A stretch of DNA of 63,751 nucleotides from Gemmatimonadota bacterium. GTDB taxonomy: Bacteria > Gemmatimonadota > Gemmatimonadetes > Longimicrobiales > Gaopeijiaceae. Numbering within the stretch: the stretch's first letter is position 1; each line of letters opens with the position of its first letter. The stretch is taken from NCBI GenBank assembly GCA_022823225.1, contig JAJDXM010000041.1:1-63751 (forward strand), written 5' to 3'. The notes below the pieces were generated by a model. It was not told the origin of the DNA. It did not search any database and worked only from the letters and a program-made list of their open reading frames with translations. Shown in pieces: positions 1 through 63,751 of the stretch. The position numbers were made by a program, and so were the translations under genes.

Positions 1-312
1 CTCATGTGTTCTTCCCTTCTCCTGTGCTTGTCGTGCGAGCCTCGATGCTCAAGTATCCATTCAGGACTTGGGGAAGGACGGTGGCGACCAAACTCCGGTA
101 CGGCCCATCACGGCCAGCGACCTCGCGATCCGACCACCGTCAGCCGTGACGGACGCCGTCCTGAAGCCAAGAGGATGTCTGCTACGGCCAACTCCATCGG
201 GGCACGGCTTCGCCTTGGCGCGGGCCGGTGGGACCAGCCAACCGTGGGTCGCGCCGCAGGTTATCATACTGAAGCGGCAGGACTCGGCCACACTTCCTAC
301 GAGGAGAAGAGG
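1..312. other. 5' edge region without a supported gene
   Basis: No convincing coding sequence was seen on either strand. The open frames here have no ribosome site or recognisable domain, and the plus-strand frame that runs into the HU gene lacks any HU-like sequence before its real start. A TATCAT hexamer at 262-267 could be a -10 element for the HU gene, but I see no good -35 partner. Confidence 0.4.
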
Positions 313-645
313 ATGACCAAAGCCGAACTCGTTGAGCAGGTCGCCGACGCGGTCGGACCGGGTGTCACCAAGAGGGAATGCGGGCTGATGGTCGACGCCT
401 TCCTCGATGCCGTGAAGGAGGCGCTCGCCCGAGGCGACGGCATCGAACTCCGGGGCTTCGGCACCTTCAAGGTGAGGCACCGCAAGGCCCGCACGGGCCG
501 CAATCCCCGGACCGGAGAGGCGGTCGAGGTTCCGGCCCGGGATGTACCGGTGTTCAAACCGTCAAGGGACCTCTGCGGTCGGGTGGAGCAAGGCTACGGC
601 GTGGCGGTCGCGGGAGAACCCTTGGGGGCCATTGGCAGGCCATAA
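313..645 (+). CDS. HU/IHF-family nucleoid DNA-binding protein
   Basis: Small histone-like protein (110 aa) that binds and bends DNA as a dimer in the nucleoid. The sequence shows the family pattern: an N-terminal helical part (MTKAELVEQVADAV, then MVDAFLDAVKEAL), the conserved turn ELRGFGTFKVRHRKA and the DNA-binding arm signature RTGRNPRTGEAVEVPA. The C-terminal tail of about 20 residues after the usual KPSRDL end is longer than in a typical 90-95 residue HU. The ATG at 313 is preceded by GAGGAG with good spacing. The open frame extends further upstream, but that part has no HU character. The ELRGFGTF turn is IHF-like, so HU and IHF subtypes cannot be separated. Confidence 0.9.
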   Translation: MTKAELVEQVADAVGPGVTKRECGLMVDAFLDAVKEALARGDGIELRGFGTFKVRHRKARTGRNPRTGEAVEVPARDVPVFKPSRDLCGRVEQGYGVAVAGEPLGAIGRP

Positions 646-1000
646 ACTGCCCACTTTCCGTCGCTCACGACGCGAGTTTTCAGTTGGGGGGTCACAGGGG
701 GCACAGCCCCCTTGCCAGCCTCCGCAGGGGACTCACGGAGTGTGGCCACACGGAGTAAGCTGGCTTGTCTCCCATAATCATGCAGATTCCCGCGTGATTT
801 GCACGACCGGGTCACGGGGAAGGCTCCGGGCGATGATGGGGATGGAAGCTAGCGATTCCGGGCCGTCCATGTTTACCCCCCGAAGCTGGACCGGCGACTG
901 ATTCCGCCAGCGCCTATGTCGATGGACACGGGCACCGGATGGGCAACCCCTCGCCCGGCCGAGGCCGGAAGAGGGGTCGTCAAAAGCGCCTGGCGACGGC
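646..1000. other. Intergenic region with a small GC hairpin
   Basis: No gene supported over about 355 bases. A perfect inverted repeat GGGGG-CACAG-CCCCC lies at 697-711 and extends by one A-T pair. It sits 50 bases after the HU stop and may help end its transcript, but no T-run follows. The rest shows neither codon bias nor recognisable motifs. Confidence 0.35.
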
Positions 1001-1099
1001 TCACGGCATGAAGTAGAGATAGGCCGATGCCACCAACAGCCACCCAGCAGCGATAAGCGCCCATATCAAAACAGGGCGTTTGCGAACCGCGTCACCCAT
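1001..1099 (-). CDS. Tiny single-pass membrane protein (32 aa)
   Basis: A 32-residue frame with a basic N-terminus (MGDAVRKRP) followed by one strongly hydrophobic helix (LIWALIAAGWLLVASAYLYF). This fits a single-pass membrane miniprotein with the N-terminus inside. Its ATG lies within the last codons of the preceding 51-residue frame: the ATGGGTGA string holds both the start and the upstream stop, so translation is probably coupled. No family recognised. It follows a decayed phage terminase on the same strand, so a phage-derived lysis or superinfection peptide is possible but unproven. Confidence 0.45.
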   Translation of the reverse strand: MGDAVRKRPVLIWALIAAGWLLVASAYLYFMP

Positions 1100-1247
1100 T
1101 GCAGAGCGCCATTCCGAACGCCCCGGTCATGTAGCCAATAAGACCGAGGAGAACACCGGCGCCCGTGCCTGGCCCCGGCAACACTATCGCGGCAATGACG
1201 CCGCCCATTGACGCGAGACCACCGATTCCTGCCAACGTCCTGCACAT
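1092..1247 (-). CDS. Small hydrophobic membrane protein (51 aa)
   Basis: A 51-residue glycine- and alanine-rich protein with two hydrophobic stretches, near residues 5-24 and 28-48, joined by PGPGTG. This suggests a helical hairpin in the membrane. The ATG at 1247 has a strong GGGAGG site five bases upstream, which supports real translation. The C-terminus overlaps the start of a second tiny membrane ORF, giving a two-gene mini-operon. No family recognised. The longer frame reaching back to 1610 is discarded because it crosses the terminase remnant in the wrong frame. Confidence 0.5.
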   Translation of the reverse strand: MCRTLAGIGGLASMGGVIAAIVLPGPGTGAGVLLGLIGYMTGAFGMALCNG

Positions 1248-1312
1248 AACTACCTCCCTGAGAATGGGGAACCGAAACGAGCATACATCGTACGCGCCAC
1301 GACGACCGCCCG

Positions 1313-2040
1313 TCAACCCGACCGCACCACCCGGAAGCCCGCGCCCCCGGCCGACACTTTCCGCGCGGCCGCCATCGCGCGAACCCCGAAAGCGATCACG
1401 GCCGCGCTCGCGGCATCGATGCGCCGGTTGGCATGGCGCTTGTCGAGGCCGGGATTCCCGGCCAAATCGCGCCGGAGCACGGCTTGCGCGAACGCCATGC
1501 GCGCCATCGTGCAACGTGGGCTGTGGAGCGCTCCGGATGCTACCGCGCGCTGGAACGCCCGCACGTCGTGCGAGCCGTCCGCCGTCGCACCGGCCCCGAG
1601 CCCGCGCCACTCCATCGCTTGCGGCTGGAACCCGCCGCGCGCCATGCAGTACACAAGCTCAGACTTCCGGTAGCGATCCGCGCCCATGACGACCCGCTCG
1701 CCCGCGAGGTCCGCGAAGATGCCCGATAGGAACAGCGGCCAGCCCACCACACAGCGTCAGGTGGCCGCCGTCCACGGCGTCCAGGTAGAGCGATCCGACG
1801 CCGTCGCGACGGGCCGGGCTCGCGCGGGTCAGGCTTCGCCGATGCGGCGTGCCACCATTCCACCCGTCCGGGCTCCCACACCGCGCAAGCCGCTGACAGC
1901 GACAGCGATACGCCTAGATCGATGCCAAGAAAGCACAGCCCGGCCCGTTGCGGGAGATCGTCAGCCTCGCAAAGCTCCCAACCGGCCGGATCGACCAACG
2001 GCTGCGAGGCGAGAAAGCTCGGCACCTTCCCGCGCGGCAC
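1313..2040 (-). pseudogene. Decayed phage terminase large subunit (TerL-like)
   Basis: Remnant of a DNA-packaging terminase. The first part, reading from 2040, has the nuclease-domain entry motif CFLGIDLG followed by a WEPGRVEWW strand. The homologous sequence then continues in another frame between about 1750 and 1320, with ERVVMGADRYRKSE, GATADGSHDVRAFQRAV and NRRIDAASAAVIAFG, the usual C-terminal end of TerL. At least one frameshift near 1800 separates the two parts, and the ATPase half is missing or unrecognisable. Sequence from 2040 to 2288 is open in yet another frame and might be more of the same gene. No other phage gene was seen, so this is a fossil rather than a prophage. Confidence 0.65.
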
Positions 2041-2351
2041 AGTTTCCGGCGGAGGACCACAGACCCATCCGCCTTCGCCCCGTGCGCCTGAAAGCTGCGT
2101 TTGCCAGATCGATCCCGAGGACTACCCGTACCCCTCGGAGACCCGAGATCGTCGCTCCCCAGCGATTCTGCGGCCCGGATCCACTCCACAGCGCGCCCAG
2201 CTTCGGTCGCCCCCGCTCCCTCCGCGCGGGCCACACTGCCGAGTGTGACATTTTCAACGGCCATTGACAGCAGCGTACGATTCCACATCTTCAGCGCGTC
2301 GTGAGGGGTTGGTCCCTCGCTATCGCTCTCTATCGCTTGGAGGAGGCAGCT

Positions 2352-2618
2352 GTGACGAACGCGCAGACGCGCTGCATCACGAAGTGGACCCGCGGCCTGG
2401 TGACCCTGTTGGTCGCCATCGGACTCTCGCCCTTGTCGCCCATCGGGCTCGGTGCGCAGGAGCCCGACGACCCCATGGACAACTGCTGGAACAACTGCGG
2501 ACTCGAGGCCAGTCTGTGGATGTACGAGAACGGCGCGACTTACGAAGAGGCTGAGAAAGAGTTCTACAGGTGCCTGGAGGAGTGCGAAGAAGAGGAAGAA
2601 GGGTCTTCCACTTGCTGA
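2352..2618 (+). CDS. Small exported twin-CX3C peptide
   Basis: An 88-residue protein starting at GTG 2352, with GGAGGAGG five bases upstream. The longer frame from 2301 lacks such a site. Residues about 10-35 form a Sec signal peptide (GLVTLLVAIGLSPLSPIGLGA) with likely cleavage before QEPDD. The mature part has CWNNC and CLEEC motifs, 24 residues apart, with a helix-prone stretch rich in Glu, Tyr and Ala between them, then a Glu run and a final Cys. Twin CX3C motifs joined by two helices make a disulfide-stapled helical hairpin in unrelated families. No function is known. The next gene downstream is a propeller lipoprotein in the same direction. Confidence 0.6.
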   Translation: MTNAQTRCITKWTRGLVTLLVAIGLSPLSPIGLGAQEPDDPMDNCWNNCGLEASLWMYENGATYEEAEKEFYRCLEECEEEEEGSSTC

Positions 2619-2675
2619 TCGGATCGAGTCAACCGCCCGGCTCGGCCTTCGGGGTCGTGGCTTAGGGTTTGGGAG

Positions 2676-3761
2676 TTGCGGAACTCGAACCGAGAGTCCA
2701 CGAACCGGTTCTGGTGCACCTTGCTAGGCACCGGGGCCCTTGCCGCTGTGGCATGCAGCGCGAACGAGGCCGAGCCGGGCAAACTCACGTTGCTTCCTGC
2801 GGAGTTCATCGCGGCAGTCGAGGTGCCCCTCAGCGTGAGCGTCTCGGTCGCCTTGGTCGACAGCTCCACAGCCTGTGTGGTTGAATCGTACGAGGTCCGG
2901 GTAGTGTGCGTGCGGAACGATGGGTCGACCATCGGGGTGTTTGGGAGGGAAGGCGAGGGTCCCGGTGAGTTCGACGGGGCACTGCGGTTACTCCGCGGAT
3001 CTAACCGAAGGGTTGGAGTGTCTGACGGAGACCGCCTGACTATTTTCGAGCCGAGTGGGACCATCCTGTCCAGCGTCCAGGTTCCGTTCCTGTTGAGGCC
3101 CATGGCGCCCTTTGCGCAAAGTGTGACTGGATCCTATTCGGTGCGTGTCGATGGCAGTTACAGAACGTTCGTCACCGAACTTGACGCAGAATCCGGCGAG
3201 GAACTGTGGGAGCGAGCATTGCTCCATCCCAGCGAGTTGGGCTTACCCATGGAGTGCGAACGGGGATACACCACGGGTGCTCTCGGCCCCGCCGGCCGAA
3301 TGGCGTTCGCCACTTGCCAAAGCGTCCTGGTTCTGTGGGACGGCGACGATGTCGTCACGTTCAGGGATCCGACCTATGCGTCCGAATTGCCCTCCGAGAA
3401 GGACATGGAGATTCACCGGGAGCGTTGGCGTCTCGCCTTCGGAGCACCCCCCTCGGAATCCGAGATGCTCGCCTACGCCGAAAGGCCCAAGTGGGTTACA
3501 GCAGGGAGCCGCTCGCTCATCTACGACGATTGGGGGCGGCTCTGGGTGGCGCTCCAGCGCGACAGGCACGAGTTTTCGTACTTCAGCATCTTTTCCGACA
3601 CCACCTACGTCGGGAGCGTGCGGGTGCGGGACCGGATTGAGGGCTACGACCTGCTGGGCTCCACACTGGCCGTGCTGGTGGAACGGCTTCCGGACGATCC
3701 GGCAGGCATCCCGGGGCGGGGGGTCGATTGGTACCGGTTCGAGCCGCCGGGTCCCAACTAA
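2676..3761 (+). CDS. 6-bladed beta-propeller lipoprotein
   Basis: A 361-residue exported protein. The N-terminus RFWCTLLGTGALAAVACS is a lipoprotein signal with acylation at the Cys in AVAC. The body repeats short beta-strand blades. It carries the signature GREGEGPGEFDGALRLL, common in the 6-bladed beta-propeller (TolB/NHL-like) proteins of Gemmatimonadota and Bacteroidota, then SDGDRLTIFEPSGTILSS. Ligands of this family are unknown. The only usable start is TTG at 2676, right after a GGGAG; the spacing is tight, so the start is uncertain. It lies 57 bases after the twin-CX3C peptide gene and may be co-transcribed with it. Confidence 0.7.
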   Translation: MRNSNRESTNRFWCTLLGTGALAAVACSANEAEPGKLTLLPAEFIAAVEVPLSVSVSVALVDSSTACVVESYEVRVVCVRNDGSTIGVFGREGEGPGEFDGALRLLRGSNRRVGVSDGDRLTIFEPSGTILSSVQVPFLLRPMAPFAQSVTGSYSVRVDGSYRTFVTELDAESGEELWERALLHPSELGLPMECERGYTTGALGPAGRMAFATCQSVLVLWDGDDVVTFRDPTYASELPSEKDMEIHRERWRLAFGAPPSESEMLAYAERPKWVTAGSRSLIYDDWGRLWVALQRDRHEFSYFSIFSDTTYVGSVRVRDRIEGYDLLGSTLAVLVERLPDDPAGIPGRGVDWYRFEPPGPN

Positions 3762-4143
3762 CCGGATCCGAGGAGCAGGGCCTCCCCGCGGGAATCACCG
3801 CCTTCGTGGGTCTGACGCACCTGCCGGTGTTGCCATCTAATCGGGATCGACCGGTACCGTGAAGGTACTGGACTCCACCGAGCCTGCGGGCTGGCACCGG
3901 GTGTCAAGGCCCTGAACGGCGCCGCTCCCCAGCAGCCCGGATCGGGGTGTTGCTGTCGAGGTGAAGTCTCGCCAAATGATACGGTTTCACCCGCTATTTC
4001 AGCATGAGGGAATCAGAAGTGGCTCAACGGCAGGAAACGCAGATCGCGCAGTCCAGATTGACTTTACGTGAATTCCTGCCGTGATTTGGGCTTCAGGTGC
4101 TCTGTCGGGCCGGCAACCGTTGCCTGAGGCCGTGGAGGTGCCG
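3762..4143. other. Convergent intergenic region
   Basis: Spacer of about 380 bases between the plus-strand propeller gene and the minus-strand metallopeptidase gene. No coding sequence is supported. It contains one clear hairpin, listed separately, and a somewhat AT-richer stretch around 3970-4080 with no recognisable motif. Confidence 0.5.
3851..3871. terminator. Hairpin between convergent genes
   Basis: CCGGTACC and GGTACTGG pair over eight positions, one of them a G-T wobble, around a five-base GTGAA loop. The hairpin lies 90 bases past the propeller gene stop. No T-run follows, so it would be an atypical terminator or an mRNA 3'-end stabiliser. Confidence 0.35.
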
Positions 4144-6021
4144 TCAGCGTGGGAGTCCCTCGCTGACCAGGATTTTCAACTCGCCTGAGTCCATCCGAAC
4201 CCCGGGGATCGACTCTCCCGTCCAGTTGCGGAGAATCCCGCGCAGCCGACCGTTTCCGCGATCGAGGACGATCGCCATGGGACTGGACCCGAACCGCGTC
4301 AACGTCACCGTGCCCTCGGGCCCGGACAGCACCACCTCTTCCAGGGCACCGTCGCGGGCCGCGTCGTAGGGCACCGCGAAGAGGAAGGTGCCGCCCCCGG
4401 AGGCGATCGGCCGGGGCGCGAAGCTGAAATCGAAGCGACGCTCACCACCGGATCCCAACCCTTCGAGACGGTACGGGCCCTCCTTCTCGGGCAGCAACGC
4501 CGGAAGATCGACTGCGAACGCCGGGTCGAGCGCCAGTTCCCCACCCCCCGCTCTTCCCCAGAGCAGCAGATTGCCCCGGTCCGCCGCCGCGTGGCGATCG
4601 GAGCCCGAAACCAGCGGTTCCTCTTCGTGGAGACGGAAATCCATCGCAAGTGTGAAATGGTAGTCGCTCACCCAACTCGGGCTGCAGTACCCCATGAAAT
4701 CCCTGTAGATCGACGCGCTGACCAGACGCTCCGCGTGGACGTCGTAACCCCACACCCCGATGGACCCGTTCGGATAGGGAAAGGCCTGATCCGGGGCGAT
4801 CGCGCCGCCGCAGGGGGCGTGATGCAAACCCAGGTTGTGTCCGATCTCGTGGGCCAGCGTCTCGCCGTCGGCCCTGCCCACTGCGACCGGGTGGCCGATG
4901 AACCCCAGACCTCGCGGCGTGGTTTCGCCATCGAGATTCACTGCACCGTAGTAGTAGCCCCGTTCCCCTTCGGTAACCCGAAGGTACGTCAGTTCACCGA
5001 GCAGCTGCGACCATCCGGCGGCGGTACCGAGGTCGGCCGACGTCATGAATCCATCGTGGACGGTCACCGCCAGATCGCCGATCGGAAGGACCGACCGTGC
5101 GTGGCGCAACTGCGGGCTGTCGGGCGTGATCCCGTTGGTCCAATTGTAGACGTCCGCACCGTTTCCCGACGCGGTCACGATGGGAACGATCGTGAGTTCC
5201 ATGGTTGGAAGCACGCGGACATCGAGCGGCAGCCTGCCCAGCGGCGGTATCCGGCGAATGCTCGCCGGCGCCGCAGGTACACGGCGCTCGGGATCGACCT
5301 CGATGAACATCTCGGTACCCGGTTCGATGAGAGATCCCGGGACCAGCGCATCGAACGACAGATCGAGCCGGCCTTCTTCCACTTCGGCCGGCATCACTTC
5401 GAATCCCGGTTCCATCACGAACCGGCGGGCCAGCTTGTTGTTGCGGTAGAAGGACGCTTTGACCACTGGCTGAAAGTAGCTTTCGCGGTCGCCGGTCACG
5501 AACACGCGCAAGAGAGCGTCGCGCCCGGCGATGAGCGGCACGCTGCCCATGGAATTCTGCACCACTTGCGTCAAGTGGTACGAGTCGACGGTCATGGTCA
5601 CTGTTGCGGGATTCGCGCGCACGCTCGTTAGGGCACGCAGCCCCGCGAAAGTCACGACCACGTTCGTCTCGCCGAATGCAACGGCCTCCGCTCTCCCGTT
5701 TCGTGCCATGAATACGGTTTCGGAACCAAGACTGCTCCAAACGGGACGCGCCCAGGTCGGCGTGCGGTGGATCGGGTGCCCCTGTCGATCAAGAACGAGC
5801 ACCGAATAATTGGCCACCTGACCGATGGTGAGCATTGTATCCGACGGCTGGATCGCCAGCGACGCCGGAACCATGTCGGCGTCCATCGCCAGATCGTCGC
5901 AGGCAGAGACGACGGAGAGCCCGGCCAGGCTGGCGGCGAGGAACACTGCAACCCGGCCGGCCGGGGTCGGGGCCCGCTGCGGGTCCGCACAGGGCTTCAG
6001 CCACACGCGCTTGTCACCCAC
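4144..6021 (-). CDS. Lipoprotein metallopeptidase, HExxHxxGxxH (array copy 3)
   Basis: A 625-residue predicted surface or periplasmic zinc metallopeptidase. A lipoprotein signal ends in VVSAC. It is followed by a bacterial Ig-like (BIG2-type) domain at about 50-135, a conserved beta-rich domain with PLIAGRDALLRVFV, and the catalytic domain with HEIGHNLGLHH (His391, Glu392, His395, His401). A Met-turn candidate is YRDFMGYC, and a beta-sandwich tail ends LVSEGLPR. This copy keeps the metzincin Gly between the second and third His. The order resembles M66/M11-like secreted peptidases, but the exact family is unassigned. The GTG start overlaps the end of the upstream beta-barrel gene by eight bases, indicating coupled translation. 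It is the last gene of the block. Confidence 0.8.
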   Translation of the reverse strand: MGDKRVWLKPCADPQRAPTPAGRVAVFLAASLAGLSVVSACDDLAMDADMVPASLAIQPSDTMLTIGQVANYSVLVLDRQGHPIHRTPTWARPVWSSLGSETVFMARNGRAEAVAFGETNVVVTFAGLRALTSVRANPATVTMTVDSYHLTQVVQNSMGSVPLIAGRDALLRVFVTGDRESYFQPVVKASFYRNNKLARRFVMEPGFEVMPAEVEEGRLDLSFDALVPGSLIEPGTEMFIEVDPERRVPAAPASIRRIPPLGRLPLDVRVLPTMELTIVPIVTASGNGADVYNWTNGITPDSPQLRHARSVLPIGDLAVTVHDGFMTSADLGTAAGWSQLLGELTYLRVTEGERGYYYGAVNLDGETTPRGLGFIGHPVAVGRADGETLAHEIGHNLGLHHAPCGGAIAPDQAFPYPNGSIGVWGYDVHAERLVSASIYRDFMGYCSPSWVSDYHFTLAMDFRLHEEEPLVSGSDRHAAADRGNLLLWGRAGGGELALDPAFAVDLPALLPEKEGPYRLEGLGSGGERRFDFSFAPRPIASGGGTFLFAVPYDAARDGALEEVVLSGPEGTVTLTRFGSSPMAIVLDRGNGRLRGILRNWTGESIPGVRMDSGELKILVSEGLPR

Positions 6022-6598
6022 TCAACTTTATCCCGATGCCGACATGAAGCGACAGCGCGATCGCGTGGGCCGTGCTCGAAACCGTGTTCGCCGTGAGCCA
6101 CCGGTACGAAAGGCCCGGCATGAGGAAGAGGCGGCCGAACGGCACGGTCGCACCGAAGCCGAATAGCATCCCGAGCCCGGGTTCGGGATCATCGCCCTCC
6201 GTGCCCACCTCCGTCGATCCGAAGAGCACTCCGCCGCGGAGCCAGGTTTGTCCGTCCAGCCACGCCAGCTTCGGCAGCAATTCCACGCCAAGCGCCCAAT
6301 GGTTGCCCACGACGGTCAGGTCTGCGCCTGTACAGAACCCTTCCTCGCACCCAAAGGCAGTCCTCAGATACCCACCGAACGCGGACACGTTCGGGCCGAT
6401 CCGCCTCTTGAGCACGACGTCGATGGACAGTTTGGGAACCACGTCCAGTGCGGCGGCCGACCTGGAATGGCTGCCGATCGTCACGCCGGTACGCACCTCG
6501 GCCTCCACTTCACCTACCCAACCCGGCAACTGGGCCTGGGCGGAACATGGGAGCAGCGCAATGCCCGGCGCCGCTGCCAGAAGGACGCGGATGCTCAC
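6014..6598 (-). CDS. Small outer-membrane beta-barrel partner (copy 2)
   Basis: A 194-residue protein with a Sec signal (MSIRVLLAAAPGIALLPCSAQAQ) and about eight alternating amphipathic strands, as in small outer-membrane barrels. It shares a clear pattern with the barrel at 9196-9783: QLPxW, the IGSHSxSAAALDxVPK block, FGGY, AFGCEEGFC (a CX4C pair likely to form a disulfide), GNHxALG, LPGxSYRxLTAN and a closing HVGIGIKL. I chose GTG 6598 because its signal peptide then matches that of the paralogue. A longer GTG start at 6664 overlaps the upstream lipoprotein gene. The stop overlaps the start of the next metallopeptidase, so the pair is probably co-translated. Confidence 0.65.
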   Translation of the reverse strand: MSIRVLLAAAPGIALLPCSAQAQLPGWVGEVEAEVRTGVTIGSHSRSAAALDVVPKLSIDVVLKRRIGPNVSAFGGYLRTAFGCEEGFCTGADLTVVGNHWALGVELLPKLAWLDGQTWLRGGVLFGSTEVGTEGDDPEPGLGMLFGFGATVPFGRLFLMPGLSYRWLTANTVSSTAHAIALSLHVGIGIKLSG

Positions 6599-6650
6599 AG
6601 CACGTTTTTCGGACCGCGGTGACCGGCAAGCGCCACGAGGATCACGCGGG

Positions 6651-7286
6651 TCAACCCCTGTCACAGGGTTCGGCCACCGTGATGCGCGTGGTATCCGAAA
6701 GCGCGGGGATGGCGGGGGAGCCGGCGGGCGGCACCTCCAGCGACGCTGTGTGCCGGTATGTTATCCAGGTGGGGTCGCAGCCGGTTACCGTCCAGACTCC
6801 CGACCATTGGACGCCCGGGCCCTCCGCGTTCTCATGGCCGCTCAGCGACGGACAGTGGCTGAACGTGGCGTTGATCGCGCCGCCGGGCACGTACTGGACC
6901 TGCGCAGTGCAACTGAATCCGAGTCGCTGTCCGACCTCGTTTTCGATGATGACATACCCCTCGGCGACGGCCAGTGAACACGGGGGCCAGTAGTTGTGCT
7001 CTTCGTCGTCGACGGCGCATCGGATCAGATAGTGGTCGGCAAAGCTGACCCTGTGATTCCACCTGACGCCACCGGGGATTCGACCCAGCACCCCGATCAC
7101 GTCCCCCTGCTCGACCACCAGTTCGTTGGGGGTCATGCTGACCGGCCACATGGCGAACCCCAGCACAGGGTCCTCCGGCGGGGGAGGAAGCGGCGGATCG
7201 ACTTCGATACATGCGGGCAGGAAGACCAGCGGGATCATGGCGAGCGTCCGGCTCGAGCCGATGGAGAGTCGCGTAGCGTGTCTCAT
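6651..7286 (-). CDS. Lipoprotein of unknown function inside the metallopeptidase array
   Basis: A 211-residue lipoprotein. The signal ends LVFLPAC, followed by a proline-rich linker (DPPLPPPPEDP). The rest looks beta-rich with several Cys (LIRCAVDDE, WPPCSLAV, GFSCTAQ, FSHCPSL, VTGCDP, AEPCDRG), an even number that could form disulfides. No known domain recognised; an Ig-like fold is possible. It lies 42 bases after metallopeptidase copy 2 and just before barrel copy 2, where the other module has no such gene. A purine-rich GAGAAGAG precedes the ATG. Confidence 0.6.
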   Translation of the reverse strand: MRHATRLSIGSSRTLAMIPLVFLPACIEVDPPLPPPPEDPVLGFAMWPVSMTPNELVVEQGDVIGVLGRIPGGVRWNHRVSFADHYLIRCAVDDEEHNYWPPCSLAVAEGYVIIENEVGQRLGFSCTAQVQYVPGGAINATFSHCPSLSGHENAEGPGVQWSGVWTVTGCDPTWITYRHTASLEVPPAGSPAIPALSDTTRITVAEPCDRG

Positions 7287-7328
7287 GGTTCTACTCTTCT
7301 CGGGTTGAAAACAGAATGGTCAAGTTGT

Positions 7329-9161
7329 TCATCGCACAGTCCGCGGCAGCCCGTCGCTGACAAGGATTCTCGGGCCGTCACCGCCAGCCGCCGTGGCCCG
7401 GCCCTGCCAGCCGCGCACGATCGCGCTCACCTGTCCGGAATCCCGGTTGAGGATGATCGCCATCGGGCTCGTGCTGCCCGGCCCAAGCGTGGTCTCCCCC
7501 TCGGGCCCCGACAGGACCACGCGCGCCAGCACACCGTCCGTGTCCGGGTCGTAAGGCAAGTTGAAGTGGAAATTCGCGCCCCCGTGGTCTACCGGGTTCG
7601 GCGTGAAGTCGAAGCCGAACCTGAATTCGCCGTTGGGTCCGAGGCCCTCGAGCCGATACGGTCCACCCTGCGCCGGCAGTCTCGGGCTGGCCTCGATCAC
7701 AAATGCCGGTTCCAGATCGAGCTCACCGTTCAATACACCTCCCCAGAGCATGAGCGTACTTTCCACGGGCAGCGCCTGCCACAAGTCACGCGACGGCGCG
7801 CGCTCGACCGCGAGCCTGCGATTCACCGCCCTGCGAAAGCTGTAGTCGCTGACCCAGGCCGGGTCACAGTAGGACATGAGATCCTTGTACTGGCGCGGAT
7901 GAATAATCGCGCCGGCAGCGACGTCGAACCCCCAGCTGCCCAGCGTCTCCGGGTCGTGCGGGAAGTTCGCGTCCGGGTTGCCTGGGGAGCCGCAATTGAT
8001 GTGGTAGAGATTCATGTTGTGCCCCACCTCGTGCGCGTAGGTCTGGCGGGAATTGCGCCCGACGCTGACCGGCGTCCAGAGGTGGCCGAGGCCGCCGTAG
8101 CGGGTGCCCGGAGGCAGCACGCTCGCGCCATAGTAGTATCCGCGCCGGCCTTCCATGACCCAGACGGTCTCGATCTCGCGGAGCCAGAGGTTCCATCCGA
8201 CTTCGGTTCGAAGGTTCACGCTCGTCCGGTAGGGCTCGTGAATCGTCACCTCCATTTCGCCGATGGGCAGGACGGTCCGGGCGAAGCGGAAGAACACGTC
8301 GTCCTCGGTCATGCCCTCGAACCATGGCACGACCTCCTGGCTTGCCGGGAAGGAATCCTGCACGGTGGGGACGATCGTCTGTCGGTAGACGGGCATGTCC
8401 ACGACGTTCAGGGGCAGCGTCCCTTCGGCCGGCATCCTGAGCTGGCTCCCGGGAGCCAGCGGCACGACCCCATCGGGGTCGAGTTCGACCACCATATGGA
8501 GTCCCGGCTGAATCACCGAGCCGGGGACCCTCGCATTGTGCGTGAACACCAGGCGATCCTCCCTGGGTTCAGTGGGGATCCCTTCAGTCATCGGGCTGAG
8601 TGGGGTGGAGTGGACCAGCTCGCCGTCCAGGTAGAAACTCGCCCGGGCCCGCGGTTGGAAGAAGCTGGTCTCGTCACCTACGGGAAAGACCCGCAGGAAG
8701 GCGTCACGTCCAGCGATGAGCGGGACGGTGCCGTCGAGATTCTGGGCGGCCTGGGTCAGGTAGACGGCGGCGGTCGAAAGCTCGAGTTCGAGCGGATTGG
8801 CGCGCAGCCCCGCCTCGGTCTCAAGTCCTGCCAACCTGGCGATCACCCTCACCTTCCCGCCGCCAAGCACGTTGAGGGTGCCGTCGGGGTCGACCGCCAT
8901 GACGCCCCCGGGAACGACAATCCACTCGGGCAACGCCCAGCCCGGCGGCCCGGGAATCACGTTGCCGTCTTCGTCCAGAACCACCACGCTCAGACTTGCC
9001 CGGTCTCCCTCGGTCAGCAATGTGTCGGCCACCTCAAGTACCAGGGAGTGCGGAACCTTGTCCGGTGTGGTCCCCAGATCGGCGCAAGCGGCCAGGGATG
9101 CGGCGACCATGAAGGCCGCAACGCCGCAACCCACCGGTGCTGTTCTCAACATCCTTCCCAT
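7329..9161 (-). CDS. Lipoprotein metallopeptidase, HExxHxxNxxH variant (array copy 2)
   Basis: About 610 residues in the same order as the other two copies: lipoprotein signal ending SLAAC, an Ig-like domain (DTLLTEGDRASLSVVVLD), the PLIAGRDAFLRVFPVG domain, the catalytic motif HEVGHNMNLYH (His377, Glu378, His381, His387), Met-turn YKDLMSYC and a C-terminal beta-sandwich ending LVSDGLPR. Asn replaces the usual metzincin Gly. The ATG at 9161 (MGRML) is preferred; a second ATG lies nine bases on, and a longer frame to 9230 overlaps the upstream barrel. It follows barrel copy 1 by 34 bases. Substrates are unknown. Anchoring by a lipid at the outer membrane is likely. Confidence 0.78.
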   Translation of the reverse strand: MGRMLRTAPVGCGVAAFMVAASLAACADLGTTPDKVPHSLVLEVADTLLTEGDRASLSVVVLDEDGNVIPGPPGWALPEWIVVPGGVMAVDPDGTLNVLGGGKVRVIARLAGLETEAGLRANPLELELSTAAVYLTQAAQNLDGTVPLIAGRDAFLRVFPVGDETSFFQPRARASFYLDGELVHSTPLSPMTEGIPTEPREDRLVFTHNARVPGSVIQPGLHMVVELDPDGVVPLAPGSQLRMPAEGTLPLNVVDMPVYRQTIVPTVQDSFPASQEVVPWFEGMTEDDVFFRFARTVLPIGEMEVTIHEPYRTSVNLRTEVGWNLWLREIETVWVMEGRRGYYYGASVLPPGTRYGGLGHLWTPVSVGRNSRQTYAHEVGHNMNLYHINCGSPGNPDANFPHDPETLGSWGFDVAAGAIIHPRQYKDLMSYCDPAWVSDYSFRRAVNRRLAVERAPSRDLWQALPVESTLMLWGGVLNGELDLEPAFVIEASPRLPAQGGPYRLEGLGPNGEFRFGFDFTPNPVDHGGANFHFNLPYDPDTDGVLARVVLSGPEGETTLGPGSTSPMAIILNRDSGQVSAIVRGWQGRATAAGGDGPRILVSDGLPRTVR

Positions 9162-9195
9162 GTCTTCAGTGAGGCTCCTTCCCGCAACACCGCCC

Positions 9196-9783
9196 TCATC
9201 CACCACCCAGTCTGATTCCGAGACCCACATGGAAGGACAGGGCCACAGCCTCGGCCGTACTCGATTCGGTGTTGGCAGTCAGATAACGATAGGACACACC
9301 GGGCAGGACCAGCACGCGCCCCAGCGCCACCTCCACGCCGACACCTGCATCGGCACCGATTCCCGCGCTGGGAGGCTCCCCGTCCGTCCCGGCCTCGGTG
9401 GTCCCGAAGAGCAACCCTCCGCGAACCCATGGCCGGAAGAGAAGCCGCGACGGGCGGGGCATCCATTCCGCGCCGAGCGCCGCGTGGTTCCCCACGATGC
9501 TCAGGTCCCGCTTCGTGCAGAAGCCTTCCTCGCACCCGAAGGCGGTCATGTAGTAACCGCCAAATACCGACAGTGTCGGAATCAGCTCGGTCTTGACCAC
9601 GAAATCGAAGGAGGGCTTGGGAACGATGTCCAGCGCAGCGGCCGAAGCGGAGTGACTGCCGATGCTTGCCCCCGCCCGGATCTCCACCCCCGTCTGTCCC
9701 AGCCACGAGGGCAGCTGTCCAGCCGCCGGTTCATTCACGAGTGCGGCCAGTGCCAGGATTGCGAACAGCGTCCGGGGACTCAT
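9196..9783 (-). CDS. Small outer-membrane beta-barrel partner (copy 1)
   Basis: A 195-residue protein starting MSPRTLFAILALAALVNEPAAG (Sec signal), followed by amphipathic strands ending HVGLGIRLGGG. It is the clear paralogue of the barrel at 6014-6598, sharing IGSHSASAAALDIVPKPSFD, the CX4C pair in AFGCEEGFC and LPGVSYRYLTAN. Its ATG shares an ATGA overlap with the stop of metallopeptidase copy 1, which implies translational coupling and roughly matched synthesis. It could be an OmpW-like or transport barrel, but no named family can be assigned by eye. Confidence 0.68.
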   Translation of the reverse strand: MSPRTLFAILALAALVNEPAAGQLPSWLGQTGVEIRAGASIGSHSASAAALDIVPKPSFDFVVKTELIPTLSVFGGYYMTAFGCEEGFCTKRDLSIVGNHAALGAEWMPRPSRLLFRPWVRGGLLFGTTEAGTDGEPPSAGIGADAGVGVEVALGRVLVLPGVSYRYLTANTESSTAEAVALSFHVGLGIRLGGG

Positions 9784-11597
9784 CGGAGCCTCCCCGGCAG
9801 ACCGGTGCTGACCAGGATTTCGGTGTCGCCGTCCCCGACGGCTCCCACGCCCTGCCATTCTCTCAGAATCGCGCGCACCTGTCCTGAGCTCCTGTTGATG
9901 ATGATCGCCATCGGGTCGGTGCTCGACGGCCCGAGTTCGAACTCGCCTTCAGGGCCGGAAAGGACGACCCGCTCCAGCAGGCCGTCCCGCTCCAGGTCGT
10001 ACGGGATGGCGAAACTGAAATGGGCGCCGCCGTGCTCCACCGGGATGGGCGCGAAACCGAAGCTGAAGGCAAGCCGGCCACCTTCGCCGAACCCCTCCAG
10101 CCGATACGGACCGCTCTGGGCCGGCATCCGCGGTTTCCCCACGACCTGGAACGCCGGCTCCAGCAGGAGTTCTCCGTCGCCGGCGCTCCCCCAGAGAATC
10201 AGGGTGCTCTCCTCCGGCGTCGCCTCCCGGCGTGCAACCACCAGCGGGTCCTCGGTGAGAATCCTGTGCCTGAGCGCCTTGTTGAACGAGAAATCACTGA
10301 TCCAGTAGGGCCGGCAGTAGCTCATCAGATCGCTGTAGGTCCCGGGGTGCAGCATCGTTCGCCGACCCACATCGTATCCGATGATGCCGATGCTCCCATC
10401 GGAGTATGGGAAACTCGGATCCGGTCCGCCCGCACCGCCGCAAGGTGCGTGCCGAAGGCTCATGGAGTGCCCCACTTCGTGGGCAAGGGTGCGCTTGCTC
10501 GGCCACCCTACGCTGGCTGCCACCAGCGTGCCCGTGGGCGGAAGATTGCCAATGCCCACAACGCCACCGCCGTATGGCAGGGCGGCTACTCCATAGTAGT
10601 AGCCCACCTGGCCCTCGAGGTCCCACAGAAGCGTGATCTCGCGGAGCCACGCACTCCACCCGCCGCCATCGCTCCGAAGCTCGACGTTGGAATAGTAGGG
10701 CTCGTGCACGATGACCTCCATGTCCGAGACGGGCATCAACGCGCCCACGTCGGCCACTTTGTCGCTCTCGGCGGTTACGCCGCGCGTCCAGTCCAGCACC
10801 GATTCGTCAGGATGCGGATTCATGATCGTCGGAACGATGGTGAGGTAGAATACCGGCAGCTCCACGACCTCCACATCCATGGCACCCGATTCGGGAATCC
10901 TCAGAGTGCTGCCTGGAGCCGCGGGCACGACTCCGTCCGGATCCAGTTCAACGACCATCTGCAGGCCCGGACGAACGATCGATCCCGGGATGATTGTATT
11001 GAAGGAGCGGTCGAACGCGGGTTCGTTGATGTCCGTCGGGATTTCGCCAACGACGGGATCCATCCCCGCGGAGTGCACCTCTTCGCCATCCATGTAGAAG
11101 GTCGCGCGGGCGCGCGGCTCGTAGAAGCTCGTTTCGTCACCGAGCGGAAAGACGCGCAGCAATGCGGGACGCCCCGCAAGGATGGGAACGGTTCCATCCA
11201 GATTCTGCGCCGCCTGGTTGAAGTACATGGCGCCGGAGGTAAGCTGCACGTCCAGCGGATTGATCCGCAGGAACACCCTGGCCTGCAAGCCGGCGACCTG
11301 GGCTGTTACCGACGGTTTGCCGCCACCGATGGCCGTGTAGGAACCATCAGGCTTGATATCGAGGACCGGCGGTCTGACGCCCCACTCCGGCATCGCCCAG
11401 CTCGGGGGCCCGGGGATCACTTTGCCGTCGATGTCGAGCACCGTCACCGTGAAGCTGCCCTGATCGCCCTCGGTCACCAGCGTGTCGAACGGCGTAATCA
11501 CCAGGGTCTCCGGCCAGCTGTTGGCGAGGGTCATGTCCTCGCAGCCGACGCCTCCCGCTACCAGAAGCACGAGCAGCGTACCCCTCGTCACTCTCAT
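9780..11597 (-). CDS. Lipoprotein metallopeptidase, HExxHxxSxxH variant (array copy 1)
   Basis: A 605-residue first copy of the array. The ATG at 11597 has GAGGAGG five bases upstream, and the longer frame is rejected. The lipoprotein signal is MRVTRGTLLVLLVAGGVGC. An Ig-like domain with DTLVTEGDQGSFTVTVLD follows, then the PILAGRPALLRVFPLG domain and the active-site string HEVGHSMSLRH (His373, Glu374, His377, His383), where Ser replaces the metzincin Gly. YSDLMSYC is the Met-turn, and a beta-sandwich tail ends STGLPGRLR. It overlaps barrel copy 1 by ATGA and begins 29 bases after the DUF1080 gene, so it may be read from the same transcript as the sugar genes. Confidence 0.8.
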   Translation of the reverse strand: MRVTRGTLLVLLVAGGVGCEDMTLANSWPETLVITPFDTLVTEGDQGSFTVTVLDIDGKVIPGPPSWAMPEWGVRPPVLDIKPDGSYTAIGGGKPSVTAQVAGLQARVFLRINPLDVQLTSGAMYFNQAAQNLDGTVPILAGRPALLRVFPLGDETSFYEPRARATFYMDGEEVHSAGMDPVVGEIPTDINEPAFDRSFNTIIPGSIVRPGLQMVVELDPDGVVPAAPGSTLRIPESGAMDVEVVELPVFYLTIVPTIMNPHPDESVLDWTRGVTAESDKVADVGALMPVSDMEVIVHEPYYSNVELRSDGGGWSAWLREITLLWDLEGQVGYYYGVAALPYGGGVVGIGNLPPTGTLVAASVGWPSKRTLAHEVGHSMSLRHAPCGGAGGPDPSFPYSDGSIGIIGYDVGRRTMLHPGTYSDLMSYCRPYWISDFSFNKALRHRILTEDPLVVARREATPEESTLILWGSAGDGELLLEPAFQVVGKPRMPAQSGPYRLEGFGEGGRLAFSFGFAPIPVEHGGAHFSFAIPYDLERDGLLERVVLSGPEGEFELGPSSTDPMAIIINRSSGQVRAILREWQGVGAVGDGDTEILVSTGLPGRLR

Positions 11598-11626
11598 GTC
11601 GACCTCCTCACGCGTTGGCCAGCACC

Positions 11627-12406
11627 TCAAAAGGTCCGGATCCGGATGTTGCGGAACCAGACCGGATCCCCGTGGTCCTGAAGCCCGACGTGTCCGGCGG
11701 GTGCCATCCCGTATCCTGGCCACTCCCGAAACTTACTCGCCTCCACCATCGCTCGCCATTCGTCGGTCCACAGCTCGTAGGCCACGATGCGAGTGCCGTT
11801 CATCCAATGTTCCACCTGCGGACCCCGAGCCACAATCCGGACCTCGTTCCATTCGCCGACCGGGCGGGTGACATCCCGGGTGGGCGCGTGCAGCGCATAG
11901 TTGGACCCGGCCGACGTCACCGGCCTGCGTCCGTCGGGGTGCCCCTCGTTGTCCAGTACCTGCATTTCCGGACCCGTCCAGTAAGGTGCGACCTCGTCCT
12001 CCGTCGCGCGGTAGAAGATCCCGCTGTTCCCGCCCTCCCCGATCTTCCACTCCAATGCCAGCTCGAAGTCGGCGTACCGGTCGACCGTGATCAGGGTGCC
12101 GCCGCCGCGCCCGGGCGTGAAAACCAGCGCGCCATCTCGCACCCCCCAGCCCGCGGGGATGCCTTCCCGGCGGTATCCTCGCCATCCCGCGAGAGTGCCG
12201 TCGAAGAGCAACTTCCATCCCGCTGCCTCCTCCTCCGGCGTCAAACGATTCATCGGCTCCTGCATGGACAGGCCTCCGCTCACAGCCGCGGCCGCTACAG
12301 CCCCGGTGTCACCGTTCGAGCCCGGTCCGTCGTCGTCCTGAGCGCACCCCTGCACCGGTACCGTCAACGCCAGAGTCAAAACGGACGCCCCAATGGTCGA
12401 ACGCAT
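11627..12406 (-). CDS. DUF1080 (3-keto-disaccharide hydrolase family) lipoprotein
   Basis: A 259-residue exported protein. The signal MRSTIGASVLTLALTVPVQGC ends in a lipobox. The DUF1080/PF06439 fold follows: LTPEEEAAGWKLLFDGTLAGWRG at its start, GGGTLITVDRYADFELALEWK, NSGIFYRA, PEMQVLDN, and the closing GHVGLQDHGDPVWFRNIRI. Members of this lectin-like family hydrolyse 3-keto-glycosides or bind sugars. A GGAGACGAGG site precedes the ATG at 12406; the longer frame runs antisense to nothing useful and is not homologous. It lies 17 bases after a TIM-barrel isomerase and an oxidoreductase, which fits a 3-keto-sugar route. Confidence 0.8.
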   Translation of the reverse strand: MRSTIGASVLTLALTVPVQGCAQDDDGPGSNGDTGAVAAAAVSGGLSMQEPMNRLTPEEEAAGWKLLFDGTLAGWRGYRREGIPAGWGVRDGALVFTPGRGGGTLITVDRYADFELALEWKIGEGGNSGIFYRATEDEVAPYWTGPEMQVLDNEGHPDGRRPVTSAGSNYALHAPTRDVTRPVGEWNEVRIVARGPQVEHWMNGTRIVAYELWTDEWRAMVEASKFREWPGYGMAPAGHVGLQDHGDPVWFRNIRIRTF

Positions 12407-12423
12407 AACCTCGTCTCCAGATC

Positions 12424-13446
12424 CTATTCTCGATTTTCTCGCTTCGGCTCGGCGAACGCCGCGTCGAAAGCCGTATACGACGGCGGAAACGAAACATTGC
12501 GGACGAAGCCGCACGCTTCCGCCGCCCCGTGTTCCCGCTCCATGCCCGCGTCCTCCCACTCCACCGAAAGGGGTCCGCGGTATCCGGCCCGGTTCAGGGC
12601 GCGAATCACCGCCTCGAAGTCGACCCGCCCCCTCCCCGGCGAGCGAAAGTCCCAGAATCGGCGGGGATCCCCGAAATCGGTGTGCCCTCCGAAGACCCCG
12701 GCCGCCGCCGGCCCCTCGGACCACCAGACATCCTTCATGTGAACATGATGGATGCGCTCTGCGAATCTGTCTATGAAGCCCACGTAGTCGACGCCCTGAT
12801 AGGCCAGGTGGCTCGGATCGTAGTTGAACCCGAACGCCGGATGCGCCTCCACCGCCTCCAGCGCGCGCTGGGTCGTGGCGATGTCGAAGGCGATCTCGGT
12901 GGGGTGGACCTCCAGCGCAAAGCGGACTCCCTCCGCGCGGAACACCTCCAGCACCGGCCGCCATCGATCCGCAAAGTCGCGGAATCCGTCGTCTATCCAC
13001 GTCCGGGGGACGGGCGGGAACGAGTACTGCAGGTGCCAGATCGAGCTTCCGGTGAAGCCGTTCACCACATCGACGCCGAGAAGCGCGGCGGCCCGAGCAG
13101 TGTCCTGCATCTCGCGGGCCGCGCGGCGGCGCACGTGCTCCGGGTTCCCGTCGCCCCAGATCCGGTCAGGGAGGATCTCGCGGTGGCGCGCGTCGATCCG
13201 GTCGCACACGGCCTGGCCGGCCAGATGGTTGGAGATGGCGTAGATGCGAAGACCGTGCCGTGCCAGGAGGTCGAGGCGGCCTTGACAGTACGAGCTGTCC
13301 GCGAGCGCCGCCTGCACGTCGAAGTGATCGCCCCAGCAGGCAAGCTCCAGCCCGTCGTAGCCCCACTCGGCGGCTTTTTCCGCCAGTGTCTCCAGCGGCA
13401 TGTCCGCCCACTGGCCGGTGAAGAGGGTCACGGGCCGGTTCATCAT
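12424..13446 (-). CDS. Sugar phosphate isomerase/epimerase-like TIM barrel
   Basis: A 340-residue cytoplasmic protein of the xylose-isomerase-like TIM-barrel superfamily. Family features seen are [16 protein letters not shown] near the N-terminus, the metal-site strands [28 protein letters not shown] and [11 protein letters not shown], and [13 protein letters not shown]. His, Glu and Asp in these strands form the divalent-metal site. Relatives act on inositols, keto-sugars, or as 3-keto-glycoside eliminases. The start overlaps the stop of the upstream Gfo/Idh/MocA gene by ATGA, so the two probably work together on one sugar substrate. Confidence 0.82.
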
Positions 13447-14639
13447 CGGTCTCCGTGCATGGGCGAGCGCTCCCGCGACGTGAAGTCCGTCCAGCGTCCG
13501 CGCTCGGCCGCGTCGAGCACGCCCTGGATGAAGCGCACCCCGCGGAGCCCGTCCTTTTGGTCCGGAAAATCATCTTCCAGCGGATCGGCCGGTTTGCCCG
13601 CGATCCCGGCGCCGATCACCCGCCCGGCGCACCGGTAGATGTTCGCGAAGGCCTCGATGAAGCCTTCGGGGTGCCCGGGCGGAAGCCGGGTCGCGTGCCC
13701 CGCCGCCGCACACAGCCAGGGGCTTCCCCGCGTCAGGCGCTGCGCGGGCGAATCGGGGAAGCGCAGGTCCAGGATGTTCGGGTCCTCCTGCCTCCAGACC
13801 AGTCCGGCCCGCTCCCCATAGATCCGCAGCGTCAGCCCGTTCTCCTCGCCCGTAGACACCTGGCTGGCGCAGTACACGCCGCGTGCGCCGCCCGCGAACC
13901 GCACGAGAATGGCCGCGTCGTCCTCCATCGCCCGCTCGGGCACCAGGGTCGCGAGTTCGGCGAACACCGCCTCTATCTCCAACCCCGTCACGTAGCGCAC
14001 GAGGTTGTCGAGGTGTGAACCGATGTCCCCGACCGCCGATGACGGGCCCGCCTGCGACGGATCCTGCCGCCAGCCCGCCTGCTTGTGACCGGTCGCTTCG
14101 AGCCGGGTCCCGAGCCACCCCTGGGGATATTCGGCCACCACCTTGCGCACCGCCCCCAACCGCCCCGACCGCACCAGGTGCCGCGCTTCCTTCACCATGG
14201 GATACCCGGTGTAGTTGTGCGTCAGGGCGAAGGTGAGCCCGGTGCGCTCCACCGTGCGGCAGAGGTCTTCCGCGTCGGCCACGGTGGTGGTCATCGGCTT
14301 GTCGCAGAAGACGTGGATGCCCGCTTCCAGGAACGCGGTCGCGACCGGGTGGTGGAGGTGGTTGGGGGTGACGACGGACACCGCGTCGATGCACCGGTCC
14401 TGTCCCAGTGCGGCCTCGGCCTCGGCCATTTCCCGGAAGGTGCCGTAGACGCGCCGCGTGTCCAGTCCCAGGGCGTCTCCCTGTTCCCGCGAGCGCTCCG
14501 GTTGCGACGCGAAGGCACCCGCGACGAGTTCGAACTCGCCGTCCAGCGCCGCTGCCCTGCGGTGAATCGCGCCGACGAACGCCCCGGGACCGCCGCCCAC
14601 CATCCCGTAGCGCAGCTTCCTGCCCAGGTAGGGATTCAC
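13443..14639 (-). CDS. Gfo/Idh/MocA-family oxidoreductase
   Basis: A 398-residue NAD(P)-dependent sugar oxidoreductase. The N-terminal Rossmann fold has [16 protein letters not shown] as nucleotide loop. [14 protein letters not shown] and the catalytic-lysine string [11 protein letters not shown] follow, and the C-terminal alpha/beta domain has [16 protein letters not shown] with its conserved His. No export signal, so it acts in the cytoplasm. Members oxidise or reduce inositols and glycosides, often at C3. It sits between an MFS sugar permease and a TIM-barrel isomerase, with an ATGA overlap into the latter. The substrate cannot be read from sequence. Confidence 0.85.
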
Positions 14640-14657
14640 GCCGCGCGCCGGCCCGGT

Positions 14658-16151
14658 TCAGGACAGCCGTTCGGCACGGTACCCGCCCGCCCGCCGCTGC
14701 CGCAGGTACAGCACTCCGAAAACCACGATCAGGAACCCGCTCAGCGGAACCAGGTACCGGAAGGAGATCAGCCCTCCATGGTTCTCGGCGGGACCCAGCA
14801 GTGCCCGCGCCCGGTCCACCGCCGGCGACGCGGATCCCGATTCGATTACGCTGCGCAGGGCGTTGGCCGTCTCGACCGGAGGCAGGGCGCCCTCCGCATC
14901 GTAGGTCGCGAAGACGCCCCTCACCCGCTCCAGCGCGGCCCGGAGATCGTCCCCCTCGGGACCCGGTGTGCGGAGCGACTGCGACTCGAGCGCGCCGGCG
15001 GCGTCCGCAAGCACCACCGCAACCTGTTCTCCGTCGAGGACTTCGTGCGCGGCCCGGTCGGCGATCTCTCCCATCAGCGGTGACGTGACCAGACCGACGA
15101 CCGCCATCCCGACCGTCCCCATGAGCCCGAGCCCCAGCGCCCCGCTCTTCGGAATGCGCTCCGAAACGAAGCCGAGCATGGTGGGCCAGAAGTAGCACAC
15201 TCCGACCGCGAAGACCGTGGCCGCCGCGAAGACCGAGGTGACCGAAGCGCCGTAGCTGAGCCAGAGGAGCCCCAGGCCGGAGAGGACCGCCGAGGCAAGG
15301 AGGATGCCGGTGGGAGACAGGCGATGAACGACCGGACCTGCCCCGAGCCGCATCAGGGCCATGATCCCGTTGATATAGACCAGGACCAATATGCCCTGCA
15401 TGCCGCCCGCTTCCAGCACCGCCGGCACCCACCGGTTGGGCCCCAGTTCGAGCGAGGCCGTCATCGCCATGCACAGGAGCATGAGCAGCATCAGCGGCGT
15501 CATCAGCGTGGCGCTGAACATCTGCCCCATCGATACGCCGGAGCGGACGCCTTCCGTGACGGGAAAACGCTCCTTCAGCAGCAGAAGGCCGTACGCGGCC
15601 GTTGGAATGACGATGAGCAGGACCTTGAGCTGCCAGGAGGTGATCCCGATCTGATCCAGCCCCCAGGCCGCCAATCCGCCGAGAACGATTCCGCCGGGGA
15701 ACCAGACGTGGAACTGGTTCAGCTTGACCGTCTTGTTGCCGGGGTAGAGCGCGGCCACCAGAGGATTGCAGGCGGCCTCGACCAGTCCGTTGGCCATGGC
15801 GATGATCAGGGCGCCCGCGAAGAGCGTCCAGAATCCGGTGGCGAAGACCAGGACGAGCGCGCCCGCCAGGTGGCCGACAAACGCCATGCGCACCAGAAAT
15901 CGCATCCCCAGCGTGTCGCAGAACGGTGCAAAGAAGACCTGGGACACCGCGAATCCCCAGATCGCGGCACCACCGATCCACCCCACCTGGGCGTTGTTGA
16001 GGACGAATTCCCCCTTTAGGTCGAACATGATCGCGCCCACGGTGGCAAAGGCCACCGACGTCGCGATCAGCGCGACGCAGCTTCCCAGGAAAAGGCGTCT
16101 CGCATCCACATCGGAACGCCCGCCCGATCCGCCGTGTTTCGATTCGCTCAC
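14658..16151 (-). CDS. MFS permease, likely for sugars
   Basis: A 497-residue inner-membrane protein with about 12 hydrophobic helices typical of the major facilitator superfamily. Examples are LFLGSCVALIATSVAFATVGAI, the MGLVEAACNPLVAALYPG-like string (ANGLVEAACNPLVAALYP) seen in FucP/sugar MFS proteins, and a last helix LVPLSGFLIVVFGVLYL before a basic tail. Unusually, about 100 hydrophilic residues (roughly 362-466, starting ADRAAHEVLDGEQ) lie between the penultimate and last helices. It lies 18 bases before the oxidoreductase gene, so it probably imports that enzyme's substrate. Confidence 0.82.
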   Translation of the reverse strand: MSESKHGGSGGRSDVDARRLFLGSCVALIATSVAFATVGAIMFDLKGEFVLNNAQVGWIGGAAIWGFAVSQVFFAPFCDTLGMRFLVRMAFVGHLAGALVLVFATGFWTLFAGALIIAMANGLVEAACNPLVAALYPGNKTVKLNQFHVWFPGGIVLGGLAAWGLDQIGITSWQLKVLLIVIPTAAYGLLLLKERFPVTEGVRSGVSMGQMFSATLMTPLMLLMLLCMAMTASLELGPNRWVPAVLEAGGMQGILVLVYINGIMALMRLGAGPVVHRLSPTGILLASAVLSGLGLLWLSYGASVTSVFAAATVFAVGVCYFWPTMLGFVSERIPKSGALGLGLMGTVGMAVVGLVTSPLMGEIADRAAHEVLDGEQVAVVLADAAGALESQSLRTPGPEGDDLRAALERVRGVFATYDAEGALPPVETANALRSVIESGSASPAVDRARALLGPAENHGGLISFRYLVPLSGFLIVVFGVLYLRQRRAGGYRAERLS

Positions 16152-16224
16152 ATTGCCTCCGCGCAGTTACAGGGCTGGCAGCCCGCGCTCAAATCCCACG
16201 GGCATCTTCGACGGCATACGCGGG

Positions 16225-17076
16225 TCAGGTCGCGGACAGATAGCGGTAGCTGGCCGTGACCGACGCCAGCGGATCGCCGGGCTGGTCGTGTTCCACGAAG
16301 AAGTGACTGAGCCCAGCCGTGTCCGACAGGGCGAAGAGAGCGGCCCAGTCGATCTCGCCGGCGCCGACGTCGGCCATGCGGCCATCGGCGGTCAGATCCT
16401 TGACGTGGCAGAGCGGAAACCGGCCGGGGTGCTCCCGCAGGAGCGCTACGGAGTCCGCGCCGCCCACCGCCGACCAGTGGAAGTCGATCTCCAGGTCGAC
16501 GAGCGCGGGGTCCAGATGCTCGAGAAGAAGCGCGAATCCGGTCTCGCCGTCCTGGCCCACGGTCTCGAACTCGAAGGCGTGGTTGTGGTAGCCGATTCGC
16601 ATGTTCGTACCGGCGGCCGCCGCCCCCGCACGGTTGAGCAGATCCGCCACCTGCCGGTAGCCGTCGGCCGTCTGCAGCTCGCCAGGGATCGAAGGGAGGA
16701 CCAGCCACCGGTGGCCGATCGCGTCCGACAACTCCATGGCCGCCTCCAGCCCCTCCCCCTCCAGATCACCCAACCCCACATGCGTGGCAGGCGCGACCAG
16801 CCCGGCGTCGTCCAGCCACTGGCGTATCTCCGCCGGGGAATGTCCGAAGTATCCGGCGAACTCCACCTCGCGGTATCCGATGGCGGCCACCGCGTCCAGC
16901 GTTGCGGCGACGTCTTCCGCCATGAGGGAGCGCAACGTGTACAGCTGCACCCCGATCACGTCCAGCGGCGGGGCCAGCGCATCACGGCCCCCTTCTTCTG
17001 CCGCTGGCGCACCCCCACGTCCACACCCGGCGAGCACACCCAATCCGGCCAATCGCAGGAAATCCTTCCTGTCCAT
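16225..17076 (-). CDS. Exported sugar isomerase/epimerase-like TIM barrel
   Basis: A 283-residue protein. The N-terminus MDRKDFLRLAGLGVLAGCG combines a Tat-like RKDFLRL string (Lys in place of the second Arg) with a lipobox LAGC. The TIM barrel follows: IGVQLYTLRSLM, GYREVEFAGYFGHS, IGYHNHAFEFE, DLEIDFHWSAVGG, PLCHVKDLTADG and HFFVEHDQPG, with the metal-binding His, Glu and Asp positions. ATG 17076 has GGGGGGAAAG upstream; the longer start is less likely. Many Bacteroidota, Planctomycetota and Gemmatimonadota encode such exported sugar phosphate isomerase/epimerase homologues. It lies 73 bases before the MFS permease. Confidence 0.78.
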   Translation of the reverse strand: MDRKDFLRLAGLGVLAGCGRGGAPAAEEGGRDALAPPLDVIGVQLYTLRSLMAEDVAATLDAVAAIGYREVEFAGYFGHSPAEIRQWLDDAGLVAPATHVGLGDLEGEGLEAAMELSDAIGHRWLVLPSIPGELQTADGYRQVADLLNRAGAAAAGTNMRIGYHNHAFEFETVGQDGETGFALLLEHLDPALVDLEIDFHWSAVGGADSVALLREHPGRFPLCHVKDLTADGRMADVGAGEIDWAALFALSDTAGLSHFFVEHDQPGDPLASVTASYRYLSAT

Positions 17077-17195
17077 GCTTTCCCCCCGTTGAGGTGTTCC
17101 GGCCACCGACCCGCGCCCGGAGCCACGCTGATGTTAGGTGCTCGGTCCTGCCCCCGCCACCGGCCTCCCGTCCGGCCATTGACTCGCCCCGGACA

Positions 17196-18206
17196 TCACC
17201 GCACGGTGAAGCCCCCGCGCAGCGCATCCCCCTCCTCCACCCGGAAGCACGCCTCGCCCGTGTAGTGCGCCTCGCCCCCGACCAGCACCGTCACTGCGGG
17301 GTGTTCGCCCACCACGGTCTCCTCGATGATGCAGCCCGTGAAGACCGCCCCGGTCACGCTCGAGAAGCGCCGCTCATCCCCCACTCCGGCGAGCCCCCGC
17401 GCCCTTTGGATCGCCATGCGGGCCGTCACCCCGCTGCCCGTGGGACTGCGGTCCACCTGGCGGTCGGCAAAGACGCACACGTTGGCGCTCGGACGGCCCT
17501 CGCCATGCGTACCGTCGGTCAGGATGGTTCCGTAGAGGAAGGCGAGGTCGGCGTGGCCGGGGTGATCCAGCTCAAGCTGCGACTTGGCCGCGCAGGTGAC
17601 CGCCCAGGCGGCGTCGACCAGCGCGCGGGCCGGCGACGTTCTCACGTCCAGTCCGAAGCGCGCGGCCGGCACGAAGGCGTAGAACGCGCCGCCGTATCCG
17701 ATGTCGACCCCGACCTTCCCCACACCGTCCACCTCGAGTTCGGCGTCCAGCAGCGGCGCAAAGGCCCCCACGCTCTCGAAGTGCACCATCCCGGCACGCC
17801 CGTCCCGGCACAGCACATGGGCGGTCACAAGGCCGCACGGGCACTGGATGCGCACCGTCGTACGGGGTTCCCTCATGGGGACCAGGCCCCGGTCCACCGC
17901 CCACCGCGCCACCGCGATCGTCGCGTGGCCGCACATCGTCGAGTACCCCTCGTTGTGGCAGAAGAGCACGGCGAGATCCGCCTCCGGGTCGTCCGGCTCC
18001 ACCGGAATCACGCCGTACATGTCGTTGTGGCCGCGGGGCTCGTGCATGAGGAAGCGGCGGAGGTGGTCGAGCCGCTCCCCTGCATGGCGCCGCTTTGCGA
18101 GGATCGTGTCTCCGGGGATCGGCGGGTATCCGGAGGTCACGATGCGGACAGGCTCACCTCCCGTGTGCATCTCGCAGGTCCGGATTTCAGGGGGGAACCG
18201 GGTCAT
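17196..18206 (-). CDS. Proline racemase family, trans-3-hydroxy-L-proline dehydratase-like
   Basis: A 336-residue enzyme. The family core is clear: EMHTGGEPVRIV, HNDMYGVIP, and the first catalytic Cys in YSTMCGHATIAVARW. The second active-site string reads DRSPTGSGVTARMA, with Thr where proline racemase and 4-hydroxyproline epimerase have Cys. In this family a Cys/Thr pair is the hallmark of trans-3-hydroxy-L-proline dehydratase, which makes pyrroline-2-carboxylate. Start ATG 18206 has GAGGAGG and an ATGA overlap with the symporter stop. The neighbouring symporter and P1 peptidase fit uptake of amino acids or peptides. The specificity is inferred from that one residue. Confidence 0.82.
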   Translation of the reverse strand: MTRFPPEIRTCEMHTGGEPVRIVTSGYPPIPGDTILAKRRHAGERLDHLRRFLMHEPRGHNDMYGVIPVEPDDPEADLAVLFCHNEGYSTMCGHATIAVARWAVDRGLVPMREPRTTVRIQCPCGLVTAHVLCRDGRAGMVHFESVGAFAPLLDAELEVDGVGKVGVDIGYGGAFYAFVPAARFGLDVRTSPARALVDAAWAVTCAAKSQLELDHPGHADLAFLYGTILTDGTHGEGRPSANVCVFADRQVDRSPTGSGVTARMAIQRARGLAGVGDERRFSSVTGAVFTGCIIEETVVGEHPAVTVLVGGEAHYTGEACFRVEEGDALRGGFTVR

Positions 18207-19585
18207 CGTCGCCTCCTCACTGCGAACACCAGCCCGTACGCCGCCGCCGCCGCAAGCAGTCCCCACGCGGGCGGCACCATCCAGCTGCTCCCATCCCACG
18301 CCGACCGCGCCACCAGCAGCGCCCCCACGCCGGCCGCCGCCGCCAGGAGCGCCTCCGCGGACCCGGGGCGCCGCGTGTGCAGCCCGGCGACCAACGGCAC
18401 GAAGAGGCTGACTCCGAGCAGAGCATAGAAGATCCTGAGCGCTTCGACCACGTTGGGCAGGAGCACCGCGAGGATCACTCCGCCCGCGCCCCCCGCGACC
18501 GCGGCCCAGCGCGCGACCCGAAGAACCTGGCGGTCACTGGCCGACGGCCTGACGAAACGCTTGTACAGATCCCTGGACAACGACGTGGACAGCATGAAGA
18601 GGATCGCGTCGGCCGAACTGATTTCGGCCGAGAGCACAGCGGCGAGCCCGAGGAGCCCCACCCACGGTGGAACCCCCTGGGTGAGGACGACCGGCAGCGC
18701 GGTCTCCGCGTCGGTCAGCCCCGGCTCCACCGCGCGGGCGACCATCCCCAGCACCGGGGGCAGGAAGGCGAACAGCATCAGCGCCACTCCGCACGCCCCC
18801 ACCCCTGCACGCACCGTCCGCACGTCGCACGCGCCGAACAGCTTCTGCAGAATCCCGGGCGAGACGATGAATGCGGGAACCAGGAGGATCAGGTTCATCC
18901 ACCCCGACGTGCCGTTGCTGATGAAGTCGAGGTGGCCCTGGACCCCGCGGGCGCTCTCCAGCACGGCAGCGGCGCCCCCCGCCCCGTGGATCGCCAGCGG
19001 TACCGCGACCAGGAAGCCGCAGAGGAGCACCACCAGCTGCACGAAGTTGACCCATGCCGAGCTGAGCAGCCCCCCCGCCACGAAGTAGACGGTCATGACC
19101 GCGCCGCCCGCCACCGCGCCAAGCCAGCGCGGCGCCCCGGCGACCACCTCCAGGATCCACGCCATCGCAATCAGTTGTGCGGCGAGAATGGCGAGGGTGC
19201 CGAGCCAGAGGAGCAGGGCGATCGCTCCGCGCACCGTGGGTCCGTAGCGATACTCCAGATAGTCGCCGACGGTCAGCAGCGACCGCTCCCGTGCGATCCG
19301 CCAGATTCGCGGGCCCAGCCACACCGCCAGGAGGAGCGTGCCCACGCCCGCCGAACCCACCCACCACCAGGCCGCAATCCCGTTGGCGTACCCGAGGCCG
19401 GCCGCGCCGACCGTCGATCCGGCCCCGATGTTGGCTGCCAGCAGCGTCGCGAAGAGCAGCCACGGCCCCAGGGCGCGTCCCGCGACAAAGAAGTCCCCGG
19501 TGCCCTTGACCCTGCGCCCGATCGCCAGCCCCACGACGGTGATGAGCACCACATAGAGGAGGAGCCCGGCGAGGGTCCCGTTCAA
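18203..19585 (-). CDS. Sodium/solute symporter (SSS family)
   Basis: A 460-residue inner-membrane carrier with about 13 helices. Motifs of the SSS family include TGDFFVAGRALGPW, FATLLAANIGAGSTVGAAGLGYANG (Na+-site region) and SLLTVGDYLEYRYG. It starts at TTG 19585, which overlaps the P1 peptidase stop (TTGA), and its own stop overlaps the hydroxyproline-dehydratase start by ATGA. The three genes are thus tightly coupled. By context the cargo is likely an amino acid such as a hydroxyproline, but SSS carriers also move sugars and organic acids. Confidence 0.82.
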   Translation of the reverse strand: MNGTLAGLLLYVVLITVVGLAIGRRVKGTGDFFVAGRALGPWLLFATLLAANIGAGSTVGAAGLGYANGIAAWWWVGSAGVGTLLLAVWLGPRIWRIARERSLLTVGDYLEYRYGPTVRGAIALLLWLGTLAILAAQLIAMAWILEVVAGAPRWLGAVAGGAVMTVYFVAGGLLSSAWVNFVQLVVLLCGFLVAVPLAIHGAGGAAAVLESARGVQGHLDFISNGTSGWMNLILLVPAFIVSPGILQKLFGACDVRTVRAGVGACGVALMLFAFLPPVLGMVARAVEPGLTDAETALPVVLTQGVPPWVGLLGLAAVLSAEISSADAILFMLSTSLSRDLYKRFVRPSASDRQVLRVARWAAVAGGAGGVILAVLLPNVVEALRIFYALLGVSLFVPLVAGLHTRRPGSAEALLAAAAGVGALLVARSAWDGSSWMVPPAWGLLAAAAAYGLVFAVRRRR

Positions 19586-20727
19586 GCCGGTGGTCTCCTG
19601 ACGGGGGCGGCAGCGGAAGCGCTCCCGGAGGGCCCGGGGGTGGGCCTCGCCGCCGGGTCGCCGTGATTGCCGCCACCGGGCAGGTCCCGCACGGCCGGGA
19701 TCGACGGCAGCCCGGTCGCCGCCCTGACCGCGCGCAGGATCGCCTCGGCCATGACCTCGGCCGCGAGCGCGCCCACCTGTCCGACATCGAAGCCGTCGGC
19801 AAGCGTCCCCGTGGCCAGCGAGAAGACGGTGTCGCCGTCCGATGGGGTATGAACCGGCACGATTGCGCGCGCAAGGCCGTTCTGGGCCATCTGCGCGACC
19901 TTGGTGGCCTGGGCCTTGGTGAGGCGGGCGTTGGTGGCGACGACCCCGATCGTGGTGTTCTGGCGGAGCGGCTGTACCGGAACCTCTTCGCGCACGATCA
20001 GGCGGGCGTCCACGAGGACATCGCCATCGCCGCGCACCCCCGCGATCACGCGCCCGGTCGCCGGGTCGATCACGTCCCCCAGCGAGTTGACGACGACGAT
20101 GGCGGCCACGGTGAGGCCGCTCTCCAGGGTGATCGACGCGGTGCCCACGCCCCCCTTCATGGCCTGCCCGATGCCCCGCAGCTTCCCGACGGTAGCGCCC
20201 GCACCCGCGCCCACGCTGCCCTCAGGGACGGCCCCGGCGGAGGCGGCCGATGCGGCCTCGTATCCGCAATCGGGGCCGGGACGGACGTTGTCGGCGACGT
20301 GCAGGTCGAAGACGATCGCCCCCGGCACGATCGGGACGACCCGCCCCCGGCCGACGGGGTAGCCTTCGCCGCGCTCCTCCAGATAGCGCATGACACCGTA
20401 GTGGGTGACGAGGCCGTAGGCGGATCCCCCCGAAAGGAAGATCGCGTTGACTGTCTGGACCGTGTTGAGGGGGTCGAGAAGGTCGGTCTCCACCGTGCCC
20501 GGGGCACCGCCGCGCTGGTCCACGCCTCCGACGGCCCCCCCGTCCGCGATCACGACGGTGCAGCCGGTGGGTGCGTCCGGGTGGGTCCAGTGCCCGACCC
20601 GAATCCCGGCCACCTCGGTAATCGAGCCCGCGGGGATGTCCTGCGGCAGCACCGATGCCGGCCCCGCCAGCGTCAACCAGAGGGCAACCGGCAACGCACG
20701 GCGCACGGTCTGCGACATGTGAGCCAT
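19582..20727 (-). CDS. P1 family (DmpA/S58-like) aminopeptidase, exported
   Basis: A 381-residue protein with a Sec signal (RRALPVALWLTLAGPASVLPQ). The DmpA/BapA-type fold follows: GSITEVAGIRVGHWTHPDAP, FLSGGSAYGL, GDGDVLVDARLIV and NTTIGVVATNARLTKAQATKVAQMA. Enzymes of this N-terminal-nucleophile family self-cleave to release D-, L- or beta-amino acids from peptides, and VVATNARL lies close to the expected strand of the processing site. The start ATG 20727 has AGGAGG four bases upstream. It is the first gene of the long minus-strand block and overlaps the symporter gene by TTGA. Confidence 0.82.
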   Translation of the reverse strand: MAHMSQTVRRALPVALWLTLAGPASVLPQDIPAGSITEVAGIRVGHWTHPDAPTGCTVVIADGGAVGGVDQRGGAPGTVETDLLDPLNTVQTVNAIFLSGGSAYGLVTHYGVMRYLEERGEGYPVGRGRVVPIVPGAIVFDLHVADNVRPGPDCGYEAASAASAGAVPEGSVGAGAGATVGKLRGIGQAMKGGVGTASITLESGLTVAAIVVVNSLGDVIDPATGRVIAGVRGDGDVLVDARLIVREEVPVQPLRQNTTIGVVATNARLTKAQATKVAQMAQNGLARAIVPVHTPSDGDTVFSLATGTLADGFDVGQVGALAAEVMAEAILRAVRAATGLPSIPAVRDLPGGGNHGDPAARPTPGPSGSASAAAPVRRPPA

Positions 20728-21092
20728 GGATCCTCCTGGTGGGGGTTCGCGCAGTCCGGGAAGCAAGCCCTCGGGGTTTTCGGCTGCGCCCCGACAACAC
20801 CAAGATAACGACCGTGAAGCAAACCGCGATCTGTTCCCGTAGTTACGGCAGGAGCGACGCGTGCCGCCGGAACTCCCGGCAGGTTGCCCCTGGGAAGGTC
20901 GTCAGCTGCTTCAGGCAACCCACGGGGGCGTCGAGTTGTCAAAGAATGCAGGAAAGCTGGCTGGATTGTCTCAGTGGAACGATCGGAAGCACACGACCGG
21001 GCAGTTGATCGCGAGAATGGCATGAATATTGCAGTTCAGATGTATACGCTTGGCAACCAGGAAGTGGCGCTCCAAAACCGTGGGAGGGAAGA
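20728..21092. other. Divergent intergenic region
   Basis: About 365 bases between the P1 peptidase (minus) and a small exported protein (plus). It must hold the promoter of the 16-kb minus-strand block, but I see no convincing -35/-10 pair or operator. A CGGGG...CCCCG pair at 20772-20793 has a long loop and little weight. No coding sequence is supported. Confidence 0.4.
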
Positions 21093-21350
21093 ATGACGAG
21101 GCGACATTTGAGACGGCGGTCTAGCCGGAGAATCTCCGCGCTGGGGCTGGCGCTGTCTCTCGGGCTGATTATCGGTGCAAGCGGCATCATCGGCGTCGAC
21201 GCCGCGGAGCGGGAGTCCCCGTGCAACGAGATCGGCGAGATCGTGAAGGCGTCCGCGCACCCGACGCAGGTGCCGGTCACCTTGAAGCCGGGCCCCGCAC
21301 CACACGCTGTCCACAACGAGGGACAGCCGGAGGGGCTGCAGAACCTCTGA
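21093..21350 (+). CDS. Small exported protein (85 aa)
   Basis: A strong GGGAGGG site precedes the ATG. The N-terminus is very basic (RRHLRRRSSRR) and is followed by one hydrophobic helix (ALGLALSLGLIIGASGIIGV) ending at DAAERE, a plausible Sec signal peptide. The mature part of about 45 residues has a single Cys and a proline-rich tail (VTLKPGPAPHAVHNEGQPEG). No family recognised. It could also be a single-pass membrane protein. It stands 111 bases before the ABC-type membrane protein gene. Confidence 0.5.
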   Translation: MTRRHLRRRSSRRISALGLALSLGLIIGASGIIGVDAAERESPCNEIGEIVKASAHPTQVPVTLKPGPAPHAVHNEGQPEGLQNL

Positions 21351-21461
21351 CCATCCGGTGCGTCGCGGCCGCTTCCGGGCGGCGACGCATCCGTAGCTGA
21401 AGCCGGGCGGCCGCCCGCGGCCACTGGTCGTCCGGAACCTGCCTCCCCACGTTGAAGCAGC

Positions 21462-22298
21462 ATGCAATCCCTCCTCAAACGCTTTGCCGGCCGCTTCGCG
21501 CTCACACTCTCGCTCGTGGTGCTGGAAGCGGCGGGATGGCTCCTCTTTCCGCTCGTCATCGGCCGGGCCATCGACAGCGTCCTCGCGGACTCGACCCGCG
21601 GCCTCTACGAATTCGCCGTACTCGGTATCGTCACGATGGGGATCGCCGTCGTGCGCCGCCTGCTGGACAGCCGGGCCTACGCGCGCATCTACGTCACGCT
21701 GGGCGAGGAAATGGCGGAATCGGCCGCCGCGAGCAGCACGTCCACCCGCACCGCGCGGCTCGGCATGCTCAAGGAGATCGTGGAGTTCTTCGAAAACTCC
21801 CTTCCCGAACTCATCAACAGCGTGATCGGCCTGGTCGGCACGGTGCTGATCCTGGCCGCGCTCAACCTCCCGGTCTTTCTGGGATGCCTCGTGGTGGCCG
21901 TCTGTACGGTGGTTCTCTACGCCCTTACCGGCGGGCTGACGACGCGCTACAACCAGGGACTCAACGACGAGCACGAACGGCAGGTCGACGCCGTCGACAG
22001 CGGCGATCCGGCGCGGCTGGCCAGGCACCTCCGGGCCATGATGCGCTGGAACATCCGGCTCTCCGACCTCGAGGCGGCCAACTTCGGGATCAACTGGGTC
22101 TTCATGATCGCCCTGCTGGTCTTCGCGGTGACCGCCGCGACGACGCAAACGGCGGAGTACGGCGGGGTCTTCGCGGTCGTGATGTACGCCTTCCAGTTCG
22201 TCGAATCGATGCTGATGCTGCCGTTTTTCTACCAGGAGTGGCTGCGGCTGCGCGAGATCTCGGGGAGGCTGGCCGCGGCGGAGGGGGAGCGCAGATGA
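21462..22298 (+). CDS. ABC-exporter six-helix membrane domain protein without ATPase domain
   Basis: 278 residues with six predicted helices, matching the transmembrane half of a type IV ABC exporter: WLLFPLVIGRAIDSVLADS at helix 1-2, SLPELINSVIGLVGTVLILA, then a C-terminal GGVFAVVMYAFQFVESMLMLPFFYQEW where exporters usually have the helix 5-6 region. The frame stops right after LAAAEGERR with no nucleotide-binding domain (no Walker A), and none is encoded nearby. Stand-alone six-TM-domain proteins of this type are known in databases, but their role is unclear. It might pair with a remote ATPase. Confidence 0.7.
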   Translation: MQSLLKRFAGRFALTLSLVVLEAAGWLLFPLVIGRAIDSVLADSTRGLYEFAVLGIVTMGIAVVRRLLDSRAYARIYVTLGEEMAESAAASSTSTRTARLGMLKEIVEFFENSLPELINSVIGLVGTVLILAALNLPVFLGCLVVAVCTVVLYALTGGLTTRYNQGLNDEHERQVDAVDSGDPARLARHLRAMMRWNIRLSDLEAANFGINWVFMIALLVFAVTAATTQTAEYGGVFAVVMYAFQFVESMLMLPFFYQEWLRLREISGRLAAAEGERR

Positions 22299-22519
22299 CC
22301 GGACGGACGCCGGCACCGCCGGATGACCACGCTCGGTGTCCGGTTGGCGCTCGGGACCAGTGCGGGCGAACCGGCGCGCCATCGCCTATCTTCCCTTCGG
22401 CTCCGGCGGAAGGCTGATCCGGCTGACGGTTGCTGCACCGGCCCGTCACCTGACTCCACCGGCCGGCCTCTGAATCCACGGACGCAGCTCGGACCGCGTC
22501 GCCGATCTACGGAGGAACA

Positions 22520-23698
22520 ATGACACGCTTCAGGAAGCGTTCCCCCCTTGGCAGCCGTCGGCCGCCCGCATGCCGGCATCCCCTCCTTTCCTGCCTGCTG
22601 CCGTGCCTGTTGCCCGCAGCGGCCTGCACCGCCGATTCCGGCGGGCCGGAAGCGGACGCCGGGACAGCGAGCGACGCCGTGCCCTCCTTCCAGGTTGACC
22701 CCTCCTGGCCCCGCGAGCTGCCCAACGACTGGATTCTCGGCTCGATCACCTCGGTGTTCGTGGATGCGCAGGATCACGTCTGGATCACGCACCTCCCGGA
22801 AACGCTCACGCCCGAGGAGATCGCCGCCGTCCAGGACCCGCCCATGGGGGAATGCTGCGTTCCCGCCCCGGTGGTGCTCGAGCTCGACCCGGAGGGGAGC
22901 GTGGTCCGGGCCTGGGGCGACCCGTCCACGCAGGATGTCTCGGAGTTCCCGCGCAATTCGCACGGCCTCTTCATCGACCACAACGGATTCGTCTGGATCG
23001 GCACCTTCCGCCACCACCGCGTCATGAAGTTCACGCGGGACGGCGAGCACCTCATGACGCTGGGCAGGTACGACGAGAACGGCGGCAGCAACGACACCGA
23101 ACTCCTGGGCGGCCCGGCAGGGATCTGGGTCAACCCCGAGACCAACGAGGTCTTCATCGCGGATGGCTATGCCAACCGGCGCGTCGTCGTCTTCGACGGA
23201 GAGACGGGCGCCTACATTCGCCATTGGGGCGCCTACGGCGAGCCTCCCGACGACGACGCCCGGTACCCCTACAACGCCCGCACGGCGGAGAGTCCGCCCC
23301 CGCCCCAGTTCGGCACGGTCCACGGCCTGGTCGGTTCCGGTGACGGCCTGCTCTACGTCGCCGACCGGCGCGGCAACCGCATTCAGGTCTTCCGGCAGGA
23401 CGGCACCTACGTGACGGAGAAGACGATCGCGCCGCTGACCCGCGCGTCGGGCTCGGCGTTCGTGGTGGCGCTGTCCCCCGACGACGAGCAGCGCTGGCTG
23501 TACCTCGCCGACGGCACCAATCACAAGGTGTGGATCCTGCGCCGTTCCGACCTGGAGGTGGTGGGCGAGTTCGGGCGCGGGGGCCGTCAGGTGGGACAGT
23601 TCATCCGTCCCCACGGGATGGACGTGGACTCGCGCGGGAACATCTATGTGGGCGAGGCGTCGACCGGGAGGCGGGTGCAGAAGTTCGTGCCCGGCTGA
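22520..23698 (+). CDS. NHL-type 6-bladed beta-propeller lipoprotein
   Basis: A 392-residue exported protein with GGAGG just before the ATG. The signal ends LLPAAAC (lipobox). The rest consists of NHL repeats: SVFVDAQDHVWITHL, GLFIDHNGFVWIGTFRHHRVMKFTRDG, IWVNPETNEVFIADGYANRRVVVFD, LLYVADRRGNRIQVFRQDG and GMDVDSRGNIYVGEASTGRRVQKF. This arrangement resembles the lyase domain of peptidyl-alpha-hydroxyglycine alpha-amidating enzymes, but an enzymatic role is not proven. A related protein lies at 40171-41295. It precedes the large VPS10-like gene in the same direction. Confidence 0.78.
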   Translation: MTRFRKRSPLGSRRPPACRHPLLSCLLPCLLPAAACTADSGGPEADAGTASDAVPSFQVDPSWPRELPNDWILGSITSVFVDAQDHVWITHLPETLTPEEIAAVQDPPMGECCVPAPVVLELDPEGSVVRAWGDPSTQDVSEFPRNSHGLFIDHNGFVWIGTFRHHRVMKFTRDGEHLMTLGRYDENGGSNDTELLGGPAGIWVNPETNEVFIADGYANRRVVVFDGETGAYIRHWGAYGEPPDDDARYPYNARTAESPPPPQFGTVHGLVGSGDGLLYVADRRGNRIQVFRQDGTYVTEKTIAPLTRASGSAFVVALSPDDEQRWLYLADGTNHKVWILRRSDLEVVGEFGRGGRQVGQFIRPHGMDVDSRGNIYVGEASTGRRVQKFVPG

Positions 23699-23912
23699 AG
23701 GCAGTCCACCAGCGGGAGCGCGGCGACGAGCATCGCAACTGCAATCGCACCACCACATCCGCGCCACACGCTTCGTGTCTTCATTGGGGACCTCCGTTCA
23801 CGACAACCGGGGCCGGGGGTGCGTCCCCCCGCGTCATCCTGACAGATTGTTCGTCACAAGCCGTTCTGGCACAAATCGTGAACTCCCGACCCCACACTTC
23901 CAGGAAGAACCC

Positions 23913-26900
23913 ATGCACCACCCACGAAGCCGATTCACCTTCCTGCTCGCAGCTGCCGCACTGGCCGCGGCCCTTTCAGCCATTGCACCGCCCCGGCTCG
24001 CGACACCATCCACCCTCGCCGCGCAATCCACCACCGCGACCAGACAACTCGACACCCTGGCCTTCAAGGACCTCCGATACCGCATGGCGGGGCCCTACCG
24101 CGGCGGCCGTTCCACCGCCGCCACCGGCTTCCTGAACGACTCCGACCGCTGGCTGATGGGCACAACCGGCGGAGGCGTCTGGGAGACGGACGACAACGGC
24201 GTCACGTGGCGCAACATCTCGGACGGCTACTTCGGGGGCTCTATCGGGGCGGTGGCGGTCGCAGCTTCGGACCCGAACGTGATCTACGTCGGTGAGGGTT
24301 CGATGGACATCCGCGGCAACACGTCCGCCGGGCGCGGCGCCTGGAAGTCCATGGACGGGGGACGCACCTGGACGTCGATCGGGCTGCCGGACGCTGGGCA
24401 GATCGGGCGCATCGAGGTGCATCCGCGCGACCACGACCTGGTCTACGTCGCGGCCCTCGGCCATCCCTTCGGGAAGAACCCGGAACGCGGGATCTTCCGT
24501 TCGCGGGACGGCGGGGAGACGTGGGACCACGTGCTGGCCCTCAACGACTCGACCGGAGCGTCCGATCTGGCCATGGACATGAACAACGCGCGTATCCTGT
24601 ATGCGGGGATGTGGCGCGGGGAACGCAAGCCGTGGGCGCTCATTTCGGGGGCCGAAGAGGGCGGCGTGTACAAGACCACCGACGGCGGCGACACCTGGAC
24701 GAAGCTGGGCGGTGGGCTGCCCGAGGGGATCGTGGGGAAGGTGGGCGTGACCATCTCTCCGGCCGACCCGGACCGGGTGTGGGCGATCATCGAGGCCGAG
24801 CCGGACGGCGGCGTCTACCGCTCGGACGACGGGGGCGCCAGCTGGACCCGTACCAACCTGGACAACAACCTGCGCCAGCGCGCGTGGTATTACACACACG
24901 TGCAGGCCGATCCCGCCGATCCCAACACGGTCTACGCCCTCAACACCAGCCTGTACCGTTCGGTGGACGGCGGAACCACTTTCGAGGTCATTCCCGTTCC
25001 CCACGGCGATGTCCACGACCTCTGGATCCATCCCGACAACCCCGACCGAATGGTAGTCGCCAACGACGGCGGCGCGCAGGTGACGGTGAACGGCGGCGAG
25101 ACCTGGTCGACCTACTTCAACCAGCCCACAGCCGAGTTCTACGATGTCATCGTCGACAACGGCTTCCCCTACCGGCTCTACGGCGCGCAGCAGGACAACA
25201 CGACGATCTCCGTGCCCGCCTGGTACGACGTCAACACCCTCTATCCCAAGCAGCACTGGCTGAACGTCGGCGGCTGCGAGACCGGGCCCATCGCGCTTGA
25301 TCCCGACCGGCCGCACATTACCTACGCGGGGTGCTACGGGGGCGTGATGGACCGCTATGACCTCGAGTCGGGGCAGCGGCGCAACATCATGCTCTACCCG
25401 CAGCTGCAGCTCGGCATGGCGGCAAGCGACCTCCGGCACCGCTTCCAGTGGGTGTCGCCGATGCTGGTCAGCGCCCACGACAACCGCGTCCTCTACCACG
25501 GGTCGCAGTATGTGAACCGGTCGCTGGACGAGGGCGCGACCTGGGAGACGATCAGCCCCGACCTGACAACCAACGACCCCGACCACCAGGAGCAATCCGG
25601 AGGGCCGATCAACGCCGACGTCACCGGCGTCGAGATCTACAACGTCGTTTTCTCGATCGCGGAATCGCCGGTCAACCCGGACGAGATCTGGGCGGGAACC
25701 GACGACGGGCGGATGCATGTGACGCTGAACCGGGGTGGCAGTTGGCGCGACGTGACGCCGCCGGAGATGCCCGAGCTGGGGACGGTGGACGAGATCGAAG
25801 TGTCGCTTCATCAGGCCGGGCGGGTGTACATCGCGGTGCAGCGGTACAGGCTGGACGACTTCAGGCCCTACATCTTCCGCACCGACGACTTCGGCGCGTC
25901 CTGGACACTCGCCACCGACGGCATCCCGGACGGCCACCCCGTGCGCACCGTGCGGGAAGACCCCGTTCGCCCGGGCCTCCTCTTCGCGGGCACCGAGTTC
26001 GGCGTCTTCGTCTCCTTTGACGCCGGCGATTCATGGCAGAGCTTCCAGCGCAATCTCCCCATCACCCCGATCACCGGGATGCGCGTCGCCCACGACGACC
26101 TGATCCTCTCGACCCAGGGACGCTCGTTCTGGATCCTGGACGACATCTCGCCGCTCCGCGAGATCCAGGAAGCCGTCGCCGCGGGCACCTTCCTGTTTGC
26201 GCCCCGCAGCGTGACCCGCTTGAGCAATCTCGGCGCGCTCGGCCTCGCCGAACTCAACCCCGACCCGGCGCCGGCCGGTGCGCAGCTCCACTACTACCTG
26301 GCCGAAGAGCCCGACGAGGACATCCGCATCGAGGTCGTGGACGGGCGCGGCGAGGTGGTTCGCGTGTTCGCGTCGGACTCGGCGGCCGCGGCGGAGGCCG
26401 ACGGGGAGCGGATCACGAAGGCGGCCGGGCTCAACCGGATCGCGTGGGCGCTATCCTACGCGGGCCCCGAGCTGCCGGAGGGAGCGGTCGTCTGGGGCTA
26501 CACGGGTGGGGTGAAGGCGCCGCCGGGCCGGTATGCCGTGCGAATGGCGGTCGGCGACACGATGCTCGAACGGGCCTTCGAACTGCTGCCCGACCCGCGT
26601 ATCCCCGAGGTCACGCCCGCCGGCTACGCGGCGCAGTTCCGCATCGCAATCCAGGCCCGCGACTCGATCAATTCGATCACGCGGGCGATCGAGGATCTCG
26701 CAGCGATCCGCGAACAGGTCGACGCCGTCATGGAGCGCGCCCGCACCGCCGAACAGGAGGCCGAACTGGAGGCGCTCGCCGACACGCTGGCGGACAGGTC
26801 CATGGCGGTCACCAACGACCTGATGCAGACCCGGAACCGCTCCAACCAGGATCCGATCCGATTCCCGCCCCGCCTCGACAACCAGTGGCTGGAACTCTAC

Positions 26901-27122
26901 GGCCGCATCACGGGCGTCGACGGCTACATATCGGGCGGGGCGGAGGGCGCTCCCCACCCGGGCACACTGGAGCGCCTGGAGGATCTCCTCACGGAGTGGG
27001 CCGCCGTGAGCGTCCGCTACATCGACCTATTGGAGAACGAACTGGTGCGCTTCAACGAGGCGGTCGAGCGGCTGGGACTGCCGGCGGTCGTGCTGCCCCG
27101 GAGGGGGCGGATCGTGAGCTGA
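23913..27122 (+). CDS. Large exported VPS10/sortilin-like beta-propeller (BNR repeats)
   Basis: 1069 residues. The Sec signal (RFTFLLAAAALAAALSAIAPP) is followed by a long run of BNR/Asp-box repeats such as SMDGGRTWTSIG, SRDGGETWDHV, TTDGGDTWTKLG, SDDGGASWTR and VNGGETWSTYF. This is the pattern of the sortilin/VPS10-like 'glycosyl hydrolase' proteins frequent in Gemmatimonadota and Acidobacteriota. A helical C-terminal region (residues about 880-1000) follows: RIAIQARDSINSITRAIEDL and EQEAELEALADTLAD. The ATG at 23913 has AGGAAG upstream; the longer frame into the previous gene is rejected. No catalytic residues are assignable, and binding of peptides or glycans is equally plausible. Confidence 0.78.
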   Translation: MHHPRSRFTFLLAAAALAAALSAIAPPRLATPSTLAAQSTTATRQLDTLAFKDLRYRMAGPYRGGRSTAATGFLNDSDRWLMGTTGGGVWETDDNGVTWRNISDGYFGGSIGAVAVAASDPNVIYVGEGSMDIRGNTSAGRGAWKSMDGGRTWTSIGLPDAGQIGRIEVHPRDHDLVYVAALGHPFGKNPERGIFRSRDGGETWDHVLALNDSTGASDLAMDMNNARILYAGMWRGERKPWALISGAEEGGVYKTTDGGDTWTKLGGGLPEGIVGKVGVTISPADPDRVWAIIEAEPDGGVYRSDDGGASWTRTNLDNNLRQRAWYYTHVQADPADPNTVYALNTSLYRSVDGGTTFEVIPVPHGDVHDLWIHPDNPDRMVVANDGGAQVTVNGGETWSTYFNQPTAEFYDVIVDNGFPYRLYGAQQDNTTISVPAWYDVNTLYPKQHWLNVGGCETGPIALDPDRPHITYAGCYGGVMDRYDLESGQRRNIMLYPQLQLGMAASDLRHRFQWVSPMLVSAHDNRVLYHGSQYVNRSLDEGATWETISPDLTTNDPDHQEQSGGPINADVTGVEIYNVVFSIAESPVNPDEIWAGTDDGRMHVTLNRGGSWRDVTPPEMPELGTVDEIEVSLHQAGRVYIAVQRYRLDDFRPYIFRTDDFGASWTLATDGIPDGHPVRTVREDPVRPGLLFAGTEFGVFVSFDAGDSWQSFQRNLPITPITGMRVAHDDLILSTQGRSFWILDDISPLREIQEAVAAGTFLFAPRSVTRLSNLGALGLAELNPDPAPAGAQLHYYLAEEPDEDIRIEVVDGRGEVVRVFASDSAAAAEADGERITKAAGLNRIAWALSYAGPELPEGAVVWGYTGGVKAPPGRYAVRMAVGDTMLERAFELLPDPRIPEVTPAGYAAQFRIAIQARDSINSITRAIEDLAAIREQVDAVMERARTAEQEAELEALADTLADRSMAVTNDLMQTRNRSNQDPIRFPPRLDNQWLELYGRITGVDGYISGGAEGAPHPGTLERLEDLLTEWAAVSVRYIDLLENELVRFNEAVERLGLPAVVLPRRGRIVS

Positions 27123-27201
27123 GCCCGGAAGGGCGCGCGCGACCGACCCCCGGAGCGCCACCCGGCGCCGGAGGTGCCCGAGCGGCAGGCGGACGCCGGC
27201 T

Positions 27202-28158
27202 CTATCCGGCCGATGGCAGCGCGTCCACGTACTCGACCATCCGCTGCTGCTCGTCCCTGTTCGGCATGCGCCCGAGTCCGGCACCCAGGTTGTCGACCAT
27301 GTGCTCGGGGTTGCTGGTCGCGGGCGTCACGCACGTAACGGCCGGGTGGGCAGCCGCGAACTTGATGAAGAACTGCGCCCAGCTGTTGGCGCCGAATTCG
27401 CGGGCCCAGTCCGGCACCTCGCGGTCGCCGACCCTGTTCCACAGTCGCGTCCGCCCGAAGGGCAGGTACACCAGCACGCCGATCCCCCGCTCCTGTGCGA
27501 GCGGCAGCACCTCGTCGGCGGCGTCGGTGTTGTCCACCGCGTAGTCGACTCCGATGAAGTCCAGCGGGTAGTCGCGCATCGCCTGCAACAGCCCCTCGTA
27601 TTGGGGCCCGGGTCTGGGCGTGAGCGTCGTGCCAATGTAGCGGATGCGGCCCTCGGCCTTCAGCTCCTGAATGATCGGCATCTGGACGGGCAGGTCACCC
27701 AGGTTGTGGACCTGCATCAGCTCGATCTCGTCCACGCCGAAGTACTCGAAGGACGCCTCGATCTGCGCGCGCGCCCTCGCCGGGTCCGCACCTCCGCCGC
27801 GCCGCGCCACGTTGACCTTGGTCGCCCAGAAGATGCGGTCCGTGATCTCCAGCTCGTCTGCGAGACGTCCGGCAACCTCCTCCGACGTTCCGTAGCTCGG
27901 CGCGGTGTCGAAGACGGTGCCCCCGTTCTCCACGAGCGCGCTCAGCACGTTCCGCAGCTGGGTCACGTCGTCGCCGCGCGCAACACTCTGGAAGGTGGCG
28001 GAACTCCCCAGTCCCACGATCGGCACCCGCTCCCCCGTGGACGGAATCGCCCGGGTCATCATCTCCTGTCGCGCCAGCGCCGCCAGGATATCGGGGCTCA
28101 GGGTCACGGCGGCTCCCGCGGCAGCGGTGGTGCGAAGCCAGTCACGTCGTGTCAGCAT
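27202..28158 (-). CDS. Tat-exported aldo/keto reductase (paralogue 1)
   Basis: 318 residues. The N-terminus MLTRRDWLRTTAAAGAAVTLS is a twin-arginine signal, so the protein is probably exported folded with its cofactor. The aldo/keto reductase barrel follows: IPSTGERVPIVGLGSSATF, FDTAPSYGTSEEVAG (Asp and Tyr of the active site), FWATKVNV (Lys), IELMQVHNLGD (His) and FAAAHPAVTCVTPATSNPEH. ATG 28158 is preceded by GAGAGGAA. A paralogue of exactly the same length lies at 36037-36993. Such Tat-linked reductases are frequent in Gemmatimonadota; the substrate is unknown. Confidence 0.82.
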   Translation of the reverse strand: MLTRRDWLRTTAAAGAAVTLSPDILAALARQEMMTRAIPSTGERVPIVGLGSSATFQSVARGDDVTQLRNVLSALVENGGTVFDTAPSYGTSEEVAGRLADELEITDRIFWATKVNVARRGGGADPARARAQIEASFEYFGVDEIELMQVHNLGDLPVQMPIIQELKAEGRIRYIGTTLTPRPGPQYEGLLQAMRDYPLDFIGVDYAVDNTDAADEVLPLAQERGIGVLVYLPFGRTRLWNRVGDREVPDWAREFGANSWAQFFIKFAAAHPAVTCVTPATSNPEHMVDNLGAGLGRMPNRDEQQRMVEYVDALPSAG

Positions 28159-28414
28159 GTCAGGTTCCTCTCTTCCGGGCGATGTGCTGTTTTGGCAGGA
28201 TGGCAATGTCGTCGGCAGGCCATCCTCCCGCCAGCCCAAGGACAGCCGAGAGACCGATTGCGTTGGCTTTCCGGCTGTTACATTGGGAGGTGGCACGGCA
28301 GGAGGCCAGCGTGGAAACAACCGGCAACGCCAAACCGTAGTAACGGTATCGAAAGGGCTGGGCGGGGTCGGCGGGCGCGAAACGCGAACAAACGACTTTC
28401 TTTGGAGCTTGGCG

Positions 28415-28801
28415 ATGAATCTCAGGGAACGCTTCAGGAAATACATCCCCGACAAGGACAGACGCTGCGCCACGATCATTCACGGGGCGTCGGCCGCGGC
28501 GGGGGCGGCGGCGGCGGGAGCGATCGTACCCGGCTCCGACGCGGTCGCGATCGCGCCGGTTCAGGTGGGCATGATCACGGCGCTGGCGGACGAATTCGAC
28601 GTGCACTGGACCGACGCCGCGGTGAAGTCCACGCTCTACGCGTCGCTGGGCACGATCGTCGGAAAGGGCGGCGCCAACCTGGTGCTGCGGTGGGTCCCGG
28701 TCTATGGCAACCTGATCCGGGCGGTGGTCGCCGCCAGCGTGACCGAGGCGCTGGGGTGGGCGGTCGTGCAGAAGTTGCGCACCGACGGCAAGCTGACCTG
28801 A
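28415..28801 (+). CDS. DUF697-like membrane-associated protein
   Basis: 128 residues. ATG 28415 has a GGAG seven bases upstream. The core RRCATIIHGASAAAGAAAAG, then IVPGSDAVAIAPVQVGMITALA, two hydrophobic Ala/Gly-rich segments and a C-terminal VTEALGWAVVQKLRTDG match the DUF697/YcjF-type domain, often found attached to or near small GTPases. No GTPase is encoded nearby. The longer frame from 27905 is antisense to the aldo/keto reductase and is ignored. It converges with the GGT gene. Confidence 0.6.
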   Translation: MNLRERFRKYIPDKDRRCATIIHGASAAAGAAAAGAIVPGSDAVAIAPVQVGMITALADEFDVHWTDAAVKSTLYASLGTIVGKGGANLVLRWVPVYGNLIRAVVAASVTEALGWAVVQKLRTDGKLT

Positions 28802-28876
28802 TCGGCGGGGACCCGCGCGGGTTGAGTTCGGCAACGTCAGGGAAGCCGCCCGCGCCGATGTACGCCTGTCTCCGCC

Positions 28877-30709
28877 CTACCGCGCCACCGCCGCGCTGTT
28901 GTTCCGGTTGTGTGACGCGGCCCGCAATTCCCCCGTCTCCGGATCCCGGCTGACCGCCACCCACAACCCTTCGCCCGCGAGCCGCGCCTCCGAGGGGTCC
29001 ACCTCCGTATAGGCGTAGCCCGTTCCGTCAAGCACCTCGCGGGGGAACATGCCCGCCGGAACCCGGACGGTGAGTCCGAGCGTCGCGGGGTCGGCGACGG
29101 GAATGAAGAAGTCGGGGGAGTTAATCGCCTCGTCCACCGTCATCCCGAACCGCATCACGTTGATCAGCGCCTGGAATGTGCGGTGGTGAAGCCCGGAACC
29201 CATGGACGCAAAGCCGAGGAAGGGCTCGCCGTCGCGGAAGAGGATGCCGGTTTCCGTGGGTGCGGGGAGACGGCCGCCGGGTTCGACGGCGGCGATCTGT
29301 TGCTGCTGGAAGGATGCCGGGTCGCCGATGGTGATTCCATCGACCACGATCGCGGTCTTCCCCCACATCACCGCGTTGATGCTGTGCGTGATGGCAGCGA
29401 TGTTTCCATCGTCGTCGATCGCCACCACGTCGTCGGAGTGGCCGGGTATCCGCGGCGTCCAGTTCGCGAACGGCATCCCCTGCTCCATCAGCGCCCACAG
29501 CCGTTCGGCGTGTTCCGGGGTCACGCGCGCCCGGTCCGTGAACTCGGAAGCCAGGAGCGTCTCCATGGTCCCAGTGGGCAGGAAGTCGAACATGTAGTTG
29601 CGGGTGATGTCGAGCGCCTTCCTGAGCGCATCCGCCGACCCGGTCCAGTGACCGTCCCCGGCCAGCCCCGCCGCCACCGCCAGACGCTGCGCTTCGATCA
29701 GGGCGACTCCCCCGTTGTTGGGGGGCGGATTCGTGTACACGGAGTAGCTACCGCCCAGATCTGCCACGAGGGGCTCGTCCCAGCGCACCTCGTACGCGGC
29801 CAGGTCCTCGACGGTCATCAGCCCCCCATCCGCCTGGATCGCGTCGGCCGCCTTTTCCGCCCATGGGCCGCGGTACATGTAGTCGGTCCCCTGTTCCGCA
29901 ACGGCCCGCAGCGTAGCCGCCAGCGCCGGCTGTGTGAGGACATCGTTCTCCCGGTAGGGCGAGCCATCCGCCTTGAGCAACGTCTTGCGAGTCTCCGGCA
30001 GGCGCGCCAGATCTTCGGCCCGGACCATCCAGTACACGGCCATCTTGCCTGGAACCGGGAATCCCTCTTCGGCGACGTGGATCGCCGGTGTGAAGATCTC
30101 CGCCCAGGGCAGCCGCCCGAAGCGGTCGTGAGCCGCCCCCACGCCCTTCATGAAGCCGCCCACCAGCGCGGTACGTCCGCCCACCTCGGTGCCGTACATG
30201 CCATCGGGCGAAGACATGTCAATCCCGCCGGGAATGGACAACGGGTCGTCCTCGGCGAGCACCGTGTTCCATTCCGCGTTCATCGTGTGCACGCTGTCCG
30301 TGGCCGCATCGTAGTAGACGAGCGACATGATGCCGAAGTAGCTGATCGGCGCGCCGGCGGTCAGCGCGACCTGGGTGAGGGCGGTCGTGAGCGCGGCGTC
30401 GATCGCGTTCCCGCCCTGCGCGAGGGCTTCGAGACCGGCGCGGGCGGCAAGTCCGTTGTAGGCCACGGCCACCGCCCCATTCATCCCGGTCGCAACGCCC
30501 GCCTCGGTGCGGTCGACGAGTTGCGCGGCCATGTAGGCCTCGTAGTCGTCGGCCCACCGCTCGGGGGAGAGGTCGGGCTCAGGCGAACCGGCGCAGGACT
30601 GGAGGGCCACGCAGGCCACCGCAGCCAGTCCGGCCGCTCGGGTGCCCGCATGCGCGGCCCGGCCGACCTGCCGCTCGATCCGGCTGACTCGCACCGCGCC
30701 GCCGCTCAC
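28877..30709 (-). CDS. Divergent gamma-glutamyltransferase-like lipoprotein
   Basis: 610 residues. Lipoprotein signal AAVACVALQSC. GGT fold: GMNGAVAVAYNGLAARAGLEALAQGGNAIDAALTTALTQ, EVGGRTALVGGFMKGV, then GGLMTVEDLAAYEVRWDEPL. At the place where GGTs have the autoprocessing Thr (TTHxSVVD...GN), this protein reads GHSDDVVAIDDDGN, with Ser425 at the nucleophile position and Asp-Asp after it. MGSGLHHRTFQALINVMRFGMTVDEAINSP covers the small-subunit end. The start GTG at 30709 overlaps the S9 peptidase stop (GTGA). It may hydrolyse gamma-glutamyl peptides if Ser works as nucleophile, or it may be an unprocessed relative. Confidence 0.72.
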   Translation of the reverse strand: MSGGAVRVSRIERQVGRAAHAGTRAAGLAAVACVALQSCAGSPEPDLSPERWADDYEAYMAAQLVDRTEAGVATGMNGAVAVAYNGLAARAGLEALAQGGNAIDAALTTALTQVALTAGAPISYFGIMSLVYYDAATDSVHTMNAEWNTVLAEDDPLSIPGGIDMSSPDGMYGTEVGGRTALVGGFMKGVGAAHDRFGRLPWAEIFTPAIHVAEEGFPVPGKMAVYWMVRAEDLARLPETRKTLLKADGSPYRENDVLTQPALAATLRAVAEQGTDYMYRGPWAEKAADAIQADGGLMTVEDLAAYEVRWDEPLVADLGGSYSVYTNPPPNNGGVALIEAQRLAVAAGLAGDGHWTGSADALRKALDITRNYMFDFLPTGTMETLLASEFTDRARVTPEHAERLWALMEQGMPFANWTPRIPGHSDDVVAIDDDGNIAAITHSINAVMWGKTAIVVDGITIGDPASFQQQQIAAVEPGGRLPAPTETGILFRDGEPFLGFASMGSGLHHRTFQALINVMRFGMTVDEAINSPDFFIPVADPATLGLTVRVPAGMFPREVLDGTGYAYTEVDPSEARLAGEGLWVAVSRDPETGELRAASHNRNNSAAVAR

Positions 30710-32916
30710 GACGCCGGCCTCCGTCCCAGCCACTCTTCCCACCACTCCAGCTGCACCCAGGTGCGGTGCACGGTGCGCCACGGGGTCCAGCCGCCGTGGT
30801 ACGAGTCCGGGTACCGCACGAAGCGCGCGGGGACCTGCTGCTTGCGCAGCGCGACATACATCTGCTCGGCCTCCTCGATCGGGACGCGGTGGTCCGATTC
30901 GCCGTGCACGAACATGGTCGGGGTCGAGACGCCCCCGGCATGGATGATGGGTGAGGAGCGCATCAGGTTCTCCAGGCCGCGCTCCTCCCACGGCGGGCCG
31001 AAGAATTCGCTCTCCTTGGTGCGGGGAATGTCCGCGACCCCGTAGTCGCTGACCCAGTTGGAAATCGAGGCGCCCGCGATAGCCGCTGCAAAACGGTCGG
31101 TCTTCGTGATGACCACGTTGGTCATGTAGCCCCCGTACGAGTACCCGGTCACACCCATCCGCGCCGTGTCGACGTCGTAGTTGGCGATCGCGTGATCCAC
31201 GCCGGCCATCACGTCCTCGTAGTCCTTGAACCCCCAGCCGCCCCAGGTGCCCCAGCGGAAGTCCTCGCCGTAGCCGGTCGAGGCGCGCGGGTTGGTATAG
31301 AGGACCACGTAGCCGTTCGCGGCCAGGAGCTGGCGGTCGAACGAGAAGTCGTTGCCGTAGCTGCCGTGAGGGCCGCCGTGGATGACGAGGATCAGGGGGA
31401 AGCCGCCCTGCCCACCAGCGCCGTACCCCCGCGCCGGAAGGATCCACCCCTCGATTTCGGTGCCGTCCGGACTGTCGAAGAGCAGCCGGTCCGGTTCGGA
31501 GAGTTCCAGTTCGGCGAGCAGTTCCGCGTTCACGTCGGTCAGCTGCATCTCGGAGGCGCCGTTCGTGCCGGCGATCCGGATGTCCCCGGGGCGCACGGGG
31601 TCGGTGGCCCGGAAGGCCATCCGCGAGAAGTCGGCCGAGTAGGAGAAGCTGCCCAGGCGACGGTCGCCCGAAGTGACCTGTTCGACCATTCCCCCGCCCG
31701 CGGGGATGCGGAATAGGTGCGTGTTCCCGCCGATCCCGCCCGAGAAGTACACGTGCCGGCCGTCGGGAGACCATGTGGGCGCGCTCGGAATCAGGTCCCA
31801 GTCCGCGGTGAGCGACCGGAGGCGCCGCCCGTCCGCCGCGTCGAGGACGTACAGTTCCGTCGGCGAACCCCGGTCGCGGGCCTCCCGGATGATCACGTCC
31901 AGCCCCTCATTGCCCCTCACGGCGATCTCACGGCCGTCCGGCGACCACTCCGGGCTGGAGTAGTTGTGCTCGTCGTCGGTCAGGCGGGTGACCGTCCCAT
32001 CCAGGTCCACCACCCAGAGGTCGGAGCGCTCGTAGCTGTGCTCGTCGCGCTGGTGGGCATCCGCGGTGAAGGCGAGACGGTTTCCGTCGGGGCTCCAGGC
32101 CACACCGGACGCGTTCACACCGAGGTCGGTGAGGCGCCGGGGTTCGCCACCGCCCGCGGGAATGATGTGGATTTCGCGCGGAGGGGTTGCGCGCGGATCC
32201 CGGGGGTCCGGCAGGTAGCCGCTCCTGTCGAACCGGTAGTTCATCCAGTCGTAGTCGCGCCCGTCGAAGCGTTCCGCCACACGGCGCTCGAAGTCGGAAT
32301 CGTAGACGGGCTCTGGCGCCGGGGGCGGGCGCACCGCCATCGTGAACGCAATCCATTCGCCATCGGGACTGAAGATGGGCGACCCCCGAAGCCCTTCGAT
32401 CTGGAAGGCTTCCCCGGAGGGACGGTCCATGCGGAGGAACCAGGATCCCCCGCCACGGCCCCCGGCCGGCCCCGGTCTGCTCGAGCTGAAGACCAGCAGC
32501 GACCCGTCCGGGCTCCAGCGGGGACTCGAGGCGCTGTAGCTCGGGCTCGTCACCCGGAAGGGCTGGTGGGAGCCATCGGCGCTGGCGAGCCAGATCTCGC
32601 TATGGCGCCGGTTCTCATCTTCCAGAACCGTCGTGACCACGTAGGCGACCCGCGATCCATCGGGGGAAAGGGCCGGACTGCCGACTCCCTTAAGCCGGTA
32701 GTAGTCCTCGAGTTCGAGGGCGCGTCGTTCACCGGCGCCCGCGTCGCGCGCAGCCTGCGCGGCAAGGTGGGCGGGCGGCAGCGGGCCGCCTGAAACCGAC
32801 AGCAGGACGGCGAGTGCCAGCGCAGTGGTGCTCACGCGGCCGCCAGGGGTACGGACTGGCAGCTGCTTGCGCCGAGTCGGGGGAACGGGGATGGTGAGGC
32901 TGACTTGATCAGGCAT
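30706..32916 (-). CDS. S9 family (DPP-IV/acylaminoacyl-type) serine peptidase, exported
   Basis: About 736 residues from ATG 32916; a GTG at 33042 would add 42. The signal-like helix VSTTALALAVLLSVSGG is followed by an N-terminal WD/PD40-type propeller (repeats such as SPDGSRVAYVV, WSPDGSLLVFSS, WSPDGREIAVRG, WSPDGRHVYFSG) and a C-terminal alpha/beta hydrolase domain: LILVIHGGPHGSYG, the nucleophile GYSYGGYMT, HGESDHRVP (Asp) and SYHGG (His). It cleaves short peptides from the N-terminus in known relatives. It overlaps the GGT-like gene, suggesting joint peptide breakdown in the envelope. A conserved 38-bp motif lies just upstream at 33049-33086. Confidence 0.85.
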   Translation of the reverse strand: MPDQVSLTIPVPPTRRKQLPVRTPGGRVSTTALALAVLLSVSGGPLPPAHLAAQAARDAGAGERRALELEDYYRLKGVGSPALSPDGSRVAYVVTTVLEDENRRHSEIWLASADGSHQPFRVTSPSYSASSPRWSPDGSLLVFSSSRPGPAGGRGGGSWFLRMDRPSGEAFQIEGLRGSPIFSPDGEWIAFTMAVRPPPAPEPVYDSDFERRVAERFDGRDYDWMNYRFDRSGYLPDPRDPRATPPREIHIIPAGGGEPRRLTDLGVNASGVAWSPDGNRLAFTADAHQRDEHSYERSDLWVVDLDGTVTRLTDDEHNYSSPEWSPDGREIAVRGNEGLDVIIREARDRGSPTELYVLDAADGRRLRSLTADWDLIPSAPTWSPDGRHVYFSGGIGGNTHLFRIPAGGGMVEQVTSGDRRLGSFSYSADFSRMAFRATDPVRPGDIRIAGTNGASEMQLTDVNAELLAELELSEPDRLLFDSPDGTEIEGWILPARGYGAGGQGGFPLILVIHGGPHGSYGNDFSFDRQLLAANGYVVLYTNPRASTGYGEDFRWGTWGGWGFKDYEDVMAGVDHAIANYDVDTARMGVTGYSYGGYMTNVVITKTDRFAAAIAGASISNWVSDYGVADIPRTKESEFFGPPWEERGLENLMRSSPIIHAGGVSTPTMFVHGESDHRVPIEEAEQMYVALRKQQVPARFVRYPDSYHGGWTPWRTVHRTWVQLEWWEEWLGRRPAS

Positions 32917-33048
32917 GGCTTTTCTGTCCGGGCATGGCTGGTCGGTTGGATCGGGGACCGGATCCGCGGATGCCCGACCGGGCATCGACCCCAAAACTGG
33001 GGCGGGAGCCACGAAAGCGCCAATGAGTGCGGCCGCTATCACTCACTG

Positions 33049-33086
33049 TGTCAAGTGAACATTACATAATGTCGTGTAAACATTAC
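33049..33086 (-). promoter_or_regulatory. 38-bp regulatory-like motif, copy A (upstream of S9 peptidase)
   Basis: Read on the minus strand it matches copy B (49150-49187) at 29 of 38 positions without gaps, including ACACGACATT and the following TGTAA. It holds two direct GTAATG repeats 21 bp apart (two DNA turns) and a final CTTGACA. The position, in the short AT-rich gap just before the S9-GGT operon, suggests an operator or activator site. Confidence 0.55.
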
Positions 33087-33109
33087 AAATGGATGACGTC
33101 GGGAACGGC

Positions 33110-34444
33110 TCACCCGATCCCCACCTTGATCCCTCGCCAGTGCCCCTGCCGAAAACGCCCGACACTGAGCACCGAGCGGGTGACGTGTCCCAGCAGGATT
33201 GCGAGCCAGATGTGTTGCGCGTCCAGGCCCACCGTCATCTGCATCACCCAGCAGATGGCCAGCGGCAGCGCCAGCTGCGAGATGAGCGAGATGTACAGCG
33301 GACCACGGGTGTCACCGGTGCCTTGCAGGGCGCCGGTGTAGGCCAACGCGACGGTTACGAACACCCCCGAGACACTCAGGAAGGCCAGCAGCTGGCTGCC
33401 CAGAGCAGAGACTGCCGGGTCGTCCAAACCGAAGGCTTCGAGGAGTGCTTCCGGAACCGCAAGGAAGACGGCGCCGATCAGCGCCGCAACCGCAATCCCG
33501 ATCCACGATGCCACCCGCGCCCCCTGCACCGACCGCTCCGGCTTCCCCGCCCCCAGGTTCTGCCCCGCAACCGCCGCCGTCGCCCCCATGATCCCGACCG
33601 ACGTCCAGGTCACCAGCGAGAAGAGCTGGGTGTAGGCGACCGAGTACGCCGCCTGAGCCTCCGCGCTCGCCTGCAGGGACCCGATGAAGCGCAGCAGGAT
33701 GACGCCGCCGATGTTCATTGCCACGCCCTGAATCCCGGCCGGCAGTCCGAAGCGGAAGAGTTGCCGGATGATCCCCGGGTCCGGCCGCCACGGCCCGCTG
33801 CGTTGCACCCGAATCACCCATCGTCCACGCACCAGTGAGTACGCGGCCACAAGCATCATGATCCCGGCGGAGATCACCGTTCCCATGGCCGCGCCGAGCG
33901 TTCCGAAGCCGGGAATCGGGCCGAGGCCCCGGATCAGGATCACGTTCAGGACCAGGTTGAGCACCGTCATCCAGATCCCGAGCCGCAGCGGCGTCCGGGC
34001 GTCTCCGGCCGAGCGCAGCGCCCCGCCCAGCATGAAGAAGACCATCATGCCGAAGCTGAAGACGAACATGACCCGGATGTACGGCAGCGCTTCGGCCTGC
34101 ACCGCCGGTGCGGCGTTGACCAGGTCCAGCAGCGAGGGCGCGAGGAAGAATCCGATCGGCGCGAGGATGCCGATGGACAGGATCGCCGCGGTCAGGAACG
34201 CCTGATAGACGACCCGGTTGACGACCTCGGGCTCGTTCCGGCCGGCGAAGCGCGCCACCAGCACGCCCATCCCGGTGAAGAGCGACCCGATGAAGACCTG
34301 CACCACCAGGAAGATCTGCCACGAGACGCCGATCGCCGCGTTTCCGGTGAAGCCCACGAAATGCCCCACCATGGCGTGATCGACAAGTCCCTGGAGCCCC
34401 CCGATGACGTTCTGGAGCATGGTCGGCCACGCCAGCTTCCACAC
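33110..34444 (-). CDS. MATE-family efflux transporter
   Basis: 444 residues from GTG 34444, with about 12 helices: WPTMLQNVIGGLQGLVDHAMVGHFVG, VQVFIGSLFTGMGVLVARFAG, LGGALRSAGDARTPL, AAVAGQNLGAGKPERS and GALQGTGDTRGPL are typical MATE strings (two pseudo-symmetric halves of six helices). It exports drugs or metabolites using Na+ or H+. Homologous-looking N-terminal sequence (FDRSIVEGPIGRAVWKLAWP) continues upstream of the GTG for at least 13 codons in frame, yet no ATG, GTG or TTG exists before a stop at 34523. The true start is therefore in doubt. Confidence 0.82.
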   Translation of the reverse strand: MWKLAWPTMLQNVIGGLQGLVDHAMVGHFVGFTGNAAIGVSWQIFLVVQVFIGSLFTGMGVLVARFAGRNEPEVVNRVVYQAFLTAAILSIGILAPIGFFLAPSLLDLVNAAPAVQAEALPYIRVMFVFSFGMMVFFMLGGALRSAGDARTPLRLGIWMTVLNLVLNVILIRGLGPIPGFGTLGAAMGTVISAGIMMLVAAYSLVRGRWVIRVQRSGPWRPDPGIIRQLFRFGLPAGIQGVAMNIGGVILLRFIGSLQASAEAQAAYSVAYTQLFSLVTWTSVGIMGATAAVAGQNLGAGKPERSVQGARVASWIGIAVAALIGAVFLAVPEALLEAFGLDDPAVSALGSQLLAFLSVSGVFVTVALAYTGALQGTGDTRGPLYISLISQLALPLAICWVMQMTVGLDAQHIWLAILLGHVTRSVLSVGRFRQGHWRGIKVGIG

Positions 34445-34508
34445 CGCGCGGCCGATCGGGCCTTCGACGATCGAGCGGTCGAAGGCTCTTGCCGGAGAAG
34501 AGGGCGTG

Positions 34509-34913
34509 TCAGTCGCCCTTCTTCACGAGCCGACCCCCGAGGTACACGCCCAGGATCCCCAGGAGGGGGTTCGCCCACGTCATCCAGGCGGGCTGCTCGA
34601 AATCATCCATCATATCGGCCATCTCGCCTTCCGCCCCCTGCATCATCTCCCCAACCGGGGCGTCCGGCATCACCGCCAACGCGACCGCGATCAACACAAT
34701 GGCCGCCATCAGGATCAGCACGCCCCGTCCGTCCGCAGCCACCTTGGCGCAGACGATGCCGCCGAGGATCGCCGCCACGAGGTTGACCACGATCGTGCCG
34801 GCGATCAGGGCGCCGCCCCCTCCCACAACCAGCGCCATGATCAAGCCCAGTACGACGACGACCACCACCATCGCCACATAACCGAGTACCGCTGCGCCCA
34901 GATTCCGTAACAT
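34509..34913 (-). CDS. Small polytopic membrane protein
   Basis: 134 residues with four hydrophobic segments: AAVLGYVAMVVVVVVLGLIMALVV, ALIAGTIVVNLVAAILGGIVCA, VLILMAAIVLIAVALAV and a C-terminal TWANPLLGILGVYLGGRLV. A Met/Glu/Asp-rich loop (MMQGAEGEMADMMDDF) lies before the last helix. ATG 34913 has AAGGAAG upstream; the longer frame is rejected. No family recognised beyond a general 'hypothetical membrane protein'. It precedes the MATE gene on the same strand and may belong to the same transcript. Confidence 0.6.
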   Translation of the reverse strand: MLRNLGAAVLGYVAMVVVVVVLGLIMALVVGGGGALIAGTIVVNLVAAILGGIVCAKVAADGRGVLILMAAIVLIAVALAVMPDAPVGEMMQGAEGEMADMMDDFEQPAWMTWANPLLGILGVYLGGRLVKKGD

Positions 34914-35175
34914 TGCCGCTTCCTTCCCTGATGCTGGTGAGATCCGGCGGTCCGCGCCGCCCGGGGTGGGCACCAGAATAGTGCACCGCCCGGCCTCCGG
35001 CAATTGGCCGCCGCGGACGCACGGCCCGGCTCCCTGGCTCGGGCGGCGCGCCCGCTCGTCCAATGACGGGGATTCCGGCCACGGACAGCGGTTTCCTATC
35101 TTGAGGAAGAGACGCGGGCACGCGCGCCCCGGAGCGACGAGCCCCCGGAGACGAGGGCCGACGAGGAGACAGACG

Positions 35176-35976
35176 ATGTCAGTTGAACAAGAAGGTGGAG
35201 GCAGCGGGGCCGTGGAGCTGTCGGTGGAGATCTCCGCAAGCGCGGAGACCGTTTGGGGAATCTTCACGTCGGCCAAGGGCTTCTCCGATTGGTGGGAAGG
35301 CCAGGTCACCTTCGAGCCGAGGGCCGGCAGCCGCTTTCGGGCCGAATTCCCGGCCTACCGGATCGTCCTGGCCGGCAAGATCGTCACCGTGGACCCGGCA
35401 ACCCGGCGCCTCGCGCTCACCTGGGGCGTCGAATCGGGACCGGACGCGGATGTGTTCCCCGCGGGATCGTCGCTCGTCGAACTGCAGGTTCGGCCCGGCG
35501 ACGCCGCCTGCCGGGTGGAACTCCGCCACACGGGTCTCCGCTCGCCCGAAGCGGCCGCCCAGCAGGAAGGCGGCTGGCGCTTCCAATTCAGCAAGCTCGA
35601 CCTCAAGGCCAATCGCGCCGATCTCGCCGCGGGGCTGGCCCGCACGCTGCCCGAGTGGCTCGCCGCCTGGAACGAAAGGGACCCGGATGCGCGCCAGGCC
35701 GCGCTGGCTCGCTGCTGTCACGAGGACATCGTCTTCCGGGACGAATGGACCGCTCTTTCCGGCAGGGCAACGCTCGGCATGCACATCGGCAACTGCCACC
35801 ACTACATGCCCGGCTACACTCTGGAGCACACCGGCGACCAGCGGATCTGCCGGGGCGAGGCGCTGGTGGGGTGGCGCGCCACCGGTCCGGGCGGGCAGCC
35901 CGTGGAGGGGTTCAACCACATCCATGCGGACCCGGACGGACGGATTCGCCGCGTGACGGGGTTTCAGGCGGGTTAG
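35176..35976 (+). CDS. SRPBCC (AHSA1-like) and NTF2/SnoaL-like fusion protein
   Basis: 266 residues. ATG 35176 has GAGGAG upstream. Residues 1-145 form an SRPBCC/START-like ligand pocket: VELSVEISASAETVWGIFT, GFSDWWEGQVTFEPRAGSRFRAEF and VELRHTGLRSPEAAAQQEGGW. From about residue 155 a second alpha+beta domain of the NTF2/SnoaL type follows: LPEWLAAWNERDPDARQAALARC, FRDEWTALSGRATLGMHI and GFNHIHADPDGRIRRVTGFQAG. Both folds bind small hydrophobic ligands; the combined role is unknown. It is cytoplasmic and stands alone between divergent and convergent neighbours. Confidence 0.75.
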   Translation: MSVEQEGGGSGAVELSVEISASAETVWGIFTSAKGFSDWWEGQVTFEPRAGSRFRAEFPAYRIVLAGKIVTVDPATRRLALTWGVESGPDADVFPAGSSLVELQVRPGDAACRVELRHTGLRSPEAAAQQEGGWRFQFSKLDLKANRADLAAGLARTLPEWLAAWNERDPDARQAALARCCHEDIVFRDEWTALSGRATLGMHIGNCHHYMPGYTLEHTGDQRICRGEALVGWRATGPGGQPVEGFNHIHADPDGRIRRVTGFQAG

Positions 35977-36036
35977 CCGCGCGGCGGCGCCCGGTCCGCG
36001 GCGGCGGCCCGATCCGCGCGCGACGACGTCCGCCCC

Positions 36037-36993
36037 CTACCCCCTCCGCCTCGGTGCCGGCGGCAACGCATTCACCACCTCGACCATGCGCGCCTGCTCG
36101 TCCTCGTCGGGGAGCCTTCCCATCGCCGCGCCGATGTTGTCGAGCATGTGCTCGGGGTTGCTGGTGGCCGGGGTCACGCACGTCACGGCCGGATGCGCGG
36201 CCGCGAACTTCAGGAAGAACTGTGCCCAGGACTCGGCGCCCATGTCGGATGCCCACTCCGGCAACTCCTGGCCCGAGGCGCGGGTGAAGAGGTTCCGCCC
36301 GAACGGCACGTAGACGAGGATCCCGATCCCCCGGTCCATGGCGATGGGGAAGATGTCGTCGGCGGCGCTGGTGTTGTTGGCCGCATAGTCGATGCCGATG
36401 AAGTCGAGCGGGTAGTCCCGCATCGCCTGGGCGAGCGCGGGGTACTGCTGCTTTCGAGTGCTCGTGATCCCCAGGTAGCGGATCCGCCCCTCCTGCTTCA
36501 GCTCCTGGAGGATTCCGACCTGCGTGGGCGGGTCACCCAGGTTGTGCACCTGGATCAGGTCGATGGTGTCGACCCCGAAGTAGCCGAAGGAGCGCTCGAT
36601 CTGGGCGCGTGCCGCGGCCGGATCGGCCGACCCGCCTCTGGCCACGTTGACCTTGGTCGCCCAGAAGATGTCGCTGCTGAATCCCATCCCGGCGGCGAGC
36701 TCCCCGGCGACCTCCTCCGAGTCGCCGTAGCTGGGGGCGGTGTCGAAGACCCGGGCACCCTTGTCGACGAAGGTTCTCAGGACTTCCCCGAGCGGCTCCA
36801 CCTCCCCGCTGCCCGCGACCCGGCGGAAGGTCGCCGAGCTTCCCAGGCCGATGATCGGCACCTGTTCCCCCGAAGCGGGGATCGCCCGCGAGATCAGCTC
36901 CTGCCGCTGCAGGGCGCGCAGCAGTTGGGGACTGAGCGAGAGCGCGGCGCCGGTGGCGGCAGTGGTCCGGATCCAGTCACGTCGAGTCAGCAT
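36037..36993 (-). CDS. Tat-exported aldo/keto reductase (paralogue 2)
   Basis: 318 residues from ATG 36993, nine bases after GGAGG; an ATG two codons upstream has worse spacing. The Tat signal is MLTRRDWIRTTAATGAALSLS. The barrel motifs are IPASGEQVPIIGLGSSATF, FDTAPSYGDSEEVAG, FWATKVNVA and IDLIQVHNLGD, and the C-terminal FAAAHPAVTCVTPATSNPEH block is almost identical to paralogue 1 at 27202-28158. It is last in a minus-strand group after an amidohydrolase gene. Confidence 0.82.
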   Translation of the reverse strand: MLTRRDWIRTTAATGAALSLSPQLLRALQRQELISRAIPASGEQVPIIGLGSSATFRRVAGSGEVEPLGEVLRTFVDKGARVFDTAPSYGDSEEVAGELAAGMGFSSDIFWATKVNVARGGSADPAAARAQIERSFGYFGVDTIDLIQVHNLGDPPTQVGILQELKQEGRIRYLGITSTRKQQYPALAQAMRDYPLDFIGIDYAANNTSAADDIFPIAMDRGIGILVYVPFGRNLFTRASGQELPEWASDMGAESWAQFFLKFAAAHPAVTCVTPATSNPEHMLDNIGAAMGRLPDEDEQARMVEVVNALPPAPRRRG

Positions 36994-37077
36994 TTCCATC
37001 GTCCTCCGTTTGAGCGAAGCGCCGGACGGTCCGATGCCGGCGTCAGGGTTCAAAGTGTGTGGCGTTCCGCCGCCGCG

Positions 37078-38304
37078 CTACCCGGGAAACAGGCTCCGGT
37101 CGATCGCCGGCACCAGCTTCAGCGCGTTCTCGTAGTAGATCTTCCGCAGGACCTCGTCGGGCAGGTCCAGGCCGTACATCTGCCAGAAGGCGTGGTAGTT
37201 CCGGTAGTAGTCGAAGTACTCGTCCGCCGTCTCGAAGACGCGAAAGTAGGTGTGGAACTCCTCCTGGTTGTACGAATCCTTCCCCATCAGGACGCGGTCT
37301 TGGTACTCGGTCAGCCAATCGCGTGCGAAGCGGGGCTGGCGCCCCAGCTCGTAGATGACCGCGCCTAGGCCGACGTACATGTTCGGGATCTCGTCGAGGA
37401 GCCTGCCGAGCCGTCCCAGATCGTGGCCGAGCCAGCCGAGGTGGGCTGCGATGAAGTTGGTGTTGGGATGGTTGCGGAAGAGGTTGTGCTGCTCTCCGAT
37501 GATCTGTTCGAAGGGCGGAAAGCGGTCGGGAGGGCGGATGCGCCGGGGACGCAGCCGGAGCTCCAGCCAGCGCTCGTTGAAGCGGTCATGGGGCTGCCAG
37601 AACTCCGCGGGATCGGCGGTGTGGATCAGCACCGGAATCCCCAGCTCGCCCGCCTTGTCCCACAGCGGCGCCAGACGCGGGTCGTCGACCGGGATCCGGT
37701 TGCCGTCGGTGTCCCGGTCGGACATGCCCAGGCCCTTGAAGATCTTCAGGCCCGCGGCGCCGTTCCCCACGTCCTCTTCCAGCTGCCGGGCAGCCTCCTC
37801 GCCCCAGCCGGGCTCGCCGACGCCGAAGAAGTTGATGTTGGCGAAGAAGACGAAGCGCGACGGGTGCCGCCCCGCCAGGACCTCGAGCCCCTCGACCAGC
37901 GAGACGCCGCTCCCACCCGACAGGTTCACCATCACCGCCATGTTCAGTTCGTCCATCTCGGCGACCAGGCGATCCACCGCGTCCGGGGACATCCCCCGGC
38001 CGCGCTGGTGCCCGTGGATGTCCACGAAGGGGAAGCGCGCGCGGGTGACCGGGTTTTCGGGAACCACCAGGGTGTTGCGCGGCTCGTATTCCACGACGGT
38101 GACGTCCTGGGCGGCGAGGGTGACGGCGGCCGAAGGGCCGGCGAGTGCGGCGGCGCCCGGGAGGGCCGCGAGGACGGCGGCGGCGAAAAGGGTGGCGGCC
38201 AGCGGGCGACACGCACCCGGCACGGAGGCGCCGTGCGCTAGCGCAGGCGCACCCGCCTGAGGTGCGGGCCGGTGGCGGGGACGGGTTCCGGTGCTTCGGG
38301 ACAT
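37078..38304 (-). CDS. Exported amidohydrolase-family protein (Amidohydro_2-like)
   Basis: 408 residues. An N-terminal signal region of about 60 residues (PLAATLFAAAVLAALPGAAALA) is followed by a TIM-barrel metal hydrolase: FPFVDIHGHQRGRG (HxH-like metal strand), MVNLSGGSG, AAGLKIFKGLG, GIPVLIHTADPAEFWQP, NFIAAHLGWLGHDLG and RVLMGKDSYNQEEFHTY. These fit the aminocarboxymuconate-decarboxylase/Amidohydro_2 group, which hydrolyses or decarboxylates. GGAAGGAAGAGAG precedes the ATG. It lies 18 bases after the methyltransferase gene. Confidence 0.78.
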   Translation of the reverse strand: MSRSTGTRPRHRPAPQAGAPALAHGASVPGACRPLAATLFAAAVLAALPGAAALAGPSAAVTLAAQDVTVVEYEPRNTLVVPENPVTRARFPFVDIHGHQRGRGMSPDAVDRLVAEMDELNMAVMVNLSGGSGVSLVEGLEVLAGRHPSRFVFFANINFFGVGEPGWGEEAARQLEEDVGNGAAGLKIFKGLGMSDRDTDGNRIPVDDPRLAPLWDKAGELGIPVLIHTADPAEFWQPHDRFNERWLELRLRPRRIRPPDRFPPFEQIIGEQHNLFRNHPNTNFIAAHLGWLGHDLGRLGRLLDEIPNMYVGLGAVIYELGRQPRFARDWLTEYQDRVLMGKDSYNQEEFHTYFRVFETADEYFDYYRNYHAFWQMYGLDLPDEVLRKIYYENALKLVPAIDRSLFPG

Positions 38305-38322
38305 CGTGCTCTCTTCCTTCCT

Positions 38323-39312
38323 TCAGATCCTGCGGATCGTCATGAGCATGTACCGCTTGTGCGCGGCGAAGCCGGCCGGATCGATCACGGTGGCGCTCTT
38401 GCGGGCAGCGGTGCGGATCCGTTCGGCGACGTTCTCGACAACGTAATACAGCGCGGGTCGTTTTGCCCGCAGCTTGTGCACGGCGAAGTCCACGCCGGGA
38501 AGGCCGATGCGGCTGGCCAGCAGGTGGGCGAAGCCGAGGGTGGGCAGCACGTTGGCGGTGATGTCGGTCTCGTCGGTGATCTCGAATCCGTTTTCGGCAA
38601 GCTGGGCGCGAAAGCGGTCGAGGCGCCATCCGGAGCGCTCGCGCACGCCCGTTCCGCGCGGGCCGCCATCGTCGCCGTCCCGAAAGTAGTCCGCCACGAT
38701 CCAGGTCCCGGTCGGCGCGAGGATTTCGCGCATCACGGCGAAGACGCCGCGGGGCTGCATGTACTGGATCGACTCCGAATGGATGACGGTGCCGAAGTGT
38801 GCCCGGAACCGGTTTGAGGTTCCGTCCGCGAGCATGTCTTCGAAGCGGCAGGACAGGACGGGGATGCCCGGGTGGTTGCGCGCGATGTGCTCCACCTGGA
38901 AGCGGTCGGGGGTCAGTCCGGTGACTTCGTAGCCGGCTTCCCGGAGCAGGGCCAGCATTCCGCCCATCCCGGAGCCCGCGTCGAGGATGGGCTGGCCGGG
39001 GCGGTCGATCCGCTCCAGCAGTTTCTCGGCGTAGCGGTGCTGGGCGCGCTGGATGGCGTCGAAGCTGATCGTCTCGGGTGGGATATCGGGGTCGTCGAAG
39101 TAGCCGTAGTGCAGGAAGTCGCCGGGGAGCATGCGGTTGTAGAGGAGGAGCTGGGCGTTGGCATGCACGGTTGGGACGCGACGGTGCGTCTTGCGGCGGC
39201 GGACCCAGCGGACGACGTGGTGCGGCAGCAGGGCGCGCCCAAGGATCTGCCTGAGGATCCAGGAGCCGCGCAGACGGGTGGGCGGGGCCGGGTCGGCTGG
39301 GGAGCGATCCAT
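38323..39312 (-). CDS. SAM-dependent methyltransferase (class I)
   Basis: 329 residues. The cofactor motif I is ILDAGSGMGGMLALLREAGYEVTG. It is followed by the acidic loop and the post-motif strand FGTVIHSESIQYMQPRGVFAVMREILAPTGTWIVADYF. The N-terminal helix region (LLLYNRMLPGDFLHYGYFDD) and the C-terminal lid resemble the cyclopropane/coclaurine-type methyltransferases that act on small molecules or lipids. No signal peptide. It starts a minus-strand group with the amidohydrolase and aldo/keto reductase. The substrate is unknown. Confidence 0.78.
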   Translation of the reverse strand: MDRSPADPAPPTRLRGSWILRQILGRALLPHHVVRWVRRRKTHRRVPTVHANAQLLLYNRMLPGDFLHYGYFDDPDIPPETISFDAIQRAQHRYAEKLLERIDRPGQPILDAGSGMGGMLALLREAGYEVTGLTPDRFQVEHIARNHPGIPVLSCRFEDMLADGTSNRFRAHFGTVIHSESIQYMQPRGVFAVMREILAPTGTWIVADYFRDGDDGGPRGTGVRERSGWRLDRFRAQLAENGFEITDETDITANVLPTLGFAHLLASRIGLPGVDFAVHKLRAKRPALYYVVENVAERIRTAARKSATVIDPAGFAAHKRYMLMTIRRI

Positions 39313-39509
39313 GTCGGGGCCGGTCAGCGGACAGCCATGAAGCGGGACAGGGCGCGCTGAACCGCCTGGCGGTCGGTGTCGGTCGGGCCCGAACTCGACC
39401 CTACGATACGGAGTGGCGCCGGCGGGCGCAACCTCACTTCCCGTACCGGCTCCCGGCGTTTACAATAGCTTCCGATTCGCGCTCGTCCTCCTCACACCCG
39501 GAGACCCCG

Positions 39510-40133
39510 ATGAAGATCGCCCGTTCCTTCGAATTCCTTGCACTGGCAGCCGCCCTCGCGTTCGCCATTCCCCCCACCCTCGACGCCCAGGACCGGATCC
39601 CGAGCCCCCGTGGCGAAGCCGCGACCCAGGTCGGCGGATCCTACGATGACGGCCGGTACGCGGGTGGATCGTGGATCGTCGTCGACTACGGCCGCCCGAT
39701 CACCCGGGGCCGCGATGTCTTCGGTTCCGGCGACGACTACGGCCGGATGATCACGACCGGTGCGGTCTGGCGGCTCGGCGCCAACCAGGGGACCCGCTTC
39801 ATGACCGAGGCGGACCTGATGTTCGGGGACCAGCGCCTTCCGGCGGGCGAATACACCATCTTTGCCGAGCTCTCGGAGGACGAGTGGACGCTCATCTTCT
39901 CCAACTGGGGGGCGAAAGCGAACTTCCAGGAAGATAATCCGGACGCGCTCTGGGGCTCCTACGGCTACACGCCGGACCGGGATGTTCTGCGGACCACGAT
40001 GGAGGTGCAGGCGGTCGAGATGGCTTCGGATCAGATGGTCATCCTATTCACTGACATGACGAGCGACGGGGGGAATTTCACGGTCTGGTGGGACGACCAG
40101 ATCGCGATGACGCCATTCTCGCTGGCGAGGTAG
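39510..40133 (+). CDS. DUF2911 family exported protein
   Basis: 207 residues with a clear Sec signal (LALAAALAFAIPPTLDAQ). The DUF2911 core follows: VVDYGRPITRGRDVFG, GAVWRLGANQGTRFMTEADLMFGDQRLPAGEYTIFAEL, LIFSNWG and FTVWWDDQIAMTPF. The family is periplasmic, beta-rich and functionally uncharacterised. GGAGA precedes the ATG. It is divergent from the methyltransferase and convergent with a propeller gene. Confidence 0.85.
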   Translation: MKIARSFEFLALAAALAFAIPPTLDAQDRIPSPRGEAATQVGGSYDDGRYAGGSWIVVDYGRPITRGRDVFGSGDDYGRMITTGAVWRLGANQGTRFMTEADLMFGDQRLPAGEYTIFAELSEDEWTLIFSNWGAKANFQEDNPDALWGSYGYTPDRDVLRTTMEVQAVEMASDQMVILFTDMTSDGGNFTVWWDDQIAMTPFSLAR

Positions 40134-40170
40134 GGGCGCCGCCGCCGGCCGGGGGGCGACGCTGCGGCCC

Positions 40171-41295
40171 CTACCGCCTCCCCCCGATCAGCAGCGGCCG
40201 CACCGGCACGTACCGCGTGAGCCGCATCCGGTTGATCTCGCCGGCGTAGATGTTGCCGTCGAAGTCGACGCCCAGGAACTCGATCCCGGGGCCGACGTCC
40301 TCGTCGTGCTGCGCGATGAAGTAGGTGACCCACGCCTGCTCGTTCTTCAGGTCGCCGATGCGGATGCCCTTCTCCCAGCCGAAGTTGCTCCGCCAGGGGT
40401 CGGGCGGACCGGTGCGTAGGTCGCCGGAGAGGCCGTCGCCGGCATAGAGGATGTCGTTGGGATCGATGAAGAGGCCGCTGGGCTTGCCGTACTGGGTCCA
40501 GATGTAGAGGAGGTCGCCCTCGGGGTCGAAGACCTGGATGCGGCTGTTGCCGCGGTCGGCGACGTAGACGCGGCCGCGGGAGTCGATCTTGATGTCGTGG
40601 GGATCGCTGAAGCGGCCGGGCTCGCGGCTCTCCGAACCGACGCCGCCACCGACCGCGCGGATGAAGGTGCCGTCGCGGGCTAGCCGGACGATGCGGTTGT
40701 TGCCGCCGCGGTGGCCGTCCGCGATCCAGATGTCCCCGTTCGGGGCGATGGCCACGCCGGAGGGGCCGTTGAAGTGCGCTTCGTCGTCGCCGTGCACCCC
40801 CGCTTCGCCGAGCCGCATGACGACCTCGCCGTCGCGCGTCAGCTTGAAGACCTGGTGCCCCATGCCCATCGACTCGCCGAGCGCGGCGCGGGCGTCGCCG
40901 TGCGCACCGCCCTCCGTGACCCAGAGGTAACCTTCGTGGTCCAGCGCGAAGCCGTGCGGGAAGGCGAAGAGGCCGCCGCCGTAGCTCGCGACCAGATTGC
41001 CGTCGAGGTCGAACTTGAGGATCGGGTCGACGTCGGTGCCGGCGCACTGGTTCGCGCCGCAGCGCTCGAGGATCCAGATGTGCTCGCCGTCCGGGTCGGG
41101 GATCGCCCCGCTCACGATCCCGAGGGTGCGGCCGTCGGGCAGCTGCTCCCAGCCGAAGGTGGCGCGGTAGGGGTTGGGGGCGGGGGACTGGGCGGATGCG
41201 GGGAGGAACGGGGCCGATCCGGCAATCGCCGTTCCCAGACAGAGTGCAACAGTCGCGGCGCTTCGGCGCAGTAATCGCATGGTCGAACGGTCCAT
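40171..41295 (-). CDS. Exported NHL-repeat propeller (amidating-lyase-like)
   Basis: 374 residues. The signal peptide is MRLLRRSAATVALCLGTAIAGSAP, just inside the frame. NHL blades follow: ILKFDLDGNLVASYGGG, GFALDHEGYLWVTEGG, GVAIAPNGDIWIADGHRGGNNRIVRLARDG, DIKIDSRGRVYVADRGNSRIQVFDPEG and GVDFDGNIYAGEINRMRLTRYVP. It belongs to the same class as 22520-23698 but has a normal signal instead of a lipobox. Start ATG 41295 or 41280; neither has a clear ribosome site. It is divergent from the PQQ-type dehydrogenase gene. Confidence 0.75.
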   Translation of the reverse strand: MDRSTMRLLRRSAATVALCLGTAIAGSAPFLPASAQSPAPNPYRATFGWEQLPDGRTLGIVSGAIPDPDGEHIWILERCGANQCAGTDVDPILKFDLDGNLVASYGGGLFAFPHGFALDHEGYLWVTEGGAHGDARAALGESMGMGHQVFKLTRDGEVVMRLGEAGVHGDDEAHFNGPSGVAIAPNGDIWIADGHRGGNNRIVRLARDGTFIRAVGGGVGSESREPGRFSDPHDIKIDSRGRVYVADRGNSRIQVFDPEGDLLYIWTQYGKPSGLFIDPNDILYAGDGLSGDLRTGPPDPWRSNFGWEKGIRIGDLKNEQAWVTYFIAQHDEDVGPGIEFLGVDFDGNIYAGEINRMRLTRYVPVRPLLIGGRR

Positions 41296-41466
41296 GTTCG
41301 TCGCCGCGCCTGGCGTTTCGTTCGGCGGGCCCACGTGGGCTCGCCCGGTGGTGGCCGGTGCGGCATGGTTTTCGTGGTGTGCGGAATCTATTGTGTCGCG
41401 CGCGGGATCGCGCACCGGGATCGCCGCGCCGCGCGTTTTCGTGCAGTCGATTTCGAGGAGGGACAG

Positions 41467-42768
41467 ATGAGGAAGTTGCAGTCAGCGGGTATCATGGCCA
41501 CCGCGGCCGTGGCGGCCATCGCCGCCTGCGGAGGGGGCGACGACCCCCCACCGCAGGTCGTGGAACCGCCACCCCCTCCCGAGCAGCCTCCGTGCGATCG
41601 GTCGATCACCGTTCCGGACGGCTTCTGCGCAATCGTCTTCCACACCGGAGTGGGCAGGGCACGCAACCTCGCGGTCGCTGCCAACGGCGACGTCTTCGTG
41701 GCGTTGCGGCGGAGCGGGAACAGCGGGGGCGGAATCGTGGCGTTGCGCGACAGCGACGGAGACAACCGCGCCGACGAGGTCCGCGCCTTCGGCAGCGCCG
41801 GCGCATCCGGGATCGCGCTGCACGACGGTTCGCTCTACCTCGCCACCGACAATGAGGTGTTGCGCTATGCGATCGCCTCCGGCTCGCTGACGCCGTCGGG
41901 ATCGACGGAAACGATCGTCGAGGGGCTTCCGAGCGCGCGCAATCATCCCACCAAGAGCGTCGCGGTGCATCCCGACGGCAGCCTCTTCGTCGGAATCGGC
42001 TCTCCCTCGAACGCGTGCCAGGTCACCCCCCGCACACCCGGCGTGAGAGGCAAGGATCCGTGCGACGAACTCGCGACGCGCGCAGGAATCTGGCGCTTCA
42101 GCGCCGACCGCACCGGCCAGACCCAGGCCGACGGCGAACGGTTCTCCACCGGAGTGCGCAATGGGGCCGCCCTGGCCGTGCACCCCGGTAGCGGTGACCT
42201 CTACGCCGTCATTCACGGCCGCGACCAGCTCCGCGAACTGTGGCCCTCCCTCTACTCGCCGGAAGACGGGTCCGAAAAGCCGTCGGAGGAGTTCGCCCGC
42301 ATCGACCGCGGGTCCGACTTCGGATGGCCGTACTGCTACCACGACCCGAGCAACAACCGGAAGCTGCTCGCGCCCGAGTACGGCGGCGATGGCGAGGAGG
42401 TCGGCCGGTGTGCCGACATGAACATGCCGGCGATCGGGCTGCCGGCGCACTGGGCGCCCAACGACATGGCCTTTTCGCCCGGCGACGCCTTCCCGCAGGG
42501 ATACCGCAACGGAGCCTTCGTCGCCTTCCACGGATCGTGGAACCGGACGCCGTTCCAGGGCGGCTACAACATCGTCTGGATCCCCTTCGAAGGCGACGAT
42601 CCCACCGGGGAATGGTCGGTCTTCGCCGACGGCTTCTCCGGAGGCCGGGTATCGTCGTCCAACCAGGCGGACTACCGGCCGACCGGGGTCGCCGCTGGCC
42701 CCGACGGTGCGCTGTACGTAAGCGACTCGAGGCGTGGAAGGATCTGGAAGATCGTTGTGGTTTCATGA
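41467..42768 (+). CDS. PQQ-dependent sugar dehydrogenase-like lipoprotein
   Basis: 433 residues with GAGGAGG before the ATG. Lipobox AAIAAC, then a proline-rich linker (DPPPQVVEPPPPPEQPPC). The soluble glucose/sorbosone dehydrogenase beta-propeller follows: GFCAIVFHTGVGRARNLAVAANGDVFVAL, KSVAVHPDGSLFVGIGSPSNAC, GVRNGAALAVHP, GSDFGWPYCYHDP, APNDMAFSPGDAFPQGYRNGAFVAFHGSWNR and RPTGVAAGPDGALYVSDSRRGRIWKI. These are the usual strings around the PQQ/Ca site. It probably oxidises sugars in the periplasm; PQQ biosynthesis genes are not in the window. Confidence 0.82.
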   Translation: MRKLQSAGIMATAAVAAIAACGGGDDPPPQVVEPPPPPEQPPCDRSITVPDGFCAIVFHTGVGRARNLAVAANGDVFVALRRSGNSGGGIVALRDSDGDNRADEVRAFGSAGASGIALHDGSLYLATDNEVLRYAIASGSLTPSGSTETIVEGLPSARNHPTKSVAVHPDGSLFVGIGSPSNACQVTPRTPGVRGKDPCDELATRAGIWRFSADRTGQTQADGERFSTGVRNGAALAVHPGSGDLYAVIHGRDQLRELWPSLYSPEDGSEKPSEEFARIDRGSDFGWPYCYHDPSNNRKLLAPEYGGDGEEVGRCADMNMPAIGLPAHWAPNDMAFSPGDAFPQGYRNGAFVAFHGSWNRTPFQGGYNIVWIPFEGDDPTGEWSVFADGFSGGRVSSSNQADYRPTGVAAGPDGALYVSDSRRGRIWKIVVVS

Positions 42769-42808
42769 CCGGTGGACGTTGCAGCTGAACCGTCCCCGGG
42801 GCCCTCAC

Positions 42809-42828
42809 CGGGCGGTCAGAGCCGCCCG
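42809..42828. terminator. Hairpin at the end of two convergent genes
   Basis: A perfect 7-bp stem CGGGCGG / CCGCCCG with a 6-base loop. The loop holds the mtnA stop codon (42816-42818). It lies 41 bases past the dehydrogenase stop on the other strand, so it could act for both genes. No T-run is present. Confidence 0.35.
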
Positions 42829-43907
42829 AACATCCTTCGCAGCGCGGTTCGCTCCGGTGCGCACACCCCTCGCTCCGTGACCAGCCCCGTCACGAGCCGG
42901 GCCGGCGTCAGGTCGAAGGCGTAGTTCGCGGCCCGGGTCCCCTCGGGGGTGACGCGCACGCGCCGCTCCACCCCATCCTCGTCCACGCCCCACACCCGCG
43001 TGATCTCCTCCGGGTCGCGCTCTTCGATCGGGATGCCCGCGCCGTCTTCGATCGTCCAGTCGATGCTCGGCGAGGGCGCCGCCACGTAGAACGGCACCCC
43101 GTTGTCGCGGGCGGCGAGGGCCAGGGGGTAGGTGCCGACCTTGTTGGCCACGTCGCCCGCAGCGGTCGTTCGGTCCGTCCCGACGATCACGATGTCGACC
43201 TTGCCGCGGGCGAGCAGGTGGCCGGCCGCGCTGTCGGAGACGAGGGTGTGGGGGACGCCGTGCTGGCCGAGTTCCCAGGCCGTAAGGGCCGCACCCTGGA
43301 ATCGGGGGCGGGTCTCACGCACCCAGACGTGGACGCGCATGCCTTCGTCGTGGGCCAGGTAGACGGGAGCGGTCGCGGTGCCCCAGTCCACGGTGGCGAG
43401 CCAGCCTGCGTTGCAGTGGGTCATGATGTTGATGGGGCCGGGCGCCGCTGCGGCGCGGCCCGCGATCTCGCGGAACACCTCAAGCCCGTGCCGCCCGATG
43501 CTGCGGTTGCGGGAAACATCCTCCTCGCAGAGCCGGGTGGCGAAGTCGAACGCCGCATCCGAGCGCTCGCCCGGCGGCAGGGGGCGGAGCAGCTCGGCCG
43601 CCGAGTCCAGCGCCCAACGCAGGTTTACGGCGGTGGGGCGGGCGGAGGCGAGCAGGGCAAGAGATTTCGGCAGTGACGCGTCGGACGGATCGGCCCGCAT
43701 CGCCAGCGCCACGCCGTACGCAGCCGTGGCCCCGATCAACGGCGCGCCGCGGACGACCATGTCGCGGATCGCGCGCGCGGCATCGGCAACCGTTTCGAGG
43801 CGCAGGGTCCCGAACCGGTGCGGAAGGCGGGTCTGATCGATGACGCGGACCTCCGCGCCGCCGGCCGCCGTGTAAATGGCCCGGTAGGGGACGCCGCCGA
43901 CCTTCAT
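42816..43907 (-). CDS. mtnA: S-methyl-5-thioribose-1-phosphate isomerase family
   Basis: 363 residues. It would convert methylthioribose-1-phosphate to methylthioribulose-1-phosphate in methionine salvage. Family motifs: TVADAARAIRDMVVRGAPLIGATAAYG, the catalytic Cys in INIMTHCNAGWLAT, LAHDEGMRVHVWVRETRPRFQGA, and the catalytic Asp in IVGTDRTTAAGDVANKVGTYPLA. Start ATG 43907 overlaps the symporter stop by ATGA. No other salvage gene is nearby, and paralogues of this eIF2B-like family also isomerise 5-deoxyribose-1-phosphate or ribose-1,5-bisphosphate, so the exact substrate is uncertain. Confidence 0.88.
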   Translation of the reverse strand: MKVGGVPYRAIYTAAGGAEVRVIDQTRLPHRFGTLRLETVADAARAIRDMVVRGAPLIGATAAYGVALAMRADPSDASLPKSLALLASARPTAVNLRWALDSAAELLRPLPPGERSDAAFDFATRLCEEDVSRNRSIGRHGLEVFREIAGRAAAAPGPINIMTHCNAGWLATVDWGTATAPVYLAHDEGMRVHVWVRETRPRFQGAALTAWELGQHGVPHTLVSDSAAGHLLARGKVDIVIVGTDRTTAAGDVANKVGTYPLALAARDNGVPFYVAAPSPSIDWTIEDGAGIPIEERDPEEITRVWGVDEDGVERRVRVTPEGTRAANYAFDLTPARLVTGLVTERGVCAPERTALRRMFGRL

Positions 43908-45391
43908 CGGGGTTCCTTGTCCGTGCTTTCCCCGAAGAACACCTCTCGCACTTCGTGGGGCGGCGGCGGCGTCATCAAGCTCACCGCCACCAGGCACGCC
44001 AGAGACACCGCCGGCCCCACCAGCGCCGGCCAGAGCCCGGCGATCCAGTTGTCGAAGGAGCCGTGTTCCAGATACCCAAGCCAGTACCAGACGACGCATG
44101 TGAGCGCCCCGCCGACCATCCCCGCCATCCCCCCCGCCCGCGTCGCGCGCGGCCACCACATCCCGAGCAGCAACGGGAATGTGAACGCCGACGCCATCAG
44201 GCTGAACGACATCGTCACGATGAAGAGGATGGTCGCGGGCGGGTCGATGGCGACGATCATCGCCAGCACCCCGATCGCCAGGGTCGTCCAGCGCGCCAGC
44301 CTCAGGCCCCGCTCCTGCGACACCTCGCGGCGCGCCAGCGGCACGTACAGGTTCTCCACGACCAGCGAGCTGGCCAGCAGCAGCACCGAGTCGATCGTCG
44401 ACATCGTCGCACCCAGCACCGCGGCCACGAGGATCCCGCCGAAAACGGGGTGCATGAGCAGCTGGACGAGGGTCGGAAGCGCGAGGTCGGTCTGCGCCAG
44501 CTCGGGCAGCAGCACGCCCGACGCGATCGCGATCAGCGTCGAGCCGATGTAGATGAAGGACGAAAACGCGATCGAGAAGACGAGCGCGCGGCGGAGCGTT
44601 CCCCGGTCCTTGGGGATCAGGAAGCGCGTGACCGCCGCCGGCGCGCCCCCGATCTGGAAGAACCCCCACACGAGGAACGACGAAACGACCCAGACCGCCG
44701 GCATGTCGCCCAGGAACGAGATCCCTCCCGGGTTGAACTCGGCGTAGCGCAGGTGCATCTCGGCAAAGCCGCCCGCAGCGCCGACGGCCACGGGCGCCAG
44801 AACCGCGAACCCGACGATCATGATCGAGCCCTGGATGAGGTCGGTCCACGCGACCGCGTGCATTCCCCCGATCACGGTGTAGAGAACCACGATTCCGCCG
44901 AAGACGAAGAGCCCGAGCAGGTAGGGCATCCCGAGCAGCACCTCGAAGAGGTTCCCCGCCGCCTTGAGCTGGGCCGCGATCAGCGGAATGAAGGCGATCA
45001 GCATGAGCGCGGTGGCGGTCATGGCCACAGCCCGGCCTGGGTAGCGCGCCTGAAAGACATCGACGATCGTCGTGCAGCGGACCTTCGCCGCGACCCGCCG
45101 CAGCCGTTCGCCCAGCAGGATGTAGGTGAACCAGGCCGCCGCCGCCGAAGAGACGCCCGCGGGCGCGAAGTTGTAGCCCAGCTCGCGCTCGGTCCCGACC
45201 GCACCCATGTAGGAGCTGCCGCTCATCTGGGTGGCGGAGTAGGAGAAGCCGAGCGTCGCCGGGCCGAGGTCGCCCCGCGCGAGGAAGTACTCCCGGCGGG
45301 ACCGTTTGCGGCGGTTGAACCAGAAGCCGAGTCCCATGAGGGCCCCGAAATACGCGACGAGGATGACGGTGTAGAGGGCCGATTCAGCCAT
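43904..45391 (-). CDS. Sodium/solute symporter (SSS, PanF-like)
   Basis: 495 residues with about 13 helices. SSS motifs: REYFLARGDLGPATLGFSYSATQMSGSSYMGAVG, TIVDVFQARYPGRAV, VLYTVIGGMHAVAWTDLIQG and GATMSTIDSVLLLASSLVVENLY. It resembles the PanF group. A 77-residue membrane protein is encoded 15 bases upstream, as in yhdT-panF pairs. Its stop overlaps mtnA, suggesting that the imported solute may be a pentose-type compound or a vitamin. The solute is not readable from sequence. Confidence 0.85.
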   Translation of the reverse strand: MAESALYTVILVAYFGALMGLGFWFNRRKRSRREYFLARGDLGPATLGFSYSATQMSGSSYMGAVGTERELGYNFAPAGVSSAAAAWFTYILLGERLRRVAAKVRCTTIVDVFQARYPGRAVAMTATALMLIAFIPLIAAQLKAAGNLFEVLLGMPYLLGLFVFGGIVVLYTVIGGMHAVAWTDLIQGSIMIVGFAVLAPVAVGAAGGFAEMHLRYAEFNPGGISFLGDMPAVWVVSSFLVWGFFQIGGAPAAVTRFLIPKDRGTLRRALVFSIAFSSFIYIGSTLIAIASGVLLPELAQTDLALPTLVQLLMHPVFGGILVAAVLGATMSTIDSVLLLASSLVVENLYVPLARREVSQERGLRLARWTTLAIGVLAMIVAIDPPATILFIVTMSFSLMASAFTFPLLLGMWWPRATRAGGMAGMVGGALTCVVWYWLGYLEHGSFDNWIAGLWPALVGPAVSLACLVAVSLMTPPPPHEVREVFFGESTDKEPR

Positions 45392-45406
45392 GGCTGCGCC
45401 CGTCCG

Positions 45407-45640
45407 TCAGCGCCCGGTGAGCGCGTGGAAAAGGGCCGCCGAGATCACGAACCCATATCCCCCATATACCACGACCCATACTCCCCAGTCCAGGTTCGCC
45501 GGTCCCGCCGGCCAGTCGGCGACCAGCCCGATCGCGCCGCCCACCACGAAGACGGCCATGAGGAGCATGGATACGACCGGGTTGCGCGCGGACTCCCCGG
45601 CGGGCCCGCGGCTGTCCGAACGATGGTTGTGGCGTGGCAA
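45407..45640 (-). CDS. Small two-helix membrane protein, symporter partner
   Basis: 77 residues starting at TTG 45640 with CGGAG seven bases upstream. A hydrophilic N-terminus (MPRHNHRSDSRGPAGESARNP) is followed by helix 1 (VVSMLLMAVFVVGGAIGLVAD) and helix 2 (WGVWVVVYGGYGFVISAALFHALTG). Size, two-helix layout and position 15 bases before an SSS symporter match the YhdT/DUF997-type small subunits next to PanF-like carriers. The same frame remains open for 3 kb across other genes on the opposite strand, which is chance. Confidence 0.65.
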   Translation of the reverse strand: MPRHNHRSDSRGPAGESARNPVVSMLLMAVFVVGGAIGLVADWPAGPANLDWGVWVVVYGGYGFVISAALFHALTGR

Positions 45641-45907
45641 CGTGAACTCCGAGTGGATGAACGGTCGGGAGGCCCGGCCAATGACCGGTGGCCCGGCCCA
45701 ATAGACGACACGACAGGGAATGCCACAACCGGGGCCCGCGCGGGGGCCGACGCCGTGACCGGCGCGCGGGGATCGGCTCGGGGACCGTTTCGTGCGCTGG
45801 ACCATCGCGGGGGGCGACCTCATCTTCCCTGTCATGGCGGGGCGCGGGGCCGCGCCAGCGCGCCGCCGCGGAATGGACCGACTTCCTGCAACGAACAGGA
45901 CCGCCAA

Positions 45908-46741
45908 ATGATCGAGTCCCTCTCCACCTTCAAGCCGGTCGTCGCCACGGTCGCGCTGGCGCTCATGTGGCTCATCGAAGGGCTGATTCCGATGTTCGAG
46001 GGGCGCCGCGAGCGGGTCGGTCACGACGCCTCGAATGTGGCGCTGGGGGTGCTGAACGCGTTGGTTGCGGCGCTCCTCTTCGCGGGAGCCACGCTGGTGG
46101 CCACCGAGTGGGCCCGCGCCAACTCCTTCGGCCTGCTGAACTGGCTCGGCGTCACCGGCGTGTGGGGATTCGTGCTCGGCTTCGTGCTCTTCGACCTCTG
46201 GCAGTACTTCTGGCACCGGCTGAATCACCGCATCCCCCTCCTGTGGCGTTTCCACGCGGTCCATCATGCGGACCGCGAGCTCAGCGCCAGTTCGGGGCTG
46301 CGCTTTCACACCGGCGAGATCTTGCTGTCCTCGGTCGCGCGGCTCGCGGTGCTGCCGCTGCTCGGCATGACGGTCGGCCATGTGCTCGTCTACGAGGCCG
46401 TGCTGCTGCCGATCATCCTCTTCCATCACGGCAATGTGGGCGTCCCCGCGGGCGCCGACCGCTGGCTGCGCTGGCTGATCGTGACCCCCTGGATGCACTG
46501 GGTGCACCACTCCGACTACCAGCCGGAGACGGACTCCAACTACTCGAGCGTGTTCTCGTTCTGGGACCGTGTTTTCGGGAGCTTCCGGCTGGTGCGCGAC
46601 CCGAGGAAGCTGACGCTCGGGCTGGAGGACATGGAGCGCGCTGAGTGGGCGACCCTGCCGGGGATGGTGGCGATGCCGTTCCGGAAGCAGCGGGCGAGGC
46701 GGCGGCATGCCGCATCGGGACGGCCGGAGCCGGGGCGCTGA
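45908..46741 (+). CDS. Sterol desaturase / fatty acid hydroxylase superfamily membrane protein
   Basis: 277 residues with about five helices and the di-iron histidine clusters of the superfamily: HRLNHR, FHAVHHADRE, FHTGEIL, FHHGNVG and HWVHHSDYQPETDSNYSSVFSFWDRVFGSF. These coordinate two irons for hydroxylation or desaturation of lipids at the membrane. An AGGA lies upstream of the ATG. The stop is one base before the start of thrB, an unusual partner for a lipid enzyme, so it is probably co-transcribed with the threonine genes. Confidence 0.85.
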   Translation: MIESLSTFKPVVATVALALMWLIEGLIPMFEGRRERVGHDASNVALGVLNALVAALLFAGATLVATEWARANSFGLLNWLGVTGVWGFVLGFVLFDLWQYFWHRLNHRIPLLWRFHAVHHADRELSASSGLRFHTGEILLSSVARLAVLPLLGMTVGHVLVYEAVLLPIILFHHGNVGVPAGADRWLRWLIVTPWMHWVHHSDYQPETDSNYSSVFSFWDRVFGSFRLVRDPRKLTLGLEDMERAEWATLPGMVAMPFRKQRARRRHAASGRPEPGR

Positions 46742-46742
46742 C

Positions 46743-47702
46743 ATGTCGCGTCGGGACGGTCCTCCGCGCATGGTCCGCGTCCTCGCTCCGGCCTCCGTGT
46801 CCAACCTGGGGTGCGGCTTCGACATCTTTGGCCTGGCGCTGGAGAGGCCCGGGGACGAGGTGGTCGCGCGTGCGGTCGAGGGAAGCGGGATCGTGTCGGT
46901 ATCGGTGAGCGGGGACGGCGGGCGGGTTCCAACGGACCCGGAGCGCAATGCCGCCGCGCTGGCCGTGCAGGGAGTGCTCGATCGGACGGGATCGGAGGCT
47001 GGCGTCGCGATCGAGGTTCGCAAGGGGATCCCGCTGGCTTCCGGATTGGGCGGCAGCGCGGCGAGCGCCGTCGCGGGAGCCGTGGCGGCCGACGTGCTGC
47101 TTGGGAGCGGCCTGGACCGGACGGCGCTGCTCGAGTGCGCCATGATCGGGGAGCGCAAGGGTTCCGGGGCCGACCACGCCGACAACGCCGCGCCTTCGCT
47201 GGCAGGGGGATTCGTGCTGGTGCTGCCGGGGTTGCCACCCAGAATGGTGATGCTGCCGACGCCCAGCGATCTGGTATTGGCCATCGTCCACCCCGCACTC
47301 GAGGTCGAAACGCGACGCGCAAGGACGATTCTGGGCGACACCATCCCCCTGAAGGCGGGGGTCGAGCAGTGGGGGAACGCGGCTGGCTTGGTCGCTGGGC
47401 TGATGAGGGACGACTGGGACCTGATCGCGCGCTGCATGCGCGATGCGGTGGCCGAGCCGTTGCGCGCCAGGCTGGTCCCGGGCTTTGAAGGGGTCCGGGA
47501 CCGTGCGCTCGCCGCCGGTGCCGTCGCTGCCGGGCTCTCGGGATCAGGGCCTACCGTATTCGCGATCTGCCGGACAAGGGACAATGCCGAGGCAGCCGCG
47601 CTCGACATGGCGGGCGCCTTCCGCGAGGAGGTCGGCGTGGAGTCCGACATCATCGTCTCCTCGGTGAACCGGGAGGGCGCGCGGATTCTGGAATGCAGCT
47701 GA
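46743..47702 (+). CDS. thrB: Homoserine kinase
   Basis: 319 residues, GHMP kinase family. It phosphorylates homoserine for threonine synthesis in the cytoplasm. VLAPASVSNLGCGFDIFGLAL is the N-terminal signature, PLASGLGGSAASAVAGAVAA the ATP loop, and the C-terminal GLSGSGPTVFAIC motif is present. ATG 46743 follows the hydroxylase stop by one base; the ribosome site is weak, so it may rely on coupling. The 3' end overlaps thrC by ten bases. Confidence 0.93.
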   Translation: MSRRDGPPRMVRVLAPASVSNLGCGFDIFGLALERPGDEVVARAVEGSGIVSVSVSGDGGRVPTDPERNAAALAVQGVLDRTGSEAGVAIEVRKGIPLASGLGGSAASAVAGAVAADVLLGSGLDRTALLECAMIGERKGSGADHADNAAPSLAGGFVLVLPGLPPRMVMLPTPSDLVLAIVHPALEVETRRARTILGDTIPLKAGVEQWGNAAGLVAGLMRDDWDLIARCMRDAVAEPLRARLVPGFEGVRDRALAAGAVAAGLSGSGPTVFAICRTRDNAEAAALDMAGAFREEVGVESDIIVSSVNREGARILECS

Positions 47703-49150
47703 TCAGTGCGCGGGGGGGCGGTGGGGTCAGCGCCCACCGTACTTGCGGCGCCCCGTCCACCTGGAGCTTCGCCGAGGCGCTCTTCCTGGGCCAGGCACCG
47801 GACGGCGGGCTCTTCGTCCCGGCCTCGATCGCGCCGCTGCCGGAGGAGGATCGCGCGGCGCTGGCCAGCCTCGCCTTCCCCGAGCGGGCATTCGTGGTGG
47901 CGCGTCACTTCCTCGCCGGCGAGGTCCCGGACGATGTCCTCCGCACGGTCGTGCACGACGCCCTGAACTTCCCCGTCCCGCTGCGCGAGATCGAGCCCGG
48001 GGTGCACATGCTTGAACTCTTCCATGGCCCCACCCACGCCTTCAAGGACGTGGGTGCCCGCTTCATGGCCCGCATGATGTCGGCGCTGGGCCCGCTGGAT
48101 ACGCCCCTGGGCCCGGCGCGGCTCATGGCGCCCGCAGAAGCCGCCGCCCCGGTCACCATCCTCACCGCCACCTCGGGGGACACCGGTGGCGCGGTGGCTC
48201 ACGCATTCCACGGAGTGCCCGGCGTACGCGTCATGGTTTTCTTCCCGATCGGGAAGATCAGCACCCGGCAGGAAGCTCAAATCACCACGGTGGGCGGAAA
48301 CGTCACCGCGGTGGCGGTCCGCGGCACCTTCGACGACTGTCAGCACCTCGTCCGGCAGGCCTTCGCCGATCCGCGCCTCAACGCGCGACTGTCGCTGACC
48401 TCCGCCAACTCGATCAACATCGGCCGCCTGCTCCCGCAGACGTTCTACTACGTGCACGCGTGGATGGAGCTGGCGCGGACAGCCCCCGACCCGGAGGTCG
48501 TCGTGTCCGTCCCCTCCGGAAACTTCGGCAACCTCACGGCTGGGCTGATCGCCCGCCATGTGGCTGGAATGTCACGCGCGGGCTTCGTCGCCGCCACCAA
48601 CGCCAACTCCGTCGTTCCGGAGTATCTCGACGGGCACGGCTTCCACCCCCGGCCCTCGGTCGAGACGATCTCGACCGCGATGGACGTCGGCGACCCCAGC
48701 AACTTCCGCCGGATCCGGCATCTGTTCGGGGCGGAGCGCGCCGGGCGGAAGGGGCCACATGGCCGGCCAAACGCGGCCGATCACGATTCCCCCGCCTCGC
48801 GTTCGCTTCGCGACATCCTCTCGGGCTCCGCCTGGTCGGACGACGAGACGCGCGCCTGTATCCGCGACCTTTGGCGGCGTCGCGGCATCGCCATCGACCC
48901 GCACACCGCCGTGGGACTGCTCGGCCTTCGGCGCGAGCTGCAGCGGCGACCGGGGGCACGGGGAATCGTCCTTGCGACCGCCCACCCGGCCAAGTTCGCC
49001 GAGACCGTCGAACCGCTGATCGGAGAGTCGTTGCCCGTGCCGCCGGGGATCGCCAGGGTGATGGACCGGCCGCGCCGCTCGGTCGAGATCGCGCCGACCC
49101 TGGATGCAGTGCGGGAGGTGGTGGCCGACGGGTTAGCCGTACCAAATTAG
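47693..49150 (+). CDS. thrC: Threonine synthase
   Basis: 485 residues, PLP enzyme converting phosphohomoserine to threonine. FAEALFLGQAPDGGLFVP at the N-terminus and the PLP Lys string LFHGPTHAFKDVGARFMA are clear. ILTATSGDTGGAVAHAFHG, TSANSINIGRLLPQ and VPSGNFGNLTAGLIA cover the cofactor pocket. Length and C-terminal part fit the E. coli-like class. Its ATG lies inside the end of thrB, so thrB and thrC are coupled. It is followed by an aminotransferase gene after 36 bases. Confidence 0.93.
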   Translation: MQLISARGGGGVSAHRTCGAPSTWSFAEALFLGQAPDGGLFVPASIAPLPEEDRAALASLAFPERAFVVARHFLAGEVPDDVLRTVVHDALNFPVPLREIEPGVHMLELFHGPTHAFKDVGARFMARMMSALGPLDTPLGPARLMAPAEAAAPVTILTATSGDTGGAVAHAFHGVPGVRVMVFFPIGKISTRQEAQITTVGGNVTAVAVRGTFDDCQHLVRQAFADPRLNARLSLTSANSINIGRLLPQTFYYVHAWMELARTAPDPEVVVSVPSGNFGNLTAGLIARHVAGMSRAGFVAATNANSVVPEYLDGHGFHPRPSVETISTAMDVGDPSNFRRIRHLFGAERAGRKGPHGRPNAADHDSPASRSLRDILSGSAWSDDETRACIRDLWRRRGIAIDPHTAVGLLGLRRELQRRPGARGIVLATAHPAKFAETVEPLIGESLPVPPGIARVMDRPRRSVEIAPTLDAVREVVADGLAVPN

Positions 49151-49187
49151 TAAAGACAACACGACATTTTGTAAAGCGAACTTTACA
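49150..49187 (+). promoter_or_regulatory. 38-bp regulatory-like motif, copy B (before aminotransferase)
   Basis: Matches copy A (33049-33086, minus) at 29/38 positions. It contains two GTAAAG repeats 21 bp apart and a perfect palindrome TGTAAAG-CGAA-CTTTACA at 49170-49187, whose last A is the first base of the aminotransferase ATG. The palindrome equals the TGTAAA-N6-TTTACA pattern known for TyrR boxes, but no TyrR-like protein is in the window, so the name is only a resemblance. Confidence 0.55.
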
Positions 49188-50083
49188 TGCTACAGGGTTT
49201 CGATGAACGCAACCGCGACCTGATCGTCAACATCAATGGCCGACTGGTGCACCGCGACAAGGCGGGCGTCAGCCCCTTCGACTCGGTGGTGCAGGGCGGC
49301 GACGCGGTGTGGGAGGGATTGCGCCTCTACGACGGCCGACTCTTCAAGCTCGGAGAGCACCTCGGGCGGCTGCGCTCATCCGCCCTGGCCCTCGCCTTCG
49401 CCGAGATCCCCACCGACGACGAGATCATCGCCGAGATCCGGCGCACCCTCGCGGCAAACTCGATGCGCGACGGCGTCCACATCCGCCTGACGCTCACTCG
49501 CGGCACCAAGTACACGAGTGGCATGGATCCGCGCCTCAACCGGTCAGGCCCCACGCTGATCGTGCTGGCCGAATACAAGGCGCCCGTCTACGACCGTTCG
49601 GGTCTGCGGCTCGTCACCAGTTCGCTGCGCCGGTTCGGCCCCGACACCCTCGACCCGAAGATCCACCATGCCAACCTGCTCCAGTCGATCCTCGCCAAGA
49701 TCGAAGCGAACGCGGCCGGCGCCGACGACGCCCTCATGCTCGACCGGCGCGGGTTCATCGCCGAAACCAACGCCACCAACTTCCTCATCGTGAGCGGCGG
49801 CGTCGTGATGACCAGCCGCACGGTCGCGTGTCCCGAGGGGATCACCCGCGCGACCGTGCTCGAGCTGTGCGACAGGCACGGCATCCCGTCGCGGGAAAGG
49901 GACATCTCTCTGATGGAAGCCTACCGCGCCGAAGAGGCCTTCTGCACTGGCACAATGGGCGAGATGGCGAGCGTGACGGAGATTGACGGGCGCACCATCG
50001 GCGATGGGAGTCCGGGGCCGCTCACCAAGCAGCTCAGCGACCTTTACCGGGCGCTCACCAGGAGTACCGGCACCCCGGTCTGA
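49187..50083 (+). CDS. PLP-dependent class IV aminotransferase (branched-chain/D-amino-acid type)
   Basis: 298 residues. NINGRLVHRDKAGVSPFDSVVQGGDAVWEGLRLYDG is the N-terminal part. The cofactor Lys is in LDPKIHHANLLQS, with ETNATNFLIV and ACPEGITRATVLEL following, and the last motif is CTGTMGEMASVTEIDGR. Members include branched-chain aminotransferase, D-alanine aminotransferase and aminodeoxychorismate lyase; the WEGLR and GTMGEMASV strings favour the branched-chain type. ATG 49187 has no Shine-Dalgarno and sits in the palindrome of the regulatory motif. Placed after thrB-thrC, it fits threonine-to-isoleucine metabolism. Confidence 0.82.
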   Translation: MLQGFDERNRDLIVNINGRLVHRDKAGVSPFDSVVQGGDAVWEGLRLYDGRLFKLGEHLGRLRSSALALAFAEIPTDDEIIAEIRRTLAANSMRDGVHIRLTLTRGTKYTSGMDPRLNRSGPTLIVLAEYKAPVYDRSGLRLVTSSLRRFGPDTLDPKIHHANLLQSILAKIEANAAGADDALMLDRRGFIAETNATNFLIVSGGVVMTSRTVACPEGITRATVLELCDRHGIPSRERDISLMEAYRAEEAFCTGTMGEMASVTEIDGRTIGDGSPGPLTKQLSDLYRALTRSTGTPV

Positions 50084-50188
50084 CAGGGACCGGCCGAGCG
50101 ACGCAGCCTGACCCGCGCTCGACGCGGCCGCTCCGGACTCACTCCGCCCTCGACGTGCTCCGCGCCGGATCCTCCGGTTGTCCCGGCG

Positions 50189-50212
50189 GGGCCGGCACCG
50201 CCCCCCCGGCCC
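50189..50212. terminator. GC hairpin between convergent genes
   Basis: GGGCCGG (50189-50195) pairs with CCGGCCC (50206-50212) around a 10-base C-rich loop, in the gap between the aminotransferase stop and the convergent propeller gene. A smaller CCGGA-TCC-TCCGG hairpin lies just before it. No T-run follows, so termination is only a possibility. Confidence 0.3.
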
Positions 50213-50258
50213 GAAACCGGACCGGGAGGGCTTTGGCCAAACGACGTCAGCAGGGCCG

Positions 50259-51293
50259 TCACCGTCCCGGACTGTCCGGGCACGGCGAACCGCCCGCCGG
50301 ACGCAGGGGGCGCAGCGCGATCCTTCTCCCGCCAGGGTAGAAGACCCTTGTTCGCTCGCCGTTGATGACCTGCTCTTCCACTTCGCTTTCGGCCACTACC
50401 GCGCTGTCCCGATACATTCCGATCAACGCATGCGTTCGTCGTACCACCGGGTTTGGAGATACGATGATCTCGTAACACCCCGTTGCCGGATCGATCGTCG
50501 CCCCGAAAACCTCGCTCGGGGCGTAGCGCGGTACGACCACGACCAACTGGCCGGCCCCATCGCCAAACACAGCGTGGTAGGGATACCCGACGGCTTCCCC
50601 GCCGAGGTTCTCGCGCCAGATGCGGCTTGCCTCTTCAACCTCCTCCGGCAGCGCAAGGCGGGTCACACCACCATCGGGCGAGTATCCCGCCAATTGCTCA
50701 TCGAGCACGTATGCGATATCACCGATGCAGGCGACGTGCGTTGCTCCGAAGATTCGAGCGTCCACGTTCCCGCCCGGCCGTCTGCCGAGCAGTTCCCAGA
50801 ATCCATCGGGTTTTCGGCGAATCGCGCCCTCCATGGACGGCACGACCAGTTGGCCGTTGACCATGCATTGCCCCTGAACCCGGGCCGCGAGGGACTGGTC
50901 CGGGCGCCAGGCTCCGATGAAGTTGCCTTCCCTGCCCCAGTGATTGATCAATCCCCCGCCGGAAACGAGCACGCCCTCGGGAGAGAGCGACACGCTTCTC
51001 AGGGAGCGAAGTTCACCGGGCCCGTCGCCCCTTGAACCACCGTAGATGGCGATCTGCGAACCGTCCTCGATCGACAGGGCCATGACCCCGAGGGGCTCGA
51101 CCGCGTCGACCACATAGACAATCCGGCGTTCGTGGTCCACAACTGCGATCCCGTTGAAGTCGTATTCGAACCCGTCGATTATGGTGCGGCCCGTGGCCAC
51201 ATCCATTTCAAGCCTCTCCTGGGCCGACAGTGGAAGGGACATCGCGCTCGCCAGGAGGAACGCGAGGACCCGGCTAAAGTTCAGTGGATTCAT
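50259..51293 (-). CDS. 6-bladed beta-propeller exported protein
   Basis: 344 residues. Signal MNPLNFSRVLAFLLASAMSLPLSAQ with cleavage after AQ. Propeller pattern: GIAVVDHERRIVYVVDAVEPLGVMAL, IYGGSRGDGPGELRSLRSVSLSPEGVLVSGGG and NGQLVVPSM, close to the G-x-G-x-GPGE family signature. ATG 51293 overlaps the previous stop by one base (TGATG), so it is coupled to the preceding 179-residue protein. The longer frame upstream is antisense noise. The ligand is unknown. Confidence 0.7.
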   Translation of the reverse strand: MNPLNFSRVLAFLLASAMSLPLSAQERLEMDVATGRTIIDGFEYDFNGIAVVDHERRIVYVVDAVEPLGVMALSIEDGSQIAIYGGSRGDGPGELRSLRSVSLSPEGVLVSGGGLINHWGREGNFIGAWRPDQSLAARVQGQCMVNGQLVVPSMEGAIRRKPDGFWELLGRRPGGNVDARIFGATHVACIGDIAYVLDEQLAGYSPDGGVTRLALPEEVEEASRIWRENLGGEAVGYPYHAVFGDGAGQLVVVVPRYAPSEVFGATIDPATGCYEIIVSPNPVVRRTHALIGMYRDSAVVAESEVEEQVINGERTRVFYPGGRRIALRPLRPAGGSPCPDSPGR

Positions 51294-51832
51294 CAGTTTC
51301 TGGTTGACCAAACCGCCTCGCTCAGTGAAATGTCCAAGCCGCATCCGTGATAGTCGCAGCGCGTGCGGGTCGTTTCTCTCCATCCCTTGGCTTCCCCCTT
51401 GACCTCGCCCCCGAAAATGGCTTTGATCCCGGCAGTGAAGGCCCCAAGGATGCCCGTGCCCACCTTTACGGTGTACTCTTCGGTAAGGCGACACATCGTT
51501 ATGCCAATACCGCGTCCGTAGTCGACATCTTCGAAGTCATCCAGGGCCACCCATTTCGGGCACTTGCCATCGTCCTGGGCTGCCCCCGCCTCGCGACCGG
51601 AATTGAGCGAGGCAGTGCCGTCTTCCGCGGCGCATCCGAGTCCACCAACGTCCAACTCGGGCCCCGCGACGGATGTCGCCGCAGCTGCCGATACTCCAAA
51701 GGGTGTTTCGACCGGCTCATCGCCGAAAAACGCGTCGGCGGCCTCCTGGGCCGCTGCCGTGGTGACCGGAAGCCCGGTCGCGAACACAATCGCCGTGGCC
51801 ACGCCACATGGCGTCATTCCCTTCCTTCTCAT
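51293..51832 (-). CDS. Exported protein of unknown function (179 aa)
   Basis: Start ATG 51832 has GAGGAGGAG directly upstream. A Sec signal (CGVATAIVFATGLPVTTAAAQ) is followed by an Ala-rich stretch and a C-terminal half with five Cys (GLGCAAED, GKCPKWVAL, TMCRLTEE, TRCDYHGCGLD). The segment TGILGAFTAGIKAIFGGEVKGEAKGW between them is Gly-rich and amphipathic. No known domain. The gene is followed by a coupled propeller gene, which may be its partner. Confidence 0.6.
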   Translation of the reverse strand: MRRKGMTPCGVATAIVFATGLPVTTAAAQEAADAFFGDEPVETPFGVSAAAATSVAGPELDVGGLGCAAEDGTASLNSGREAGAAQDDGKCPKWVALDDFEDVDYGRGIGITMCRLTEEYTVKVGTGILGAFTAGIKAIFGGEVKGEAKGWRETTRTRCDYHGCGLDISLSEAVWSTRN

Positions 51833-52463
51833 ATCTCCTCCTCGAAACCGTTGTGGTTGATTGAATCGATTCGCCCCTCCGGAAACGACCCCCTGCGGGC
51901 CGCTGTCCCCGAAAGAACTGACAGCAGCATAGCGCAAGGATTTCTTGATGTGCAAGGCTTTCGATTCCGAGTGACAACCTCCCGGCGACAGCCGCTGATG
52001 GTGGAGACCCGTCCCATCGAGGGGCATGGCCGGACGTTTTCGAGCATATCCGGCAAGTACTTGCTGTTATGGCGCCCCCACGTTAGGTCCCAGGGTCTCA
52101 CCGCGCCGCTGATTGACCCCAAGAGTGGGCTATGGTTCAGAATCATGAACATCTAGTGTTATTACAGAAAATAACGCAAGACGGGAATCAACGCGCGGGC
52201 CCACCGATGTCGGCATGGGACACCCGCGTCGCTGCATCCCGCTGAGCGGGAATCCGCACGACCTGGACGAGTGGCCGCCAGATACCCGCAAGAACTCCCC
52301 CGTTGGCGATATCCGCCCCCTCCGCCGCCTTGCATCCCGCCCCGCCCCACCCCACCTTCGCCGCGCACTCACGCCGGAGTCCGCCATGCCGAATAGCGCC
52401 CACCGCCCCGCCATCACAACCCCATGTCCGGGGACCGTCCCACGCCTGCGCCACCTGGCAGGC
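51833..52463. other. Divergent intergenic region before the prolyl oligopeptidase
   Basis: About 630 bases, the longest gap of the window and locally AT-richer from 51840 to 52190. The only clear structure is the inverted repeat listed at 52158-52175. From 52215 a plus-strand frame is open into the peptidase gene, but it has no ribosome site or signal-peptide logic. An ATG at 52386 could extend the peptidase by 26 residues. Promoters for both flanking genes should lie here. Confidence 0.45.
52158..52175. promoter_or_regulatory. Inverted repeat GTTATT-N6-AATAAC
   Basis: A perfect 6-bp inverted repeat with a 6-base spacer in the AT-rich part of the gap. It has operator-like geometry but no known regulator match. 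Confidence 0.3.
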
Positions 52464-54647
52464 ATGCGATGCGCGCTGGCGCCCCGGCCCCTGATCGTCG
52501 CCCTCGTTGCGCTGGCCTGCTCCCCCTACCCGCGCCCGCCCGAAACCGAGCGCAACCCGGTCGTCGACACGCTGCACGGGCTCGCGATCACCGACCGCTA
52601 CCGGTGGCTCGAGGACCAGGACAGCCCGGAGACGCGGGCCTGGATCGATGCTCAGAACGCGTATGCGGAGCTGATCGTGGGGGATACGCCGTTGCGGGAC
52701 GAGTTGGAGGCGCGGCTGCGGGAGCTCATGGATGTTCCCGGACCGCTCTTTCCGCGACGGGCGGGGGACTTCGAGTACTTCACGATGAGGAAGCCGGGTG
52801 AGGAGGTGGCGGCGATCCGGCGCCGGCCCGCGCCCGAGGAGCCCCGGAGGGACCCGATCGACCCGGGCGGGGATTTCGAAATGGTCGTCGACCCCCTCGA
52901 TCTCGATCCGACCGGCACGACAAGCGTGAGCATCCGCGACTTCTCCCCCGACGGCGACCTCATGATCTACGCGGTGCGCGACGGCGGCCAGGACGAGGTC
53001 GAGATCCGGGTGCGCGACCTGGAGGCCGGCGAAGACCTGCCGGACCGGCTGCCCAACTTCCTCTACGGCGGGATCTCGTTCAACCGGGACGGGACGGGCT
53101 TCTACTACGTCAGCCGATCTCGGGAGACGGGCGGCCGCGTGCGCCTGCATATGCTCGGGACCGACGTCGAGGACGACGCCGAGCTGTTCGGCGAAGGTCA
53201 CGGGCCGGAGAAGTTCGTCGGCTTCACGGAAGGCGGCGAGGGCCGCTACATGGTGTTCACCGTCCAGCACGGCTGGGCCCGGACCGATGTGTACCTGCAG
53301 GACATGGCGGCCGGTGTCAGGCTGGCGAGGCGGTCCCGAGGCCGGTCGGTGCCGATCTCACCAGGCGGCGGCGGGTCGATCATCGTCGGCTCGCTCCAGC
53401 CACGTCCGATTGTGGTCGGCGCCCCCGCCCGCTTCAGCGTCCGCTTCGTCGAGGACGAACTCTGGCTGCTGACCAACCTCGACGCGCCGAACAACCGCGT
53501 CGTCGCCCTGGACCCCGCGAACCCCGACCCCGACCCCGCCAACTGGCGCGTCGTCATCCCCGAGACCGAGGACCTGCTGACCGGCTACCAGATCATCGGC
53601 GGGCAGATCTACGCCGATAACCTGCACAACGTGAGCAGCCGCATCGTGCGCTACGACATGGACGGCAATCGCACCGGAGGAATCCCTCTTCCCGAACACC
53701 ATGTGGCGACGCTGCGCCCGTGGGGCGAAGGCGCGGCGCTGCTCACCCTCACATCCCTCAATACCCCTCCCCATATCGTCAAACTCGACCTGGAGACGAT
53801 GGAGACCGAGCCGTGGCTGGCCTCCTCGGTTCCCTTCGACGGCGCGGACTACGAGGTCGGCCAGCACTGGTACACCTCGGCGGACGGCACCCGCGGACCG
53901 CTTTACGTCGCGCACCGTCGCGGGCTCGAACTCACCGGCGACACCCCGACCCTGCTCTACGGCTACGGCGGCTTCAACGTCAGCCTGCTGCCGCGCTTCG
54001 ACAACCGGGCCGCCGTGTGGATGGAACGGGGCGGCGTCTACGCGATGGCGACGCTCCGCGGCGGGGGCGAGTTCGGCGAGACCTGGCACGCCGGCGGCAT
54101 GCTGAAGAACAAGCCCAACGTCTTCGCCGACTTCATCGCGGCGGCAGAGTGGCTCATCGATGCCGGCTACACGAACCCGGACCGCCTCGCGATGCGCGGC
54201 GTCAGCAAGGGCGGCCTCCTCGTCGCGAGCGCGATGACCAGGCGCCCGGAGCTCTTCCGCGCGGTCTTCTGCGGCTTCCCGGACCTGGACATGGTGCGCT
54301 TTTACCAGTTCACGCGCACGAACAACATGCCGGCGCTGCTCGAGTACGGGAACGCGGCGGTGCGCGAGGAGTTCGACGTGATCAAGACCTTTTCGCCGTA
54401 CCAGAACGTGCGAGACGGGGTGGCGTATCCGGCGGTCATGCTGACGCAGGGCGACCTGGACACCCGGGTGCCTCCGCTGCAGGCCCGGAAGATGGCGGCG
54501 CGGCTGCAGCGGGCGAGCGCGTCGGGGCTGCCGGTGATCCTGGACTATGATCCGCGCGCGGGGCATGCGGGCGGGCGAACGTTCAGCCGGAACGTGCGGA
54601 ATACGGCGATGGAGCTGGCGTTCCTGTGGGGACAGGTGGGTGGGTGA
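52464..54647 (+). CDS. Prolyl oligopeptidase (S9A), lipoprotein
   Basis: 727 residues from ATG 52464. The signal MRCALAPRPLIVALVALAC ends in a lipobox. S9A hallmarks: ERNPVVDTLHGLAITDRYRWLEDQDSPETRAWIDAQN at the start of the mature enzyme, a 7-bladed propeller, then the hydrolase domain with GGFNVSLLPRFDNRAAVWMERGGVYAMATLRGGGEFGETWH, the nucleophile GVSKGGLL (Lys where Asn is usual), QGDLDTRVPP (Asp) and DPRAGHAGG (His). It cleaves after proline in short peptides. Located in the envelope. Confidence 0.87.
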   Translation: MRCALAPRPLIVALVALACSPYPRPPETERNPVVDTLHGLAITDRYRWLEDQDSPETRAWIDAQNAYAELIVGDTPLRDELEARLRELMDVPGPLFPRRAGDFEYFTMRKPGEEVAAIRRRPAPEEPRRDPIDPGGDFEMVVDPLDLDPTGTTSVSIRDFSPDGDLMIYAVRDGGQDEVEIRVRDLEAGEDLPDRLPNFLYGGISFNRDGTGFYYVSRSRETGGRVRLHMLGTDVEDDAELFGEGHGPEKFVGFTEGGEGRYMVFTVQHGWARTDVYLQDMAAGVRLARRSRGRSVPISPGGGGSIIVGSLQPRPIVVGAPARFSVRFVEDELWLLTNLDAPNNRVVALDPANPDPDPANWRVVIPETEDLLTGYQIIGGQIYADNLHNVSSRIVRYDMDGNRTGGIPLPEHHVATLRPWGEGAALLTLTSLNTPPHIVKLDLETMETEPWLASSVPFDGADYEVGQHWYTSADGTRGPLYVAHRRGLELTGDTPTLLYGYGGFNVSLLPRFDNRAAVWMERGGVYAMATLRGGGEFGETWHAGGMLKNKPNVFADFIAAAEWLIDAGYTNPDRLAMRGVSKGGLLVASAMTRRPELFRAVFCGFPDLDMVRFYQFTRTNNMPALLEYGNAAVREEFDVIKTFSPYQNVRDGVAYPAVMLTQGDLDTRVPPLQARKMAARLQRASASGLPVILDYDPRAGHAGGRTFSRNVRNTAMELAFLWGQVGG

Positions 54648-54668
54648 GATTAGGTTCGATTGCCGCGG

Positions 54669-55592
54669 TCAGTAGAGCAGGATCTCGGCCCCGCCGGATG
54701 CTCGCCGGTGCAGCCGCAGCAAGGTGATTCTGTTCTCAAAGCGGCTTCTTGCCCCGTCCGACCACCGAGCCTCGCCGTACACGCCGCGCAGCCGCGCGTC
54801 CAATACCTCAAAGGCATCGGCACCCGGGAACAGCAGTCGCACGCCCGTCACTTCTTGCGACTGGTTCAGCAAGACAGCGACGGAGTCGGTGGCACTGAAG
54901 AGGCCCCGCGTTCGACCGGTCACAAGCTGCCAGTCCTGCGGTGGTGTCACTATCGAATCGGTTCCCGCGTGGCGGGTTGATTCTGGCTCCGTCTCCAGCG
55001 GTTCCGGAAGCGCTTCGCCCAGAGTGATCACCGATCCGTCCTCCAATTCGACGGACCGTGCAAGAGCAGGTCGCATCTCGTCGATCGATACCGGCGGGGA
55101 ACTGTCGCACGCTGTGGGCGTCAGCGTGATGGGCCGGGCATGCACCGTGTAGGGGCTTATGTCGATGAACGTACGTGCGGTGCCAACCCAGTCGTCGCCG
55201 GAGCGGACCAGCCTGGCCGTCACGCCGGCGTAACCGGTGCTGAACCACAGGTCAAGCGAATCGCCGGTGATTTCGCCGCCCGTGTATCTGTGGACCGATG
55301 GCAGTGCGCCCTCCGGCACCACGACCGCCGTGCCTGATGAAGGCGGATCGCGCGGCCCGGCAAACTCGATCCTCGGCGGAATCTCGTAGTCGGTCGAGTC
55401 GCCTCGCTCGCTGGGAACGGGTACCCGCCTCAGACTGAAGAGCGGACGGCTCTCCACCACCCACTCTCCGACGGTGACGTCGTAGCAGCCGGTGAGTTCG
55501 GGGTCCACAGCATCCGCAGTGGCTTGTGGTTGCCCTTCGGAAGCGCACGCGACACCGCCAAGCAACAGCGCCGACGCGGGAAGGCGCTGCAT
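54669..55592 (-). CDS. Lipoprotein of a tandem paralogous pair
   Basis: 307 residues from ATG 55592 with AGGAGG eight bases upstream. The signal MQRLPASALLLGGVAC carries a lipobox. The mature part shares with the next gene the blocks TGCYDVTVGEWVVE, YEIPPRIEFAGP, VVVPEGALPSVHRYTGGEITGDSLDLWFSTGYAGVTARL, DWVGTARTF and LEDGSVITLGEALPEPLET. No known family recognised; it looks beta-rich. It starts two bases after its paralogue's stop, so the two form an operon. It converges with the prolyl oligopeptidase. Confidence 0.65.
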   Translation of the reverse strand: MQRLPASALLLGGVACASEGQPQATADAVDPELTGCYDVTVGEWVVESRPLFSLRRVPVPSERGDSTDYEIPPRIEFAGPRDPPSSGTAVVVPEGALPSVHRYTGGEITGDSLDLWFSTGYAGVTARLVRSGDDWVGTARTFIDISPYTVHARPITLTPTACDSSPPVSIDEMRPALARSVELEDGSVITLGEALPEPLETEPESTRHAGTDSIVTPPQDWQLVTGRTRGLFSATDSVAVLLNQSQEVTGVRLLFPGADAFEVLDARLRGVYGEARWSDGARSRFENRITLLRLHRRASGGAEILLY

Positions 55593-55594
55593 GC

Positions 55595-56545
55595 CTACCG
55601 CCTCCTGTCCGACAACAGAATCTCTGTCCGGGTGGACGCCCAGGGCCGCAACCACAGGGAGGTAGACGGATTCCTGTAGATGTGGACGTCCGGAACCCCG
55701 GATGCCGTCCCGGGCGCGCCGTACTGGCTGCGCAGCCGCTCTTCCAGGGTCTCGCGGGCGCCGGGGTCCACGTAAAGGAGCCGGACGGAGTACACCAGGC
55801 CGGCTGGATCCGTGTGGACCTGGATGGAGTCCGTGGCGCCGAAGAGTCCCCGGGCCCGGCCTACGACGCCGACTGCGTTGCGCGGCGTGGTCAACTCCAT
55901 TTCAGCGATTCTCGTTGGCAGGACCCAGGTCCAGTCGAATGGTGGAAGCGCCACCGTCTCCAGCTGCTCGGAAAGCGGCTCACCCAAAGTGATGGCCTGT
56001 CCGCCCTCCAGCTCCACGACCCGACCGAGCGGGGCTGACTCGTCGCCGGGCACCGGGAGCGGCGATTCGCAGTCGACCGGGCTCATTGCGACGGGTCGGG
56101 CATTCATCTGGTAGGGAATGACGTCGGATTCCGAGCGTGCGGTGCCGGTCCACCCGTCTCCCGAACGGCCCAGGGTGGCACTCACCCCGGTGAAGCCGTC
56201 CGTCAAATGCATGCGGAGCGAGTCTCCGTCCGATTCCGCTCCTGCGAAACGAACATGAGACGCAGCCGGGTCGTCCTCCGGAACCACGATTCGCGTAAGC
56301 GACGGCCGGCGGTCATCCGGTCCGCCGAACCTTATCCTTGGCGGGATCCGGTACGACTCATGACCGGCGCGCGGATGCAGCCTGTCCTCGTACGTCTCCA
56401 CCACCCACGGTCCCACGGACACGTCGAGGCAGCCCGTGAGCTCCGCGGGCGTATCCTGGGCCATCAACCGCGCATCGACCACCACGTTTGCGCTCGCGCC
56501 TGCCATCGCTGCCATCGCTACAATCAGCCGAAATCGCATGCTCAC
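55595..56545 (-). CDS. Exported protein of a tandem paralogous pair
   Basis: 316 residues. The start GTG 56545 is nine bases after AGGAGG; an ATG two codons on is also possible. The signal peptide (LIVAMAAMAGASANVVVDARLMAQ) has no lipobox, unlike the paralogue at 54669-55592. Shared blocks: TGCLDVSVGPWVVE, YRIPPRIRFGGP, IVVPEDDPAASHVRF, GDSLRMHLTDGFTGVSATL, GWTGTARS and LEGGQAITLGEPLSEQLET. A Cys pair (TGC, VDC) occurs in both. No function known. The last residues match the paralogue's ending (TEILLSDRRR versus AEILLY). Confidence 0.65.
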   Translation of the reverse strand: MSMRFRLIVAMAAMAGASANVVVDARLMAQDTPAELTGCLDVSVGPWVVETYEDRLHPRAGHESYRIPPRIRFGGPDDRRPSLTRIVVPEDDPAASHVRFAGAESDGDSLRMHLTDGFTGVSATLGRSGDGWTGTARSESDVIPYQMNARPVAMSPVDCESPLPVPGDESAPLGRVVELEGGQAITLGEPLSEQLETVALPPFDWTWVLPTRIAEMELTTPRNAVGVVGRARGLFGATDSIQVHTDPAGLVYSVRLLYVDPGARETLEERLRSQYGAPGTASGVPDVHIYRNPSTSLWLRPWASTRTEILLSDRRR

Positions 56546-56709
56546 TTCGCAGCACCTCCTGCTTGTTCCCGCCGGGCCGCCACGATGATCAGTCGGGCCC
56601 GCACACCAGTCATCCTCCAAGCCGTCTGTCGTACAGTCTGACTTCGGCCCGGTCCGGTCCCCACGTCCGTATGCCTGGTATGGTTGATCAGGCTACCGGG
56701 AGCGTTGCC

Positions 56710-59058
56710 TCAACCCTGCCTGTCCAGCCCCCAGATCCGAACATGCTCGACACCCAGTTCATCCGTTGCCTCGCCCAGGATGTAGTCCTCGCCGATCTCG
56801 AAGACTGTGCCGATCAGGGGGGTCTCGACAAGGCCGAGCATCCGGCCATCCCCATCGAAGACGGTCCAGAGTGTACCGGCACGTTCGTCGCCGGGGCGCT
56901 TGAACTCGGCGACCCACAGATGGCCGAGGGCGTCGCCGACGACCGCACCGAAGGCCGGGAAGGCATCGACCAGCGGAACGTTGGCGGCCACCTGAGCCCT
57001 TTGTTCCCGGCGCTCCTCCGAATACCCGGCCAGCAGCCGACTGAACCATGCGTCGTGCTCGGCCCGGGTGGGGGTTCCCGGCTCGAAATCGCTTCGGACG
57101 ATGCGCGCCAGGGAGCCGTCGCTGCGGTATCCCCTGATCTCGTAGGTCTCCGTGCGGCCCAGTACCGCGAGGTCTCCCCAGACCGCGGTGTGGGTCGTCT
57201 GGCCAAAGGGATGCGTGAAGGGGATGAAGAGGAAGCCGCCGCCCGCGTCGAAGTTCTCGGCATAGGTCTGCGGGCCGGGGCGCGTTCCGAGTGAAACGAC
57301 GGACATCTCGCCGTCGATGGTCTTCAGGGCGTAGGCGTAGTCCTGACGCGTGAAGCCGATTGTCACGATCTCGTCATCCCTGGTGAAGAGCGTTCCGTCC
57401 GGCAGGACGCCGATCAGAGCATCCGGACCGACAGCCATCAACCCGACCGGCTCCTGTGCCTGGTCCGGGGCGGTCGGCATCATCGCTTCGCCTTCGCTCC
57501 AGCTGTGGAGATTGACCGTCCGGCCATGGCTGCCACGTGAGTCAAGGATGGAGACTCTGCCCCGCCCCGGGTCGGCCGCGATCAGCGAGTCGCCCGCCCA
57601 CGCGCGCACCCGGTTCAGCCGGGCGAATTCGCCAGGCCCCTCGCCCCTGCCGCCCCACGAGTCCAGGTGGCTACCCTCCGCGTCGAAGACAAGCAGCTCG
57701 AGGGAGCCGCCGTTCGCGACGACGATCCTGCCGTCGGCGAGGCGGGTGGCGTCCGCAACCCTGAAGAGCTGGAAGGTGGAATCGCCCTCCGTGGTGCCGA
57801 TCGAGAGCAGCGGCTCGGTGCTGACCGACCAGCCGAGCCGCGAATCGGGTGCGGGGCGCGGGTTCTCGGCGATCCTGATTCCTGCGCTGTCGCGGACGCC
57901 GTATTGGGGGGCGTCGGGAGTCCCGACCACCGTCATTCGAAAAACGTCGACGTACGGCACTCCGGCATCGTCCTCCCGATAGGCGGCAACGTGCAGGTCG
58001 GGCAGCAAGGAGAAGGCAAGGCCGGGAATTCGCCCCGCGGTAACCAGTTGCCCGGTATCGACGTCCACAACCTCCACCACGCTTCGATAGAGCCTGGTGT
58101 ACTGGAGTTCGGACGGGCTGGCCTCTCCGTCCTCCCCGAAGACCTCGTCGTTCCAGTACCGGGTCCAGTCATCGATGGGATGGCGTCCGATAATCAAAGG
58201 GTGGCCGTCCGACTCCGAAATGCCGAAGACGTTGCTCGGGGGTGGTTGGAGGTCGCCATCGGGCGGAATGGCACGCAACCAGGCCGGACTTCGTTCGAAA
58301 TGCCGTAACAGCATTCCATCGGTGGCGAATTGCATGACTTCGTACCGATCGCCGTCGCGGGCAACCGTCCAGAACCGGTCCGGGTCGCCCGCCGGACCCA
58401 GGTGGAATCTCCGCGGCCAGCTGCCGCTCTCGGTCTCGCGCACGTGAAACGACGTCTCGACAGCGGCACTGTGGGGATTGAACACATGAAACACCTTGCC
58501 CCTGCCGCCATCATCTGCGCCCATCCATTCTCCGCTGAACACCACGCTTCCCTCGCCGGTCACGAGGAAGTCCTCCGCCTCGACCGGTACGTGACTCCGG
58601 CGGACGAACTCGCCGGAGGGCGTGACAACCGACAGCTGGTGGGTCCAGTCGACGATCAGGACCGTGTCCGCTCGATCGACTCGGACCAGGTACGGAAGCT
58701 GATACTCACCCGGTCCTTCCCCGCCCCGGCCGATGGGCGGCAGCGACCGGCCGGCGGCGTCGAAGACCGGCAGGTGTTCCAGCATCGGGAAGGCCAGATG
58801 GAGACGGCCGCGACTGTCCCGGGCGACGGTCCGGGGTTGCTCCGGGAACCAGTCGGGCCCGTCCAGCGATCCGACCGTCATGACGTGGTCCAGTTGAACC
58901 TCGCACTCGGCGCAGGTGCAGTCCGGGCACACGAAGCCATCGTTCCCGGACGCCGAGTCGGCTGAATCGTTCCTCTGAAGCAGGAACACCGCGGCAACCA
59001 CCAGCGCAGCCGACAGGACCAGTGCAACTCGGTGGCCCGGACGCGCGAAGCGGTTCAT
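56710..59058 (-). CDS. Double 6-bladed beta-propeller with N-terminal Cys cluster
   Basis: 782 residues. Helix RVALVLSAALVVAAVFLL is a signal or anchor. It is followed by FVCPDCTCAECEVQL, a CxxCxCxxC cluster, then propeller 1 (VARDSRGRLHLAFPMLE, GRGGEGPGEYQLPYLVRV) and propeller 2 (DATRLADGRIVVANGGSLELLVFD, GGRGEGPGEFARLNRVRAW). Both carry the GEGPGE signature, so the gene arose by fusion or duplication. The ATGA overlap with the upstream propeller gene puts it last in the BlaI-M56 operon. The Cys cluster could bind metal or form disulfides. Confidence 0.75.
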   Translation of the reverse strand: MNRFARPGHRVALVLSAALVVAAVFLLQRNDSADSASGNDGFVCPDCTCAECEVQLDHVMTVGSLDGPDWFPEQPRTVARDSRGRLHLAFPMLEHLPVFDAAGRSLPPIGRGGEGPGEYQLPYLVRVDRADTVLIVDWTHQLSVVTPSGEFVRRSHVPVEAEDFLVTGEGSVVFSGEWMGADDGGRGKVFHVFNPHSAAVETSFHVRETESGSWPRRFHLGPAGDPDRFWTVARDGDRYEVMQFATDGMLLRHFERSPAWLRAIPPDGDLQPPPSNVFGISESDGHPLIIGRHPIDDWTRYWNDEVFGEDGEASPSELQYTRLYRSVVEVVDVDTGQLVTAGRIPGLAFSLLPDLHVAAYREDDAGVPYVDVFRMTVVGTPDAPQYGVRDSAGIRIAENPRPAPDSRLGWSVSTEPLLSIGTTEGDSTFQLFRVADATRLADGRIVVANGGSLELLVFDAEGSHLDSWGGRGEGPGEFARLNRVRAWAGDSLIAADPGRGRVSILDSRGSHGRTVNLHSWSEGEAMMPTAPDQAQEPVGLMAVGPDALIGVLPDGTLFTRDDEIVTIGFTRQDYAYALKTIDGEMSVVSLGTRPGPQTYAENFDAGGGFLFIPFTHPFGQTTHTAVWGDLAVLGRTETYEIRGYRSDGSLARIVRSDFEPGTPTRAEHDAWFSRLLAGYSEERREQRAQVAANVPLVDAFPAFGAVVGDALGHLWVAEFKRPGDERAGTLWTVFDGDGRMLGLVETPLIGTVFEIGEDYILGEATDELGVEHVRIWGLDRQG

Positions 59059-60368
59059 TCCGGCGCTCCTTCCGGCCTCTGAAATCGCTTCACCACCACG
59101 TAGGGCACGTCGAGGTCGTCCTTCTCCACGAAGGCAACCAGCCCGTCGGGGCCGAAGGCCTCGGGCAGCGGGGTGGCGCCTGGCGCAAGTGTTCCCAGGT
59201 AGTGCCCATCCGCCGTGATCAGATCGATGGGACCGCCATCCCCTTCCACTTCATCCCCCCGGCGGCGGACCCAAATCGTCCCTTCCCAGTCCGTGCGCAG
59301 GGCGAGCACGACCGGCATTACGGGGTAGAACTCCATGGCCTCGATCCCGGCGCGCTGGGCTTCGATCATCGACGGCATCGCCGCCTGCATCGCCGGGTCG
59401 CCGGCCGTCGGCTGCCGCGTCTCAAGGGCCTTCAGCCGGCGCTCGATCTCTTCGGTCCTCATCCGGTTGGTCACGGGCCTTGGCCGCAGCGGCCGGGTCA
59501 CGATCCTGGTCACGAGGCCTCCCGGCGCAGCGAACTTGATCGCGTAGGCGGAGGAGTCGGAAAACGCGATGCCGCCACCAGGAAGCGCGCCCGCCATCAA
59601 CTCCGGCGCGAACACCTGCCGGTCCGAGGGGCGCTTCCATGCCGTCGCGGCGGTGTCGACGGCGGCCTCGTCACCGCTGAGGTCGTAGCTCAGGACGTAG
59701 CGGAACTGCCGACCTGGCCCTGCATCCGGTGGCGAGAAGTGTATGACGCGGGTCGTAGAGAGCACCCGCTCCATTCCGGGGAAGGCCTGAATCTCCGAGA
59801 GCATCGGCTGGCGCCAGCGGTCGCCGCCCATGGGGATCGTGCGCTCGAACTCGCCATCCGCACTGAACAGGGCGAATGCAAGTTGCCCGGGGTCGTAGAC
59901 GGCAACCCGCCCGTCGCGCATGACGGCAGACTCCAACGCGCCGGCAGAGTTGCGCCCGAACTCCCCGGGGCCCTCCCCTTCCCCGATGAACTGCTGCACC
60001 AGGTTCCCCCCCCGATCGACCACCGAGATCCGCACCGCCTGCGTGTCGAGGATGTAGAGGTTGCCGGCGGCGTCGAAACCGAGGCTCTCAACGCTCCCGA
60101 AGGTGTCCCAGCCACCGCCGTCCACTGAGCCCAGGCGGTAGATCTCCTCGAAGTGGGCGTCGAGGAGTATGTCCTCGGCCGGCAATTCGATCGTCTCCTG
60201 TGCGGCGGGCGTGGGGGCAGGCGTTGCGAGCACCGTGATCAAGCAGCCCGCGGACAAAGCCGTCCGCGCACCGGGAGCGGCGACGCGACGGGCCGGCAGG
60301 GCCACCGCGACCGCCACCGGGCGTGCCGCGCGGTCACGCCTGGTAGAACGGCGGCGCGGGATTTTCAC
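59055..60368 (-). CDS. 6-bladed beta-propeller, third gene of the BlaI-M56 operon
   Basis: 437 residues. Its GTG start overlaps the M56 stop (GTGA), and its stop overlaps the double-propeller start (ATGA). A basic N-terminus and hydrophobic stretch (RTALSAGCLITVLATPAPTPAAQ) form a signal. Propeller motifs: SVESLGFDAAGNLYILDTQAVRISVVDRGG, GEGEGPGEFGRNSAGALES and VMRDGRVAVYDPGQLAFALFSADG. A long helical insert (IERRLKALETRQPTAGDPAMQ) sits near residue 300. It is likely periplasmic; the overlaps argue that it works with the M56 protein. Confidence 0.75.
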   Translation of the reverse strand: MKIPRRRSTRRDRAARPVAVAVALPARRVAAPGARTALSAGCLITVLATPAPTPAAQETIELPAEDILLDAHFEEIYRLGSVDGGGWDTFGSVESLGFDAAGNLYILDTQAVRISVVDRGGNLVQQFIGEGEGPGEFGRNSAGALESAVMRDGRVAVYDPGQLAFALFSADGEFERTIPMGGDRWRQPMLSEIQAFPGMERVLSTTRVIHFSPPDAGPGRQFRYVLSYDLSGDEAAVDTAATAWKRPSDRQVFAPELMAGALPGGGIAFSDSSAYAIKFAAPGGLVTRIVTRPLRPRPVTNRMRTEEIERRLKALETRQPTAGDPAMQAAMPSMIEAQRAGIEAMEFYPVMPVVLALRTDWEGTIWVRRRGDEVEGDGGPIDLITADGHYLGTLAPGATPLPEAFGPDGLVAFVEKDDLDVPYVVVKRFQRPEGAPE

Positions 60369-61882
60369 CGGCCTTCGCGCATCCTCTTCTGCGTCTCGTA
60401 CTGCAACTTCACGGTCTCGTACTCCCGCATGCGCTCGGTGCGCATGGACTGCAGCAAATCGGCCCTGGCACTTACTTCCTCGTAATCCGTCAGCGCTGCG
60501 CGCCTTTCCGTGCTGTTGGGCTCCGCTTCCTCCACACGCTCTATGGTTGCAAACTCGAGGTCCCGGGTTGCGGTGATCTGTTCCCGCAGGTAGTCCATTT
60601 CCACCTCGAGCTCCGTCAGTGCCTGTTGCACGTCTGCCTCCGTGGCGCGGTAGGTGTACCGGCTTGATCCGCTTCCCCGGGACAGCGTGTAGACAAGCCC
60701 TTGCGACTCGTAGGACCGCACGACCTCGGCTTCGTGCGCTGCAATCTCGGCTCTCCGCTGGACCTCGTAGGCCTGCTCACTCGCCCTGACATATCCAACG
60801 ACCGCCTCCGTGGGGGCCCGGTCGGCCGAGGGGTCAAGCAACCCCGGCTCTTCTTCCGCCCTGGTCGCGCAGGCCCCCGCGACGGCAACCAACACGCAGA
60901 CCAGCCCGGCGCCGAGCACGATGCCGACGCGCTGCCGGGACGTGAGTTTCCTGTGTGCGAAGTTCTTCATGGTCTCCAACCTTTCCTTGAGTTTGAGAGA
61001 CGGTGCCGACAGGCTCGCCGCCACCGCGGGCATGGGGAATTGCGTGGGGACATGGGTGTGGGCCAGCAGCTCGGCGTAGGGCTTCGGGCCGACGAACCCG
61101 CGGGCCAGCACCTCGGCATCGCACGATGTCTCGCGGCAGCGCTCGATCCCGCGCCGGAGCACCCACACCAGGGGGTGGAAGGCGAACGCCGCCGAGACGA
61201 GGCAGTCGAGCAGGGCCCACGTGTAGTCCGCACGGCGGATGTGAATGAGTTCGTGAACGAGGACGGCGTCGAGCGAATCCGGCGAGCCCAGCGCCGAGCG
61301 CGGGATCATGATGACGGGCCGCCACGCGCCGAAGGTCATGGGGGCGCTGTCCGGGGGGCCTTCCAGCAGCTCCACGGGCCGGCGGACGCCGAGTTGCTCC
61401 GCCAGCTCCCGCAGTCTGCGCCGCGGAGCCGGATCATCGACGCGCGCGGCCACCCGCCGCAGCCTGTGCAATTGCCTCAGGTCGGTCGCCAATACGGCGA
61501 GCCGCCCGATTGCCAGCAGAACGATCGCGACCGTCGCCGTGCCGAGCAGAACCAGGGGAAGGCCCGCGCCAGGTCCCCCATCGGCGGCAAGCGTAGCGCC
61601 GCCCGGAACCGATGGCACGATCAGGGCGCCGTCCACCGACAGCACCGGCCCGGCTGCGGCGGGCGCGGCCGGAAACAGCCCGGGAACCCAGGGCGCCGCC
61701 AGGACCGACACCGGCAGGGCCAGAAGCAGGGCCTGGCGCAACCGGTACCCCGCGATGGGGTGAAGACCGCGCATGCGGGCCAGGGCGAGCACCCCCGCCC
61801 CCGCCAGCCCCGTCCAGACCAGCACCGGCACCCAGAACGCCCAGACGCTCGCGCTTCCCAGCCCTTCGAGGAAGTCAGGCAT
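60365..61882 (-). CDS. M56/BlaR1-like membrane metalloprotease with coiled-coil C-terminus
   Basis: 505 residues. Four hydrophobic helices flank the M56 zinc site VLVHELIHIRRADYTWALLD (His210, Glu211, His214) and the downstream ERCRETSCDAEVLA (third ligand region). This is the BlaR1/MecR1 design for cleaving a BlaI-type repressor. After the last helix (VGIVLGAGLVCVLVAVAGAC) the penicillin-binding sensor is absent; instead there are about 170 residues rich in Glu, Arg and Tyr, with a long coiled coil (EVEMDYLREQITATRDLEFATIERVEEAE, RTERMREYETVKLQYETQ). The start overlaps the blaI-like gene's end by eight bases. Confidence 0.83.
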   Translation of the reverse strand: MPDFLEGLGSASVWAFWVPVLVWTGLAGAGVLALARMRGLHPIAGYRLRQALLLALPVSVLAAPWVPGLFPAAPAAAGPVLSVDGALIVPSVPGGATLAADGGPGAGLPLVLLGTATVAIVLLAIGRLAVLATDLRQLHRLRRVAARVDDPAPRRRLRELAEQLGVRRPVELLEGPPDSAPMTFGAWRPVIMIPRSALGSPDSLDAVLVHELIHIRRADYTWALLDCLVSAAFAFHPLVWVLRRGIERCRETSCDAEVLARGFVGPKPYAELLAHTHVPTQFPMPAVAASLSAPSLKLKERLETMKNFAHRKLTSRQRVGIVLGAGLVCVLVAVAGACATRAEEEPGLLDPSADRAPTEAVVGYVRASEQAYEVQRRAEIAAHEAEVVRSYESQGLVYTLSRGSGSSRYTYRATEADVQQALTELEVEMDYLREQITATRDLEFATIERVEEAEPNSTERRAALTDYEEVSARADLLQSMRTERMREYETVKLQYETQKRMREGR

Positions 61883-62276
61883 CCTGCTCCTCCTCTTCGG
61901 CGGCCATGCGGGCCAGCATCTTCCGGATCTCCACGCCCTCCTCCGCCGACAGCGTCTCGCCGCGCACCAGCGTCTGCACCAGGGCGGCCGCCGACCCGTG
62001 GAACACCTGGTCGAGAAGGTCCTGCACGAGCTCCTGGCGGACCTGTGCGGGCGCGCGGGCGGGCGTATACATGTACCGTGACTCGCTGCTGTCGCAGTGC
62101 AGGAATCCCTTCCGCACCAGCTTCTTCATCACGGTCATCACGGTGGTGTACGCGACCGGGCGGGCCTTCAGGATGCTCTCGTGCACATCGGCCACGGAGG
62201 CTTCCCCCATGGTCCAGACCCGCTGGAGAACCTCCATCTCCGTCTCGCCCAGCCGGCTAAGTGATCTGCGTCTCAA
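61875..62276 (-). CDS. BlaI/MecI/CopY-family repressor
   Basis: 133 residues from TTG 62276, which has GGGAGGGAG just upstream; an ATG at 62318 lies inside the operator region and is less likely. The winged helix-turn-helix is clear: SRLGETEMEVLQRVWTMGEASVADVHESI, then RPVAYTTVMTVMKKLVRKGFLHCDSSESRYMYTPA, with the dimerisation C-terminus LLDQVFHGSAAALVQTLV. It should repress its own operon until cleaved by the M56 partner encoded in the overlapping gene. Confidence 0.88.
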   Translation of the reverse strand: MRRRSLSRLGETEMEVLQRVWTMGEASVADVHESILKARPVAYTTVMTVMKKLVRKGFLHCDSSESRYMYTPARAPAQVRQELVQDLLDQVFHGSAAALVQTLVRGETLSAEEGVEIRKMLARMAAEEEEQDA

Positions 62277-62317
62277 TTCTCCCTCCCTGTTTCGGTTGTC
62301 GGTGCGTTCGCAGAACA

Positions 62318-62347
62318 TACTATCATGGTAATACTATCGTGATCGTA
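62318..62347. promoter_or_regulatory. Probable BlaI-type operators
   Basis: Two TAC...GTA dyads in tandem: TACTATCATGGTA (62318-62330) and TACTATCGTGATCGTA (62332-62347), sharing TACTATC. BlaI-family repressors bind TAC-N-GTA dyads. The sites lie 40-70 bases upstream of the blaI-like start, where the promoter should be, and the region is AT-rich compared with its surroundings. Confidence 0.55.
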
Positions 62348-62435
62348 GCGCAAGCCCGACATTGAATGCGCGAGGCGGACATCCTGGTTCAGGAGACGGC
62401 GACGGGTAGCTTCGGCGGTCGAATTCCGCGTGACC

Positions 62436-63620
62436 CTACGGCCCCAGCGCCCCTATCGGAATCACCCCCACGCCGTCCGGCCTCGTGTACCCGTATCCGC
62501 TTGCCACGATCACGCCCAGGGCCTGGGGCGGGCCGACCGCTTCAGGATCCACGCGTTCGGCGAGCCTTAGCAGATTGCGGGCCCCCTCCTCGACCTTCCT
62601 CGGACCCAGCTTCACCTCAAAGGCCGCCCAGCGGCCGTCGCGGGCCTGCACCACGGCATCGATCTCAAGCCGCCCGTTCTCCCGGTAATGGAAGACCTCG
62701 GCGTCGGCGGCCTGTGCGTACACCCGGAGGTCGCGGACGACCATCGACTCGAAGAGGAGCCCGAGGAACCTGAAGTCCCCGAGCAATCGGTCGGGGTCGG
62801 CGCCCAGCGCGGCCACGGCCAGCGACGGATCGACGAAATGGCGGACCGGGCGCTTACGGAGGACCGCCCGGGAGCGGAGGTGCGTCGCCCACGCCGGCTG
62901 GTTCTCGACGATCATGATCCTTTCGAGCGCGTTGAGGTAGTCCGCAGCGGTGTGCGGCTTGATCCCCCCGTTGTCCGGGGCTCCCAGGTCTGCCGCGAGC
63001 CGCGAAGTTGCAGCGGCCGTGCCGACATTCCGGGCCAGGGAGCGCAGGAGCAGCTGCACGCGTTGCGGATCCCGACGGACGCCGTCCAACTCGCGAATGT
63101 CCACACGGGCCGTCTCGTCCACCTGGCCGCGATTGGCCCGCAGGGCACGCGCCAGCGGCCAGTTCACGCTTTCGGGCCATCCCCCCCGGCAGATGAGTTC
63201 GGCCACCTCGCCGAGCGGGATCGCGTGCTCCCCGGCACCGGGGGGCTCCCCCGCAAGCATGCTCTTCAACGAGACGGCGCCCGATGACCGATCCGCCTCG
63301 TGCAGCGACATGGGGCGCAAGCGAAGCCGGACGATGCGACGCATTCCCGTATGCCGGGTGGCGTCGTCCGCGGGAATGGCTGAGCCAGTGAGGATGAATT
63401 GGCCGGGCGCCCGCCGGTCATCGACTGCCCGCCTCACATGGTTCCAGATCCTGGGCTCCAGCTGCCACTCGTCGATGAGGCGCGGCGGCGGCCCCTTCAG
63501 TACTTCGGCCGGATCGGCCTGCGCGAGATGGCGAGCGTCTTCGTCGACATCCAGCAGGACTTCGCTCGCGGCGAACTCCCGCGCGGTCGTCGTCTTGCCG
63601 CAACCCCTAACCCGGATTTC
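62436..63620 (-). pseudogene. 5'-truncated AAA_14/DUF4143 ATPase
   Basis: The longest conventional start (63437) leaves out the ATP site, but the same frame stays open to 63620. Upstream it reads GCGKTTTAREFAASEVLLDVD (Walker A, then the AAA_14 strand) and LIDEWQLEPRIW (Walker B area). The DUF4143 part continues with GQFILTGSAIP, VAELICRGGWPES, FLGLLFESMVVRDLRVYA and AAFEVKLGPRKVEEGARNLLRL. Just before the P-loop a stop codon (63621-63623) ends the frame, and no ATG, GTG or TTG exists between it and the P-loop. The usual N-terminal 20-30 residues are missing, so the gene is broken or has a frameshift here. Confidence 0.65.
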
Positions 63621-63751
63621 TCACACGGAGCCAGGGTAGCGACCTGAGGGCGGTATCTGGGTGGTGATTGTGCCGTTGGACCGTGTGACGAGAGAGCGAG
63701 GAGTGCCGGTGACGGTGCAGGGATGGCGAGCGGAGGGGGATTCAGGTGACG

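What the first reader, a model, noticed from the sequence alone, without database searches (positions are those of the whole stretch)
4144..11597. Amplified, translationally coupled metallopeptidase plus outer-membrane barrel array
Three paralogous lipoprotein zinc-peptidases of about 605-625 residues alternate with two paralogous small beta-barrels that share an unusual IGSHSxSAAALD block and a CX4C pair. Junctions are 4-8 base overlaps at copy 1 to barrel 1 and barrel 2 to copy 3, so barrel and peptidase are made together. An extra Cys-rich lipoprotein is inserted in the second module. Peptidases are common, but a repeated peptidase/barrel module suggests a defined surface system, in which the barrel presents or secretes the enzyme or takes up the product. 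I know of no described system with this layout.
Basis: partly seen in the sequence, partly recalled or inferred. Interest (0 to 1): 0.75.

Follow-up and report, generated by a model that had tools for sequence, protein, structure and literature searches.

The report
Surface metallopeptidase paired with dedicated barrel
Many Gemmatimonadota bacteria, several of them apparently sponge-associated, make a lipid-anchored zinc peptidase together with its own small outer-membrane barrel from two slightly overlapping genes; the pair stays together in unrelated genome neighbourhoods and the barrel's outward-facing loops are unusually conserved, so the two probably work as one machine on the cell surface.

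Summary
On the minus strand the array runs peptidase P3, barrel 2, peptidase P2, lipoprotein, barrel 1, peptidase P1. The peptidases are M66/StcE-like metzincin lipoproteins; the barrels are 8-stranded, OmpA/NspA-like. The repeated array is not the basic unit: it is a lineage-specific tandem duplication. The conserved unit is two genes, an upstream ('U') peptidase followed by a barrel. Of 56 barrels of this clade, 52 lie beside an intact peptidase; of the other four, two start at a contig edge, one follows a truncated peptidase and one looks decayed. 41 of 44 U-to-barrel junctions overlap by NTGA. The pair persists in 11 unrelated flanking contexts, with congruent trees. The IGSHSxSAAALD and CX4C blocks lie in extracellular loops 1 and 2; in paired barrels the extracellular loops are as conserved as the strands, in free barrels of the same superfamily they are not. 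The inserted Cys-rich lipoprotein is not part of the module. Best reading: the barrel is the peptidase's dedicated surface docking partner. A functional pair is well supported; docking is inferred, and no complex could be predicted here. Export or product uptake through so narrow a barrel is unlikely. The papers searched do not describe the pair.

The parts
9780..11597 (-). P3: upstream-type (U) M66-like lipoprotein peptidase, 605 aa, HEVGHSMSLRH, Met-turn DLMSYC
9196..9783 (-). Barrel 2: signal peptide plus 8-stranded outer-membrane barrel, 195 aa
9780..9783 (-). ATGA stop/start overlap joining P3 to barrel 2, the junction type kept in 41 of 44 U-to-barrel pairs
9628..9663 (-). Barrel 2 IGSHSASAAALD block: end of strand 1 and extracellular loop 1
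9517..9534 (-). Barrel 2 CEEGFC (CX4C) in extracellular loop 2; both Cys invariant in paired barrels
7329..9152 (-). P2: second U-type peptidase, 607 aa, HEVGHNMNLYH, DLMSYC (alternative ATG at 9161)
6651..7286 (-). Cys-containing lipoprotein, 211 aa; insertion at this locus, not a conserved part of the module
6014..6598 (-). Barrel 1: paralogue of barrel 2 (GTG start, tentative)
6443..6478 (-). Barrel 1 IGSHSRSAAALD block, loop 1
6332..6349 (-). Barrel 1 CEEGFC, loop 2
6014..6021 (-). GTGGGTGA overlap joining barrel 1 to P1; sister loci L039, L040, L041 and L057 also have a GTG 8 bases from the barrel's end
4144..6021 (-). P1: downstream-type (D) M66-like lipoprotein peptidase, up to 625 aa, HEIGHNLGLHH, DFMGYC

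Best explanation
This is a two-gene surface peptidase module. A lipid-anchored M66/StcE-like metzincin (U) and a dedicated 8-stranded outer-membrane barrel are translated together through a 4-base stop/start overlap. The barrel sits in the outer membrane, and its conserved extracellular face (loop 1 GSHSxSAAALD, and loop 2, where the CX4C pair probably forms a disulfide) is the docking site that holds the peptidase's ectodomain at the cell surface, where it cleaves extracellular protein, probably glycoprotein of the host or surrounding matrix. In the window's genus a second, distinct peptidase (D) lies just behind the barrel. In the window's own small lineage the U-barrel unit was duplicated, giving U-barrel-U-barrel-D. 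Shown: the pairing, its persistence, the predicted folds, the duplication history and the loop conservation. Inferred: a physical complex, the surface position of the peptidase, and the substrate class.
For: 52 of 56 clade barrels lie next to an intact peptidase and 41 of 44 U-to-barrel junctions are NTGA overlaps. The pair is kept in 11 flanking contexts that share no neighbouring genes within 5 kb. U and barrel trees agree: Mantel 0.87-0.88, 18 of 40 bipartitions shared against 0.2 expected. Extracellular loops of paired barrels score 2.64 bits against 2.61 for strands; free barrels score 1.38 against 2.57; this holds at equal mean identity of 34%, bootstrap interval 0.84-1.37. Barrel model pLDDT 84, Z 17.6-17.9 to OmpA and NspA. 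Peptidase model pLDDT 85; StcE is the top Foldseek hit and the catalytic domain matches metzincins at Z 14.4.
Against: No complex model was possible. Comparison of U with barrel-less peptidases shows no clear interface. Some barrels have lost the U peptidase: 8 have only a downstream peptidase, and in one complete genome U is cut to its last 83 residues beside an intact barrel. Big-type peptidases without any barrel are common (45 in the set). Surface location is not shown: P1 has Asp at +2 after the lipid Cys, an inner-membrane retention signal in E. coli (PMC7857515), though other U and D copies mostly do not. Substrate class rests on fold resemblance.
Confidence: 0.5

Rival explanations
1. 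Adhesin plus enzyme without a complex: the barrel's conserved loops bind an external ligand (a glycan or matrix protein), as Ail, NspA and Opa-type barrels do, and the co-expressed peptidase cleaves the same target.
For: Nearest structural matches include NspA, Ail and Opa barrels; conserved loops would equally fit a fixed ligand; barrel-less paralogues scanned here carry leucine-rich repeats, another recognition module.
Against: Host-exposed adhesin loops are usually variable (general knowledge), whereas these hold across genera and families; strict order and NTGA overlap favour a tighter link.
Confidence: 0.25
2. The barrel carries the lipoprotein to the surface, by threading (RcsF-OmpA type) or as a miniature translocon.
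For: Upstream lipoprotein and barrel are co-translated; Slam genes often adjoin their lipoprotein substrates and RcsF-OmpA shows a lipoprotein can travel with a barrel (PMC7857515).
Against: Eight strands and OmpA size leave no room for a folded 600-residue protein; no Slam-type TPR domain; paralogues with a similar lipoprotein start exist without a barrel.
Confidence: 0.12
3. Envelope-internal role: the peptidase faces the periplasm and serves outer-membrane upkeep, the barrel being its substrate or anchor from below.
For: P1 has Asp at +2 after the lipid Cys, an inner-membrane retention signal in E. coli.
Against: The conserved part of the barrel is the extracellular face, while the long periplasmic turn is its least conserved segment; the peptidase resembles secreted peptidases; +2 is not Asp in most copies.
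Confidence: 0.08
4. The barrel imports peptides released by the peptidase.
For: Some small barrels (OmpW type) are thought to move small molecules, and OmpW is among the matches.
Against: OmpA-size 8-stranded barrels generally lack a peptide-wide pore (general knowledge); the closest matches are OmpA and NspA.
Confidence: 0.03

Closest known systems
StcE-type M66 peptidases
   Same: Metzincin fold, Pfam M66 match for P1 and P2, Ig-like and beta-sandwich accessory domains; StcE is the top Foldseek match
   Different: StcE is secreted by the type II system (PMC7542363); these are lipoproteins encoded with a barrel partner
CpaA/CpaB of Acinetobacter
   Same: Metzincin glycoprotease with a dedicated adjacent partner that covers the active site (PMC7542363)
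   Different: CpaB is a membrane-tethered periplasmic chaperone, not a barrel, and CpaA is secreted; the NCBIfam CpaA model is far below cut-off
Slam (SlipAM) with surface lipoproteins
   Same: Outer-membrane barrel encoded beside a lipoprotein
   Different: Slam has a 14-stranded barrel and TPRs (PMC7857515); this barrel has 8 strands and no TPR; 21 of 23 genomes of the genus have no Slam match
RcsF-OmpA
   Same: Lipoprotein associated with an 8-stranded barrel
   Different: There the barrel is a generalist with other roles (general knowledge); here it is a dedicated, co-translated neighbour of a large enzyme
OMP_b-brl (PF13505) barrels of Gemmatimonadota
   Same: Same superfamily and size; picked up by the same profile
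   Different: Free barrels have PTGDF-type variable loop 1, mostly lack the CX4C pair, and have no peptidase neighbour

Membership tests
Peptidase M66 (PF10462) | Pfam gathering score (20.6 bits) | tested here: inconclusive
   P1 33.4 and P2 29.0 bits pass; P3 18.7 bits falls below
Peptidase M66 (PF10462) | HExxHxxGxxH plus Met-turn | tested here: inconclusive
   P1 complete; P2 and P3 have N and S for the Gly; Met-turn in all three
Peptidase M66 (PF10462) | Cleavage of O-glycosylated proteins | not testable with these tools
   needs an enzyme assay
Metzincins | Metzincin catalytic fold | tested here: met
   Z 14.4 to ADAM-8 over 174 residues of the predicted model; StcE first by Foldseek
OmpA/OmpX-type small barrels | Eight-stranded transmembrane barrel | tested here: met
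   AF2 pLDDT 84, eight strands, Z 17.6-17.9 to OmpA and NspA
OMP_b-brl (PF13505) | Pfam gathering score (28.7 bits) | tested here: not met
   Barrel 2 14.5 bits, barrel 1 no match
Slam (PF04575) | 14-stranded barrel with TPR domain | tested here: not met
   195 residues, eight strands, no Pfam match
CpaA/CpaB | NCBIfam metallo_CpaA cut-off (750 bits) | tested here: not met
   P1 9.3 bits
Autotransporter (type V, NalP-like) | Passenger and barrel in one polypeptide | tested here: not met
   Peptidase and barrel are separate genes with a stop between them
RcsF-OmpA type complex | Lipoprotein segment threaded through the barrel lumen | not testable with these tools
   needs a complex structure or crosslinking

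The most novel reading that the evidence does not exclude
The barrel is a surface latch for its own protease. Loop 1 carries [ST]-x-[ST] in 48 of 54 paired barrels (read from the alignment), the same pattern as the StcE (M66) recognition site S/T*-X-S/T listed in PMC7542363. The loop could dock in the active cleft as a pseudo-substrate, keeping the enzyme closed until a glycoprotein displaces it, much as the CpaB tail covers the CpaA active site.
Probability: 0.1. Interest if true: 0.8.

Novelty: new variant of a known kind. Interest (0 to 1): 0.55.

Why it matters
If the barrel is a dedicated docking partner, this is a simple way to build a surface-anchored protease in a widespread, hardly cultured phylum with sponge-associated members: one lipoprotein, one small barrel, one overlapping transcript. 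It would show an OmpA-type barrel specialised for a single enzyme, and give a testable model for how Gemmatimonadota act on host or matrix glycoproteins. Free and paired barrels of one superfamily also form a natural comparison in which loop conservation separates solitary from partnered barrels.

Tried and rejected
Array as the basic unit: rejected; P2 and P3 are both U-type and P1 is D-type, so the window array is a duplicated U-barrel unit in front of D, and four sister loci have barrel-U-barrel-D. Lipoprotein as a third component: rejected; strong homologues in only 4 of 58 other genomes searched, on contigs other than the module's. Slam-dependent export: not supported as a general route, since only 2 of 23 genus genomes match. 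Synteny hitch-hiking as the reason for pairing: rejected by the 11 unrelated contexts. Peptidase columns that set U apart from the barrel-less clade: only scattered sites, no interface. PDB sequence searches found no close solved relative of either protein. The OX638356 record is not in the annotated collections. The Palauibacterales paper has no mention of peptidases or outer-membrane proteins in its main text. Four further literature searches gave no description of the pair, but the library is open-access only. Distribution outside the phylum was probed only by a pattern scan of genome contigs, whose 16 hits all carry Gemmatimonadota titles.

Full report
Observation. The six ORFs lie on the minus strand and, in transcription order, read P3 (11597-9780), barrel 2 (9783-9196), P2 (9152-7329), a lipoprotein (7286-6651), barrel 1 (6598-6014), P1 (6021-4144). 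P2 and P3 are 44% and 42% identical to P1 and the barrels 53% to each other, far beyond chance. Only P1 has the complete zinc motif; P2 and P3 vary at the glycine.

What the proteins are. P1 and P2 pass the Pfam cut-off for Peptidase_M66 and P3 falls just below. The AlphaFold model of P1 (pLDDT 85) has a Big_2-type Ig domain right behind the lipid anchor, a second Ig-like domain, a metzincin domain (263-468; best Z 14.4 to ADAM-8) and a C-terminal beta-rich domain. StcE is the first Foldseek match. The barrel model (pLDDT 84) has eight strands and matches OmpA and NspA at Z 17.6-17.9, in the same N-to-C register as OmpA, which puts the IGSHSxSAAALD block at the end of strand 1 and in extracellular loop 1, and the CX4C pair in extracellular loop 2.

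Distribution. In a sample of 395 Gemmatimonadota genomes 49 have a barrel of this clade. Record titles of related loci name Gemmatimonadota and Longimicrobiales MAGs; a sponge origin for many of them is inferred, not tested. Peptidase-profile matches are far more widespread: 87 of 98 relatives have one.

The unit. Across the window and the fetched loci 56 barrels of the clade were scored: 25 have only an upstream peptidase, 19 have one on each side, 8 only a downstream one, and 4 none. Of those four, two begin at a contig edge (L074, L075), one follows a U peptidase cut to its last 83 residues (L065) and one appears decayed, lacking a signal peptide and a normal last strand (L125). 41 of 44 U-to-barrel junctions are NTGA overlaps. 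None of the free barrels examined in the wider superfamily has a peptidase neighbour. Flank comparison found 11 contexts that share no neighbouring genes at the threshold used, so synteny does not explain the pairing. The trees of U and barrel are congruent (Mantel 0.87-0.88).

History of the array. In the peptidase tree P1 belongs to a separate clade (23 rows, 17 directly behind a barrel and 6 not, SH-aLRT 99), found in the window's genus and two related genera. P2 and P3 fall with the upstream peptidases; P2 groups with the middle peptidases of four sister loci that read barrel-U-barrel-D. The window array is therefore a tandem duplication of the U-barrel unit in front of D. The lipoprotein between P2 and barrel 1 has strong homologues in only four other genomes of the genus, on contigs other than the module's.

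Evidence for docking. In paired barrels the extracellular loops are as conserved as the strands (2.64 and 2.61 bits), while in 19 free barrels the loops score 1.38 and the strands 2.57. The contrast survives reduction to subsets with equal mean identity of 34% and has a bootstrap interval of 0.84-1.37 bits. Exposed loops of solitary barrels normally vary, so conservation on the outer face points to a fixed partner. The co-encoded peptidase is the obvious candidate, but a fixed external ligand is not excluded.

Paralogues as a contrast. The window's genome has seven further members without a barrel, about 1100-1565 residues long; the two scanned with Pfam carry leucine-rich repeats in front of the peptidase. 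A separate clade of Big-type peptidases also lacks barrels and occurs in tandem arrays (L093, L094, L155). So the enzyme family combines with different recognition or anchoring parts, and the barrel is one of them.

Limits. No complex could be folded, localisation is inferred, sequence comparison gave no docking surface on the peptidase, and the literature library is open-access only. The closest described arrangements are CpaA/CpaB, Slam and RcsF-OmpA; membership in Slam and CpaA/CpaB was tested and not met, and RcsF-type threading could not be tested.

Noticed in passing
G000:C83:707-1552 and 8843-9667: Two SlipAM (Slam) homologues in the window's genome; only 2 of 23 genomes of the genus have any match, so they may be horizontally acquired or on a foreign contig.
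   Followed up: no
L139 3941-7009; L140 4271-7819; also G000 contigs C61, C87, C71, C29, C46: Seven long M66-like paralogues without a barrel; the two scanned with Pfam carry leucine-rich repeats in front of the peptidase domain.
   Followed up: partly
window 11627-16151: MFS transporter, Gfo/Idh oxidoreductase, sugar isomerase-like protein and 3-keto-disaccharide hydrolase directly upstream of the array; the upstream flank is syntenic across the genus and two related genera.
   Followed up: partly
L065 7277-8409: In a complete genome of the genus (G022) the U peptidase is reduced to its C-terminal 83 residues while the barrel behind it is intact; its D-type peptidase lies over 100 kb away.
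   Followed up: partly
L093, L094, L155: Tandem arrays of three or more Big-type M66-like peptidases without any barrel.
   Followed up: partly
L079, L084, L086, L088: Tandem pairs or triples of free barrels of the same superfamily with no peptidase nearby.
   Followed up: no
window 23646-27122 +: 1158-residue protein with Sortilin/Vps10 and BNR-type propeller repeats.
   Followed up: no
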